Shown here piece after piece: positions 1 to 44,231 of a stretch of 44,231 nt of DNA. The translations under genes and the position numbers were made by a program. The stretch spans positions 1 through 44,231 of the forward strand of contig PEWX01000052.1 in NCBI GenBank assembly GCA_002779995.1, in the 5' to 3' direction. A model generated the notes under the pieces. That model did not search any database. It worked only from the letters and a program-made list of their open reading frames with translations, and was not told the origin of the DNA. Each line of letters starts with the position of its first letter. Position 1 is the first letter of the stretch. This stretch comes from Piscirickettsiaceae bacterium CG07_land_8_20_14_0_80_44_28. GTDB taxonomy: Bacteria; Pseudomonadota; Gammaproteobacteria; Thiomicrospirales; Thiomicrospiraceae.

Positions 1-23
1 GTTATTTCCGTTAATTTCGAGCA

Positions 24-176
24 TCACCGTTTCAATGTTGTCGGATTTGATTTGCTGGTGGTAGCGAAGTCCGACAGGCTGCTAGATTGCCGCTGAAAAA
101 ATTCCTCTTCTGAATTAAACCCTAAGAATTCAAATAATTCTCCAAATGGTGTTTCTCCTGCTTTTATTTGCGACAT
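24..176 (-). CDS. hypothetical 50-residue ORF, possibly a frameshifted 5' fragment
   Basis: The ATG at 176 is preceded by a good ribosome site (GGAG, about 10 bases upstream), so translation probably starts here. The frame begins MSQIKAGETPFGELFEFLGF, is acidic around residues 20-26 (NSEEEEFF region), and stops at 24-26. From about position 81 leftward a different minus-strand frame is open to the window edge and reads QPVGLRYHQQIKSDNIETVM, which looks more protein-like than the Ser/Thr-rich tail of the annotated frame. A single frameshift between about 90 and 78 would join them into a longer gene running out of the window. I do not recognise the family. It may equally be a genuine short ORF beside the accessory patch. 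Confidence 0.35.
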   Translation of the reverse strand: MSQIKAGETPFGELFEFLGFNSEEEFFQRQSSSLSDFATTSKSNPTTLKR

Positions 177-255
177 CTACTTTTCTCCAAATTAGATCAC
201 ACCTAAAACTTATCAATCATCATACACCACAATAATACGTAATAAAAAATATTAA

Positions 256-276
256 AAACCCGCATATAGCGGGTTT
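256..276. terminator. intrinsic terminator hairpin (copy of the lpdA terminator)
   Basis: AAACCCGC (256-263) pairs with GCGGGTTT (269-276) around a 5-base loop. It is the diverged partner of the hairpin at 1387-1410 and lies at the same distance from the truncated lpdA end, so it belongs to the duplicated segment. Confidence 0.6.
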
Positions 277-284
277 AATTTATC

Positions 285-377
285 AAAAACAACCAGGCCT
301 GGCTATTTTTTCTTCTTGGGGGGCATGAGATCGGTAATCGTGCCTTCCGCCATTTCGGCTGCAAAACACAAGGTTTC
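285..377. repeat. direct repeat, copy A (perfect partner at 1417-1509)
   Basis: These 93 bases are identical to 1417-1509 (offset 1132). Homology continues with scattered mismatches right to about 449 (partner 1581) and left, through the terminator, to about 254 (partner 1386). The repeat covers the lpdA stop codon, the last 24 or so codons and the palindrome CCAGGCCTGG. It brackets a 1132-base unit carrying higBA. Confidence 0.9.
293..302. repeat. palindrome CCAGGCCTGG, copy 1
   Basis: Exact 10-bp palindrome directly after the stop codon of the truncated lpdA copy. It is not extended by its flanks (A on one side, C on the other). On the plus side it is followed by CTA and then T6. It is part of the duplicated segment, so it is not independent of the copy at 1425. 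Confidence 0.9.
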
Positions 378-449
378 GCTGAGCGTTGGGTGTAGATGGA
401 TGGTGAGACCGATGTCTTGCATGTCTGCGCCCATTTCAATGGCGAACAT
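303..449 (-). pseudogene. truncated duplicate of the lpdA 3' end
   Basis: Read on the minus strand this encodes the last 48 or so residues of dihydrolipoamide dehydrogenase, from the FAIEMGADMQDIGLTIH region to the same PPKKKK end as the intact gene. The catalytic His-Pro-Thr-Leu-Ser-Glu stretch is intact; one nearby Pro is changed to Leu. Homology ends abruptly at about 449, where A/T-rich unrelated sequence begins, and there is no start codon or upstream domain. Most differences from the intact copy are synonymous, which points to a copy from a related lineage rather than random decay. Confidence 0.85.
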
Positions 450-488
450 TACAAAAATGGCTTTGCACCCTTATTCTAATATGAAAAT

Positions 489-514
489 CAGCCGCGCGTT
501 TTTTGCGTCGGCTG
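489..514 (-). terminator. terminator after higA
   Basis: CAGCCG (489-494) pairs with CGGCTG (509-514), and an inner GCG/CGC pairing with one bulged base closes a T-rich loop. On the minus strand the stem is followed by ATTTT. It lies 10 bases beyond the higA stop, so it probably ends the higBA transcript. Confidence 0.55.
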
Positions 515-524
515 AATTTGTTTG

Positions 525-842
525 TTAAGCCATCTTTCTAACATGATGGTAGTCTTTGATCTTTAATAACTCGGTCTTCTCTACTTGCTGAGCTTTATAA
601 AGATCCCAGCGCATTTGTAGATTCAACCAAAAATCAGCAGATACACCAAAAAAGCGAGCAAGACGTAGAGCCGTGCTTGGCGTAATACCTCTCTTTTTGT
701 TTACTAACTCATTGACTCTTTGATAGGGAACATGAATAGCATCTGCTAGCTCTCGCTGTGTTATTTCCATTGGCAATAAGAACTCCTCAAACAGCATTTC
801 TCCTGGATGAGTTGGTTCTCTGTTTGTAGGTATACGAACCAT
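525..842 (-). CDS. higA: HigA-type antitoxin, XRE family
   Basis: A 105-residue protein with a helix-turn-helix at residues 28-75 (ITQRELADAIHVPYQRVNEL, then NKKRGITPSTALRLARFFG), followed by the SADFWLNLQMRWDL segment typical of HigA/VapI-type antitoxins. Family knowledge: HigA binds and neutralises the HigB RNase and represses its own operon. It starts 9 bases after the toxin stop, in the toxin-first order characteristic of higBA. The perfect palindrome upstream of higB is its likely operator. The module lies inside a 1.1 kb unit flanked by repeats of the lpdA 3' end, suggesting lateral acquisition. Confidence 0.88.
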   Translation of the reverse strand: MVRIPTNREPTHPGEMLFEEFLLPMEITQRELADAIHVPYQRVNELVNKKRGITPSTALRLARFFGVSADFWLNLQMRWDLYKAQQVEKTELLKIKDYHHVRKMA

Positions 843-851
843 AGTGCACCT

Positions 852-1145
852 CTAATGATAATCTGTAATTTCTACTCTATCAGGTCCAGACTCAGTCCAA
901 ACGAAACAGATCCTGTATTGCTCATTAATTCGGATACTGTTCTGCCCTTTCCTGTCACCTGAAAGTTGCTCCAGCCGATTGCCTGGTGGAACTCTAAGTT
1001 CTTCGAGGGCGATTACAGAATCCAGTTGATCAAGCTTTCTACTAGCAACGTGCCAAATGGCTTGGGGACAGGCCTTGCGAGCTGCCTTGGTCGCTTTGCC
1101 ATTAAATATATCTTCTGAGGCTTGATTTTTGAATGAAACAATCAT
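852..1145 (-). CDS. higB: HigB/RelE-family mRNA interferase toxin
   Basis: A 97-residue RelE-superfamily toxin beginning MIVSFKNQASEDIFNGK. The core includes KLDQLDSVIALEELRVPPGN (about residues 38-57) and the C-terminal strand pair with SIRINEQYRICFVW, the usual RelE/HigB signature with basic and aromatic residues near the end. Members cleave mRNA at the ribosome. The open frame extends upstream to about 1280, but that extension is Cys/Trp-rich and unlike the family, and the operator lies there, so I chose the ATG at 1145. No strong ribosome site precedes it. It is co-transcribed with higA. Confidence 0.85.
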   Translation of the reverse strand: MIVSFKNQASEDIFNGKATKAARKACPQAIWHVASRKLDQLDSVIALEELRVPPGNRLEQLSGDRKGQNSIRINEQYRICFVWTESGPDRVEITDYH

Positions 1146-1153
1146 GCGAATAC

Positions 1154-1176
1154 AATAGCATGGATACCATGCTATT
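1154..1176. promoter_or_regulatory. higBA operator, perfect inverted repeat
   Basis: AATAGCATGG (1154-1163), spacer ATA, CCATGCTATT (1167-1176): 10-bp perfect arms ending 8 bases upstream of the higB ATG. Position and symmetry fit autorepression by the HigA dimer. Confidence 0.75.
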
Positions 1177-1386
1177 ACAACAGATCCAAACTGAGGCTTA
1201 ACGATATTTAGACATCCTAATGACCATGTTGAGGTATTTTTATCTAATGCCTTGGAACAAAAATACCCAAATGTAAACAAGACCCTTGCTTGGAAATAGG
1301 TGTTTCCGAGCCGGAATATCTTTTTCGACCCTTAAACGCCGTTACTGATGAGATGAGTCCTTTAGAAAACTTATCGAGCGCCATAA

Positions 1387-1410
1387 AAAAACCCGCAAAA
1401 GCGGGTTTTT
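1387..1410. terminator. bidirectional intrinsic terminator after lpdA
   Basis: AAAAACCCGC (1387-1396) pairs with GCGGGTTTTT (1401-1410) around an AAAA loop, giving T-tracts on both strands. It lies 25 bases beyond the lpdA stop and ends the aceE-aceF-lpdA transcript. Confidence 0.85.
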
Positions 1411-1424
1411 ATGCTTAAAAACAA

Positions 1425-1434
1425 CCAGGCCTGG
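1425..1434. repeat. palindrome CCAGGCCTGG, copy 2
   Basis: It abuts the lpdA stop codon (1435-1437). On the minus strand it is followed by TTG and T5; on the plus strand by CTA and T6. The flanks do not extend the palindrome. Confidence 0.9.
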
Positions 1435-3207
1435 CTATTTTTTCTTCTTGGGGGGCATGAGATCGGTAATCGTGCCTTCCGCCATTTCGGCTGCAAAACA
1501 CAAGGTTTCTGACAGCGTTGGATGCGGATGGATGGTGAGACCGATGTCTTGCATGTCTGCGCCCATTTCGATGGCGAGCATGGCTTCGGCAATCAGTTCA
1601 CCGGCATTTGGCCCGACAATACCACAACCGAGTAAACGATGCGTTTCAGCACAGAACAAGGCTTTGGTCAGACCTTCGTCACGTCCAAGACTTAAACTAC
1701 GCCCAGAGGCTGCCCAAGGGAAAGCGCCTTTTTCATAGGCAATGCCTTCGGCTTTGAGTTCGGCCTCGGTTTTACCCGCCCAAGCCACTTCCGGGTCGGT
1801 ATAGGCAACGGATGGAATGCCCATTGGCGTAAAGGCGCTTGGCATGCCGGCAATCACTTCTGCCGCCACTTTACCTTCGTGTGCGGCTTTGTGTGCCAGC
1901 ATGGGTTGACCGACAATGTCGCCAATCGCATAGATGTGATCGACATTGGTTTTTTGACGCTCATCAACTTCGATAAAGCCCCAATCGTTAACTGCCACAC
2001 CCGCTTTTTCGGCATCAATTAATTTGCCATTGGGTGCGCGTCCAACGGCGACGAGAATGCGGTCAAAGGTATCGGTTTCTGGACAATCCTTGCCTTCAAA
2101 CGTCACCACTAGGCCTTCTTTTTTGGCTTCGACATTGGTCACTTTGGATTTCAGGTAGATGTTTTCGTACTGTTTTTTGATCTTATTTAAAAGCGGTTTT
2201 GAGATGTCTTTATCTGCCCCGGGAATAATGGTGTCGCCCAATTCCACCACGGTAATGCTGGCACCGAGTGAATTGTATACTTGTGCCATTTCCAGACCGA
2301 TAATCCCCCCGCCGATCACCAACATGCGTTTTGGCACTTCTTCCAATTCCAATGCATCGGTTGAGTCCATAACACGTGGATCGTCATGTGGAATAAACGG
2401 TAATTTCACCACACGTGAACCGGCAGCAATAATGGCATTTTCAAAGGCAATGGTTTTGGTCGACCCATCAGCTGCCTCTACAGTAACGGTGTTCGCTGAA
2501 CTAAATTTACCGTAGCCTTGCACGATTTCTACTTTACGCGCTTTTGCCAGACCGGCTAGGCCGCCCGTTAGTTTGCCAACAACAGAGTCTTTAAAGGCGC
2601 GTATTTTATTGGTGTCGATTTCCGGCTCGGCAAAGGTAATGCCGTGCGCACCCATTTCACGGGTTTCGTTTAACACCACAGACATGTGCAATAAGGCTTT
2701 GGATGGAATACAGCCCACATTTAAACAGACACCGCCGATATTTTCATAGCGTTCGATCATCACCACTTTTTTGCCCAAATCGGCTGCGCGGAAAGCGGCG
2801 GTATAGCCGCCAGGCCCCGAGCCAAGCACTAACACGTCGCATTGCATATCGGCATCCGGCAAGTCGGCTGCTGAAACGGCTTGCGGTGCAGGTGTTTCGG
2901 TTGATTTTTCAGGCGTCGGTTCTGGGGTAACGCTTTTTTCGACATTGGATGAAACGGTTTCAACATCGGCAATTTCGATTTTACCAACGATAGAGCCTTC
3001 TTTAACCTTATCGCCCACGGTGATGCCCATTTCGACAATACGACCGGTATAGGGTGCTGGAATTTCCATCGTGGCTTTATCTGATTCTAAGGTCAGTAGC
3101 GAGTCATCTTGAATGACTTCTTCACCCGCAGAGACTAAAACTTCGATTACATCCACTTCGGCAAAATCACCGATATCTGGAATCAGGATGTCAACAATCT
3201 TACTCAT
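1435..3207 (-). CDS. lpdA: dihydrolipoamide dehydrogenase (E3) with N-terminal lipoyl domain
   Basis: 590 residues. A lipoyl domain occupies residues 1-80 with the modified lysine K44 in ESDKATMEIP, followed by a Pro/Thr-rich linker (about 90-120). The flavoprotein begins at about 123 with the FAD motif VLGSGPGGYTAAFR; the redox disulfide is C161/C166 in GGVCLNVGCIPSK; an NAD-binding GGGIIGLEMAQ lies near 290; the catalytic His-Glu pair is in HPHPTLSE near the C-terminus. The protein ends in PPKKKK. It reoxidises dihydrolipoamide on E2 and passes electrons to NAD+. It is the last gene of the PDH operon, 12 bases after aceF. A lipoylated E3 is known from several proteobacteria. Its 3' end is duplicated at 303-449. 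Confidence 0.97.
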   Translation of the reverse strand: MSKIVDILIPDIGDFAEVDVIEVLVSAGEEVIQDDSLLTLESDKATMEIPAPYTGRIVEMGITVGDKVKEGSIVGKIEIADVETVSSNVEKSVTPEPTPEKSTETPAPQAVSAADLPDADMQCDVLVLGSGPGGYTAAFRAADLGKKVVMIERYENIGGVCLNVGCIPSKALLHMSVVLNETREMGAHGITFAEPEIDTNKIRAFKDSVVGKLTGGLAGLAKARKVEIVQGYGKFSSANTVTVEAADGSTKTIAFENAIIAAGSRVVKLPFIPHDDPRVMDSTDALELEEVPKRMLVIGGGIIGLEMAQVYNSLGASITVVELGDTIIPGADKDISKPLLNKIKKQYENIYLKSKVTNVEAKKEGLVVTFEGKDCPETDTFDRILVAVGRAPNGKLIDAEKAGVAVNDWGFIEVDERQKTNVDHIYAIGDIVGQPMLAHKAAHEGKVAAEVIAGMPSAFTPMGIPSVAYTDPEVAWAGKTEAELKAEGIAYEKGAFPWAASGRSLSLGRDEGLTKALFCAETHRLLGCGIVGPNAGELIAEAMLAIEMGADMQDIGLTIHPHPTLSETLCFAAEMAEGTITDLMPPKKKK

Positions 3208-3219
3208 ACACTTCTCCGA

Positions 3220-4536
3220 TTACAGAATCAATTGACGTAGATCAGTTAAATACTGACCGACCGTGGTGGTAAAACGAACACCCTCAGCGCCATCGACCAC
3301 ACGGTGATCATAAGAAACGCTGAATGGCATCACCAAACGGGGTTCAAACTCTGAGCCATTCCAAACCGGTTGCATTTTGGCTTTTGAAAGCCCCATAATC
3401 GCAACTTCCGGCGCATTGACAATGGGCGTGAACTGGGTGCCACCAATACCGCCTAAGCTGGAAATGGTAAAGGTGCCGCCTGACATATCTTTGGGCGTTA
3501 ATTTACCATCACGCGCTTTGCCGGAGATTTCCATTAATTCGCGCGACAATTCATAAATGCCTTTTTTATCGACATCCCGGAACACGGGAACAACCAAGCC
3601 ATTTGGCGTATCAACGGCAACGCCGATATTGTAGTAGTGCTTTTTAATTAGCGACTGACTGTCGGGTGATAATGAACTGTTGAAATTTGGGAAGTCTTGC
3701 AGTGCTTTGACGACAGCCTTCATCACAAACACCAATGGCGTGAGTTTGACCCCTGCTTTTTCCGCTTGGGCTTTCATGCTCTTACGGAAGGCGTCCATTT
3801 CGGTAATGTCACATTCATCAAACTGGGTAACATGTGGCACGTTCAACCAACTGGTTTGTAGGAACTTACCGGAGATTTTCTTGATACGACCCAATTCAAC
3901 CGTTTCGGTTTCACCAAACTGGCTGAAGTCGATTTCGGGCACGGATGGAATGCCCATACCGCCTTGAGCAGATGCGGCACCCGCATTGCCTTGCATAACG
4001 GCTTTAATGGCCGCTTCGACATCCGTTTGCTGAATACGCCCTTTTGGACCAGACCCCGTTACTGAGGTTAAATCGACACCCAATCTACGGGCAAAGGCTC
4101 TGACCGATGGCGATGCATGAGACGTTGCACCCATTGATTGGGCATTAATCGGTTTGGTTAAGGCTTGCGCGGTTGGCGAAGGCATTGGGGCTGGCGCAGG
4201 CTGCTCAGCTTTTGGCTGAGGCGCCGCCGATGGGGCAGATTCCTGTTTCGGTTCAGCTGGCGCAGCGCTTTCGGCTGGCTCGGCTTCGGCAGATGCTTCT
4301 GCGGCTTCAATTTCAAAAACCGTGGTGCCTTCACTGACTTTGTCGCCGACATTAACCATGACTTTGGTAATCTTACCAGCATAAGGTGCTGGAATTTCCA
4401 TGGTTGCTTTGTCTGATTCTAGCGTGAGCAATGAATCGTCAACCGCGACTTCGTCGCCGACAGCGACTAAAACTTCAATAACTTCGACTGCATCAAAATC
4501 ACCGATATCCGGGATATTAATTTGCTGGTTAGCCAT
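3220..4536 (-). CDS. aceF: pyruvate dehydrogenase E2, dihydrolipoamide acetyltransferase
   Basis: 438 residues with one lipoyl domain (K43 in ESDKATMEIP), an Ala/Pro/Glu-rich flexible linker (about 80-130), a peripheral-subunit-binding domain (SPSVRAFARRLGVDLTSVTG, about 142-176) and the 2-oxoacid acyltransferase domain ending in the catalytic DHRVVDGAEG (His near 411). It transfers the acetyl group from E1 to CoA and forms the core of the complex. E. coli AceF has three lipoyl domains; here there is one, plus the one on E3. It lies between aceE and lpdA, separated from aceE by 112 bases with a hairpin. Confidence 0.97.
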   Translation of the reverse strand: MANQQINIPDIGDFDAVEVIEVLVAVGDEVAVDDSLLTLESDKATMEIPAPYAGKITKVMVNVGDKVSEGTTVFEIEAAEASAEAEPAESAAPAEPKQESAPSAAPQPKAEQPAPAPMPSPTAQALTKPINAQSMGATSHASPSVRAFARRLGVDLTSVTGSGPKGRIQQTDVEAAIKAVMQGNAGAASAQGGMGIPSVPEIDFSQFGETETVELGRIKKISGKFLQTSWLNVPHVTQFDECDITEMDAFRKSMKAQAEKAGVKLTPLVFVMKAVVKALQDFPNFNSSLSPDSQSLIKKHYYNIGVAVDTPNGLVVPVFRDVDKKGIYELSRELMEISGKARDGKLTPKDMSGGTFTISSLGGIGGTQFTPIVNAPEVAIMGLSKAKMQPVWNGSEFEPRLVMPFSVSYDHRVVDGAEGVRFTTTVGQYLTDLRQLIL

Positions 4537-4599
4537 GTCATTTCATTCCTTGTTAAACTTCAACCTGACTTTTTGTGCCAAGTTGAATGTAAATTCTGA

Positions 4600-4620
4600 C
4601 GCTACCGATTAGCGGTAGCG
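4600..4620. promoter_or_regulatory. intercistronic hairpin between aceE and aceF
   Basis: CGCTACCG (4600-4607) pairs perfectly with CGGTAGCG (4613-4620) around ATTAG. There is no adjoining T-tract on the minus strand, so it is more likely an mRNA processing or stabilising hairpin than a terminator. Confidence 0.5.
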
Positions 4621-4648
4621 AAGTTAGGTAATTATTGATTTGTCCTAT

Positions 4649-7309
4649 TTAAGCATGAACGGGATAGGTTTTTTCAGCATCCAAATCATATTTTTCAATG
4701 GCTTGCTGAACCACTTCCGCTTTAATGCTGCCAGCATCTGCCAAGGCTTTTAACGCTTGAACGACCACATAATAACGGTTCACTTCAAAGAACTTACGCA
4801 ATTGCTCACGGGTATCCGAACGGCCAAAGCCATCCGTCCCTAGCACATAGAATTCACCGGGAACATATTCACGAATCCGGTTTGGATAGTCGCGAATATA
4901 ATCGGTCGCAGCGATAAAAGGGCCTTTTGCACCGGATAAAGTCGCCTCACAATAGGATACTTTTGGTTTTTCAGTTGGGTGCATCATATTCCAACGGTTG
5001 GTTTCAATGCCATCACGACGCAATAGATTGAAACTCGGTGCCGCCCAAATATCAGCAGCCACTTTCCAATCAGATTCCAACAGTTCTGCTGCGGCAATCA
5101 CTTCACGGAAAATCGTACCGGAGCCCATCAACTGCACTTTGTTTTTATGCTTCGCAGTGGATTTCTTAAAGGCATAAAGGCCTTTTAGAATCCCTTCTTC
5201 CGAGCCTTCCGGCATCGCAGGGTGCGAATAGTTTTCATTCATACAGGTGATGTAATAATAAACGTCTTCTTTTTCATTAAACATCCGTTTAATACCATCA
5301 CGAATAATCACCGCCATTTCATAAGCAAAGGTTGGGTCATAAGAAAGACAGTTTGGCACATGGTCAAACTGGATTAAGTTATGACCATCTTGATGCTGTA
5401 GTCCTTCCCCTTCTAGCGTGGTACGACCTGCTGTTCCACCCATTAAGAAACCACGTGCGCGAGAATCCCCGGCTGCCCAGGCTAAATCCCCGATACGCTG
5501 ATAACCAAACATCGAGTAGTAAATATAGAAAGGCACCATGCTCACACCATAATTGGCATAGGCAGTTGCAGCGGCGATCCAGTTGGACATGGCACCGGCT
5601 TCGTTAATCCCTTCTTGGAAAACTTGACCGTTAGCAGATTCTTTGTACCACATCAATTGGTCTGAATCCATTGGTTCATAAAGCTGACCGGCCGGGTCAT
5701 AAATACCCACTTGGCGGAATAGCCCTTCCATGCCGAAAGTACGCGCTTCATCGGGGATAATCGGTACACAACGCGGCCCAATTTTTTTATCTCTTAATAA
5801 GATTGAGATAATACGAACAAACGCCATCGTCGTTGACATTTCACGGTCTTCCGTACCTTCTGTCAGCATTTTGAAAGCCGATAAATCCGGCACAGGTAAC
5901 GGCTCTGCATGATCACTACGAGAAGGCAGGCTACCGCCCAAGGCTTCGCGACGTTCTTTCATATAAACCGCGATATCGGAACCTTCTTCAGGACGGTGAA
6001 ACGGAATGTCTTTCTCCAGTTCTTCATCAGAAATCGGCACTGAAAAACGATCTCGGAAGTATTTCAAGCCATCTAGGTCTAATTTTTTCTGTTGGTGCGC
6101 GGTGTTAGCCGCTTCTCCATATTGCCCCATGCCATAACCTTTTACCGTTTTGGCTAAAATGACGGTTGGTTGACCTTTGGTTTCAGAAGCACGCTTATAG
6201 GCATTGTAAATCTTACGCGGTGAATGACCACCACGAGTCAGACGAAAAATCTCATCATCGGTCATGTCAGCGACCAGTTCGGCCGTTTCCGGGTATTTGC
6301 CGAAGAAGTGTTTACGAACGAAGGCACCGTCTTTGGCTTTATAGGCTTGATATTCACCATCAACCACTTCACCCATACGCTCAATCAGCTTGCCGGTGAT
6401 ATCTTTTGAGAGTAAGCGATCCCAACCGGAACCCCAAATCACTTTGATGACATTCCAGCCCGCACCACGGAACACGCCTTCTAATTCTTGAATGATTTTG
6501 TCATTACCCCGAACAGGGCCATCTAAACGTTGCAGATTACAGTTGATCACAAAAATCAGGTTATCGAGTTTTTCACGCTTCGCCAATTGTAAAGCACCGC
6601 GAGATTCCGGCTCATCCATTTCGCCATCGCCTAAGAAAGCCCAAACTTTACGACCTTCCGTTGACGCTAAACCACGTGCATTCATGTATTTCATAAAGCG
6701 CGCTTGGTAAATCGCCATTAGCGGCCCCAACCCCATTGAAACGGTCGGGAATTGCCAATAATCAGACATTAACCAAGGATGTGGATAGGAGGATAAGCCG
6801 TTACCATCGACTTCTTGACGGTAATTTCTCAGTTGATCCGCTTCTAAACGCCCTTCCATATAAGAACGTGAATACATGCCAGGCGCAGTATGGCCTTGGA
6901 AAAATACCATATCAGCGCCTTGCTCATGCTTCGGCCCTTTAAAAAAGTGATTCATACCCACTTCATAAAGCGTACAACTCGATGCATAGGATGCGATGTG
7001 CCCACCCACGCTGGTGTATTTATTGGCTCTTGAAACCATTGCCATCGCATTCCAACGTAATAGCGCACGCATTCTTCGTTCAATATCCACATTTCCGGGA
7101 TAGTTCGCCTGTTCTTCAGGGGCAATGGTGTTGATGTATGGGGTATTTGCAGAATAGGGAATATCGATACCATGGACACGCGCTTTTTCGATTAAGGTGC
7201 TAATGATATGTTGCGCCTTGTCGGAGCCTTCATAGGAGACTATCGCTTCTAGGGCATCAAGCCACTCTTGTGTTTCTTGTGGATCTTGATCAACGAACTT
7301 ATCGTTCAT
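4649..7309 (-). CDS. aceE: pyruvate dehydrogenase E1, homodimeric type
   Basis: 886 residues, the full length of the AceE family. The thiamine-diphosphate motif begins GDGEMDEPES (GDG 227-229) and closes at NCN (256-258). The protein shows the usual AceE landmarks GHIASYASSCTLYEVG and QGHTAPGMYSRSYMEG. It decarboxylates pyruvate and reductively acetylates the E2 lipoyl group. It is the first gene of aceE-aceF-lpdA and has a long leader (7310-7503) behind a plausible sigma-70 promoter. No pdhR regulator gene is nearby. The ATG at 7309 has AGAGG upstream. Confidence 0.97.
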   Translation of the reverse strand: MNDKFVDQDPQETQEWLDALEAIVSYEGSDKAQHIISTLIEKARVHGIDIPYSANTPYINTIAPEEQANYPGNVDIERRMRALLRWNAMAMVSRANKYTSVGGHIASYASSCTLYEVGMNHFFKGPKHEQGADMVFFQGHTAPGMYSRSYMEGRLEADQLRNYRQEVDGNGLSSYPHPWLMSDYWQFPTVSMGLGPLMAIYQARFMKYMNARGLASTEGRKVWAFLGDGEMDEPESRGALQLAKREKLDNLIFVINCNLQRLDGPVRGNDKIIQELEGVFRGAGWNVIKVIWGSGWDRLLSKDITGKLIERMGEVVDGEYQAYKAKDGAFVRKHFFGKYPETAELVADMTDDEIFRLTRGGHSPRKIYNAYKRASETKGQPTVILAKTVKGYGMGQYGEAANTAHQQKKLDLDGLKYFRDRFSVPISDEELEKDIPFHRPEEGSDIAVYMKERREALGGSLPSRSDHAEPLPVPDLSAFKMLTEGTEDREMSTTMAFVRIISILLRDKKIGPRCVPIIPDEARTFGMEGLFRQVGIYDPAGQLYEPMDSDQLMWYKESANGQVFQEGINEAGAMSNWIAAATAYANYGVSMVPFYIYYSMFGYQRIGDLAWAAGDSRARGFLMGGTAGRTTLEGEGLQHQDGHNLIQFDHVPNCLSYDPTFAYEMAVIIRDGIKRMFNEKEDVYYYITCMNENYSHPAMPEGSEEGILKGLYAFKKSTAKHKNKVQLMGSGTIFREVIAAAELLESDWKVAADIWAAPSFNLLRRDGIETNRWNMMHPTEKPKVSYCEATLSGAKGPFIAATDYIRDYPNRIREYVPGEFYVLGTDGFGRSDTREQLRKFFEVNRYYVVVQALKALADAGSIKAEVVQQAIEKYDLDAEKTYPVHA

Positions 7310-7503
7310 AAATTTAACCTCTTTGGTTGGTTCAAGCCTGCTTCAGGGGCTGGGTTTCCCTAAAGTCATTCAACAGCGAGTAGTTCTTACCACTGTCGCC
7401 GACATAACAGCTCTGGTTTCCAGCTACTTAGTATTTCCAAAACGTTAGAACCCGGCAGAGTGCAAACAAAGGATTCCACTTACCTTCTGAGTTCATTAAA
7501 TGC
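7310..7503 (-). promoter_or_regulatory. structured 5' leader of aceE
   Basis: From the predicted start near 7503 the leader is about 195 nt. Visible helices on the minus strand are CTTTAGGG with CCCTGAAG (plus 7341-7365, 17 bases before the Shine-Dalgarno), CTGG-AAA-CCAG, and CAGTGGTA with TAC-T-CGCTG. Alternative pairing is possible: CCA-GAG-CTGT can pair with ACAG-TGG, which competes with two of these. I see no match to a riboswitch class I know. The remaining bases up to rppH (7540-7674) hold no gene I can support. Confidence 0.4.
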
Positions 7504-7509
7504 TGACGC

Positions 7510-7539
7510 ATAATAACATTTTTTGTTTGGTTTGCCCAA
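7510..7539 (-). promoter_or_regulatory. predicted sigma-70 promoter for aceE operon
   Basis: On the minus strand: -35 TTGGGC (plus 7534-7539), 18-base spacer, -10 TATTAT (plus 7510-7515). The start would fall near 7503. Confidence 0.45.
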
Positions 7540-7674
7540 CAAAGCAGGCTTTTTGGCGGGCGCAACAGAAAGAAAATGAAACCGTTTATAGCAGTTTACA
7601 GCAATAGGTGCACTACCCAAATCCAAGCAAGGCTTAAATTGAGTGTTGTGTCCCAAAAGCTTAACAGATTGGTG

Positions 7675-8169
7675 TTAAGTCAGGTTTTTTAACCAAAACT
7701 TATGCAAATAGTCTTCTAATTCGGTTAGGGCTTGGTGGTAAACCGCTTGTTTAAAGGAAACCACTTTTTGGACGGGAATCCAGTATTCCACCCATCTCCA
7801 CCCTTCAAATTCAGGGGTTTCATGACAGTTCAGGTCAATCTTACTGTCGTCCGACAGCAAGCCCAGCAAAAACCAAATTTGCTTTTGTCCGACACATACC
7901 GGTTCGCTGTAATGGCGGATTAAATGTTTCGGCAAATCATAGGTCACCCAATCTTCAGTGCGACCTAAGACTCGAACATCGGAGGGGTCTAAGCCGACCT
8001 CTTCTTTCAGTTCTCTAAAAACAGCTTGTTGCGGAGTTTCGTTTTCACGCATGCCGCCTTGGGGGAATTGCCAAGCATCTTGATAGATTCGTTTCCCCCA
8101 AAAGAGCTTGCCCTCTTTATTGACAATAATAATACCGACATTTGGCCGATACCCATTTTCATCAATCAC
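7675..8169 (-). CDS. rppH: RNA pyrophosphohydrolase, Nudix
   Basis: 164 residues, normal for RppH. The Nudix box runs from about residue 38 (GGMRENETPQQAVFRELKEE, then VGL), with RELKEE supplying the metal ligands. The N-terminus MIDENGYRPNVGIIIVN and the WQFPQGG stretch are diagnostic of RppH. It removes pyrophosphate from triphosphorylated mRNA 5' ends and so starts 5'-end-dependent decay. The start codon is GTG at 8169, preceded by AAGGGACAG. It is divergent from the HAD gene across a 221-base A/T-rich gap. Confidence 0.94.
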   Translation of the reverse strand: MIDENGYRPNVGIIIVNKEGKLFWGKRIYQDAWQFPQGGMRENETPQQAVFRELKEEVGLDPSDVRVLGRTEDWVTYDLPKHLIRHYSEPVCVGQKQIWFLLGLLSDDSKIDLNCHETPEFEGWRWVEYWIPVQKVVSFKQAVYHQALTELEDYLHKFWLKNLT

Positions 8170-8390
8170 ACCTGTCCCTTTTTCAGTTCAGTGTTCTTCA
8201 TATTGAGCCTTTAAATATTCGCTTTAATTATTATAATTATTGCAAAAAATAGGCTTTTCTTTCAATCTCTTTTCCAATTAAACCGAAAATAAACTTAAAA
8301 AACTAAAAAAACTGTTATGAAATCCTCATTTCCTGGCTAAGTGCTCAGGTAAACTATCTATTATTTTGACAGCGATTGGAAAGGAATAGC

Positions 8391-9050
8391 ATGGCGTTAG
8401 CAATTTTTGATTTGGATAATACTTTAATCCACGGCGACAGTGATTATCTTTGGGGGAAATTTTTAATTGAACAACATGCAGTGGATGCAGAGCACTTTGA
8501 AAAATGCAATGATGCCTTCTATGCCGACTACCAAGCGGGAACTTTGGACATTATGGCGTATCAACGGTTTTCACTCGCGCCTTTAACCTCTCACCCGATG
8601 GAAACACTGATCGCTTGGCGCAAAACCTTTATGCACCAATATATCCTGCCTATTTATCAGAACAAAGCACAATCGATTGTTGATCAACATAGACGGCAAG
8701 GCGATCAACTGCTAATCATCACTGCCACCAATTCTTTTGTAACTCGCCCTATTGCCGATCTGTATGGCATCGATGCGCTGATTGGCACCGATCCTGAAAT
8801 TAAAGACAATCGCTTTACCGGCGAAGTGGTTGGCACGCCGTCATTTCAACACGGCAAAGTGACTCGACTACAAGAATGGCTAGCCCATCAGCCATTAGAT
8901 TTAAAAGACAGCTATTTTTATTCGGATTCGCATAATGACATCCCGCTGCTAGAGCTGGTAACGAATCCGGTGATGGTTGATGCAGATGACGCTTTACTGG
9001 CTCATGGTCAAATAAAGCATTGGACTGAAACCTCTTTTAGAGATATTTAG
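8391..9050 (+). CDS. HAD-superfamily subfamily IB phosphatase (SerB-like)
   Basis: 219 residues from the ATG at 8391, which has AAGGAA just upstream; a TTG 15 bases earlier is a less likely start. HAD motif I is FDLDNTLIHGDSD (residues 5-17), motif II is the ITATN segment at mid-protein and motif IV is YFYSDSHNDIPLLELV. This pattern is that of the HAD-IB family hydrolases related to phosphoserine phosphatase; the DxDNTL nucleophile is intact. The substrate cannot be told from sequence. It converges on ffh, with the shared terminator at 9069-9086. Confidence 0.85.
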   Translation: MALAIFDLDNTLIHGDSDYLWGKFLIEQHAVDAEHFEKCNDAFYADYQAGTLDIMAYQRFSLAPLTSHPMETLIAWRKTFMHQYILPIYQNKAQSIVDQHRRQGDQLLIITATNSFVTRPIADLYGIDALIGTDPEIKDNRFTGEVVGTPSFQHGKVTRLQEWLAHQPLDLKDSYFYSDSHNDIPLLELVTNPVMVDADDALLAHGQIKHWTETSFRDI

Positions 9051-9068
9051 CCCACTTAAAACAAAAAA

Positions 9069-9086
9069 CCGCCCAGGCCTGGGCGG
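9069..9086. terminator. terminator built on CCAGGCCTGG (copy 3)
   Basis: An 18-bp perfect palindrome, CCGCCCAGGCCTGGGCGG. The core is 9073-9082. On the minus strand it is followed by TTTTTTGTTTT, so it is a strong terminator for ffh; on the plus strand by CTTT. Confidence 0.85.
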
Positions 9087-9109
9087 CTTTAACGGGGTTT
9101 CGCGAGTCT

Positions 9110-10486
9110 TTACTTCATGCCGGGTGGTAGCATTCCACCCATACCGGGCATTTTGCCAGCCATGCCTCGCATCATATTTTTCATACCGCCTTTTGAAACC
9201 TTCTTCATCATTTTTTGCATTTGCGTGAATTGTTTCATCAGCTTATTAATATCTTGCACTTGGGTACCAGAACCATTGGCAATCCGTTTTTTACGCGACC
9301 CTTTTATAATGGCTGGATGGGCTCTTTCCTGTCGGGTCATCGAATAAATAATTGCTTCTAATCGTTTAAAGTCTTTTTCAACTGCCTGATCGTTAATCTG
9401 TCCTTTCATCTGTCCCATTCCAGGCATTTTACCGATTAGGCCGCTGACGCCGCCCATGCTATTGATTTGCTGCAATTGTTCCAAAAAATCCTCCAAATCA
9501 AACTGACCCGATTTTTGGATTTTCTTGGCAAATTTTTGAGCTTTCTTTTGGTCGATTTTACTTTCAGCTTCCTCAATCAAACTGAGAACATCGCCCATCC
9601 CCAAAATCCGCCCGGCCATACGATCCGGGTGGAAAGATTCCAATGCATCGGTTTTTTCACCCGCACCGATAAACTTAATCGGCTTACCGGTAATTTGACG
9701 AATAGACAAGGCTGCCCCCCCTCGTGCATCCCCGTCCGTCTTCGTTAAGATCACCCCGGTGAGTGGCAAGACATTGTTGAATACTTTCGCGGTATTGGCG
9801 GCATCTTGCCCAGTCATCGCATCGACCACAAATAGCGTTTCAATCGGCTTGATGGCCTGGTGCAAACGCTTGATTTCTTGCATCATATCTTCATCAATGT
9901 GCATGCGTCCCGCTGTATCTAAAATCAGCACATCCATAAATTGTCTTTTCGCTTCAGCATGAGCGGATTTGGCAATTTCGACTGGATCCTGGTCTGCTGA
10001 CGACGGGAAGAACTTAACATCCACTTGGCTCGCAAGCGTTTCAAGCTGCTTAATCGCAGCAGGCCGATAAACATCTGCGGAAACGACCATCACTTTTTTC
10101 TTGTCATGCGCTTGTAGCCAACGTGCTAGCTTCGCAACCGAGGTGGTTTTACCCGCACCTTGCAAACCTGCCACCATAATAATCGCTGGCGGTTCCACAT
10201 TAAAATTAAGCGGTGCCGCTTCTTCACCCATTACTTGGGTTAATTGTTCACGGACGATTTTGATAAAGGCTTGGCCGGGATTTAAGCTGGTTGAAACTTC
10301 CTGACCAATGGCTCTTTGTTGGACTTGGTCAATAAAGGTTTTTACCACGCTTAAAGCCACATCTGCTTCTAACAGTGCTCGACGAACATCTCTTAACGCA
10401 TCCTTGATATTGGCTTCAGTTAGACGCCCCTGACCGGTTATGGCTTTAAATGATTTCGTCAAACGATCCGATAAACTATCAAACAT
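9110..10486 (-). CDS. ffh: signal recognition particle GTPase Ffh (SRP54)
   Basis: 458 residues. An N domain (about 1-90) precedes the GTPase G domain with G1 GLQGAGKTTSVAKLA, G3 DTAGRMHIDED, G4 TKTDGDARGGAAL and the FIGAGEK closing loop. The C-terminal M domain is Met-rich, with the RNA-binding RGSRKKRI-type helix and a tail of repeated GM motifs. With 4.5S RNA it binds signal sequences on nascent inner-membrane proteins and docks at FtsY. It stands alone, divergent from ypjD. Confidence 0.97.
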   Translation of the reverse strand: MFDSLSDRLTKSFKAITGQGRLTEANIKDALRDVRRALLEADVALSVVKTFIDQVQQRAIGQEVSTSLNPGQAFIKIVREQLTQVMGEEAAPLNFNVEPPAIIMVAGLQGAGKTTSVAKLARWLQAHDKKKVMVVSADVYRPAAIKQLETLASQVDVKFFPSSADQDPVEIAKSAHAEAKRQFMDVLILDTAGRMHIDEDMMQEIKRLHQAIKPIETLFVVDAMTGQDAANTAKVFNNVLPLTGVILTKTDGDARGGAALSIRQITGKPIKFIGAGEKTDALESFHPDRMAGRILGMGDVLSLIEEAESKIDQKKAQKFAKKIQKSGQFDLEDFLEQLQQINSMGGVSGLIGKMPGMGQMKGQINDQAVEKDFKRLEAIIYSMTRQERAHPAIIKGSRKKRIANGSGTQVQDINKLMKQFTQMQKMMKKVSKGGMKNMMRGMAGKMPGMGGMLPPGMK

Positions 10487-10694
10487 ATTTATTCCTACAC
10501 AATTTCCCCCAGACTTTACAAGGTAAAGCCTGATGTTTCCGTTAATTTCATTTCATTTACTTTGAATTTTCGATATTATAAGTCTTTATGATTTAAATAG
10601 CTAAAGGACGCCAAAATTCTTTTAAGAATCGTCTGACAAAGCTTGACCGTTTGCGGTTATATTCAGTATTTTCAACTTTGGTTAAAGGATTAAG

Positions 10695-11495
10695 ATGGTC
10701 ATTAGCACACTCGCTGCGATTATTTCATGTTTGTTGTATCTTTTTACAACCCGACTTTTATGGCAAAGATTCAAACAAGATCGTTCCCCACAATCTGAGC
10801 AAACATTCAATCGTTCCAACTTATTGATTTTAGCTATTGCAGCAGCAACGTTTCACCTGTTCTCCTTTTCTCATAACCTAATCATTGAAAACACGATTAG
10901 TTTTAACTTAGGGATGGGCTTATCGTTAATTAGTTGGATTGCCGTTATGGTGTTATTAATTACCAATATTAATAAAGCGACTGAGAACCTGGGAATTTTT
11001 ATTTTCCCTATGTCAGCAGTCACGACCTTGGCGCCAATATTAGGTTTTGAAGGCCATCCACTCCCTTATGCCTTAGGCAGCCATGTACTCATTTCGATCA
11101 CGGCTTACAGCATTATGGGGTTGGCTGCGGCTCAGGCAGCCCTCTATGCCGTTCAAGAAAGGCGTTTTCAAAAACGCCAACTGACCACCCTATTCAAAAA
11201 CCTGCCGCCATTACAGGTCATGGAAAAAACCTTAATTCAAATGGTATTAATCGGCTTTATCTTTTTAAGTTTTGCCTTACTCAGCGGGGTGTTTTTTCTA
11301 GAAGATATATTTGCTCAGCACCTCGTCCATAAAACTTTTTTTGCCATCCTTGCCTGGTTGACTTATGGGCTATTACTGTTCGGGCACTTCCGTTTTGGTT
11401 GGCGAGGACAAAAAGCGGCTTATTACATTCTGTGGGCTTATTTTCTCCTAATCTTAAGCTATATCGGAACCGAAGCGATTCTGATTCTACTTTAA
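10695..11495 (+). CDS. ypjD: CcsA/CcmC-like inner-membrane protein YpjD
   Basis: 266 residues, mostly membrane: about eight hydrophobic segments. The family landmark is the tryptophan- and histidine-bearing region around ILGFEGHPLPYALGSHVLIS with HKTFFAILAW further on, as in cytochrome c assembly proteins. The head-to-head position with ffh is the conserved place of ypjD in gammaproteobacteria. Its role is unproven; heme handling is suggested only by homology to CcsA. AAAGGATTAAG precedes the ATG. Confidence 0.85.
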   Translation: MVISTLAAIISCLLYLFTTRLLWQRFKQDRSPQSEQTFNRSNLLILAIAAATFHLFSFSHNLIIENTISFNLGMGLSLISWIAVMVLLITNINKATENLGIFIFPMSAVTTLAPILGFEGHPLPYALGSHVLISITAYSIMGLAAAQAALYAVQERRFQKRQLTTLFKNLPPLQVMEKTLIQMVLIGFIFLSFALLSGVFFLEDIFAQHLVHKTFFAILAWLTYGLLLFGHFRFGWRGQKAAYYILWAYFLLILSYIGTEAILILL

Positions 11496-11530
11496 GAGGT
11501 CACTAGCCATTCATTGGCTGTGCCAAAACT

Positions 11531-11559
11531 TTGCGGCGCAGAGGTTTTATCGTTATAAT
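11531..11559 (+). promoter_or_regulatory. predicted sigma-70 promoter for corB
   Basis: TTGCGG (11531-11536), 17-base spacer, TATAAT (11554-11559). Start predicted near 11566, giving a 5' UTR of only about 25 bases to the TTG start codon. Confidence 0.7.
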
Positions 11560-11591
11560 TCTCTTTCGATTCACTCTATAAAAATGTCATT

Positions 11592-12878
11592 TTGAACAGT
11601 CTGCCTATTTCTGTACTCTTTATCATCCTTGGTTTGATGGTGATTTTATCTGCCTTATTTTCCAGTTCCGAAACTGGAATGATGGCGCTAAATAAGTACC
11701 GCCTTAAACACAAAGTGAAACAAGGTCATAAAGGTGCCATCAAAGCGCAAAAACTCCTTAAAAAGCCCGACCGCTTACTCGGGGTTATTTTACTGGGTAA
11801 TAATTTTGTCAATATCTTTGCATCTTCTATTGCCACCATTATCGCCATGCGCCTGATGGGTGAAGCGGGTATTGCACTGGCCGCCGGGATATTGACCTTG
11901 GTTATTTTAATTTTTGCTGAGGTGGCGCCGAAAACCTTAGCGGCACTCTACCCTGAAAAAATTGCCTTTCCTGCCGCCTATGTGCTTGATCCGCTGTTAA
12001 AGCTTCTGTCACCACTGGTTTGGTTTGTGAACTTTTTCGCCAATAATTTTCTACGACTTTTTGGTGTCAAGGTCAAACATCAAGACAGCGATCAACATGC
12101 TTTAAGCAAAGAGGAACTACAAACCTTAATCAATGAAGCCACGGGTCGACTGCCAAAACATTATCGCAGCATGCTGACGGGTATTATGCAACTTGAAACC
12201 ATTACCGTTGAAGATGTGATGATTCCAAAACAAGATATTTACGGTATTGATGTCAATGAGCCACTGGATACGATCGTAAAACGCATTATGAAATCGCCAT
12301 TTACGCGCATTCCGGTTTACCGTGACAATATGGATGATGAACTGATTGGCATCATTAATTTACGCAAAATGCTACCCATATTAACGAAACCTAATCTCTC
12401 CTTAAAGGACATTATAAAAGCGACCAGGCCTGGCTATTTTATTCCGGAAACGACCACTTTGAATATTCAGCTATCTAAATTTAATAAACATAAACGACAT
12501 ATGGCTTTAATTGTTGATGAATACGGCAATCTTCAAGGGCTACTGACACTGGAAGACCTTTTGGAAGAAATCGTTGGCAAGTTCACGACGGATAACCGTG
12601 AAAAGATTTTTAACACCATTAAAACGCACAAAGACGGCTCAATTACCTTTGATGCCTCTGAATTCATTCGTGATGTGAATAAAACCTATCAGTTTGACCT
12701 ACCCACGGATGGCCCGAAAACATTAAACGGTTTGATTCAAGAAGAACTTGAGACCCTTCCGGCTGAAGGCACCTGCCTCAAAATTGGCAACTATACAATA
12801 GAAGTCGTAGAAACATCGAATCACGCCATTGAACAGATAAAACTTAAAGAGATTGATCCGTCCCTTCGATTTAAATAA
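11592..12878 (+). CDS. corB: CNNM/CorB-family membrane protein with CBS domains (YfjD-like)
   Basis: 428 residues. N-terminal CNNM/DUF21 membrane domain (about 1-180: LPISVLFIILGLMVILSALF, SSSETGMMALNKYRLKH), then two CBS domains (about 200-330, with VMIPKQDIYGIDV and ALIVDEYGNLQGLLTLEDLL) and a CorC/HlyC C-terminal domain. Relatives act in Mg2+/Co2+ efflux or tolerance. The start codon appears to be TTG at 11592, because the family N-terminus begins exactly here. No Shine-Dalgarno is present; instead a three-codon ORF (ATG TCA TTT TGA, 11584-11595) overlaps the TTG. One CCAGGCCTGG copy lies inside the second CBS region. Confidence 0.9.
   Translation: MNSLPISVLFIILGLMVILSALFSSSETGMMALNKYRLKHKVKQGHKGAIKAQKLLKKPDRLLGVILLGNNFVNIFASSIATIIAMRLMGEAGIALAAGILTLVILIFAEVAPKTLAALYPEKIAFPAAYVLDPLLKLLSPLVWFVNFFANNFLRLFGVKVKHQDSDQHALSKEELQTLINEATGRLPKHYRSMLTGIMQLETITVEDVMIPKQDIYGIDVNEPLDTIVKRIMKSPFTRIPVYRDNMDDELIGIINLRKMLPILTKPNLSLKDIIKATRPGYFIPETTTLNIQLSKFNKHKRHMALIVDEYGNLQGLLTLEDLLEEIVGKFTTDNREKIFNTIKTHKDGSITFDASEFIRDVNKTYQFDLPTDGPKTLNGLIQEELETLPAEGTCLKIGNYTIEVVETSNHAIEQIKLKEIDPSLRFK
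12424..12433. repeat. palindrome CCAGGCCTGG, copy 4, inside corB
   Basis: Exact core within the coding sequence, encoding part of Thr-Arg-Pro-Gly-Tyr-Phe. Its flanks do not extend the palindrome and it is followed by CTA and TTTT, as in the copies at 293 and 1425. Being in a gene, it cannot be explained as a terminator. Confidence 0.9.
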
Positions 12879-12888
12879 AAGGTTAGGC

Positions 12889-13701
12889 ATGTCTATTTTC
12901 ACCCAAGAAACGCAGTGGCAAACCCTTAAACAAGGCATGATAAGACTTGCCAAACGAGAGGTGTTGTCCCGATTTGAAAAAATCACCGCCGAAAGAAAAG
13001 CAGATGGTAGCTTATTAACTGAAGCTGACACTGAAATGCAAAAAGCAACTCAAGCATTTCTACAGCAACAGTGGCCAGCATTCAGTTTTCTCGGAGAAGA
13101 ATCCCCAATACAAACACAGAAAGCAGCCCTACATGCTCAACAAGGCTGTTGGATATTAGACCCAGTGGATGGCACCAGCAACTTTGCCAGCGGCATCCCA
13201 TTTTTCAGTGTTTCTTTAGCCCTCATTATTAACGGCAAAGTGGTCGCCGGCCTTATTTATGATCCGGTGCGGGAAGAGCTGTTTGCTGCTCGTCAAGGTT
13301 TGGGCGCTGAACTAAATGATCAGCCACTGGCTGCCAGTTGTTGGCAATCTGAGCTTAAACAATGTATTGGCATTATCGATTTTAAGCGTTTGAAATTACC
13401 CCTCGCACAAAAACTGATAGAACACCCACCCTATGCCTCGCAAAGAAGTGTGGGGTCGGTGGCGTTAGACTGGTGCTGGATTGCCACAGGTCGCGGTCAG
13501 GTCTATTGCCATGGTGCACAAAATATTTGGGATTATGCAGCTGGCTGGCTCATTTTAGAAGAAGCCGGCGGGCAAAGTAGCAGCCTAGAGGGGGATGCTG
13601 TTTTTTGCAATGACATTTCAAAAAGATCGGCTGTTGCCGCAACCACGCCAAGGCTATTTAAAGCTTGGCGGCAATATCTCAACAATATCGAAAAATCCTA
13701 A
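12889..13701 (+). CDS. inositol monophosphatase / CysQ-type family phosphatase
   Basis: 270 residues from the ATG at 12889 (AAAAGG upstream), 10 bases after corB. The metal-binding core is GEESP near residue 70 followed by LDPVDGTSNFASGIPFFSVS (about 90-110), and the second signature is near the C-terminus (NIWDYAAGWLILEEAGG). These are the two IMPase family motifs. Substrates in the family include inositol phosphate, 3'-phosphoadenosine 5'-phosphate and fructose 1,6-bisphosphate; sequence alone does not decide. It converges on radA. Confidence 0.85.
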   Translation: MSIFTQETQWQTLKQGMIRLAKREVLSRFEKITAERKADGSLLTEADTEMQKATQAFLQQQWPAFSFLGEESPIQTQKAALHAQQGCWILDPVDGTSNFASGIPFFSVSLALIINGKVVAGLIYDPVREELFAARQGLGAELNDQPLAASCWQSELKQCIGIIDFKRLKLPLAQKLIEHPPYASQRSVGSVALDWCWIATGRGQVYCHGAQNIWDYAAGWLILEEAGGQSSSLEGDAVFCNDISKRSAVAATTPRLFKAWRQYLNNIEKS

Positions 13702-13706
13702 GCCAA

Positions 13707-13726
13707 TTTAACCAGGCCTGGTTAAA
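13707..13726. repeat. 20-bp palindrome built on CCAGGCCTGG (copy 5)
   Basis: TTTAACCAGGCCTGGTTAAA, core 13712-13721, between two converging genes. It has no T-tract directly after the stem on either strand, so if it terminates transcription it is a poor intrinsic terminator. It is preceded on the minus strand by T6. Confidence 0.8.
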
Positions 13727-13729
13727 AAA

Positions 13730-15097
13730 CTACAGCAGACTTAATACCTGATGTAAGGTTGTTACGCCTTGTATCGCCATCCCGGGAACCCCACCCTTTG
13801 GAACATTTGCCATAGGGACAATGGCACGTTTAAAGCCATGCTTAACCGCTTCAAAAATACGCTCTTGCCCGCTGGAAACCGGGCGAATTTCACCCGATAA
13901 ACCCACTTCGCCAAAAACAATTAAATCCTGAGCAAGCAATTTGTTTTTCAAACTCGATATAACAGCACACAATACAGCTAGATCTGCGCTGGTTTCCGAA
14001 ACCTTAACGCCGCCCACCACATTAACATAGACATCCTGGTCATTCGCCTGAACACCCGCATGCCGATGCAACACGGCCAGCAACATGGCCATACGATTAT
14101 AATCCAAACCAACCGTCACTCTTTTCGGTGCCCCATAGGGGGATTCATCCACTAATGCTTGAATTTCCACCAAAAGTGGTCTGGATCCTTCCCATAAAAC
14201 CATGACCACCGATCCTGGAGAGGGTGCTTCCGCGCGTGATAAAAAAATGGCCGACGGGTTTTTTATCTGCTTCATGCCCTTATCGGTCATGGCAAACACA
14301 CCCAGTTCGTTAACCGCACCAAATCGGTTTTTTATCGCTCTTAAGGTTCTAAAGCGGCTATCGGATTGACCTTCTAAAAATAACACCGAATCGACAATAT
14401 GCTCCAAAACTCTTGGCCCGGCAACTTCACCCGACTTGGTAACATGACCAACTAAAAAGATCATCACATTATTTTGTTTGGCAAAACGTGTTAAATAAGC
14501 CGTTGATTCCCTTACTTGTGAAACGCCTCCCGCTGCACTAGACACTTCGGCCAACTGCATTGTTTGAATGGAATCAATAATCATCACCTTTGGCTTTTCA
14601 TTTTCTGCCGCCACAACGATCGACTCAACATCGGTCTCTGTTAACAACCTTAAGGCATCATCAGGCAATTCCATACGTTTTGCACGCATGGCGACTTGTT
14701 GCAAGGACTCTTCCCCCGTCACATATAAAACCGGATGTCGTTGGCTTAATAAACACGATACCTGCAACAGCAACGACGACTTTCCAACCCCCGGGTCGCC
14801 ACCAACCAAAACAACCGAACCAGGGACAATTCCACCGCCTAAAACACGATCCAATTCATCCAAACCTGAATCAATTCTGGGGACTTCAGATAATGAAACG
14901 TCACGAACAGAATACACCTTTTTTTCTGAAGCACCACTATAGCCGCTCGTTTTTTGCCTCGAACTTGCCTTGTTGGAGGATACTTTGAATTCTTTAAGCG
15001 TATTCCATTCCCCACAGGCCATACATTGACCTTGCCATTGGGCGTAATCTGCACCACATTCCGTGCAAACATAAGCCGATTTCGATTTTTTTGCCAT
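13730..15097 (-). CDS. radA: DNA repair protein RadA (Sms)
   Basis: 455 residues from the ATG at 15097 (GGAAAAG upstream). N-terminal four-cysteine zinc finger CTECGADYAQWQGQCMACG; RecA-like ATPase with Walker A GGDPGVGKSSLL; the RadA-specific KNRFG motif (AIKNRFGAVNELGVF); and a Lon-like C-terminal domain. It promotes branch migration in recombinational repair and, in competent species, processing of transforming DNA. An in-frame ATG at 15124 lies inside the pet terminator and was rejected. Confidence 0.95.
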   Translation of the reverse strand: MAKKSKSAYVCTECGADYAQWQGQCMACGEWNTLKEFKVSSNKASSRQKTSGYSGASEKKVYSVRDVSLSEVPRIDSGLDELDRVLGGGIVPGSVVLVGGDPGVGKSSLLLQVSCLLSQRHPVLYVTGEESLQQVAMRAKRMELPDDALRLLTETDVESIVVAAENEKPKVMIIDSIQTMQLAEVSSAAGGVSQVRESTAYLTRFAKQNNVMIFLVGHVTKSGEVAGPRVLEHIVDSVLFLEGQSDSRFRTLRAIKNRFGAVNELGVFAMTDKGMKQIKNPSAIFLSRAEAPSPGSVVMVLWEGSRPLLVEIQALVDESPYGAPKRVTVGLDYNRMAMLLAVLHRHAGVQANDQDVYVNVVGGVKVSETSADLAVLCAVISSLKNKLLAQDLIVFGEVGLSGEIRPVSSGQERIFEAVKHGFKRAIVPMANVPKGGVPGMAIQGVTTLHQVLSLL

Positions 15098-15113
15098 GGT
15101 CTTTTCCAACAAA

Positions 15114-15134
15114 AAAGCCCGCAAAGCGGGCTTT
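15114..15134 (-). terminator. terminator of the petABC operon
   Basis: AAAGCCCGC (15114-15122) pairs with GCGGGCTTT (15126-15134) around AAA; on the minus strand it is followed by a T-run. It lies between the petC stop and the radA start. Confidence 0.85.
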
Positions 15135-15155
15135 ATTATTTAATTTAATTGACTA

Positions 15156-15815
15156 TTAATGCTTAACATCACGCCAATATTCTTTTTTCAATAGATACGT
15201 CAAGATAATTAATAGGAATAAAAAGGCTAACACCTTCCAACCTAAATCATAACGCTGTAGTTTGGCAGGCTCACCAACATACTCAAGGAAGTTCGCAATA
15301 TCACGGGTAGACTGCACATAGTCTTCTGGCTTGAAATGACGTTGCATGTTTTCTAAAACATGTGGCATAGATGTCCCCTGAAGGAGCTTATTGTCCCATT
15401 CACCGGTGGTTTCATCTAATTCAAACCCTCTTAAGAAACTGTAAATATAATCTGTGCCTCTTAATCGCGCCATCAAAGACAAGTCTGGCGGGGTTTTACC
15501 CAAAACTTGCTGTCCCACACCGGGCATCATTCTGGTTTCAACATTATCAACGACTCTAGCAGTACCTTTGGACATCTTAGCGACCACGGTATCATCATCC
15601 CAACCAATGTCACGAGCTATTCGGTTATAACGCATATATTTCACCGAATGACACGCCATACAATAATTTGAAAACAACACGGCACCACGTTGTAATGAGT
15701 CCTTATCCGCTAAGCTATTATTCGCTTTTTCCAATTCCGGCTGATGGCCACCCGATGCAAATACCACCCCAGGAAGTGCAATTAGAAGTGTTAAAATCGA
15801 AAAGAATCTTTTCAT
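15156..15815 (-). CDS. petC: ubiquinol-cytochrome c reductase, cytochrome c1
   Basis: 219 residues. A signal peptide (MKRFFSILTLLIALPGVVFA) leads to a periplasmic domain with one heme c site, C52-M-A-C55-H56 in YCMACHSVKYMRYNR, and a C-terminal membrane anchor (VLAFLFLLIILTYLL) followed by a charged tail. It accepts electrons from the Rieske protein and reduces soluble cytochrome c. It starts directly after the petB stop (TAAATG). Confidence 0.96.
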   Translation of the reverse strand: MKRFFSILTLLIALPGVVFASGGHQPELEKANNSLADKDSLQRGAVLFSNYCMACHSVKYMRYNRIARDIGWDDDTVVAKMSKGTARVVDNVETRMMPGVGQQVLGKTPPDLSLMARLRGTDYIYSFLRGFELDETTGEWDNKLLQGTSMPHVLENMQRHFKPEDYVQSTRDIANFLEYVGEPAKLQRYDLGWKVLAFLFLLIILTYLLKKEYWRDVKH

Positions 15816-17048
15816 TTAGCTCACCCTCTCTGGTACAGGTTTGGTTCTTTCACTTACAGATGTAAATGGCAGAATAATAAAAAATAAGAAATAAGCTGCC
15901 GTAAAGATACGGGCTAACTTAGTTAATTCAGGCGTAGCGGGTTGCGTTCCCAGCCACCCTAAAACAACAAAACTCACCACCAACATAGTCAATAAGATCT
16001 TGTAAGAAACCCCTCTATAACGAATGGATTTAACTTTACAACGATCTAACCAAGGCATTGCAAACAATACCGCGATGGCGCCCCCCATTGCAGCAACCCC
16101 TAATAATTTATCAGGCACGGCTCTTAAAATGGCGTAGAAAGGTGTGAAATACCAAACAGGCGCAATATGATCAGGTGTTTTCAATGGATTAGCAGGTTCA
16201 AAGTTAGGTTTTTCCAGGAAATAACCGCCCCCTTCCGGCATATAAAAGACCACCACCGCAAAGAAGAACAAGAAAACAGAGGTTCCAAATAAATCCTTCA
16301 CCGAGTAGTAAGGGTGAAATGGAATACCATCAATCGGTAGTCCTTGATCATTCTTATACTTTTTAATCTCAACACCATCCGGGTTATTCGAACCTACTTG
16401 ATGAAGCGCCACGATATGCATAAAGACTAAAATAATAAGCACTAAAGGCAGTGCAATAACGTGTAAGGCAAAGAAGCGGTTAAGCGTGGCATCTGAGATA
16501 ACAAAATCGCCACGAATCCACACCGCCAAGTCCGGTCCAATCACAGGAATGGCACCAAACAGCGAGATAATAACCTGAGCCCCCCAGAAGGACATTTGAC
16601 CCCAAGGTAATAAATACCCCATAAAGGCTTCAGCCATCAATACTAAGAACAATAACATCCCAATCAGCCAGATGAGTTCTCTTGGGTTTTTATAGGATCC
16701 ATAGAGCAAGCCACGCATCATATGTAAATAAATTACAATAAAGAAAGCAGAAGCGCCCGTTGAATGCAAATATCGAATCAACCATCCCCATTCGACATCT
16801 CGCATGATATATTCGACTGAGTTAAAAGCCTCTACTGCACTAGGTTTGAAGCTCATGGTAAGCCAAACACCTGTCAATATCTGGTTCACTAAAACCAACA
16901 GCGCAAGTGATCCAAAGAAATACCAAAAGTTAAAGTTTTTGGGTGCATAATATTGGCCGACATGTAGATTCCACGTGCTGACTAATGGGTAACGTGCATC
17001 AATCCAAGCCAACAATGAATTTTGTGGTTTATTTTCCTGGGTTTGCAT
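15816..17048 (-). CDS. petB: ubiquinol-cytochrome c reductase, cytochrome b
   Basis: 410 residues in one full-length cytochrome b. Heme ligands are H95/H109 (RYLHSTGASAFFIVIYLH) and H196/H211 (FALHVIALPLVLIILVFMH). The quinol-oxidation site carries PVWY at residues 297-300 in place of the usual PEWY, so the conserved Glu is absent. It oxidises quinol and supports the proton-motive Q-cycle. It overlaps petA by one base. The product has eight or so membrane helices, with ALLAMLVVSF-type hydrophobic segments at the C-terminus. Confidence 0.96.
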   Translation of the reverse strand: MQTQENKPQNSLLAWIDARYPLVSTWNLHVGQYYAPKNFNFWYFFGSLALLVLVNQILTGVWLTMSFKPSAVEAFNSVEYIMRDVEWGWLIRYLHSTGASAFFIVIYLHMMRGLLYGSYKNPRELIWLIGMLLFLVLMAEAFMGYLLPWGQMSFWGAQVIISLFGAIPVIGPDLAVWIRGDFVISDATLNRFFALHVIALPLVLIILVFMHIVALHQVGSNNPDGVEIKKYKNDQGLPIDGIPFHPYYSVKDLFGTSVFLFFFAVVVFYMPEGGGYFLEKPNFEPANPLKTPDHIAPVWYFTPFYAILRAVPDKLLGVAAMGGAIAVLFAMPWLDRCKVKSIRYRGVSYKILLTMLVVSFVVLGWLGTQPATPELTKLARIFTAAYFLFFIILPFTSVSERTKPVPERVS

Positions 17049-17659
17049 TAAGCCACTCCTTCTTCAGGGTCTTCGCCGATGCGAATAACCGAGTCAGATA
17101 AATAACGATATGGTGGAATTTCCAAATTCTTAGGTGCAGGAACCCCTTGGAACACACGTCCAGCTAGATCGTAAGTTGAACCATGGCAGGGACAGAAAAA
17201 CCCCCCTTTCCAATCATCGCCCATGTCTGCCGACTTTTCCGCAGGTCGGTATAAAGGCGCACAACCAAGGTGAGTACAAATCCCAATGACGACGAGATAC
17301 TCCTCTTTGGTAGAGCGGAACGTATTTTTACAATAAGCAGGCTGATCAGATGATTCGGATTGAGGATCACGCAAGTTTGCATTCAGCGTTGGCAATAGTT
17401 CCAACATTCTTGATGTCCGCTTGACAATCCAAACAGGCTTGCCTCTCCATGAAACAGTTAACATCTGCCCGGGTTGCATTTGGCTCAAGTCAGCTTCAAC
17501 AGGAGCACCTGCTGCTTTTGCTTTTTCACTTGGCTGCCACGAACTCACGAACGGAACGGCCAAAAAAGTTGCTCCCGCTGCACCGACCACACCAGTGGCA
17601 GCCGTTAGAACCTTGCGGCGGGTTAAATTTTTCACGTCTTGTTGCTCATTGGACGACAT
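17048..17659 (-). CDS. petA: ubiquinol-cytochrome c reductase, Rieske iron-sulfur subunit
   Basis: 203 residues. A Tat-type signal anchor (LTRRKVLTAATGVVGAAGATF) carries twin arginines. The [2Fe-2S] cluster ligands are in CTHLGC (near residue 127) and CPCHGS (near 152), each with Cys-x-His/Cys-x-x-His spacing, followed by the PAPKNLEIPPY Pro loop. It shuttles electrons from quinol at cytochrome b to cytochrome c1. It is the first gene of petABC. Confidence 0.96.
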   Translation of the reverse strand: MSSNEQQDVKNLTRRKVLTAATGVVGAAGATFLAVPFVSSWQPSEKAKAAGAPVEADLSQMQPGQMLTVSWRGKPVWIVKRTSRMLELLPTLNANLRDPQSESSDQPAYCKNTFRSTKEEYLVVIGICTHLGCAPLYRPAEKSADMGDDWKGGFFCPCHGSTYDLAGRVFQGVPAPKNLEIPPYRYLSDSVIRIGEDPEEGVA

Positions 17660-17768
17660 AGAGACTTCCTCTTTTGTCTAATATTATTTTTTTAATTAAT
17701 CAAGATTGACACTGATTACCTAAGCAATTTCACCAGCATTGGTTTTTATTGGTAAATTCAGGCTAAAC

Positions 17769-17790
17769 ATCATACCAAAGGCTTCTAACG
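17769..17790 (-). promoter_or_regulatory. possible extended -10 promoter for petABC
   Basis: On the minus strand TGGTATGAT gives an extended -10 (TATGAT at plus 17769-17774). No convincing -35 is seen. The 269-base gap between petA and the nif3-like gene is A/T-rich and I see no gene in it. Confidence 0.3.
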
Positions 17791-17928
17791 GAAAACATCA
17801 ATATTTTTTCCCATACCTTAAAAAATATTTTATAAGCAGCCATAAGTAAAAAATAAACACTTTATTATCAATAACCTAAATAAAATATGTTGTTATTCTT
17901 CTAAACCAATAAGCCCTGATTTAAAGTA

Positions 17929-18669
17929 CTAAACGGGGTTGGGAATATTGATAAATTTTACATCTAATGAAAACTTTTGTGCCAAATGCTGCCCAAGCGC
18001 TTCAACACCAAAGGTTTCCGTTGCATGATGACCGGCAGCCAAATAATGAATTCCGCTTTCCGTTGCTAGGTGAGTTGTTTGCTCTGACACTTCTCCACTA
18101 ATATAAACATCTGCTTGCCAATCGATTGCCGTTTGTATTCCACCTTGTGCCCCGCCACTACACCAAGCCACGGTATTGATCTTCTCTGGGCCGCCCGGAA
18201 GATGCAAAGGAGGCCGCTGTAATGTGTGTTCAACGCGTCGAATAAAACGGTCTATTGTCACTGGCTCAACCAGCTTCCCTAAGCGAATCAAACCAGAATC
18301 CGGCGTGATATCTTCAAGCCCCCATTGCTTAGCCAACTGGGCATTATTTCCGACTTGTGGATGCGCATCCAACGGCAAGTGATAACCCAACAAGTTTATG
18401 TCATTCATCAACAGGCTTTTAATGCGTTTTTGCTTCATTCCAACGATCGGGAGCGGTTCATTTTTCCAGAAAAAGCCATGATGAACAATCATTGCATCTG
18501 CATCCTGCTCAATAGCCGCATCAATCAAAGCTTGGCAAGCCGTCACGCCAGTGACAATTGTATGCACATCTTGTTTGCCCGAAACTTGCAAGCCATTCGG
18601 GGTATAATCTTTAAACGCTGCAACCTGTAAAAAATCATTTAAATATTTAACGAGTGCGTCAATCTGCAT
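17929..18669 (-). CDS. Nif3-like dinuclear metal-centre protein (YbgI family)
   Basis: 246 residues from the ATG at 18669, which has AGGAGAAAGG upstream. The family motifs are present: TPNGLQVSG near the N-terminus, the metal-binding DADAMIVHHGFFW and the C-terminal YLAAGHHATETFGVEAL. Relatives form toroidal hexamers with a two-metal site; the reaction is debated (a GTP cyclohydrolase-like or nucleotide-handling role has been suggested). The ORF extends 16 codons further upstream, but that part lacks family sequence. A position near hisGD and petABC is typical for the group. Confidence 0.9.
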   Translation of the reverse strand: MQIDALVKYLNDFLQVAAFKDYTPNGLQVSGKQDVHTIVTGVTACQALIDAAIEQDADAMIVHHGFFWKNEPLPIVGMKQKRIKSLLMNDINLLGYHLPLDAHPQVGNNAQLAKQWGLEDITPDSGLIRLGKLVEPVTIDRFIRRVEHTLQRPPLHLPGGPEKINTVAWCSGGAQGGIQTAIDWQADVYISGEVSEQTTHLATESGIHYLAAGHHATETFGVEALGQHLAQKFSLDVKFINIPNPV

Positions 18670-18694
18670 CCTTTCTCCTAAGGTCTTTAGGTAA

Positions 18695-18722
18695 AAAAAA
18701 TGACCAGGCCTGGTCATTTTTT
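18695..18722 (-). terminator. terminator built on CCAGGCCTGG (copy 6), after hisD
   Basis: A 28-bp perfect palindrome: core 18704-18713, inner arms TGA/TCA, outer arms A6/T6. On the minus strand a T8 run follows the stem. It ends the his transcript 27 bases beyond the hisD stop. Confidence 0.88.
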
Positions 18723-18749
18723 ATGGGTTTATGATTCAACCGATCAATC

Positions 18750-20051
18750 TTACGGCTTAACACGATAACGCGCTGAAGCGGCATGCGCGTGCAAACCTTC
18801 TCCATCGGCCAAAACACCGGCCACTGTTCCTAAGCCGTTGGCTCCTTCAGCAGAACACATAATCAAGCTAGATCGCTTTTGAAAATCAGGCACACCTAAT
18901 GGTGAAGAAAAGCGAGCGGTTCGTGATGTTGGTAATACGTGATTGGGCCCTGCACAATAGTCCCCCAAGGCTTCAGCGGTATAGCGCCCCATAAAAATCG
19001 CACCGGCATGACGAATTTTAGGCAATAAAGCTTCGGGATCTTCTATTGATAGCTCTAAATGCTCCGGGGCAATCTTATTAATCATGTCTATCGCTTGCGC
19101 TTCATCTTGAACCACAATCACCGCACCCCGATCATTAATGGCTTTGGCAATAATATCTGCACGAGGTAAAGTGGTGATAAGACGATTCATACTATCAATA
19201 ACTTGATCTGCAAAGACTTCATTTTCAGTCACCAAAATGGATTGCGCGTCCTCATCATGCTCCGCCTGCGAGAATAAGTCCATAGCAATCCAGTCCGGGT
19301 TTGTTTGTCCATCACAATAAACTAAGATTTCAGAAGGCCCCGCAATCATATCAATGCCCACGGTTCCAAAAACTTCTCTTTTCGCTGTCGCCACAAAAAT
19401 ATTACCAGGCCCCACAATTTTATCAACCGCCGGCACGGTTTCTGTACCGTAAGCCAATGCAGCAACCGCTTGTGCGCCGCCCAATGTAAACACACGGTCA
19501 ACACCACAAATCGCAGCGGCAGCCAAGACCATATCATTGACTTCTCCATCAGGCGTTGGGACAACCATAATCAACTCTTTAACACCGGCTACTTTTGCAG
19601 GCATGGCATTCATAATCACGGAAGATGGATAGGCGGCTTTGCCACCCGGAACATAAAGCCCGACACGATCCAAACACGTCACCTGTTGACCTAATAAAGT
19701 TCCATCCGCTTCAACATAAGACCAAGATTGCGAAACCTGTCTTTGGTGATAAGCTTTCACCCGTTCGGCAGAAAACTCAAGGCCATTGCGTTGATCTTCA
19801 GGAATGCGTGCTAATGCAGCTTTCAATTCAGCCTGTGGTATCTCTAACTGGTCTGCACTCGTTAGCGTTAAACGATCGAATTTAGCCGTATACTCTAATA
19901 ATGCGGCATCCCCTTTTTCACGGACTGCTTTTAGGATTTCTTTAACAATAACATTGACCGATTCATTGGAAACGGTTTCCCAAGCCAATAGGGTATCTAA
20001 TTGCGCTTCAAAGCCCTCTGCATTGGCAGAAATTTTTTTAATATTTAACAT
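18750..20051 (-). CDS. hisD: histidinol dehydrogenase
   Basis: 433 residues, the normal length. Diagnostic segments are [10 protein letters not shown], the [20 protein letters not shown] loop, the NAD-binding-like [15 protein letters not shown] with DKIVGPGNI, the zinc-site AEHDEDAQS region and the C-terminal [10 protein letters not shown]. It catalyses the last two steps of histidine synthesis, histidinol to histidine, with Zn2+ and NAD+. It follows hisG by 20 bases. No hisC follows, unlike the common gammaproteobacterial order hisG-hisD-hisC. Confidence 0.97.
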
Positions 20052-20071
20052 CTTTTTATTCCTCTATACCG

Positions 20072-20698
20072 TCAGATCGCCGATCTAAGTTTTTCAACAA
20101 TCTCATTTATTTGATGAAACTTGGTCTTATAGGCATGCTCATTCACAATCAACCGAGAACTGATATCGGCAATATGCTCTTCCGGCACTAAGCCATTCGC
20201 CTTAAGCGTATTGCCTGTATCCACTAAGTCAACAATTTTATCGGCTAACTCAATTAAAGGCGCGATTTCCATCGAACCATATAATTTTACCAAATCAACC
20301 TGCTCGCCTTTTGCTGCGTAATAGGATTTGGCTGACTGAATATACTTGGTCGCTATTTTCAAGCGATGTCCATGCGGCTTATTTTCTTTCGGCCCTGCAA
20401 CCATCAATCGACATTTAGCAATTTGCAAATCCAGCAATTCATTCAAATTATCAGAAGACGCTTCCATCAACACATCTTTACCCGCGACACCTAAATCTGC
20501 AGCGCCATGCGCAACATAAGTTGGTGCATCGGTTGCCCGTACGATGAGCAATCGAATATGGGGATGATTGGTCGCAATAATTAATTTTCGACACTTATTG
20601 GGATCTTCTAAAGGCAAAATACCTGCCGCTTCTAATAACGGTAAGGTATCTTGATAAATCCGCCCTTTTGATAAAGCAATGGTCAGTTGGTCTGTCAT
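20072..20698 (-). CDS. hisG: ATP phosphoribosyltransferase catalytic subunit, short form
   Basis: 208 residues, the short HisG type that lacks the C-terminal regulatory ACT-like domain. Motifs include [19 protein letters not shown], the [19 protein letters not shown] segment and the phosphoribosyl-binding [15 protein letters not shown]. It makes phosphoribosyl-ATP, the first step of histidine synthesis. Short HisG normally needs the HisRS-like partner HisZ for activity and feedback control; hisZ is not in this window, so it should be encoded elsewhere. It lies between murA and hisD. Confidence 0.96.
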
Positions 20699-20730
20699 GA
20701 TTCAATCTTCATTTTATTTGGTTTCAGGGA

Positions 20731-22217
<1,487 letters not shown>

Positions 22218-22238
22218 AATAAAACTCTACTATTGTTT

Positions 22239-23006
22239 TTAATGGCGTATTTTAACGCCTTTATATAATAAAATCAGGTTAATCACGGTTACTGCGACCA
22301 AGAACAATACCGTTATGGCTAAACTGAACAACACAGACACGTCAGATTGATTAAAAAACCCAAACCGAAAACCATCCACCATATAGAAAAATGGATTAAA
22401 GTGCGAAAATACTTGCCAAAACTCAGGCAAAGCGTGAATTGAATAAAACACACCACTCAAAAAGGTTAGTGGAATGATAATAAAATTTTGAAAGGCGGCT
22501 AAATGATCATATTTATCAGCAAGAATACCCGCGGTCATCCCCACGCCCCCCATCACCGCAGCGCTTAAAACAGCGAATAACAAAATCCACATCGGCGATT
22601 GCCATACAATATCGAACCCCCAAATACCCACAACGAGAACCCCCAATCCAACAGCCAATCCACGGACGATGGATGCACTCACAAAGGCTAAATACAGTTC
22701 TAAAGGCGAAATTGGGCTGAGCATCACAAACGTCAAATTACCATGCATTTTCGATTGAATTAAACTCGACGATGTATTTGAGAAGGCGTTTTGTAAAATC
22801 GTCATCATCACCAAACCGGGGATAATGAACTGACTATAACTTAACCCCGTATAAACATCCATACGAGCTTCTATGACTTGTCCAAAAATCAATAAATACA
22901 ATAAAGAAGCTACCACTGGAGCAAAAATGGTTTGTACAGCGACCGAGTAAAAACGTCGAACTTCTTTCATAAAGAGCGCCCAACAACCAACCCAATTCAT
23001 TTGCAT
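22239..23006 (-). CDS. ABC-2 type transporter permease (YadH-like)
   Basis: 255 residues with six predicted membrane segments and the ABC-2 signature region (FSNTSSSLIQSKMHGNLTFV; LSPISPLELYLAF; PLTFLSGVFYSIHALPEFWQ). The extended, conserved PLTFLSGVFYS motif is typical of the YadH/DrrB exporter family. It pairs with the ATPase gene just upstream, overlapping by one base. The substrate is unknown. It sits between mlaB and ibaG, which are usually adjacent. Confidence 0.88.
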   Translation of the reverse strand: MQMNWVGCWALFMKEVRRFYSVAVQTIFAPVVASLLYLLIFGQVIEARMDVYTGLSYSQFIIPGLVMMTILQNAFSNTSSSLIQSKMHGNLTFVMLSPISPLELYLAFVSASIVRGLAVGLGVLVVGIWGFDIVWQSPMWILLFAVLSAAVMGGVGMTAGILADKYDHLAAFQNFIIIPLTFLSGVFYSIHALPEFWQVFSHFNPFFYMVDGFRFGFFNQSDVSVLFSLAITVLFLVAVTVINLILLYKGVKIRH

Positions 23007-23935
23007 TATTCCACCTCGCCCGTTAAGTCTAAGAACACTTCTTCAAGGGTGGCGTTTCGACTGGTTAAATCTTGAACATCAAACCCCGCATCGGATAACC
23101 ACCCTAACATCGAATTCAACGGCATGTCCTTTTCCAACCTAAACAATACGCCATTCACATCCTGCTCGACATACCGCTGCTGCAAAACAACCGGAAGCTG
23201 ATTGACCAAAAATTGATGGGTTGCAGACGGTATCACTCTTAGATAACGATACTGATGGCGAGAAATTAATTCCGAGGTGGTTTCCAATGCTTTTAAATTA
23301 CCGGACTTCAGAATGGCCACCTCTTCACATAACGCTTCGGCTTCCTCTAAATAATGGGTTGTCAAAATAATGGTATGGCCTTTTTTATGGAGATCTTTGG
23401 TAAATTCCCAGAGCGTTTTGCGTAGGTCAACATCCACCCCGGCGGTTGGTTCATCCAACACCAATACCTGTGGCTGGTGCACCAACGCCATTGCAATCAA
23501 GACTCGGCGCTTCATTCCGCCAGATAATTCATGCGTTAATGCATTGCGTTTGTCTGACAAAGCCAAGCGGGACAGCAACTCATCAATCCATTTGGCTTGC
23601 GCCCGCCCTTTTAATCCAAAATAACCACCTTGAATGGTTAATAAATCTTGAATGGAAAAAAAGGGATCTGAAATAAGTTCTTGAGGCACAACGCCCAAGG
23701 TTCGCCTTGCCTGACGATAATCTTTAACCACATCATGACCATTAACTTGAATCGTGCCGGAAGTCGGCTTAACCAATCCTGCCATGGTATTGATTAAAGT
23801 CGACTTTCCTGCTCCATTCGGGCCTAAAAGCCCAAAAAAACAACCAGGCCTGACATCAAAAGAAATCGACTTTAACGCCGATAACTCACCATATTGTTTA
23901 TGAACAGATTGAAAAGATACGGCCGGGGTATGCAT
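23006..23935 (-). CDS. ABC transporter ATP-binding protein (YadG-like)
   Basis: 309 residues. Walker A is [14 protein letters not shown], the Q-loop follows at VVPQELISDPFFS, the signature is LSGGMKRRVLIAMALVHQP and Walker B is VLVLDEPTAGVD, with the H-loop in ILTTHYLEEAE. A C-terminal extension (about 220-309) is typical of drug/lipid exporter ATPases of the ABC-2 type. It acts with the permease downstream. A near-match to the palindrome (CCAGGCCTGA, 23844-23853) lies within it. The gene follows mlaB by 54 bases. Confidence 0.9.
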   Translation of the reverse strand: MHTPAVSFQSVHKQYGELSALKSISFDVRPGCFFGLLGPNGAGKSTLINTMAGLVKPTSGTIQVNGHDVVKDYRQARRTLGVVPQELISDPFFSIQDLLTIQGGYFGLKGRAQAKWIDELLSRLALSDKRNALTHELSGGMKRRVLIAMALVHQPQVLVLDEPTAGVDVDLRKTLWEFTKDLHKKGHTIILTTHYLEEAEALCEEVAILKSGNLKALETTSELISRHQYRYLRVIPSATHQFLVNQLPVVLQQRYVEQDVNGVLFRLEKDMPLNSMLGWLSDAGFDVQDLTSRNATLEEVFLDLTGEVE

Positions 23936-23989
23936 AATTTATAAAAACCTTAACGGATACTAAAAAGCGCTTTAATGCTGATTTAAAGC

Positions 23990-24319
23990 TTAATGAGAGG
24001 CTGATAACGCTGTGTCTTCGGAAAATGAGAACAATTCGGACAAACAATACAAATCGACCAACACCTTGAGTGACGGTGGCAATCCAATGAGAATCAAAGG
24101 CGTGTCAATTTTTGACTGAAGAAACAATAGCAAAGCCAGGCAAGCAGAATCCCCAGAGGTAATCGCTCGGCAATCCACCTTCTCTATTGGATCCTCCAAT
24201 GAAGTCAGCCCTTGGCGATACAGACCAGCGACCGAATCCATACCGATACTCCCCGAAAGCTTTAATAAAGAGCCTTCAACAATAGCCGCTGTCTCAGTTG
24301 ATAAGTTGACGACGAACAA
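23990..24319 (-). CDS. mlaB: STAS-domain protein MlaB
   Basis: 109 residues, a single STAS domain (VDCRAITSGDSACLALLLFLQSK) resembling anti-sigma-factor antagonists. In the Mla complex MlaB binds MlaF and stabilises the MlaFE transporter. Similarity is weak at the ends, as usual for this subunit, but position after mlaC with a 2-base gap settles it. Confidence 0.85.
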   Translation of the reverse strand: MFVVNLSTETAAIVEGSLLKLSGSIGMDSVAGLYRQGLTSLEDPIEKVDCRAITSGDSACLALLLFLQSKIDTPLILIGLPPSLKVLVDLYCLSELFSFSEDTALSASH

Positions 24320-24321
24320 CT

Positions 24322-24969
24322 TTACTCCTCACCGACGATCAAATTAGACTGTCTATTTTTTTCTTGCAATGCAGCAATGACGTTATCAATGCCTTTCTTT
24401 TGAAATTCTGAAGCATAGGATTTACGGTAATTTAACAGCATACTGACGCCCTCAATCGACACATCATAAAGATACCATTTCTGGTCATCGCCATTCAAAA
24501 ACAATCGATAGACCACTTTAGTGACATTACCGTCATTCTGAGTCACCTCGGTTGCTACCGATACGCGCCCTTTATGCGTTTCAATTGCATTCAATACAAC
24601 CATCCTAGATACTTTAAGTTTTAAAATACTGGTTGAATAGGAGCGTAATAAGGTATTGGTAAAAGCTTCAACAAAAGCATTTTGCTGTTCTTCCGAGGCT
24701 TGCTTCCAGAATTGCGCCATCACATAGCGAGCCATTTTTGGGGTATCAATATAAGGCAATACATTCTCATCCGCAAACCGCTTAATCTCACTTGGATTTT
24801 CTTCAAACTTTTGACGATTGGCATCAATCGCATCAACTAGCGATTGCGATAACTCATGAACCAATCTTTTCGGATCATCCTGTGGAATGTTAACCGCCAG
24901 GGTTGATGCTGAATATAACAGCAACAACAACACCATCTGTTGAATAACTCGTTGGCCTTTAAAAAGCAT
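24322..24969 (-). CDS. mlaC: periplasmic phospholipid-binding protein MlaC
   Basis: 215 residues with a signal peptide (about 1-25, hydrophobic MVLLLLLYSASTLA) and the Ttg2/MlaC domain: VLPYIDTPKMARYVMAQFWK and FVEAFTNTLLRSYSTSILKL are family landmarks. It carries phospholipid between the outer-membrane MlaA complex and the inner-membrane MlaFEDB complex. It lies 2 bases after mlaD. Confidence 0.93.
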   Translation of the reverse strand: MLFKGQRVIQQMVLLLLLYSASTLAVNIPQDDPKRLVHELSQSLVDAIDANRQKFEENPSEIKRFADENVLPYIDTPKMARYVMAQFWKQASEEQQNAFVEAFTNTLLRSYSTSILKLKVSRMVVLNAIETHKGRVSVATEVTQNDGNVTKVVYRLFLNGDDQKWYLYDVSIEGVSMLLNYRKSYASEFQKKGIDNVIAALQEKNRQSNLIVGEE

Positions 24970-24971
24970 CC

Positions 24972-25439
24972 TTACTCTCCACTATTTGAAAACTTAGTAA
25001 TAAATTGACCAATAAGCTCTTCTAATACCAAAGCGGGTTGTACCAAATCTATCTGAGAGCCTTCCGTTAGATAAAGGTCATCCGCACCCGGGGTTAGACC
25101 AATATACTGATCCCCTAACAATCCGGAGGTTAAAATAGAGGCGGAAGTATCAATTGGCAACTCATTAAACTCGGTGTCAATGTTCATCGTAACCCTTGCC
25201 TGATAAGTCACTGGATCCACGGTAATCTTTTCAACCCGCCCCACCACGACACCACTGATTTTAACAGGAGAGCGCTCTTTCAAGCCGCCAATATTGCTAA
25301 AAAGTGCATTAACTTGATAGGTAGGCTTATCGGATAAGCCTTCAAAATTACTCACCTTTAACGCAATGACCACTAAAGAAGCCAATGCAAACAAGACAAA
25401 ACCGCCTACCCATACTTCTACTATTTTTTGACGAGTCAT
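24972..25439 (-). CDS. mlaD: MCE-domain protein MlaD
   Basis: 155 residues. One N-terminal membrane anchor (VWVGGFVLFALASLVVIAL) leads into one MCE domain (YQVNALFSNIGGLKERSPVK, ISGVVVGRVEKITVDP, SASILTSGLLGDQYIGLTPG). It forms the hexameric periplasmic ring of the Mla transporter. It is shorter than E. coli MlaD (about 183), with a reduced C-terminal tail. The mlaE stop is 28 bases upstream. Confidence 0.95.
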   Translation of the reverse strand: MTRQKIVEVWVGGFVLFALASLVVIALKVSNFEGLSDKPTYQVNALFSNIGGLKERSPVKISGVVVGRVEKITVDPVTYQARVTMNIDTEFNELPIDTSASILTSGLLGDQYIGLTPGADDLYLTEGSQIDLVQPALVLEELIGQFITKFSNSGE

Positions 25440-25467
25440 TTTTATTCCCTAACTATCGCTCTTAATT

Positions 25468-26253
25468 CTAATTAAACATCAATGCCGTTAATACAAAATC
25501 TAGCCCTAGGACGCCTAAAGAAGAATGCACCACTGTTTTGGTAGTCGCACTACTCACCCCTTCAGAAGTCGGTGTCGCATCATAGCCTTGATACAAAGAA
25601 ATCATGGCAATTAAAATGGCAAATGCAATTGACTTAATAACGCCATTCATCACATCGTCTTGCCAATCCACACTTTGTTGCATTTGCGACCAAAAAGCGC
25701 CTTCATCAATTCCCAACCAACCCACACCCACTAAGTATCCGCCCAAGATCCCCATGGCAATAAACATCAATGACAGCATCGGTAAAATTAAAATGGCCGC
25801 ACAAAAGCGGGGGGCAAAAACAAATTTTAAAGGGTCAACGGCCATCATTTCTAGTGCTGAGAGCTGCTCAGTTGATTTCATTAAGCCAATCTCTGCGGTT
25901 AATGCAGAACCAGCCCGCCCCGCAAATAACAATGCCGCCACCACCGGCCCCAACTCTCGTAATAATGACAAAGCCGTCATAGTACCGACAGCCTCTTCGG
26001 AATTGTAATCCACCAAGACATTGTAACCTTGTAAACTCAAGACCATACCGACAAAAAGTCCGGCCGTTAAGATAATTGGCAAGGATAAAACCCCGGCAAA
26101 ATACATTTGCTTAATCAATAACTCCAAGCGCAAAAAGGCAAACGGCACGGCCGGCACCAAAGACGCTATAAAAAAAGTGCCGCGTCCGAATTGACTGGTT
26201 AAATCCAGTGTGCCTTGTCCTAGTTTGGCTAGGAAACTTGTAAACGCATTCAT
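25468..26253 (-). CDS. mlaE: Mla permease MlaE
   Basis: 261 residues with about six hydrophobic segments. Family motifs: LPIILTAGLFVGMVLSLQGY, the AELGPVVAALLFAGRAGSAL-like RELGPVVAALLFAGRAGSAL stretch and ALEMMAVDPLKFVFAPRF. It is the membrane core of the phospholipid transporter. The ATG overlaps the mlaF stop (ATGA), indicating translational coupling. Confidence 0.96.
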   Translation of the reverse strand: MNAFTSFLAKLGQGTLDLTSQFGRGTFFIASLVPAVPFAFLRLELLIKQMYFAGVLSLPIILTAGLFVGMVLSLQGYNVLVDYNSEEAVGTMTALSLLRELGPVVAALLFAGRAGSALTAEIGLMKSTEQLSALEMMAVDPLKFVFAPRFCAAILILPMLSLMFIAMGILGGYLVGVGWLGIDEGAFWSQMQQSVDWQDDVMNGVIKSIAFAILIAMISLYQGYDATPTSEGVSSATTKTVVHSSLGVLGLDFVLTALMFN

Positions 26254-27056
26254 CTTATTAAATCCTGCCGATAAGATCCTGTGGGGTAATCATAAGGTAC
26301 CGGGCCATCAGGAAGCCCTTTTAAGAACTGCTGAACATATTCTGAAGTAGAGGCGAGCAAGGATTCTGCTGAACCTTCTGCTACCACTTTCCCTTCTGAT
26401 AAAACACAAGCATAATCTGCAATGGACAACACCTCGTTTACATCATGAGAAACGACAACACTGGTTAAACTCAGGTTATCATTTAGCTTACGAATTAACT
26501 CTATCAGCACGCCCATTGTGATCGGATCTTGTCCCACAAAAGGTTCATCATAAAAAATCATTTCCGGGTCTAGGGCAATCCCTCTCGCCAAAGCAACTCT
26601 TCTCGACATGCCGCCAGACAACTCTGAGCTCATTAAATCTTTGGCCCCTCTTAAACCGACAGCTTGTAATTTCATTAAAACCAATGGTCGAATAATTTCT
26701 TCAGGCAATTTTGTATGTTCTCGAATCGGAAAGGCAACATTATCAAATACATTCAAATCCGTTAACAAAGCACCACTTTGAAAGAGCATCCCCATTTTTC
26801 GACGCATTTGATATAGCTTGTTACGACGCAATTTATGGATATTCTCACCTGCCACCCAAATTTCACCTTGATCCGGCTTTAATTGCCCGGCAATAAGCTT
26901 TAGTAACGTCGTTTTCCCTGTCCCGCTTGGCCCCATTATTGCCGTCACCTGCCCTTTAGGAATCGACAGATTCAATCCATCAAAAATTTTACGCGCCCCT
27001 CTAGCAAAAGAGAGGTCTTTAATTTCAATGAGCGGTGTTTGGTTTTTTTCGATCAA
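26250..27056 (-). CDS. mlaF: Mla ATP-binding protein MlaF
   Basis: 268 residues. Walker A GPSGTGKTTLLKLIAG, signature LSGGMSRRVALARGIALDP and Walker B MIFYDEPFVGQDP, with the H-loop in VVVSHDVNEV. These are the MlaF-type sequences (FYDEPFVGQD is diagnostic). It powers phospholipid movement for outer-membrane asymmetry. It is the first gene of mlaFEDCB; the 142 bases upstream hold the operon promoter, which I cannot place with confidence. Confidence 0.96.
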   Translation of the reverse strand: MIEKNQTPLIEIKDLSFARGARKIFDGLNLSIPKGQVTAIMGPSGTGKTTLLKLIAGQLKPDQGEIWVAGENIHKLRRNKLYQMRRKMGMLFQSGALLTDLNVFDNVAFPIREHTKLPEEIIRPLVLMKLQAVGLRGAKDLMSSELSGGMSRRVALARGIALDPEMIFYDEPFVGQDPITMGVLIELIRKLNDNLSLTSVVVSHDVNEVLSIADYACVLSEGKVVAEGSAESLLASTSEYVQQFLKGLPDGPVPYDYPTGSYRQDLIR

Positions 27057-27198
27057 ATCATTTTCCTTATCAACAAAACAAGATCATGCAGCTAAAAAAC
27101 CAACTGAATTCAAGGAATGCTCGCACGGATCAATTCATCATGCAAATGGACACTAAAACCACAGTTAAATTAGCCGAAGGATTTTAACAGATTTTAAC

Positions 27199-27816
27199 TT
27201 AAAACCCCATGACTTCAGAAATAATCTTTAGATTTTGAATCGACTCAATTGAAACCTGATCATCTCCAATAAACAAATACGCCTTTTGTTGCTTAGAGGA
27301 TGAAAGCGAATCCATTAAAGATTGTAAACAACTTGCCTGAAGCTTACCCTCTGAGGGCAAGTTCAACAGATACCCTAACGGATACCCGGAACAAATCTGC
27401 CCATCGAACTGCCAATGCCACCCGGGGAGAAAATTCGTTTCTGAAAACAAAGTTACATGATAATCGTCTAATGTCTCCGGCAAAGATTGAGATTCGCCCT
27501 TTAACAAAAGGCCAACGGCCAGGGTTTTCAAAATAGATTTTATCTGAATCAAGCGCTGGCAACCTTCATGATCCAAGCGGTGCTCAACTTCAAAAAAGAA
27601 CGCAAACCCTTCTCCATCCAAGGCTTCAGCAAAATCTATCATTTGATCATCTGTCCAGGCACGCCACTGATTTTCAGGCACTAAGACACCATTAAAATAT
27701 TGACTGTAATAATCCAACTGCCAATCACTTGGTAACCCCTCAGGATAAAACGCTTGCCATGCTTTACTTATCCAGCCACGCGTTCCTATGCTTAAATTCT
27801 CATCCACCCAAGCCAC
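27199..27816 (-). CDS. degenerate DUF72 (YecE-like) protein
   Basis: 205 residues. The N-terminal third resembles DUF72 proteins: IGTRGWISKAWQAFYPEGLP followed by WQLDYYSQYFNGVLVPENQW matches the family pattern of Gly-Trp, Phe-Tyr-Pro and the Tyr-Phe-Asn-stretch. DUF72 is a TIM-barrel fold of unknown function. Here the protein is shorter than usual (family about 240-290) and the rest is divergent, so it may have lost the ancestral function. It is alone, between mlaF (same strand, upstream in the window) and the divergent yrbG. Confidence 0.6.
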   Translation of the reverse strand: MAWVDENLSIGTRGWISKAWQAFYPEGLPSDWQLDYYSQYFNGVLVPENQWRAWTDDQMIDFAEALDGEGFAFFFEVEHRLDHEGCQRLIQIKSILKTLAVGLLLKGESQSLPETLDDYHVTLFSETNFLPGWHWQFDGQICSGYPLGYLLNLPSEGKLQASCLQSLMDSLSSSKQQKAYLFIGDDQVSIESIQNLKIISEVMGF

Positions 27817-27873
27817 CTTGTTTGATAAATAACCACCTTCATACGCCTATAACCAACCGTTCACTTATAAACA

Positions 27874-27900
27874 ATATTTATTTTCTCTATAAATAAATAT
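27874..27900. promoter_or_regulatory. AT-only inverted repeat upstream of yrbG
   Basis: ATATTTATTT (27874-27883) and AAATAAATAT (27891-27900) are perfect 10-bp arms around a 7-base spacer, 56 bases before the yrbG ATG and in the divergent promoter region. It may be an operator, but A/T-rich sequence makes chance symmetry likelier. Confidence 0.35.
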
Positions 27901-27956
27901 ACAATACGACCCCTATTTTTTAATATTGGCACATTTTTTTAGGTGGCGCTCAGTTT

Positions 27957-28946
27957 ATGTTTTTACCAATAATTCTACCACTAACCATCCTGCTTTTGGG
28001 GCTTGCCCTATTAGTCTGGAGTTCAGACATTTTCATTGACAGTGCCGCTAGTGTTGCTCAGCACCTAAATATTGCTCCCCTAATCATTGGTGTGGTTGTT
28101 TTAGGGTTTGGTACCTCATCCCCTGAAATGCTGGTTGCCATTTTAGCCTCTTTAGAAGGCAGCCCAGGACTCGCTATCGGTAATGTAGTGGGCTCAAATA
28201 TTGCTAATATAGGGCTCATCTTAGGGGTTACTGCAATAGTATCTCCCATCGTTATTAAATCGTCATTATTAAAACGAGAGTTTCCAATCCTTTTAATCAT
28301 CTCGGTCATTGGTATTCTACTCATGCTCGACAATGACTTAGATGTTTTTGATGGCTACATCCTTATCCTATTGTTAATGGTAGTTATGACTTGGATGATA
28401 CATGCGAACCGAACCATCAGCCCAGTAGACCCTATATCTGAAGAAACACTGGTAGAACTCAAAGAACACCCCAAAATGAGCTTATCAAAATCTTGGGTTT
28501 TACTCATTACTGGCTTAATCATTTTAATCATTAGTGCCAAAATGATGGTTTGGGGTGCTGTCGAAATTGCTCACTTTTTCCAAGTGCCTGAAATGATTAT
28601 TGGTTTAACAATTATTGCCATAGGAACCAGTTTGCCTGAGCTGGCTGCTGCGATTAGTGCTGCTCGAAAAAGAGAGGCAGATCTGATGATTGGGAACATT
28701 ATTGGATCAAACTTATTTAACTTGTTGGCTGTTATGGCGATGCCGGCTTTGATTGCGCCTTCGTTAATAGAAAACACCACCCTGATCATTGACTATCCAA
28801 TTATGCTTGCCCTGACAGTCGCCATGCTGCTAGTGGCATTGCCACGCAAAGGAAATGCGATTATCACCAAATTTGAAGGCAGCCTTTTAGTCATCAGTTT
28901 CATCTCGTACATGTTACTATTATATTTCCGTTCTATTAATGGTTAA
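27957..28946 (+). CDS. yrbG: calcium/sodium antiporter, YrbG/CaxA family
   Basis: 329 residues, two inverted repeats each with an alpha-motif: GFGTSSPEMLVAILASLEGS (about 48-68) and IAIGTSLPELAAAISAARKR (about 220-240), each followed by an IGNxxGSNxxN stretch (GNVVGSNIANIGLI; GNIIGSNLFNLLAV). About ten membrane segments. It exchanges Ca2+ for Na+ across the inner membrane. It lies directly upstream of kdsC, the position usually shared with kdsD, which is absent here. Confidence 0.94.
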   Translation: MFLPIILPLTILLLGLALLVWSSDIFIDSAASVAQHLNIAPLIIGVVVLGFGTSSPEMLVAILASLEGSPGLAIGNVVGSNIANIGLILGVTAIVSPIVIKSSLLKREFPILLIISVIGILLMLDNDLDVFDGYILILLLMVVMTWMIHANRTISPVDPISEETLVELKEHPKMSLSKSWVLLITGLIILIISAKMMVWGAVEIAHFFQVPEMIIGLTIIAIGTSLPELAAAISAARKREADLMIGNIIGSNLFNLLAVMAMPALIAPSLIENTTLIIDYPIMLALTVAMLLVALPRKGNAIITKFEGSLLVISFISYMLLLYFRSING

Positions 28947-28951
28947 GCGTT

Positions 28952-29485
28952 ATGTCCTTTGAAACTGAAATCACCCAAAAAGCCAGTTTAATAAAATTAC
29001 TCCTTCTAGATGTCGATGGTGTTCTCACTGAAAATCAGCTGTTTTATGGCGATAATGGTCAGGAATACAAGGCTTTTTTTACACGGGATGGACACGGCAT
29101 GGTTATGCTTCAAAAGAGTGGCATTGATATTGGTATCATCACCGGCCGCAAATCTCCTTTAACGGAAAAGCGCATGCAAGATTTAAAGGTCAAACACCTT
29201 TATCAAGGCGTTCCAGATAAACTACCAACCTTTCTCGCACTGGCAGAAAAGTTAAATTTAGAGATGCAACAAATTGCTTATGTGGGAGATGACATTCTCG
29301 ATTTGCCCATTTTGTCGCGCGTCGGACTGTCGGCCTGCCCAAAAGACTCGGACATTGAAATCATTCCAAGAGTGGATTATGTTTCTCGATTTTCCGGGGG
29401 TCGGGGTTGCGTAAGAGACATTTGTGAATTGATCTTAAAATCTCAAAATTTATGGCAAGCTCATTTGGATTTTTATTTAAGATAA
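28952..29485 (+). CDS. kdsC: 3-deoxy-D-manno-octulosonate 8-phosphate phosphatase
   Basis: 177 residues, a cap-less HAD phosphatase. Motif I LLLDVDGVLTENQLFYG, motif II GIITGRKSPLTEKR, motif IV YVGDDILDLPILSRVGLSAC. These identify KdsC, which releases phosphate from KDO 8-phosphate for lipopolysaccharide inner core. It lies 6 bases after yrbG and 47 before lptC. Confidence 0.95.
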   Translation: MSFETEITQKASLIKLLLLDVDGVLTENQLFYGDNGQEYKAFFTRDGHGMVMLQKSGIDIGIITGRKSPLTEKRMQDLKVKHLYQGVPDKLPTFLALAEKLNLEMQQIAYVGDDILDLPILSRVGLSACPKDSDIEIIPRVDYVSRFSGGRGCVRDICELILKSQNLWQAHLDFYLR

Positions 29486-29532
29486 ATCATTTTAACGGTG
29501 TTACGCCTAAGCAGATCGATTAAGGGAACCCA

Positions 29533-30135
29533 ATGAAAAAGAGACTACCCGCTATTTTATTATTTCTTTTATCGGTGACCGCCTTACTTATTGCCTTCAA
29601 ACAAACTCAACACGAAACAACGGACACAGCGATCCTCTCTCAAGCGACGCCTATAAAACCCACTTGGCAACTTTATGAAACCACCAGCTGGCAAATTCCT
29701 GCACCCTCTAACGGACAAAAACAGCAAACGGCTGTCTATGCCAATGAAATTCAATACCACAAAAAAACTCAGCAAAGTTTTTTCAAATCCCCATTTATTA
29801 TTGACGACCGCATCGACAATCGCACCTCTCTGTCAAGCCAACTGGGTAAAAGCCTCGATGATCAAACCCTTATTTTCAATGGTAATGTTAAGGTATTGGT
29901 TCGAAATAAAAATGATAGCCAAGAAAATAAAACCTTAACGTCTGAAGAGATTTCTTATAATACTTTAACCAAAAAAATCACCAGTCAAGTATTTACCCAA
30001 ATGACCCAAGCAAACTTAACAATCAGTGGCACTGGCTTTAAAGCCGATAATGGTTTAGGTACAATAGAATTTATTTCCGATGTCAAAACACGATACCAAC
30101 CTAAGCAAACGCACCACAATCAGGAACACCAATAG
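29533..30135 (+). CDS. lptC: LPS export protein LptC
   Basis: 200 residues: one N-terminal membrane anchor (LPAILLFLLSVTALLIAF) and a periplasmic beta-jellyroll domain (EIQYHKKTQQSFFKSPF; TSEEISYNTLTKKITSQ). It bridges LptBFG to LptA in the LPS transport chain. Sequence conservation in LptC is low, so position before lptA and lptB carries weight. AAGGGA lies just upstream of the ATG. Confidence 0.9.
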   Translation: MKKRLPAILLFLLSVTALLIAFKQTQHETTDTAILSQATPIKPTWQLYETTSWQIPAPSNGQKQQTAVYANEIQYHKKTQQSFFKSPFIIDDRIDNRTSLSSQLGKSLDDQTLIFNGNVKVLVRNKNDSQENKTLTSEEISYNTLTKKITSQVFTQMTQANLTISGTGFKADNGLGTIEFISDVKTRYQPKQTHHNQEHQ

Positions 30136-30139
30136 CCGA

Positions 30140-30715
30140 ATGATCGCCCTCTTTACTCGACACTCATTGACCTTTTGCGTCATCAGCTTTTTTCTATCAG
30201 CGGGCTTGAATCAAACCTATGCCAAAGAAACCAATACAGCTGAAGAAAACTTACCCATAGAAATAAAAGCCGACAGTTTAATTGCCCAAGATAGTATCGG
30301 TGAAAGCACCTACCAAGGTAATGTTATTATCACCCAAGGGAAAACTGAAATTATCGGTGAAACCGTTACCATCTTTCACCCAAATAGACAGGTTGATAGA
30401 GCCATTATTCTTGGAAAACCTGCAACCTTTAAAAAATTCAACGACGACGATCAAACTTGGGTGAATGGACAAGCGGATAAGATCACTTACCATACAATAG
30501 ATAAAATCGTTATTCTAGAAGGCGATGCCCAAATTAACCAAGCCGACAAAAACAGTATTTCTGGCCCTGAAATAATATACAACCTGACCGACAAAACCTT
30601 ATCGGCTAAAGGCACGGAAACCGATAAAAAAAGAATTACGGTCACTTTTCAGCCAGAACCCAAAACCGAAACCGAAACCGAAAAACCCTCTTCTAACAAG
30701 CAAAAGGTGCCTTAA
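30140..30715 (+). CDS. lptA: LPS transport periplasmic protein LptA
   Basis: 191 residues from the ATG at 30140, chosen because a signal peptide begins here (MIALFTRHSLTFCVISFFLS, cleaved after TYA). The OstA/LptA beta-jellyroll follows: IEIKADSLIAQDSIGESTYQ and GNVIITQGKTEIIGETVTIF. It forms the periplasmic bridge for LPS. The open frame extends 60 bases upstream into lptC; that part is not typical. AGGAAC lies upstream. The C-terminal tail is Lys/Glu/Thr-rich. Confidence 0.92.
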   Translation: MIALFTRHSLTFCVISFFLSAGLNQTYAKETNTAEENLPIEIKADSLIAQDSIGESTYQGNVIITQGKTEIIGETVTIFHPNRQVDRAIILGKPATFKKFNDDDQTWVNGQADKITYHTIDKIVILEGDAQINQADKNSISGPEIIYNLTDKTLSAKGTETDKKRITVTFQPEPKTETETEKPSSNKQKVP

Positions 30716-30718
30716 TAA

Positions 30719-31441
30719 ATGGCACATTTTTATGCCCGAAACCTCGCTAAAAGCTACAAACGTCGTCCTGTCGTTAGCTCTGTGGATCTAGATGTTGAAA
30801 GCGGGCAAGTTGTCGGCTTGCTTGGCCCCAATGGGGCAGGCAAAACCACCACCTTTTACATGATGACAGGCCTGGTAAAAAATGATGCCGGAGAAATCTA
30901 CTTAGATGACGAAGAGATCAGCCAAAAAACCATCGATCAAAGAGCCAAAATGGGGATTGGCTACTTACCACAAGAAGCTTCAGTTTTTCGTAAGCTCACC
31001 GTCAAGCAAAATATCTTAGCCATATTAGAAATGCGTGATGATATAAACGAAGCTGAAAAGTGGCAACACTATGAGTCCCTTGTTGATGACCTACAAATTT
31101 CTCACATTACAACTCAACTAGGTCAAGCCCTGTCTGGTGGAGAACGCCGCCGTGTTGAAATTGCCCGTGCTTTAGCGATGGAGCCAAACTTTATTTTGCT
31201 TGATGAACCCTTTGCGGGCGTTGACCCCATTTCGGTAAAAGACATTCAAAGCATCATCCTTCACCTCAAAATGAAAGGTATTGGTGTGTTGATCACAGAT
31301 CATAATGTACGAGAGACTTTAGGCGTGTGTGACCAAGCCTACATCCTGCATGCAGGAACCATTTTAGCACATGGCGCCCCCCATGAAATCCTCGCAAATC
31401 CTGATGTAAAACGGGTATATCTTGGAGACAATTTCAAGTAA
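30719..31441 (+). CDS. lptB: LPS export ABC ATPase LptB
   Basis: 240 residues. Walker [21 protein letters not shown], signature [19 protein letters not shown], Walker [15 protein letters not shown]-loop [11 protein letters not shown]. This is the canonical LptB. It powers LPS extraction by LptFG. It starts 3 bases after lptA. A near-match to the palindrome (ACAGGCCTGG, 30866-30875) lies in the Met-Thr-Gly-Leu codons. The gene that usually follows, rpoN, is missing. Confidence 0.97.
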
Positions 31442-31482
31442 AATGCCCGTCTAAAATTAGCGGTTATGTTATAATTTTAATT

Positions 31483-31501
31483 AAAACCCTATTTGGGTTT
31501 T
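31483..31501 (+). terminator. intrinsic terminator after lptB
   Basis: AAAACCC (31483-31489) pairs with GGGTTTT (31495-31501) around TATTT; the T-run continues to 31503. A TATAAT at 31470-31475 lies just upstream and could be a -10 for hpf, which would place this hairpin at the transcript 5' end; a -35 is not evident. Confidence 0.7.
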
Positions 31502-31556
31502 TTCAAATAACTCCCTCCCTATCGTCGCAGAGAAAACCAATTAAAGGAGCGATAAA

Positions 31557-31892
31557 ATGCAAATCAACATCACTGGACACCACATTGAAGTAACTGAACC
31601 TCTTCGTGAATATGTGACAGAAAAAATGCAAAAACTCACCCGTCATTTTGATCATGTAACAAATTCTCATGTCATCTTAACTGTTGAAAAACAACAACAA
31701 CAAGCCGAAGCAACAGTCCATACTTCAGGGAAAGACCTTTTTGCAGAACATACTTGTGATGATATGTATGCATCGATTGATGCTTTAGTAGACAAACTTG
31801 ACCGACAAATCATTAAACACAAAGAAAAAATTGGTAACCACCACAAAAAATCAGGTGGGGTAAAAAACATGACTAACGAGGAAGAAGCTTAA
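31557..31892 (+). CDS. hpf: ribosome hibernation promoting factor
   Basis: 111 residues, short HPF/YfiA type. It starts MQINITGHHIEVTEPLREYV with KMQKLTRHFDHVTNSHVILT and FAEHTCDDMYASIDALVDKL, all diagnostic. It binds the 30S decoding region and supports 100S dimer formation in stationary phase. AAAGGAG precedes the ATG. It has its own transcription unit between two terminators. Confidence 0.95.
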   Translation: MQINITGHHIEVTEPLREYVTEKMQKLTRHFDHVTNSHVILTVEKQQQQAEATVHTSGKDLFAEHTCDDMYASIDALVDKLDRQIIKHKEKIGNHHKKSGGVKNMTNEEEA

Positions 31893-31905
31893 CCCCTATC
31901 TCTAT

Positions 31906-31934
31906 AAAAAAGGGGCTGGTTAGCCCTTTTTTTT
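31906..31934 (+). terminator. intrinsic terminator after hpf
   Basis: GGGCT (31913-31917) pairs with AGCCC (31922-31926), extended by A/T pairs, and is followed by at least eight T. Confidence 0.85.
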
Positions 31935-32043
31935 TCGCTAGTGTCGTTTGCTAAACTAGCATTCCATAACGGCTTAACATACAATTCCTTCAACTTACGA
32001 TGAAAAACAAACTGAGCGTTTTTCACGAGTAAAGCGCGATGGA

Positions 32044-32070
32044 AAAATCAGATAAATATTGGCTGATTTT
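32044..32070 (+). promoter_or_regulatory. inverted repeat upstream of mgtE
   Basis: AAAATCAG (32044-32051) and CTGATTTT (32063-32070) are perfect 8-bp arms with an 11-base spacer. It lies just upstream of the candidate -35 of mgtE, so it may be an operator. The pattern does not look like a Mg2+ M-box riboswitch. Confidence 0.3.
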
Positions 32071-32089
32071 CAACCATTTGATACTTTCA

Positions 32090-32117
32090 TTGATCTCGTG
32101 CAAAGCTCTCATAATTA
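32090..32117 (+). promoter_or_regulatory. candidate promoter for mgtE
   Basis: TTGATC (32090-32095), 16-base spacer, TAATTA (32112-32117). Confidence 0.3.
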
Positions 32118-32173
32118 ACCCCGTAACAAAGAACCCTTTTGTTTTGTTTTTAACTCAATTTAAAGAGTAGCTA

Positions 32174-33535
32174 ATGTCGCAAATTCACACTTCATCAGAC
32201 AAACGACACATTACAGAACAACTCTATACGGCTTTACACGAGCAGAATGCACCCTATATTCAAGAGTTGCTTCAAGGGTTAGTGGCGGAAGAAATCGCTG
32301 AAATACTTGAAGCGACCCCGCCTAAAGAACGAAATATTCTTTGGACTCAACTCCCACCTGAAACACAAGGTGAAATCCTCGGTCACACCAATGATGAAGT
32401 GCGCTCACATTTACTGAGCCTACTCAATCAAAACGAAATCATTGAACTGACTGAAACATTAGAAACGGACGATATTGCCGATATTATCCAATCTTTACCC
32501 GAATCTGATAAAGCAGGCATGCTCGAAAAACTGCCTGAGCAAGATCGAGAAGCCGTACAAACTGCGCTCTCCTACCCGGAAGATACCGCAGGGGGGTTAA
32601 TGAGTACAGACTTCATTGCCGTTCGTTCAGATGTAACCATTGAAGTCGTTATGCGACTCCTTCGCAAGATTGGTTCCCTGCCCAATGATATGGTTGATTT
32701 AATTGTACGTGACCGTGACGGTTTCTATCAGGGGACTATTAAACTTAATGACCTGCTGGTTAACGATGAAGACACCTTGGTTGCGAATCTAGTCGACCCT
32801 AATCGATTTGCGATTAAAGCTCTCACGTCAGACAAGGAAGTGGCGCATATTTTTGAAAAAAACGATTTGATTTCGGTTGCCGTCGTTGATGAAAATAACC
32901 TGGTGTTAGGTCGAATCACCATTGATGATGTCGTTGATATTATTCGTGAAGATGCAGAACGTAGCCAAATGCTCAGCGCCGGTTTAGATGATGAAGAAGA
33001 CTTATTCGCCCCCCCTTTAAGATCTGCAAAAAGACGCTCATTTTGGTTAGGCATTAACTTGTTTACAGCGATTTTTGCCTCCATTGTAATTGGCTTTTTT
33101 GAAGCAACCATTGAGCAAATTGTTGCCTTAGCGATTCTAATGCCGATCGTCGCCAGTATGGGCGGTATTGCGGGCACACAAACCGCAACCATTGTTATTC
33201 GCGCCATCGCAACAGGTAAACTAGGCTCAAAAAACAGTTATAAATTGATTTATAAAGAGACTACCGTAGGGGTTTTAAATGGAATTTTATGGGCCATCAT
33301 GACCAGTTTGGCTGCATGGCTATGGTTTCAGGATAGTTCTCTAGGATTGATTTTTGGAACGGCGATGTTAATCAATCTAATAGCAGCGGCCTTAGCTGGC
33401 GCGATGATACCCCTGTTTTTAAACAAAATGAAAATCGATCCCGCGTTAGCCTCTGGCTTAATGCTCACAACCGTCACGGATTCCTTGGGATTCTTTGTCT
33501 TTTTAGGGCTTGCCACGATTATTTTAAAAGTCTAA
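32174..33535 (+). CDS. mgtE: magnesium transporter MgtE
   Basis: 453 residues. An N-terminal superhelical domain (about 20-130; EEIAEILEATPPKERNILW) and two CBS domains (YPEDTAGGLMSTDFIAVRSD; VLGRITIDDVVDIIREDAER) act as the Mg2+ sensor; the C-terminal membrane domain (about 290-453) carries the family motifs PIVASMGGIAGTQTATIVIR and the late acidic DPALASGLMLTTVTDSLGFF pore segment. It is a Mg2+ channel that closes when cytoplasmic Mg2+ is high. It converges on the small membrane-peptide gene 4 bases away. Confidence 0.96.
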   Translation: MSQIHTSSDKRHITEQLYTALHEQNAPYIQELLQGLVAEEIAEILEATPPKERNILWTQLPPETQGEILGHTNDEVRSHLLSLLNQNEIIELTETLETDDIADIIQSLPESDKAGMLEKLPEQDREAVQTALSYPEDTAGGLMSTDFIAVRSDVTIEVVMRLLRKIGSLPNDMVDLIVRDRDGFYQGTIKLNDLLVNDEDTLVANLVDPNRFAIKALTSDKEVAHIFEKNDLISVAVVDENNLVLGRITIDDVVDIIREDAERSQMLSAGLDDEEDLFAPPLRSAKRRSFWLGINLFTAIFASIVIGFFEATIEQIVALAILMPIVASMGGIAGTQTATIVIRAIATGKLGSKNSYKLIYKETTVGVLNGILWAIMTSLAAWLWFQDSSLGLIFGTAMLINLIAAALAGAMIPLFLNKMKIDPALASGLMLTTVTDSLGFFVFLGLATIILKV

Positions 33536-33539
33536 GGCT

Positions 33540-33683
33540 TTAAAGGATTTGAATCAAAGACGGGTCAACAACATAAGCATAAGTGACAACACCTACTAAC
33601 ACGATCATCAATCCTAATAAAAATTTCGAACCCGATTTTTTGGACGTTCGAAAAATATCTTCTTGTCTGCGTTTTAACTTCAT
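33540..33683 (-). CDS. small single-pass membrane protein (47 residues)
   Basis: From the ATG at 33683: a basic N-terminus (MKLKRRQEDIFRTSKKSGSK) followed by one hydrophobic helix (FLLGLMIVLVGVVTYAYVV) and a short tail ending DPSLIQIL. This positive-inside pattern suggests a real membrane peptide with the N-terminus in the cytoplasm. I do not recognise the family. The ribosome site is weak. The frame is open 14 codons further upstream to 33725. Confidence 0.5.
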   Translation of the reverse strand: MKLKRRQEDIFRTSKKSGSKFLLGLMIVLVGVVTYAYVVDPSLIQIL

Positions 33684-33858
33684 GATGGCGGAGAACCCTA
33701 TCTTATAGAATTTATAGCGACACAATGAACCAGACTAATCATGAATGATTCAAAACATCATATTTCTTTAATGAATTGGGGTACTACTCTACCACTAATT
33801 TTATCAATAATCAAAAGGCCTCATAAACAAGGACTTAATAGACTAAGAGGCATCTAAA

Positions 33859-35436
33859 TTAATGTTCGCGAATCGCAACAAACTGTAATTTAGGCCACCT
33901 TTCCTCCATTAAACTTAAATTCACCCGAGTTGGCGCAATATAAACCAACTGGTCAGCCGCATCATAAGCCACATTATCTTTAACTTTTGACAAAAATTGA
34001 TCAATTTCTGCTGAGTCGCCTAAAACCCAACGGGCGGTACTGACATTCACCGGCTCGAAAAAACAACTCACATTGTATTCGTCCTTTAAACGTTGCGCGA
34101 CCACTTCAAACTGCAAAATGCCCACCGCCCCCAAAATCAAATCATTATTACTAATAGGGCGAAACAATTGCGTAGCCCCTTCTTCAGACAGCTGTGTCAA
34201 GCCTTTCTGAAGGGCTTTCATTTTCATGGGGTCTTTCAATTGCGCACGGCGAAATAATTCAGGTGCAAAGTTGGGAATACCAACAAACTTTAACACCTCG
34301 TCTTCTGAAAAAGTATCCCCAATTTTGATGGTGCCATGATTGTGCAAGCCAATAATATCTCCAGGAAAGGCTTGCTCAGCTTGGTCGCGTCTATTCGCCA
34401 AAAAAGTAATCGCTTTAGAAATTTTGACATCCTTACCAATGCGAACATGTTTTAAGGTCATGCCCTTTTGATACTGCCCGGAAACAATGCGCATAAACGC
34501 GACTCTATCTCGATGTTTCGGATCCATATTTGCTTGAATTTTAAAAATAAACCCGGTTAACTTAGGCTCGTTTGCCGAGACAAACCGCTGTTTCGCCTCA
34601 CGCCCAACAGGAGCCGGCGCGTAATCTGCAAAACCATCTAATAACTCTTGCAACCCAAAGTTATTCACCGCTGAACCGAAAAAGACCGGGGTCAGTTCCC
34701 CCTTAAGAAAAGCATCCAAATCAAAAGTATGACTCGCCCCTTTTACCAGCTCGATTTCATCCCTTAATTCACTCGCCAAACCTGAACCGATTTTTTCATC
34801 CAATTCAGGGTTATCAATCCCTTGAATTATTTCCCCCGCAGAGGCATTTAAACCATCTGCCGATTCAAATAGTCGAATCCTATCATTCAATAGATGATAA
34901 ATCCCTTTAAAACGCTTGCCCATACCAATCGGCCAAGTCATTGGCGCACAGGCAATATTCAGAACCGATTCAACCTCATCCAGTAACTCAATCGGCTCTT
35001 TACCCTCTCTATCCAATTTATTAATAAACGTTAGAATAGGCGTATCCCTTAAACGACAAACTTCCATTAATTTAATGGTACGATCCTCAACCCCTTTCGC
35101 AACATCAATAACCATCAAAGCAGAGTCAACTGCGGTTAAGGTTCGATAGGTATCTTCTGAAAAGTCTTCATGGCCGGGCGTGTCCAATAAATTAATCATC
35201 ACCTCTTTATAGGGAAACTGCATCACCGACGAGGCAACAGAGATGCCTCTTTCCTGCTCCATTTTCATCCAATCAGATGTCGCTGCACGATCTGTTTTCC
35301 GACTTTTAACTGCACCCGCCATCTGAATGGCGCCCCCATAAAGCAGCAACTTTTCCGTAACCGTGGTTTTACCCGCATCCGGGTGAGAAATAATTGCAAA
35401 GGTGCGTCTTCGATTGGTTTCAAGCTGGAGCGACAT
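33859..35436 (-). CDS. prfC: peptide chain release factor 3
   Basis: 525 residues. GTPase motifs: G1 [17 protein letters not shown]2/G3 [13 protein letters not shown] and [17 protein letters not shown]4 [10 protein letters not shown]. The domain order and the ending fit RF3 rather than EF-G. It removes RF1/RF2 from the ribosome after termination. A -10 (TATAAT, plus 35499-35504) places its transcript start near 35492, so the palindrome at 35472-35487 lies at the very 5' end of the mRNA. Confidence 0.96.
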
Positions 35437-35471
35437 ATCGTGCCTTTTAAAGTCAAAAATGATGAGAAAAA

Positions 35472-35487
35472 TGGCCAGGCCTGGCTA
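35472..35487. repeat. palindrome CCAGGCCTGG (copy 7) at the 5' end of the prfC mRNA
   Basis: Core 35475-35484, extended to TGGCCAGGCCTGGCTA with one G-T pair. On the minus strand it is followed by CCATTTTT. It lies about 5-20 nt inside the predicted prfC transcript, where a terminator of a preceding gene is not expected. Confidence 0.85.
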
Positions 35488-35498
35488 ATTTTGAAGGC

Positions 35499-35504
35499 AT
35501 TATA
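35499..35504 (-). promoter_or_regulatory. predicted -10 element of prfC
   Basis: Minus-strand TATAAT in CTAGTATAATGCC. The -35 is weak (TGTATG or GTGTAT depending on the spacer). Confidence 0.5.
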
Positions 35505-35572
35505 CTAGATATTGACGAGTCATACACATCGATTCAACCATCAATCAAAGCGATGCAAATAGGTTTTTTTTG

Positions 35573-35606
35573 AAAAAAAAAGGGCTTCGATCAGTGAAAG
35601 AAGCCC
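35573..35606 (-). terminator. terminator of the orphan riboswitch RNA
   Basis: GGGCTTC (35582-35588) pairs with GAAGCCC (35600-35606); on the minus strand nine T follow (plus A 35573-35581). A classic strong intrinsic terminator. Confidence 0.92.
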
Positions 35607-35769
35607 CTAAAAGTTTTCTTCCTGTGTGGATCCCACGTCAGAAATGGGAAGAAGAAAACGGTTGCACTCTGAACAAGGACAAAATTTAATAAGGCTAAAA
35701 CGATCTAGAAATAAGATCAAGGAATCGAAAACAGAAAGGAATCAATAAAAACGAACATCAAGGTCGTTA

Positions 35770-35840
35770 ATAAGGCAACCCGGCCATCTCATAGAGACCC
35801 GTGGCTTTCTGTCTTCGCCTCGCGACGAATTTAGCTTTAT
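35770..35840 (-). promoter_or_regulatory. c-di-GMP-I (GEMM) riboswitch aptamer
   Basis: Read on the minus strand: closing helix ATAAAGC (plus 35834-35840) with GCCTTAT (plus 35770-35776), one mismatch; then TAAA; hairpin TTCGTC-GCGA-GGCGAA with a GNRA tetraloop; then GACAGAAAGCCACGGG, corresponding to the family's GACGCAAAGCCACGGG; hairpin GTCTC-TAT-GAGAT; and GGCCGGGTTGCC, corresponding to the conserved end of the class. Architecture and order match GEMM-I; the GCAAAG core is changed to AGAAAG here. Ligand binding is inferred from the family, not shown. Confidence 0.75.
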
Positions 35841-35845
35841 CAAAT

Positions 35846-35864
35846 CAAGATGGTTATCATTATA
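35846..35864 (-). promoter_or_regulatory. Fur-box-like operator over the ncRNA promoter
   Basis: TATAATGATAACCATCTTG matches the classical 19-bp Fur box GATAATGATAATCATTATC at 14 positions. It overlaps the -10 and the predicted transcript start. Confidence 0.5.
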
Positions 35865-35886
35865 ATGAGTTTAAATCTAAACACAA
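35859..35886 (-). promoter_or_regulatory. sigma-70 promoter of the orphan RNA
   Basis: -35 TTGTGT (plus 35881-35886), 16-base spacer, -10 TATAAT (plus 35859-35864). It begins 9 bases beyond the baeR stop, so the RNA does not depend on baeR transcription. Confidence 0.7.
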
Positions 35887-35894
35887 CCCATAAT

Positions 35895-36575
35895 TTAATA
35901 ATTTTCTCCAGGCACTTCAAATTTATAACCCGCACCATAAACCGAATAAATAAATTCTTTAGAGGACAGTTCTTCAGCCAATTTGTGACGGAGCTTTTTA
36001 ATATGACTATCAATCGTTCTATCCGAAACAATACGATTGTCCGGATAGATTTGACGAATCAACTGATTCCGAGAAAATACCTGACCCGGAGAACTACTTA
36101 ATAATTTTAAAATGGCAAACTCAACCATTGAAAGCTGAGCGCTTCGCCCTTCATAAACGACTTTAAAACGAGAAACATCAAGCTGCCAACCTGTTAAAAC
36201 CTCTTTGGGAGTGGTGCTTCGCCTCAATAACGCTTTAACCCTTGCAACCATTTCTTTTGGACTAAACGGCTTACAAAGATAATCATCCGCACCTTGCTCT
36301 AGGCCAAAAATTCGATCTGACTCTTCTACTTTAGCTGTGAGCAGCATAATCGGCACCTGGCTAAAAACACGAATATGTTGGCATAACTGTAACCCATCAA
36401 CACCCGGCAACATAATATCCAATATTACCAAATCAACGGTATTCGTTTTCAGCCAATCGACCACGCCTGTACCCGATTGCATCCAAACCGTTTCAAACCC
36501 ACAATTATGCAAATAATCTTCTACAATCTCAGCAATCTTTACTTCATCTTCAACAATCAATATTCGATAAGACAT
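35895..36575 (-). CDS. baeR: OmpR-family response regulator, BaeR-like
   Basis: 226 residues. Receiver domain with acidic pair ED (10-11), phospho-acceptor D53 in LVILDIMLPGVDG and Lys in YLCKPFSPKEMVARVKALLR; winged-helix C-terminal domain with NRIVSDRTIDSHIKKLRHKL and VYGAGYKFE. FSPKEMVARVKALLRR and the RTIDSHIKKLR stretch are closest to BaeR, the envelope-stress regulator. It is co-transcribed with its kinase, 17 bases away. The paralogue could be another OmpR-type regulator; the exact orthology is inferred. Confidence 0.8.
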   Translation of the reverse strand: MSYRILIVEDEVKIAEIVEDYLHNCGFETVWMQSGTGVVDWLKTNTVDLVILDIMLPGVDGLQLCQHIRVFSQVPIMLLTAKVEESDRIFGLEQGADDYLCKPFSPKEMVARVKALLRRSTTPKEVLTGWQLDVSRFKVVYEGRSAQLSMVEFAILKLLSSSPGQVFSRNQLIRQIYPDNRIVSDRTIDSHIKKLRHKLAEELSSKEFIYSVYGAGYKFEVPGENY

Positions 36576-36592
36576 TTCATTTTGCTCTCATA

Positions 36593-38008
36593 TCAAAGGG
36601 GCAATTTAACAACCAAGCTCAACCCACCCAAACGAGATGCCTGAGCGATAATTTTGCCAGAGTGCGCCTCAACAATTTGACGAACGATCGACAAGCCTAA
36701 ACCAGCCCCTCCATGTCGTCTATTACGAGACATTTCAGTTCGATATAGCCTGTCAAACAGCTGCCCCATTTCTTTTTCGGAGACACCCGGTTCAGAATCA
36801 TTCATTTCCAAAACAATATGACCCGCTTGATTATATAACAACACCTCTACGCGTCCGGCTTCATCACCGGAATCAGCATCTGTATAGGACAAACTATTAA
36901 TTAACAGGTTGGTCACCATCTGCCCCAATCTGGCATCATCGCCATTAAGCATATAACGACCAGTGGCCACAGAATACTCTAACTTCAATCCTTTTTCCAA
37001 AGCCACCCCTTCCAAAGACTCGATAGACCTTGAAACCAGCGTCTGAAAATCCAAAGAGTGCATTTTATAACTCAATCCACCAATATCATTCAAAGCAATC
37101 TGATAAAAATCATCGACCAACCGAGTCAACAATGTGACTTCTTCATGAATTTTATGCAAATTTTCTGAGCTCGCCGCTCGAATACCATCCTCAATCGCCT
37201 CCAAACTCCCATGCAAAATCGTTAAGGGTGTTCTCAGCTCATGAGAGATATCCGCAATCCACTGATTACGACTGTTGCGGTTTTTTTCCAAACAGGCCGC
37301 AAGATGATTAAAATCACGCTGCAACTGACCAAATTCATCTTGACGATCAATCCTTAAACGCGTCTCAAAATTCCCCTGAGACAACCGCCTCATGCCCTGT
37401 GTTAACTGGCGCATTGGCGACATAAAATGATTCGCAAACACGATCAATAATAAAATAATACAAATCGTTAATAAAACAGCCGCCCAAACAAAAAATAATG
37501 ACTGACTTTCTGTAAACTCAATATCGGCCTTTTCAGTTAAAACCTGTTGATGCGGATAAGCCACCCAACCCGCGACTTCTCGATCCACATAAATCGCCGA
37601 CATCATTTTATTAGAACGGACATCCCCGCCCCTTAAAAAATCACCATTGCGATTAAACAAACTCACTTTGCGTTCAAATTCGTCTGGATGAATTCTCAGC
37701 ATTTGAGGATATTGACGTTCCAATAAAATATCCATAGGAATATAAGTTTGGGTTAAATCAATGCGATAAGAAGCTGTTAACAGGCGCTGCCACACATCCT
37801 CGGAGACCCACTCAGCATCCAGCACCGCTTCTTCATCCATATAAACTTGCAGATTATTTTTTAAACGCTCCAAGCGCAACTCTTCACGCTTATCAATATA
37901 CTGAATAACGGTATTATTCAACAAATACTGACTACTCCACAGCATCGCAGCAAACACCAAACCACCAAAGCTAAGTAATACCAATACCAGTTTAAACTTT
38001 ACAGACAT
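36593..38008 (-). CDS. baeS: sensor histidine kinase, BaeS-like
   Basis: 471 residues from the ATG at 38008 (AAGGAG 11 bases upstream; a TTG 6 bases earlier is an alternative). N-terminal membrane segment, a periplasmic sensor domain (about 30-165), second segment (SLFFVWAAVLLTICIILLLI), HAMP (FANHFMSPMRQLTQGMRRLS), H-box with H256 in ISHELRTPLTILHGSLEAIE, N-box NLLINSLSYTD and G-box NRRHGGAGLGLSIVRQIVEA. The D-box reads NDSEPGVSEKE, as in BaeS rather than DxGxG. It lies immediately upstream of baeR. The stimulus is unknown. Confidence 0.85.
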   Translation of the reverse strand: MSVKFKLVLVLLSFGGLVFAAMLWSSQYLLNNTVIQYIDKREELRLERLKNNLQVYMDEEAVLDAEWVSEDVWQRLLTASYRIDLTQTYIPMDILLERQYPQMLRIHPDEFERKVSLFNRNGDFLRGGDVRSNKMMSAIYVDREVAGWVAYPHQQVLTEKADIEFTESQSLFFVWAAVLLTICIILLLIVFANHFMSPMRQLTQGMRRLSQGNFETRLRIDRQDEFGQLQRDFNHLAACLEKNRNSRNQWIADISHELRTPLTILHGSLEAIEDGIRAASSENLHKIHEEVTLLTRLVDDFYQIALNDIGGLSYKMHSLDFQTLVSRSIESLEGVALEKGLKLEYSVATGRYMLNGDDARLGQMVTNLLINSLSYTDADSGDEAGRVEVLLYNQAGHIVLEMNDSEPGVSEKEMGQLFDRLYRTEMSRNRRHGGAGLGLSIVRQIVEAHSGKIIAQASRLGGLSLVVKLPL

Positions 38009-38150
38009 TACCAAGCCATCTCCTTACCTCATTCGCCAAAAATACAACGTCAAACCACACAACACTGTGCACAAATAAGTTTAAGGCAAAACTCCACAAA
38101 AGGAAGAACAGAAACGACAGAAGCATAACAAGATTAGATATCAGTCAGAA

Positions 38151-38227
38151 TGGTGCCTCCTCTGTGACTTGAACACAGGACCTACCGATTATGAGTCGGG
38201 TGCTCTAACCAACTGAGCTAAGGAGGC
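38151..38227 (-). tRNA. tRNA with CAT anticodon (tRNA-Ile2 or elongator tRNA-Met)
   Basis: All cloverleaf parts are present on the minus strand: acceptor GCCTCCT/AGGAGGC, D stem GCTC/GAGC, anticodon loop CTCATAA, T arm CTGTG-TTCAAGT-CACAG, discriminator A and encoded CCA. The D arm, anticodon arm (CGACTCATAATCG) and TTCAAGTC are closer to E. coli tRNA-Ile2 (lysidine-modified) than to elongator tRNA-Met; pair 27-43 is a C-U mismatch. Identity cannot be settled from the sequence alone. It lies 18 bases beyond the rpoD terminator. Confidence 0.93.
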
Positions 38228-38245
38228 AATAGAAAAAAACCAGCA

Positions 38246-38275
38246 CCAAAAACCACCAGGCCTGGTGGTTTTTGG
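38246..38275 (-). terminator. terminator built on CCAGGCCTGG (copy 8), after rpoD
   Basis: A 30-bp perfect palindrome, core 38256-38265, with arms CCAAAAACCA and TGGTTTTTGG. On the minus strand a T7 run follows 6 bases later. It lies 82 bases beyond the rpoD stop. Between the tRNA and the baeS start (38009-38150) I see no gene. Confidence 0.88.
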
Positions 38276-38357
38276 ATGGTTATTATAGGGAATTTTAAAG
38301 TTTTTGCAGGGCTTTTTCAGCCTAACAATAGATTAATATGAAATCTTTAACCCCTCA

Positions 38358-40142
38358 TTAATCCAAGAAGCTTTTCAAGCGTTCTGCACGACTTGGATGG
38401 CGCAATTTACGCAATGCTTTGGCTTCGATTTGACGAATCCGCTCACGGGTTACGTCAAACTGTTTGCCCACTTCTTCTAAAGTGTGATCGGTATTCATGC
38501 CCAGCCCAAAACGCATCCGTAGCACTTTGGCTTCACGTGGCGTAAGCGTGCTGAGCATTTCACGAACGGTTTCCCCCATCCCTTCTAAATCTGCTGAATC
38601 TTGTGGTGACAGAATATTGGAGTCTTCAATAAAGTCGCCTAATGAAGAATCTTCATCATCTCCCACCGGCGTTTCCATTGAAATCGGTTCCTTGGCAATT
38701 TTCATCACCTTACGAACCTTATCTTCCGGCATTTCCATTTCTTCAGCCAATTCTTCCGGCGTCGGTTCACGACCCATTTTTTGTAACAACTGGCGCTGAA
38801 TTCGATTCAGTTTATTAATGGTTTCAATCATGTGAACCGGAATACGAATGGTACGAGCCTGGTCGGCAATCGAACGGGTAATGGCCTGACGAATCCACCA
38901 GGTGGCGTAAGTTGAAAATTTGTAACCACGACGGTATTCAAACTTTTCAACAGCTTTCATTAAGCCGATATTCCCTTCTTGAATCAGGTCGAGAAATTGC
39001 AGGCCGCGATTGGTATATTTTTTGGCGATTGAGATAACCAGTCTCAAATTGGCTTCAATCATTTCGCGTTTTGCCACTCGCGCAGTGCTTTCAGCTTTGC
39101 TGAGGTTTTTATAAATTTCTTTATAAGCTTTAACGGGCATCTTCTCAGCTTTTTCGATCATCACCAAACGCTTTTGAGCCCGTTTTACATCTCCTCTGAC
39201 CGCTTCCAGTTGATCAGCCTTGTCAGGGAAAGCCTCTTTAAAACGATCCAAAACTTGGTAATCTGTTTCAGAACCCACAAAAATTTTCAAAAATTGCGGT
39301 CTGGGGATACCAATTTGACGCATGATAATGTTGACAATATTGCGCTCTTGATCACGTATCGCATTAATGCGTAACTTCACACCTTTAATCATGCGATTCA
39401 CAAAAACAGGAGACAACTTAACCGACGCTAATAACGCAATAATTTCTTCACGTTTTTTAACCGACTTTGGATCGCTATATCCATTTTTTTCTTCCGCCTT
39501 TAAGACAGCGGTATTGACCTTTTGCAGCTTGATTAAAAATTCAGCTAATTCTTCTGGATTAATACCGTCTTCTTTTGGTTCGTTGGAATCACTGTCTGGT
39601 GAAAGTTCTTCAATGGGGATATCCACTAGATCCGCAGGACGCACAAAACCTTGAATCAAATCAGCCGTTTTGCCAACACCGTCTTCAATCCGGTTAAACG
39701 AGGCTAATAATTCTGTTGCCACTTGAGGGTATTTCGCCATGGCTTGAAGCATGTCACGAATGCCATATTCAATTCGCTTAGCAATTTCAACTTCGCCCTG
39801 ACGGGTTAATAACTCCACAGAACCCATTTCACGCATGTACATACGCACCGGATCAGTGGTACGGCCAAATTCTGCATCCACTTCGGCCAAGGCTAAGATA
39901 GCTGCTTCTGCAGCCGCATCATCAAAAGTTTCACCTTCTTTGGTCAGCAATTCATCGGCATCCGGAGCGGATTCAAACAACTGAATACCAAAATCTTTTA
40001 GGATGGTTAAAACCTGACCTAACTGGTCTTCTTCAATGTCATCAGGAAGAACATCATTCACATCCGAGAAAGTTAAATAACCTAGGTCTTTAGCTCTTTC
40101 AATTAAATCGATTAATTGCTGCTTTCTTTCTACTCTCGTCAT
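38358..40142 (-). CDS. rpoD: RNA polymerase primary sigma factor sigma-70
   Basis: 594 residues. Region 1.1 at the N-terminus, region 1.2 with [20 protein letters not shown], a non-conserved region (about 120-370), region 2 with [20 protein letters not shown], then [20 protein letters not shown], region 3 and region 4.2 with [20 protein letters not shown]. It directs RNA polymerase to housekeeping promoters. It follows dnaG by 87 bases, in the MMS operon order, with a likely promoter of its own in the dnaG 3' end. Confidence 0.98.
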
Positions 40143-40197
40143 CTTTGCCTCAACTTTGGTTCCATGGAAGGCGCCCCTCCCAAAAATAGAACCGCGT

Positions 40198-40227
40198 ATT
40201 ATACTAAAATTTTAATAACAGTTTGAA
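40198..40227 (-). promoter_or_regulatory. candidate internal promoter for rpoD
   Basis: -10 TATAAT (plus 40198-40203) with TTCAAA at an 18-base spacing (plus 40222-40227), just upstream of the dnaG stop. Confidence 0.4.
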
Positions 40228-40229
40228 TT

Positions 40230-41984
40230 TTAACTAAGAACTTCTGATCTAATTTTCTTGATTTCCTGCTCTTTTTTAAGCTCTTTGCCCACTTGCAACA
40301 TACAGGCTTCAAATTCTTTTTGAATAAAGACATCATCTTGTTGAATCACAATGGCATCAATTTTTTGCCATAAGTGCTTTTTATTCGGTTCGGATATCCA
40401 CGCTTCGGCTGCTTCTACAATAAAGTTGTTTTGTGAAAGCACTTGAATAAACTGGGCTAAAAACCGATATTCCGCCTTCTCAGATTGCGATAAATCTTCC
40501 AATAAAACCGCTGAAAAAACCTCACTCCACCGAGGACGCATTAAAATCAATTTAATAATCTTCAACACCAAACTGGTTACTTTAGTGACGACCTGTGCAT
40601 CCGTCTGTGCTGTCTTCTCACGCTTTGTGGATGAAACACGAATCCCCATTATTTGCCCTAGCCGCCAAACGGGCAATTCCACATAGTCCGACAATACCTT
40701 AGTCAACAAATCCGGCATTGCGCCGGTTGCAGAGATAATGTAAGGTTTTGCCAGTGCAATAAGCTGCTGTTGCCCCTCCACTGTTGACACCGGCATCGGC
40801 AACTGCCCTATCAAACCTTTAAATAAAAAGTCCGATAAGGTTAAGGCATGATTCACTCGTGCCTGAAACCCGGCCACCCCTTCTTTTCGAATGGTAGAAT
40901 CCGGGTCTTCGCCCGCCGCCAGAAATAAAAATCGAACCGATTGTGTTCCCTGAATTTTCGGCAATGACAATTCCATTGCTTTCCAAGCGGCTTTTTTGCC
41001 GGCTTCATCGCCGTCAAAACAAAAAACCACCTCATTAACCTGCTGAAACAACCTATTTAAGTGAGATTCGGTGATCGCAGTTCCCAGGGTTGCAACCGCA
41101 TTATGCACACCAAATTGCGCCAAAGACACCACATCCATATACCCTTCAACCACCAATATTTGATTAAAGGCTTGGCGGGACTGCCTAAGTTCATAAAGGC
41201 CATATAAAGTATCGGTTTTGTGAAACAAAGTGGTTTCAGGAGAATTTAAATACTTAGGCAGATCCTCTGCTCGAAGCACTCGCCCACCAAATGCAACCAC
41301 TCGTCCTCTTCCATCTCGTATTGGGAACATAATTCGGTGGCGAAAACGGTCATAAGTTTTCCCCCCTGACTTATCAATCAGCATGCCTGTTTCAATTAAC
41401 TGTTGCTTTAAGGCGTTATCGGCCTTTAAGCCTGAAACTAAACTGTCCCAACCCGGTGGTGCAAAACCAATCACAAACTGTTTGGCAATTTCAGCGGTGA
41501 CACCACGTTGTTTAAGGTATTGTTTAGCCTCATCGGACACAGGATGTTGCTTTAACTGCTGGCGATAATATTTTGCAACCGTCACCATCACATCATAAAG
41601 ATTACGCTTTTGCTGCTGTTGCTGTTCTGCCTTAGGAGAAAGCTGCTCCCTCGGGACTTCCAAGCCATTCAATGCCGCCAAGGTTTCTACTGCCTCAACA
41701 AAACTTAAGCCGTCATAATCCATTAAAAACTTCAGCGCATCACCGCTGGCACCGCAGCCAAAGCAGTGGTAAAACTGCTTTTGTGCATTGACATTAAAAG
41801 AAGGAGTTTTTTCATCATGAAAAGGACAGCAAGCCTTATAACTGCTGCCTGCTTTTTTAAGCGGAACACGCTGATTAATGATTTGCACCAAATCAGAACG
41901 CGACAACAAATCTTCTATAAAAGACCGTGGAATCGAACCCTTAGGTGTTTTTTGAGCGGATGAAGGGGTAGAAAATTGTGCCAC
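40230..41984 (-). CDS. dnaG: DNA primase
   Basis: 584 residues. CHC2 zinc-binding domain with C53, H56, C74, C77 (CCPFHDEKTPSF; FYHCFGCGASGDALKFLMDY), RNA polymerase core with the TOPRIM motifs VVEGYMDVVSLAQFGVHNAV and CFDGDEAGKKAAWKAME, and a C-terminal helicase-interaction domain (about 440-584). It synthesises RNA primers for replication. A terminator lies upstream, between yqeY and dnaG, as in other MMS operons. Confidence 0.97.
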   Translation of the reverse strand: MAQFSTPSSAQKTPKGSIPRSFIEDLLSRSDLVQIINQRVPLKKAGSSYKACCPFHDEKTPSFNVNAQKQFYHCFGCGASGDALKFLMDYDGLSFVEAVETLAALNGLEVPREQLSPKAEQQQQQKRNLYDVMVTVAKYYRQQLKQHPVSDEAKQYLKQRGVTAEIAKQFVIGFAPPGWDSLVSGLKADNALKQQLIETGMLIDKSGGKTYDRFRHRIMFPIRDGRGRVVAFGGRVLRAEDLPKYLNSPETTLFHKTDTLYGLYELRQSRQAFNQILVVEGYMDVVSLAQFGVHNAVATLGTAITESHLNRLFQQVNEVVFCFDGDEAGKKAAWKAMELSLPKIQGTQSVRFLFLAAGEDPDSTIRKEGVAGFQARVNHALTLSDFLFKGLIGQLPMPVSTVEGQQQLIALAKPYIISATGAMPDLLTKVLSDYVELPVWRLGQIMGIRVSSTKREKTAQTDAQVVTKVTSLVLKIIKLILMRPRWSEVFSAVLLEDLSQSEKAEYRFLAQFIQVLSQNNFIVEAAEAWISEPNKKHLWQKIDAIVIQQDDVFIQKEFEACMLQVGKELKKEQEIKKIRSEVLS

Positions 41985-42063
41985 TAAAATCCCTTAAAAC
42001 AGTTAATTCCATTAATTATTCACAGCTTACACACAACATAATACACAGACGCTAAAACGCAAA

Positions 42064-42095
42064 AAACCCATTGATGATTTCTCACCAATGGGTTT
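42064..42095 (-). terminator. terminator between yqeY and dnaG
   Basis: AAACCCATTG (42064-42073) pairs with CAATGGGTTT (42086-42095), 12-base loop; T6 follows on the minus strand. It probably limits read-through from rpsU-yqeY into dnaG, as in the E. coli MMS operon. Confidence 0.75.
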
Positions 42096-42127
42096 CAACC
42101 GCTCTCAATGTAAGGGCAATCTGCGTT

Positions 42128-42580
42128 TTAAGATAATTTGGCTTTAATAATTTTACTCACCACAGCCATATCAGCACGACCCTGCATTTTAGGCTTTAGA
42201 ATCGCCATCACTTTACCCATGTCTTGCATTGAAGCAGCCGAAACGGCTTCAATCGCAGCTTCAACTAATTCTGACACTTCTGCATCGGTTAAAGGTTGCG
42301 GCAAAAAGTCTTGAATTACGGTGATTTCATAAGCTTCTTGCTCTGCCAGCTCCGGCCGGCCAGCATCTTCATATTGCTTTTGAGAATCTCGACGCTGCTT
42401 AAGCATTTTATCTAAAATAGCCAAAACAGCTGCGTCGTCTTCTAAAGTTGCTTGTGAATCTATTTCAACTTGCTTTATGGCTGCCAACATCGATCGAATA
42501 ACACCAAGGCGCGCCTTCTCTTTAGCTTTCATGGCCACCTTCATTTCTGAAGTCAGCTGCGCTTTTAATTCACTTGACAT
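42128..42580 (-). CDS. yqeY: GatB/YqeY-domain protein
   Basis: 150 residues with the YqeY fold: ARLGVIRSMLAAIKQVEIDS near the N-terminus, MLKQRRDSQKQYEDAGRPEL in the middle and KVMAILKPKMQGRADMAVVS at the end. It is related to the tRNA-binding tail domain of GatB, though free-standing copies have no proven role. It lies between rpsU and dnaG, a common addition to this operon. Confidence 0.92.
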   Translation of the reverse strand: MSSELKAQLTSEMKVAMKAKEKARLGVIRSMLAAIKQVEIDSQATLEDDAAVLAILDKMLKQRRDSQKQYEDAGRPELAEQEAYEITVIQDFLPQPLTDAEVSELVEAAIEAVSAASMQDMGKVMAILKPKMQGRADMAVVSKIIKAKLS

Positions 42581-42608
42581 TGATCAAACCTACTTTATTG
42601 TATTTAAC

Positions 42609-42824
42609 TTAATATAAACGTGATGTACGACGAGTTTCACGAGATAAACGCTTCGCTAAACGCTTAACCGCAGCGGCTTTCATACGCTTTTTAGCCCAAG
42701 TTGGCTTTTCATAATACTCACGTTTACGCGATTCGGTTAAAACACCGGCTTTTTCACAAGTACGTTTAAAACGACGTAAGGCAACGTCAAATGGTTCAGA
42801 ATCTCTTACTTTTACGCTTGGCAT
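42609..42824 (-). CDS. rpsU: 30S ribosomal protein S21
   Basis: 71 residues, normal for S21, basic and starting [20 protein letters not shown] with [20 protein letters not shown]. It is needed for anti-Shine-Dalgarno function and translation initiation. It is the first gene of rpsU-yqeY-dnaG-rpoD, divergent from tsaD. Confidence 0.97.
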
Positions 42825-42885
42825 AAATCTACTCTTTAGGTTAAAAATTTGTTTTGATTCCCGGTCGGAAAATCATAAAGCGTGG

Positions 42886-42914
42886 ATTATAAAATTAAGT
42901 CCTTTATTTTGCAA
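42886..42914 (-). promoter_or_regulatory. sigma-70 promoter of rpsU
   Basis: -35 TTGCAA (plus 42909-42914), 17-base spacer, -10 TATAAT (plus 42886-42891). UTR about 55 nt. Confidence 0.7.
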
Positions 42915-42921
42915 ACAAAAC

Positions 42922-42951
42922 TTCAGACCTTTCCAAAGTTTTTGTTAAAAT
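42922..42951 (+). promoter_or_regulatory. candidate promoter for tsaD
   Basis: TTCAGA (42922-42927), 18-base spacer, TAAAAT (42946-42951). Confidence 0.4.
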
Positions 42952-42983
42952 TCGGCTTTACGATAAAAACAGTTACTGAAATC

Positions 42984-44042
42984 ATGCAACCCACCCCCTC
43001 TACACGCGCGCAAATTACCCTCGGTATTGAAACCTCCTGCGATGAAACCGGCATTGCCCTCTATCACTCACAAAAAGGCCTATTAGCACACAGCCTCTAC
43101 AGCCAAATCCCATTACACGCCGAATATGGGGGAGTCGTTCCTGAACTAGCCTCAAGAGACCATATTCATAGGATTGTGCCCCTCATCCGCGAAACCCTTG
43201 AAAAGGCCAATATCGCAACAACCGATATTAGTGGCATTGCCTACACTGCCGGCCCCGGCCTAATGGGTGCACTGTTATCCGGCGCATCGGTTGCCAGAAG
43301 CCTTGCCTTTGCTTGGAAAATTCCCGCAGTGGGCGTGCATCATTTAGAAGGCCATCTACTCGCCCCCATGCTAGAAGAAAGCCCTCCGGCATTCCCCTTT
43401 GTCTGTCTATTAATCTCTGGCGGCCACACCATGATCATCCGAGTCGATGGCATCGGTCGCTATCAACGATTGGGCGACACCTTAGACGATGCCGCAGGCG
43501 AAGCCTTCGACAAAACCGCCAAAATGCTCGGGCTTGGCTATCCCGGCGGCCCGGAAATTTCAAAAAGAGCCCTAACCGGCAACCCAGACCGTTATCGTTT
43601 TCCCAGGCCAATGGTCGATCGCCCGGGGCTAGACATGAGTTTCAGCGGCTTAAAAACCTATAGCCTAAACACCTGGCTAAAAGCCAAAGAAGCAGGCGAT
43701 GAAAGTGAACAAACCAAAGCCGACATTTGCCGCGCCTTTGAATTAGCCGTTGCCGACACCTTAAAAATCAAATGCAAACGCGCACTAGACCAAACCGGAT
43801 TAAACCGTCTCGTGGTATCCGGTGGCGTCAGTGCCAACCAAGTCATACGCAGCAAACTCACAAAACTCATGGAAAGCCGTCAAGGCCAAGCCTTTTACCC
43901 AAGACTCGAATTCTGCACCGACAATGGCGCCATGATCGCCTATGCAGGCGCACAACGCCTCGCCGCAAGCCAAAGCTCAGACCTCAACTTCGCCTGCCAC
44001 CCCAGATGGGAACTGGAATCCCTCCCCCCACTTTCCAACTAA
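42984..44042 (+). CDS. tsaD: tRNA threonylcarbamoyladenosine biosynthesis protein TsaD
   Basis: 352 residues from the ATG at 42984, chosen because the family begins with [17 protein letters not shown]. Motifs: [11 protein letters not shown]-type [20 protein letters not shown], the metal-binding [12 protein letters not shown] (H-x-E-G-H), [43 protein letters not shown] and [15 protein letters not shown]. It transfers threonylcarbamoyl from TC-AMP to tRNA A37 with TsaB and TsaE. It is divergent from rpsU, as in many gammaproteobacteria. Confidence 0.97.
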
Positions 44043-44046
44043 AAAA

Positions 44047-44062
44047 TGCCCAGGCCTGGGCA
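44047..44062. terminator. palindrome built on CCAGGCCTGG (copy 9) after tsaD
   Basis: TGCCCAGGCCTGGGCA, core 44050-44059, 4 bases after the tsaD stop. The T-tract (T6) is on the minus side, so it would be a better terminator for a minus-strand transcript arriving from the right than for tsaD. Confidence 0.75.
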
Positions 44063-44076
44063 AAATTTGAGGGTTT

Positions 44077-44150
44077 GGGGACAGACCCCACAGACCCCGG
44101 GACAGACCCCAGATTTTGATCAGATCCCGGGACAGACCCCAGATTTTGAT
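44077..44150 (+). repeat. short tandem repeat GGGACAGACCCC / CAGATTTTGAT
   Basis: GGGGACAGACCCC (44077-44089), then two 25-bp units beginning CCCGGGACAGACCCC and ending AGATTTTGAT (44096-44120 and 44126-44150), period 30. Each unit has a GGG-ACAGA-CCC stem-loop potential. It resembles REP-like intergenic repeats. Confidence 0.75.
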
Positions 44151-44187
44151 AGTCAAAACTCGCTTAAAAACCACCAGGCCTTATATG

Positions 44188-44216
44188 TTGACGTGTTCTC
44201 TGAAATAAAGAGAATT
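44188..44216 (+). promoter_or_regulatory. candidate promoter with dyad for a downstream gene
   Basis: TTGACG (44188-44193), 17-base spacer, AGAATT (44211-44216). TTCTCT (44196-44201) and AGAGAA (44209-44214) form a dyad across the spacer and -10. The gene lies beyond the window end. Confidence 0.3.
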
Positions 44217-44231
44217 TACTAAGGACGCTTA

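Follow-up and report, generated by a model that had tools for sequence, protein, structure and literature searches.

A palindromic repeat with A/T-rich flanks and its clade-specific dialects in Hydrogenovibrio and relatives: a likely DNA-uptake recognition sequence

The DNA-uptake sequences USS and DUS follow a published pattern of strict consensus, copies in coding DNA, lack of orientation bias and clade-specific types, with AT-rich flanks in the case of USS (PMC1626085, PMC3630211). The USS of Pasteurellaceae, such as AAGTGCGGT in Haemophilus influenzae and ACAAGCGGT of the Apl type, have a short strict core and AT-rich flanking tracts, and their exact copies, which are both genic and intergenic, far outnumber those with one mismatch (PMC1626085). 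The DUS of Neisseriaceae (GCCGTCTGAA; receptor ComP) form dialects that differ by a few bases and track phylogeny, and inverted arrangements of DUS are tied to terminators (PMC3630211). To our knowledge, DNA-uptake labels of this sort are not known outside these two other bacterial families. A different kind of repeat is found in cyanobacteria, where HIP1 and the alternate HIPs (GCGATCGC) are highly iterated GC-rich palindromes, and some relatives have an alternate palindrome instead (PMC4390886).

The element described here is like these systems in all the respects just named, but differs from each of them in others. Its core, CCAGGCCTGG, is distinct from AAGTGCGGT and ACAAGCGGT, is palindromic and has tracts on both sides, whereas the cores known from USS and DUS are non-palindromic, and DUS moreover have no flanking motif. 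USS and DUS occur roughly once per kb, whereas CCAGGCCTGG has a density of 177 per Mb, or about one per 5.6 kb, and uptake has not been shown here; nor was a ComP-like receptor found. The HIPs accompany matching methyltransferases, whereas our element showed no association with the two methyltransferase families tested, has A/T tracts, and includes the non-palindromic dialects CCAGGTTGGG and CCAGGCTGGG, so that the HIP criterion of being palindromic in all variants is not met. A register of GG-TCA-(A/T)-TTTT is suggestive by eye of kinship to the Haemophilus USS, but alignments of extended USS to the motif were mostly no better than those of shuffled sequences (P 0.04-0.8), and the resemblance is not convincing. 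The DUS criterion of a CTG-containing 10-mer akin to GCCGTCTGAA and recognised by ComP also failed, since the most over-represented 10-mers bear no relation to GCCGTCTGAA. As the similarity to USS is unconvincing, we do not claim USS/DUS membership but functional likeness only.

Abundance and anatomy of the element

The analysed stretch of DNA, hereafter the window, comprises 44,231 nucleotides of contig PEWX01000052.1, and the nearest named relatives of its source genome are Hydrogenovibrio, Thiomicrospira and Thiomicrorhabdus species. We found 9 exact copies of CCAGGCCTGG in the window, and 11 matches with at most one mismatch compared to 0.9 expected, a number that none of 100 shuffles attained. 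The source genome (2.28 Mb, Hydrogenovibrio group) contains 404 exact copies, whereas the reversed-letter control occurs 0 times, and CCAGGCCTGG ranks top among the over-represented 10-mers of the genome sample.

Anatomy and codon statistics were derived from 552 kb of the genome with 97 exact copies. In this sample, 61 of the 97 copies are located in ORFs, and intergenic DNA is enriched, with 36 copies within only 8.6% of the sequence. The core is strict, as only 30 one-mismatch forms were found. Most of these are position-1 variants (22 versus about 2 expected), and the 8 deviants at all other positions are at the chance level of about 7. The half-site AAAAWYRRCCAGG was completed by its counterpart 51 times and left incomplete 4 times.

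The full element spans about 26 bp with the consensus AAAAWYRR-CCAGGCCTGG-YYRWTTTT, and the A/T tracts are found in genic and intergenic copies alike. In ORFs of 200 aa or more, the copies have A at 61-77% in positions -8 to -5 compared to 28% in the background and a C or T at position -3 in 96% of cases, and the flank on the opposite side of the core mirrors this A-tract/pyrimidine pattern. The centre of the A-tract lies about 11.5 bp, or one helical turn, from the dyad.

A symmetric core with A-tracts placed roughly a helical turn away from its dyad would suit a dimeric DNA-binding protein, and it was in principle possible that an abundant intracellular protein of chromosome organisation, recombination or repair initiation requires hundreds of dispersed sites. 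That the sites are dispersed and conserved also speaks for this explanation. Intracellular binding sites usually tolerate mismatches. Against it stand the near-chance frequency of single-base deviants at all positions except position 1 and the existence of entire lineages without any motif. We regard this alternative as unlikely, but it cannot be dismissed.

The copy that drew attention to the element lies in the ORF at 11592-12878 (+), which is corB-like and encodes Pfam CNNM, CBS and CorC_HlyC domains. The extended element occupies 12416-12441, with the A-tract at 12416-12419, the core at 12424-12433 and the T-tract at 12437-12440 placed symmetrically about it, and it is read in the frame T-R-P-G (ACC AGG CCT GGC). 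The initial annotation had reported an exact core in corB with non-palindromic flanks and had argued that terminator function cannot explain this copy. The exact core held. The description of the flanks held only in part, as the core-adjacent bases are indeed unpaired, but the two tracts are symmetric, as at most copies. The exclusion of a terminator at this site also held, because the corB copy folds into no hairpin (z +0.92).

The remaining eight exact copies in the window, which like the corB copy are given without strand, lie in elements of the same 26-bp span, and several intergenic copies fold well. The intergenic element at 285-310 (core 293-302) and the element at 1417-1442 (core 1425-1434) each lie in one unit of a 199-nt direct repeat (251-449 and 1383-1581; 89% identical, 1132 bp apart), which thus has one motif copy per unit; related motif-bearing sequence was also observed at this location in the relatives G005 and G006. 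The elements at 9065-9090 (core 9073-9082) and 13704-13729 (core 13712-13721) are situated between convergent genes; the former also forms a terminator-like hairpin and is conserved in G012, G005 and G006, and the latter is hairpin-capable. A strong symmetric hairpin is formed by the element at 18696-18721 (core 18704-18713), which lies near the 5' end of the ORF at 17929-18717 and adjoins the ORF at 18750-20051, and its core is exact in G010, G015, G009 and G006. We take G012 to be Hydrogenovibrio sp. SC-1 (hereafter SC-1), G006 to be H. halophilus DSM 15072, and G009 to be Thiomicrospira sp. WB1. Three further intergenic elements are found at 35467-35492 (core 35475-35484), conserved in SC-1, at 38248-38273 (core 38256-38265), with a hairpin of 13-bp stem, and at 44042-44067 (core 44050-44059). 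As a separate observation, a c-di-GMP-I-GGC riboswitch aptamer (RF03167) was found at 35770-35844 (-), upstream of the ORF at 33859-35436 (-), whose start resembles peptide release factor 3.

The well-folding intergenic copies and their positions between convergent genes could suggest that the element is a stock hairpin that has spread as an intrinsic terminator. However, an extension of the palindrome by at least 3 pairs is limited to 13 of 36 copies between genes and 6 of 53 in coding DNA, and the copy at 1425, like that in corB, has no stable fold. With the criterion of a GC-rich stem and a T-run located downstream of genes, a minority of copies qualify, as most are genic and stemless. Furthermore, coding copies without arm extension still have A/T tracts: those with unpairable core-adjacent bases have 2.6 of 4 A in the tract compared to 1.1 expected, and the tracts are therefore not terminator T-runs. 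The non-palindromic dialects are unable to form the hairpin at all. Terminator function is thus ruled out as the sole explanation by the coding copies, although a secondary use remains.

Another conceivable source of many copies is a mobile dispersed repeat of the REP or MITE kind, copied by a transposase, and the 199-nt duplication does have two copies of the motif. However, the similarity between copies ends at about 26 bp, the consensus of the flanks is position-specific, unlike that of a copied unit, and where orthologues are aligned, as in corB, the copies prove to have been built into the reading frame by substitutions. This leaves next to no room for such a repeat.

Codon choice and conservation at the copies

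From the encoded amino acids and codon usage, 1.1 in-frame coding copies would be expected in the 552 kb, but 53 were observed, and these are distributed across all three frames. Codon choice is thus bent towards the motif. Of the places at which the peptide is compatible with the motif, 53 of 71 have it, and the motif itself has likely also bent the encoded peptides.

Comparison with SC-1, the nearest relative, supports conservation of the DNA sequence. Its CorB protein is 93% identical, and ACC AGG CCT GG is retained amid the nearby synonymous changes ATA-ATT, GGC-GGT, CCG-CCA and ACG-ACA. In most of the more distant relatives, corB has CGN codons for this Arg-Pro and no exact core. In a 60 kb alignment with 80% DNA identity, 6 of 8 copies of CCAGGCCTGG are intact in SC-1, compared to 12 of 137 control 10-mers of the same composition (9%; P 4e-5); among 10-mers of any composition the intact share is 15%. 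The number of copies is small (n=8).

The initial annotation had also pointed to nine-of-ten matches at 23844-23853 in an ABC ATPase gene and at 30866-30875 in lptB, had proposed that selection acts on the DNA sequence itself, as with uptake signals, and had suggested examining codon choice in relatives. Both positions held. The ABC ATPase match, at 23836-23853 (-) including its single A-tract, is the variant TCAGGCCTGG and belongs to the tolerated position-1 kind; it is identical in SC-1, G005, G010 and G015, and is thus conserved in five species. It is read in the frame V-R-P-G, and a perfect core would turn Val into Ala. The lptB match at 30866-30875 (+), within a stretch encoding M-M-T-G-L-V, was not counted as a copy, because both A/T tracts are missing and it is degraded in SC-1; it probably arose by chance. 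The codon-choice check was passed by corB, since SC-1 keeps the motif amid synonymous change, with the exact core mostly absent in distant relatives. The proposal of selection on the DNA is therefore supported with these refinements, and the uptake function is inferred and not shown.

Dialects across the order

We surveyed 63 genomes of the order, which are the same 63 as in the family. CCAGGCCTGG is present in 234-856 copies in 26 of them, 36 have fewer than 60, and one has 106. Genomes lacking the motif were screened for their own most over-represented motif, and it turned out that species without CCAGGCCTGG can have their own dialect: CCAGGTTGGG is found 364 and 400 times in G008 and G013 and at most 7 times elsewhere, CCAGGCTGGG 326 times in G007 and at most 11 times elsewhere, and ACCGGCCGGT 1025 times in G027 and at most 15 times elsewhere. 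The dialects are mutually exclusive. In G025, G029, G030, G031, G043 and G052, no dialect was found in the 80 kb searched in each, and motif loss therefore probably also happens.

The CCAGGTTGGG and CCAGGCTGGG dialects are both non-palindromic. Their genomes G007, G008 and G013 form one well-supported clade. In these TTGGG and CTGGG dialects, the left half and its A-tract are retained at unchanged spacing (AAAATCTGCCAGG), and the right half is now (C/T)TGGGG. The palindromic form occurs across the other Hydrogenovibrio lineages and in three further genera. Most simply, the ancestor would have been palindromic and this clade would have changed to an asymmetric core; the root of the tree lacks strong resolution.

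We considered a Chi- or KOPS-like role as the main cause and rejected it. Over the first 40% of the genome, the plus-strand sites are evenly spread, with 63 of 166 CCAGGTTGGG sites of G008 and 63 of 142 CCAGGCTGGG sites of G007 in this part. The lack of replichore polarity in the non-palindromic dialects makes such a use unlikely. In G007, CCAGGCTGGG sites are slightly unequal in number between the strands (142 versus 184, P 0.02).

The dialects also bear on the explanation that the motif is a HIP-type palindrome, made and kept by methylation coupled to repair. In its favour, the motif is an iterated GC-rich palindrome, and a relative has an alternate palindrome, as described for HIP1 (PMC4390886). 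However, two dialects are non-palindromic, and the long A/T flank would not be expected at a methylase site. The C5 methyltransferase family PF00145 is present in 8 of 26 motif-rich versus 16 of 36 motif-poor genomes, the N4/N6 methyltransferase family PF01555 in 10 of 26 versus 13 of 36, and 11 motif-rich genomes have neither of these families, the only methylases covered. Altogether, a HIP-type origin is very improbable. A main role of Dcm/Vsr (CCWGG) was likewise rejected, as CCAGG outside the motif was not in excess (452 versus 615).

Some other repeats were also observed. A candidate fifth dialect, ACAGGCCGGGT (AACTCAACAGGCCGGGT-like), occurs 8 times in a 60 kb sample of G023 (L139, L216, L217). 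In G007 (L105-L108) and G005 (L121-L124), GC-rich 10-mers such as GGAGCGTGGA, CTAGGTCTGA and CTAGGTAGAC are strongly repeated in a few bins, and these clusters are likely CRISPR or other repeat arrays.

The uptake reading and its machinery

As the copies, the strict core, the AT flanks, the bent codons, the intergenic enrichment and the clade dialects match the published signature, the uptake reading is the best available. By analogy, the element is likely a DNA-uptake recognition sequence that is comparable to USS and DUS in function, with both uptake and receptor being inferred, and CCAGGCCTGG or the respective dialect would then likely serve as a species label for DNA uptake. On this view, the natural transformation machinery would include a DNA receptor at the cell surface, probably a minor pilin of the type IV pilus, that binds AAAAnnnnCCAGGCCTGGnnnnTTTT and so gives preference to the cell's own kind of DNA. 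As fragments that happen to bear the motif are taken up and recombined again and again, the copies would increase to hundreds and persist at all sites where the genes can accommodate them. Some intergenic copies with symmetric flanks probably double as terminators, like the inverted DUS pairs of Neisseria. All three steps, namely a receptor, a preference in uptake and the drive by recombination, are inferences.

Beyond this, we lean, if only slightly, towards the view that self-recognition uptake sequences evolved independently a third time, as a separate family, in the sulfur-oxidising order of Thiomicrospira, Hydrogenovibrio and Thiomicrorhabdus. The ancestral palindrome would have been readable on either strand; in a single clade the element would have become asymmetric (CCAGGCTGGG, CCAGGTTGGG), with one half-site and its A-tract kept. 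If this is true, such labels evolve beyond animal-associated bacteria, as the third case would be one of free-living chemolithoautotrophs. The series from symmetric to asymmetric dialects within one order would offer a natural system for receptor discovery by co-variation, and lets one ask how an uptake code shifts when hundreds of genomic copies must shift too. In practical terms, the element on donor DNA could aid laboratory transformation of these bacteria.

We found no uptake or transformation data for these organisms in the literature searched. No viral contig with the extended element was found, which is only weak evidence, as viruses of the order are probably little sampled. The gene comEC is present in 57 of the 63 genomes including the source genome, but it does not discriminate, because motif-free genomes and E. 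coli have it too. The source genome also contains a pilus ATPase of the PilT/PilU family, whereas a pilin receptor, PilQ, DprA and ComEA were not established. A receptor search with the GspH/FimT model across the whole order gave only three weak matches, all in the motif-poor genomes G041, G043 and G052 (L201-L203). A pilin-signature search of the source genome identified no receptor and mostly returned pseudopilins of type II secretion. Two unassigned pilin-like proteins with prepilin signatures, encoded at L100:2120-3097 and L167:16931-17551, lie outside the type II secretion cluster and are candidate DNA receptors.
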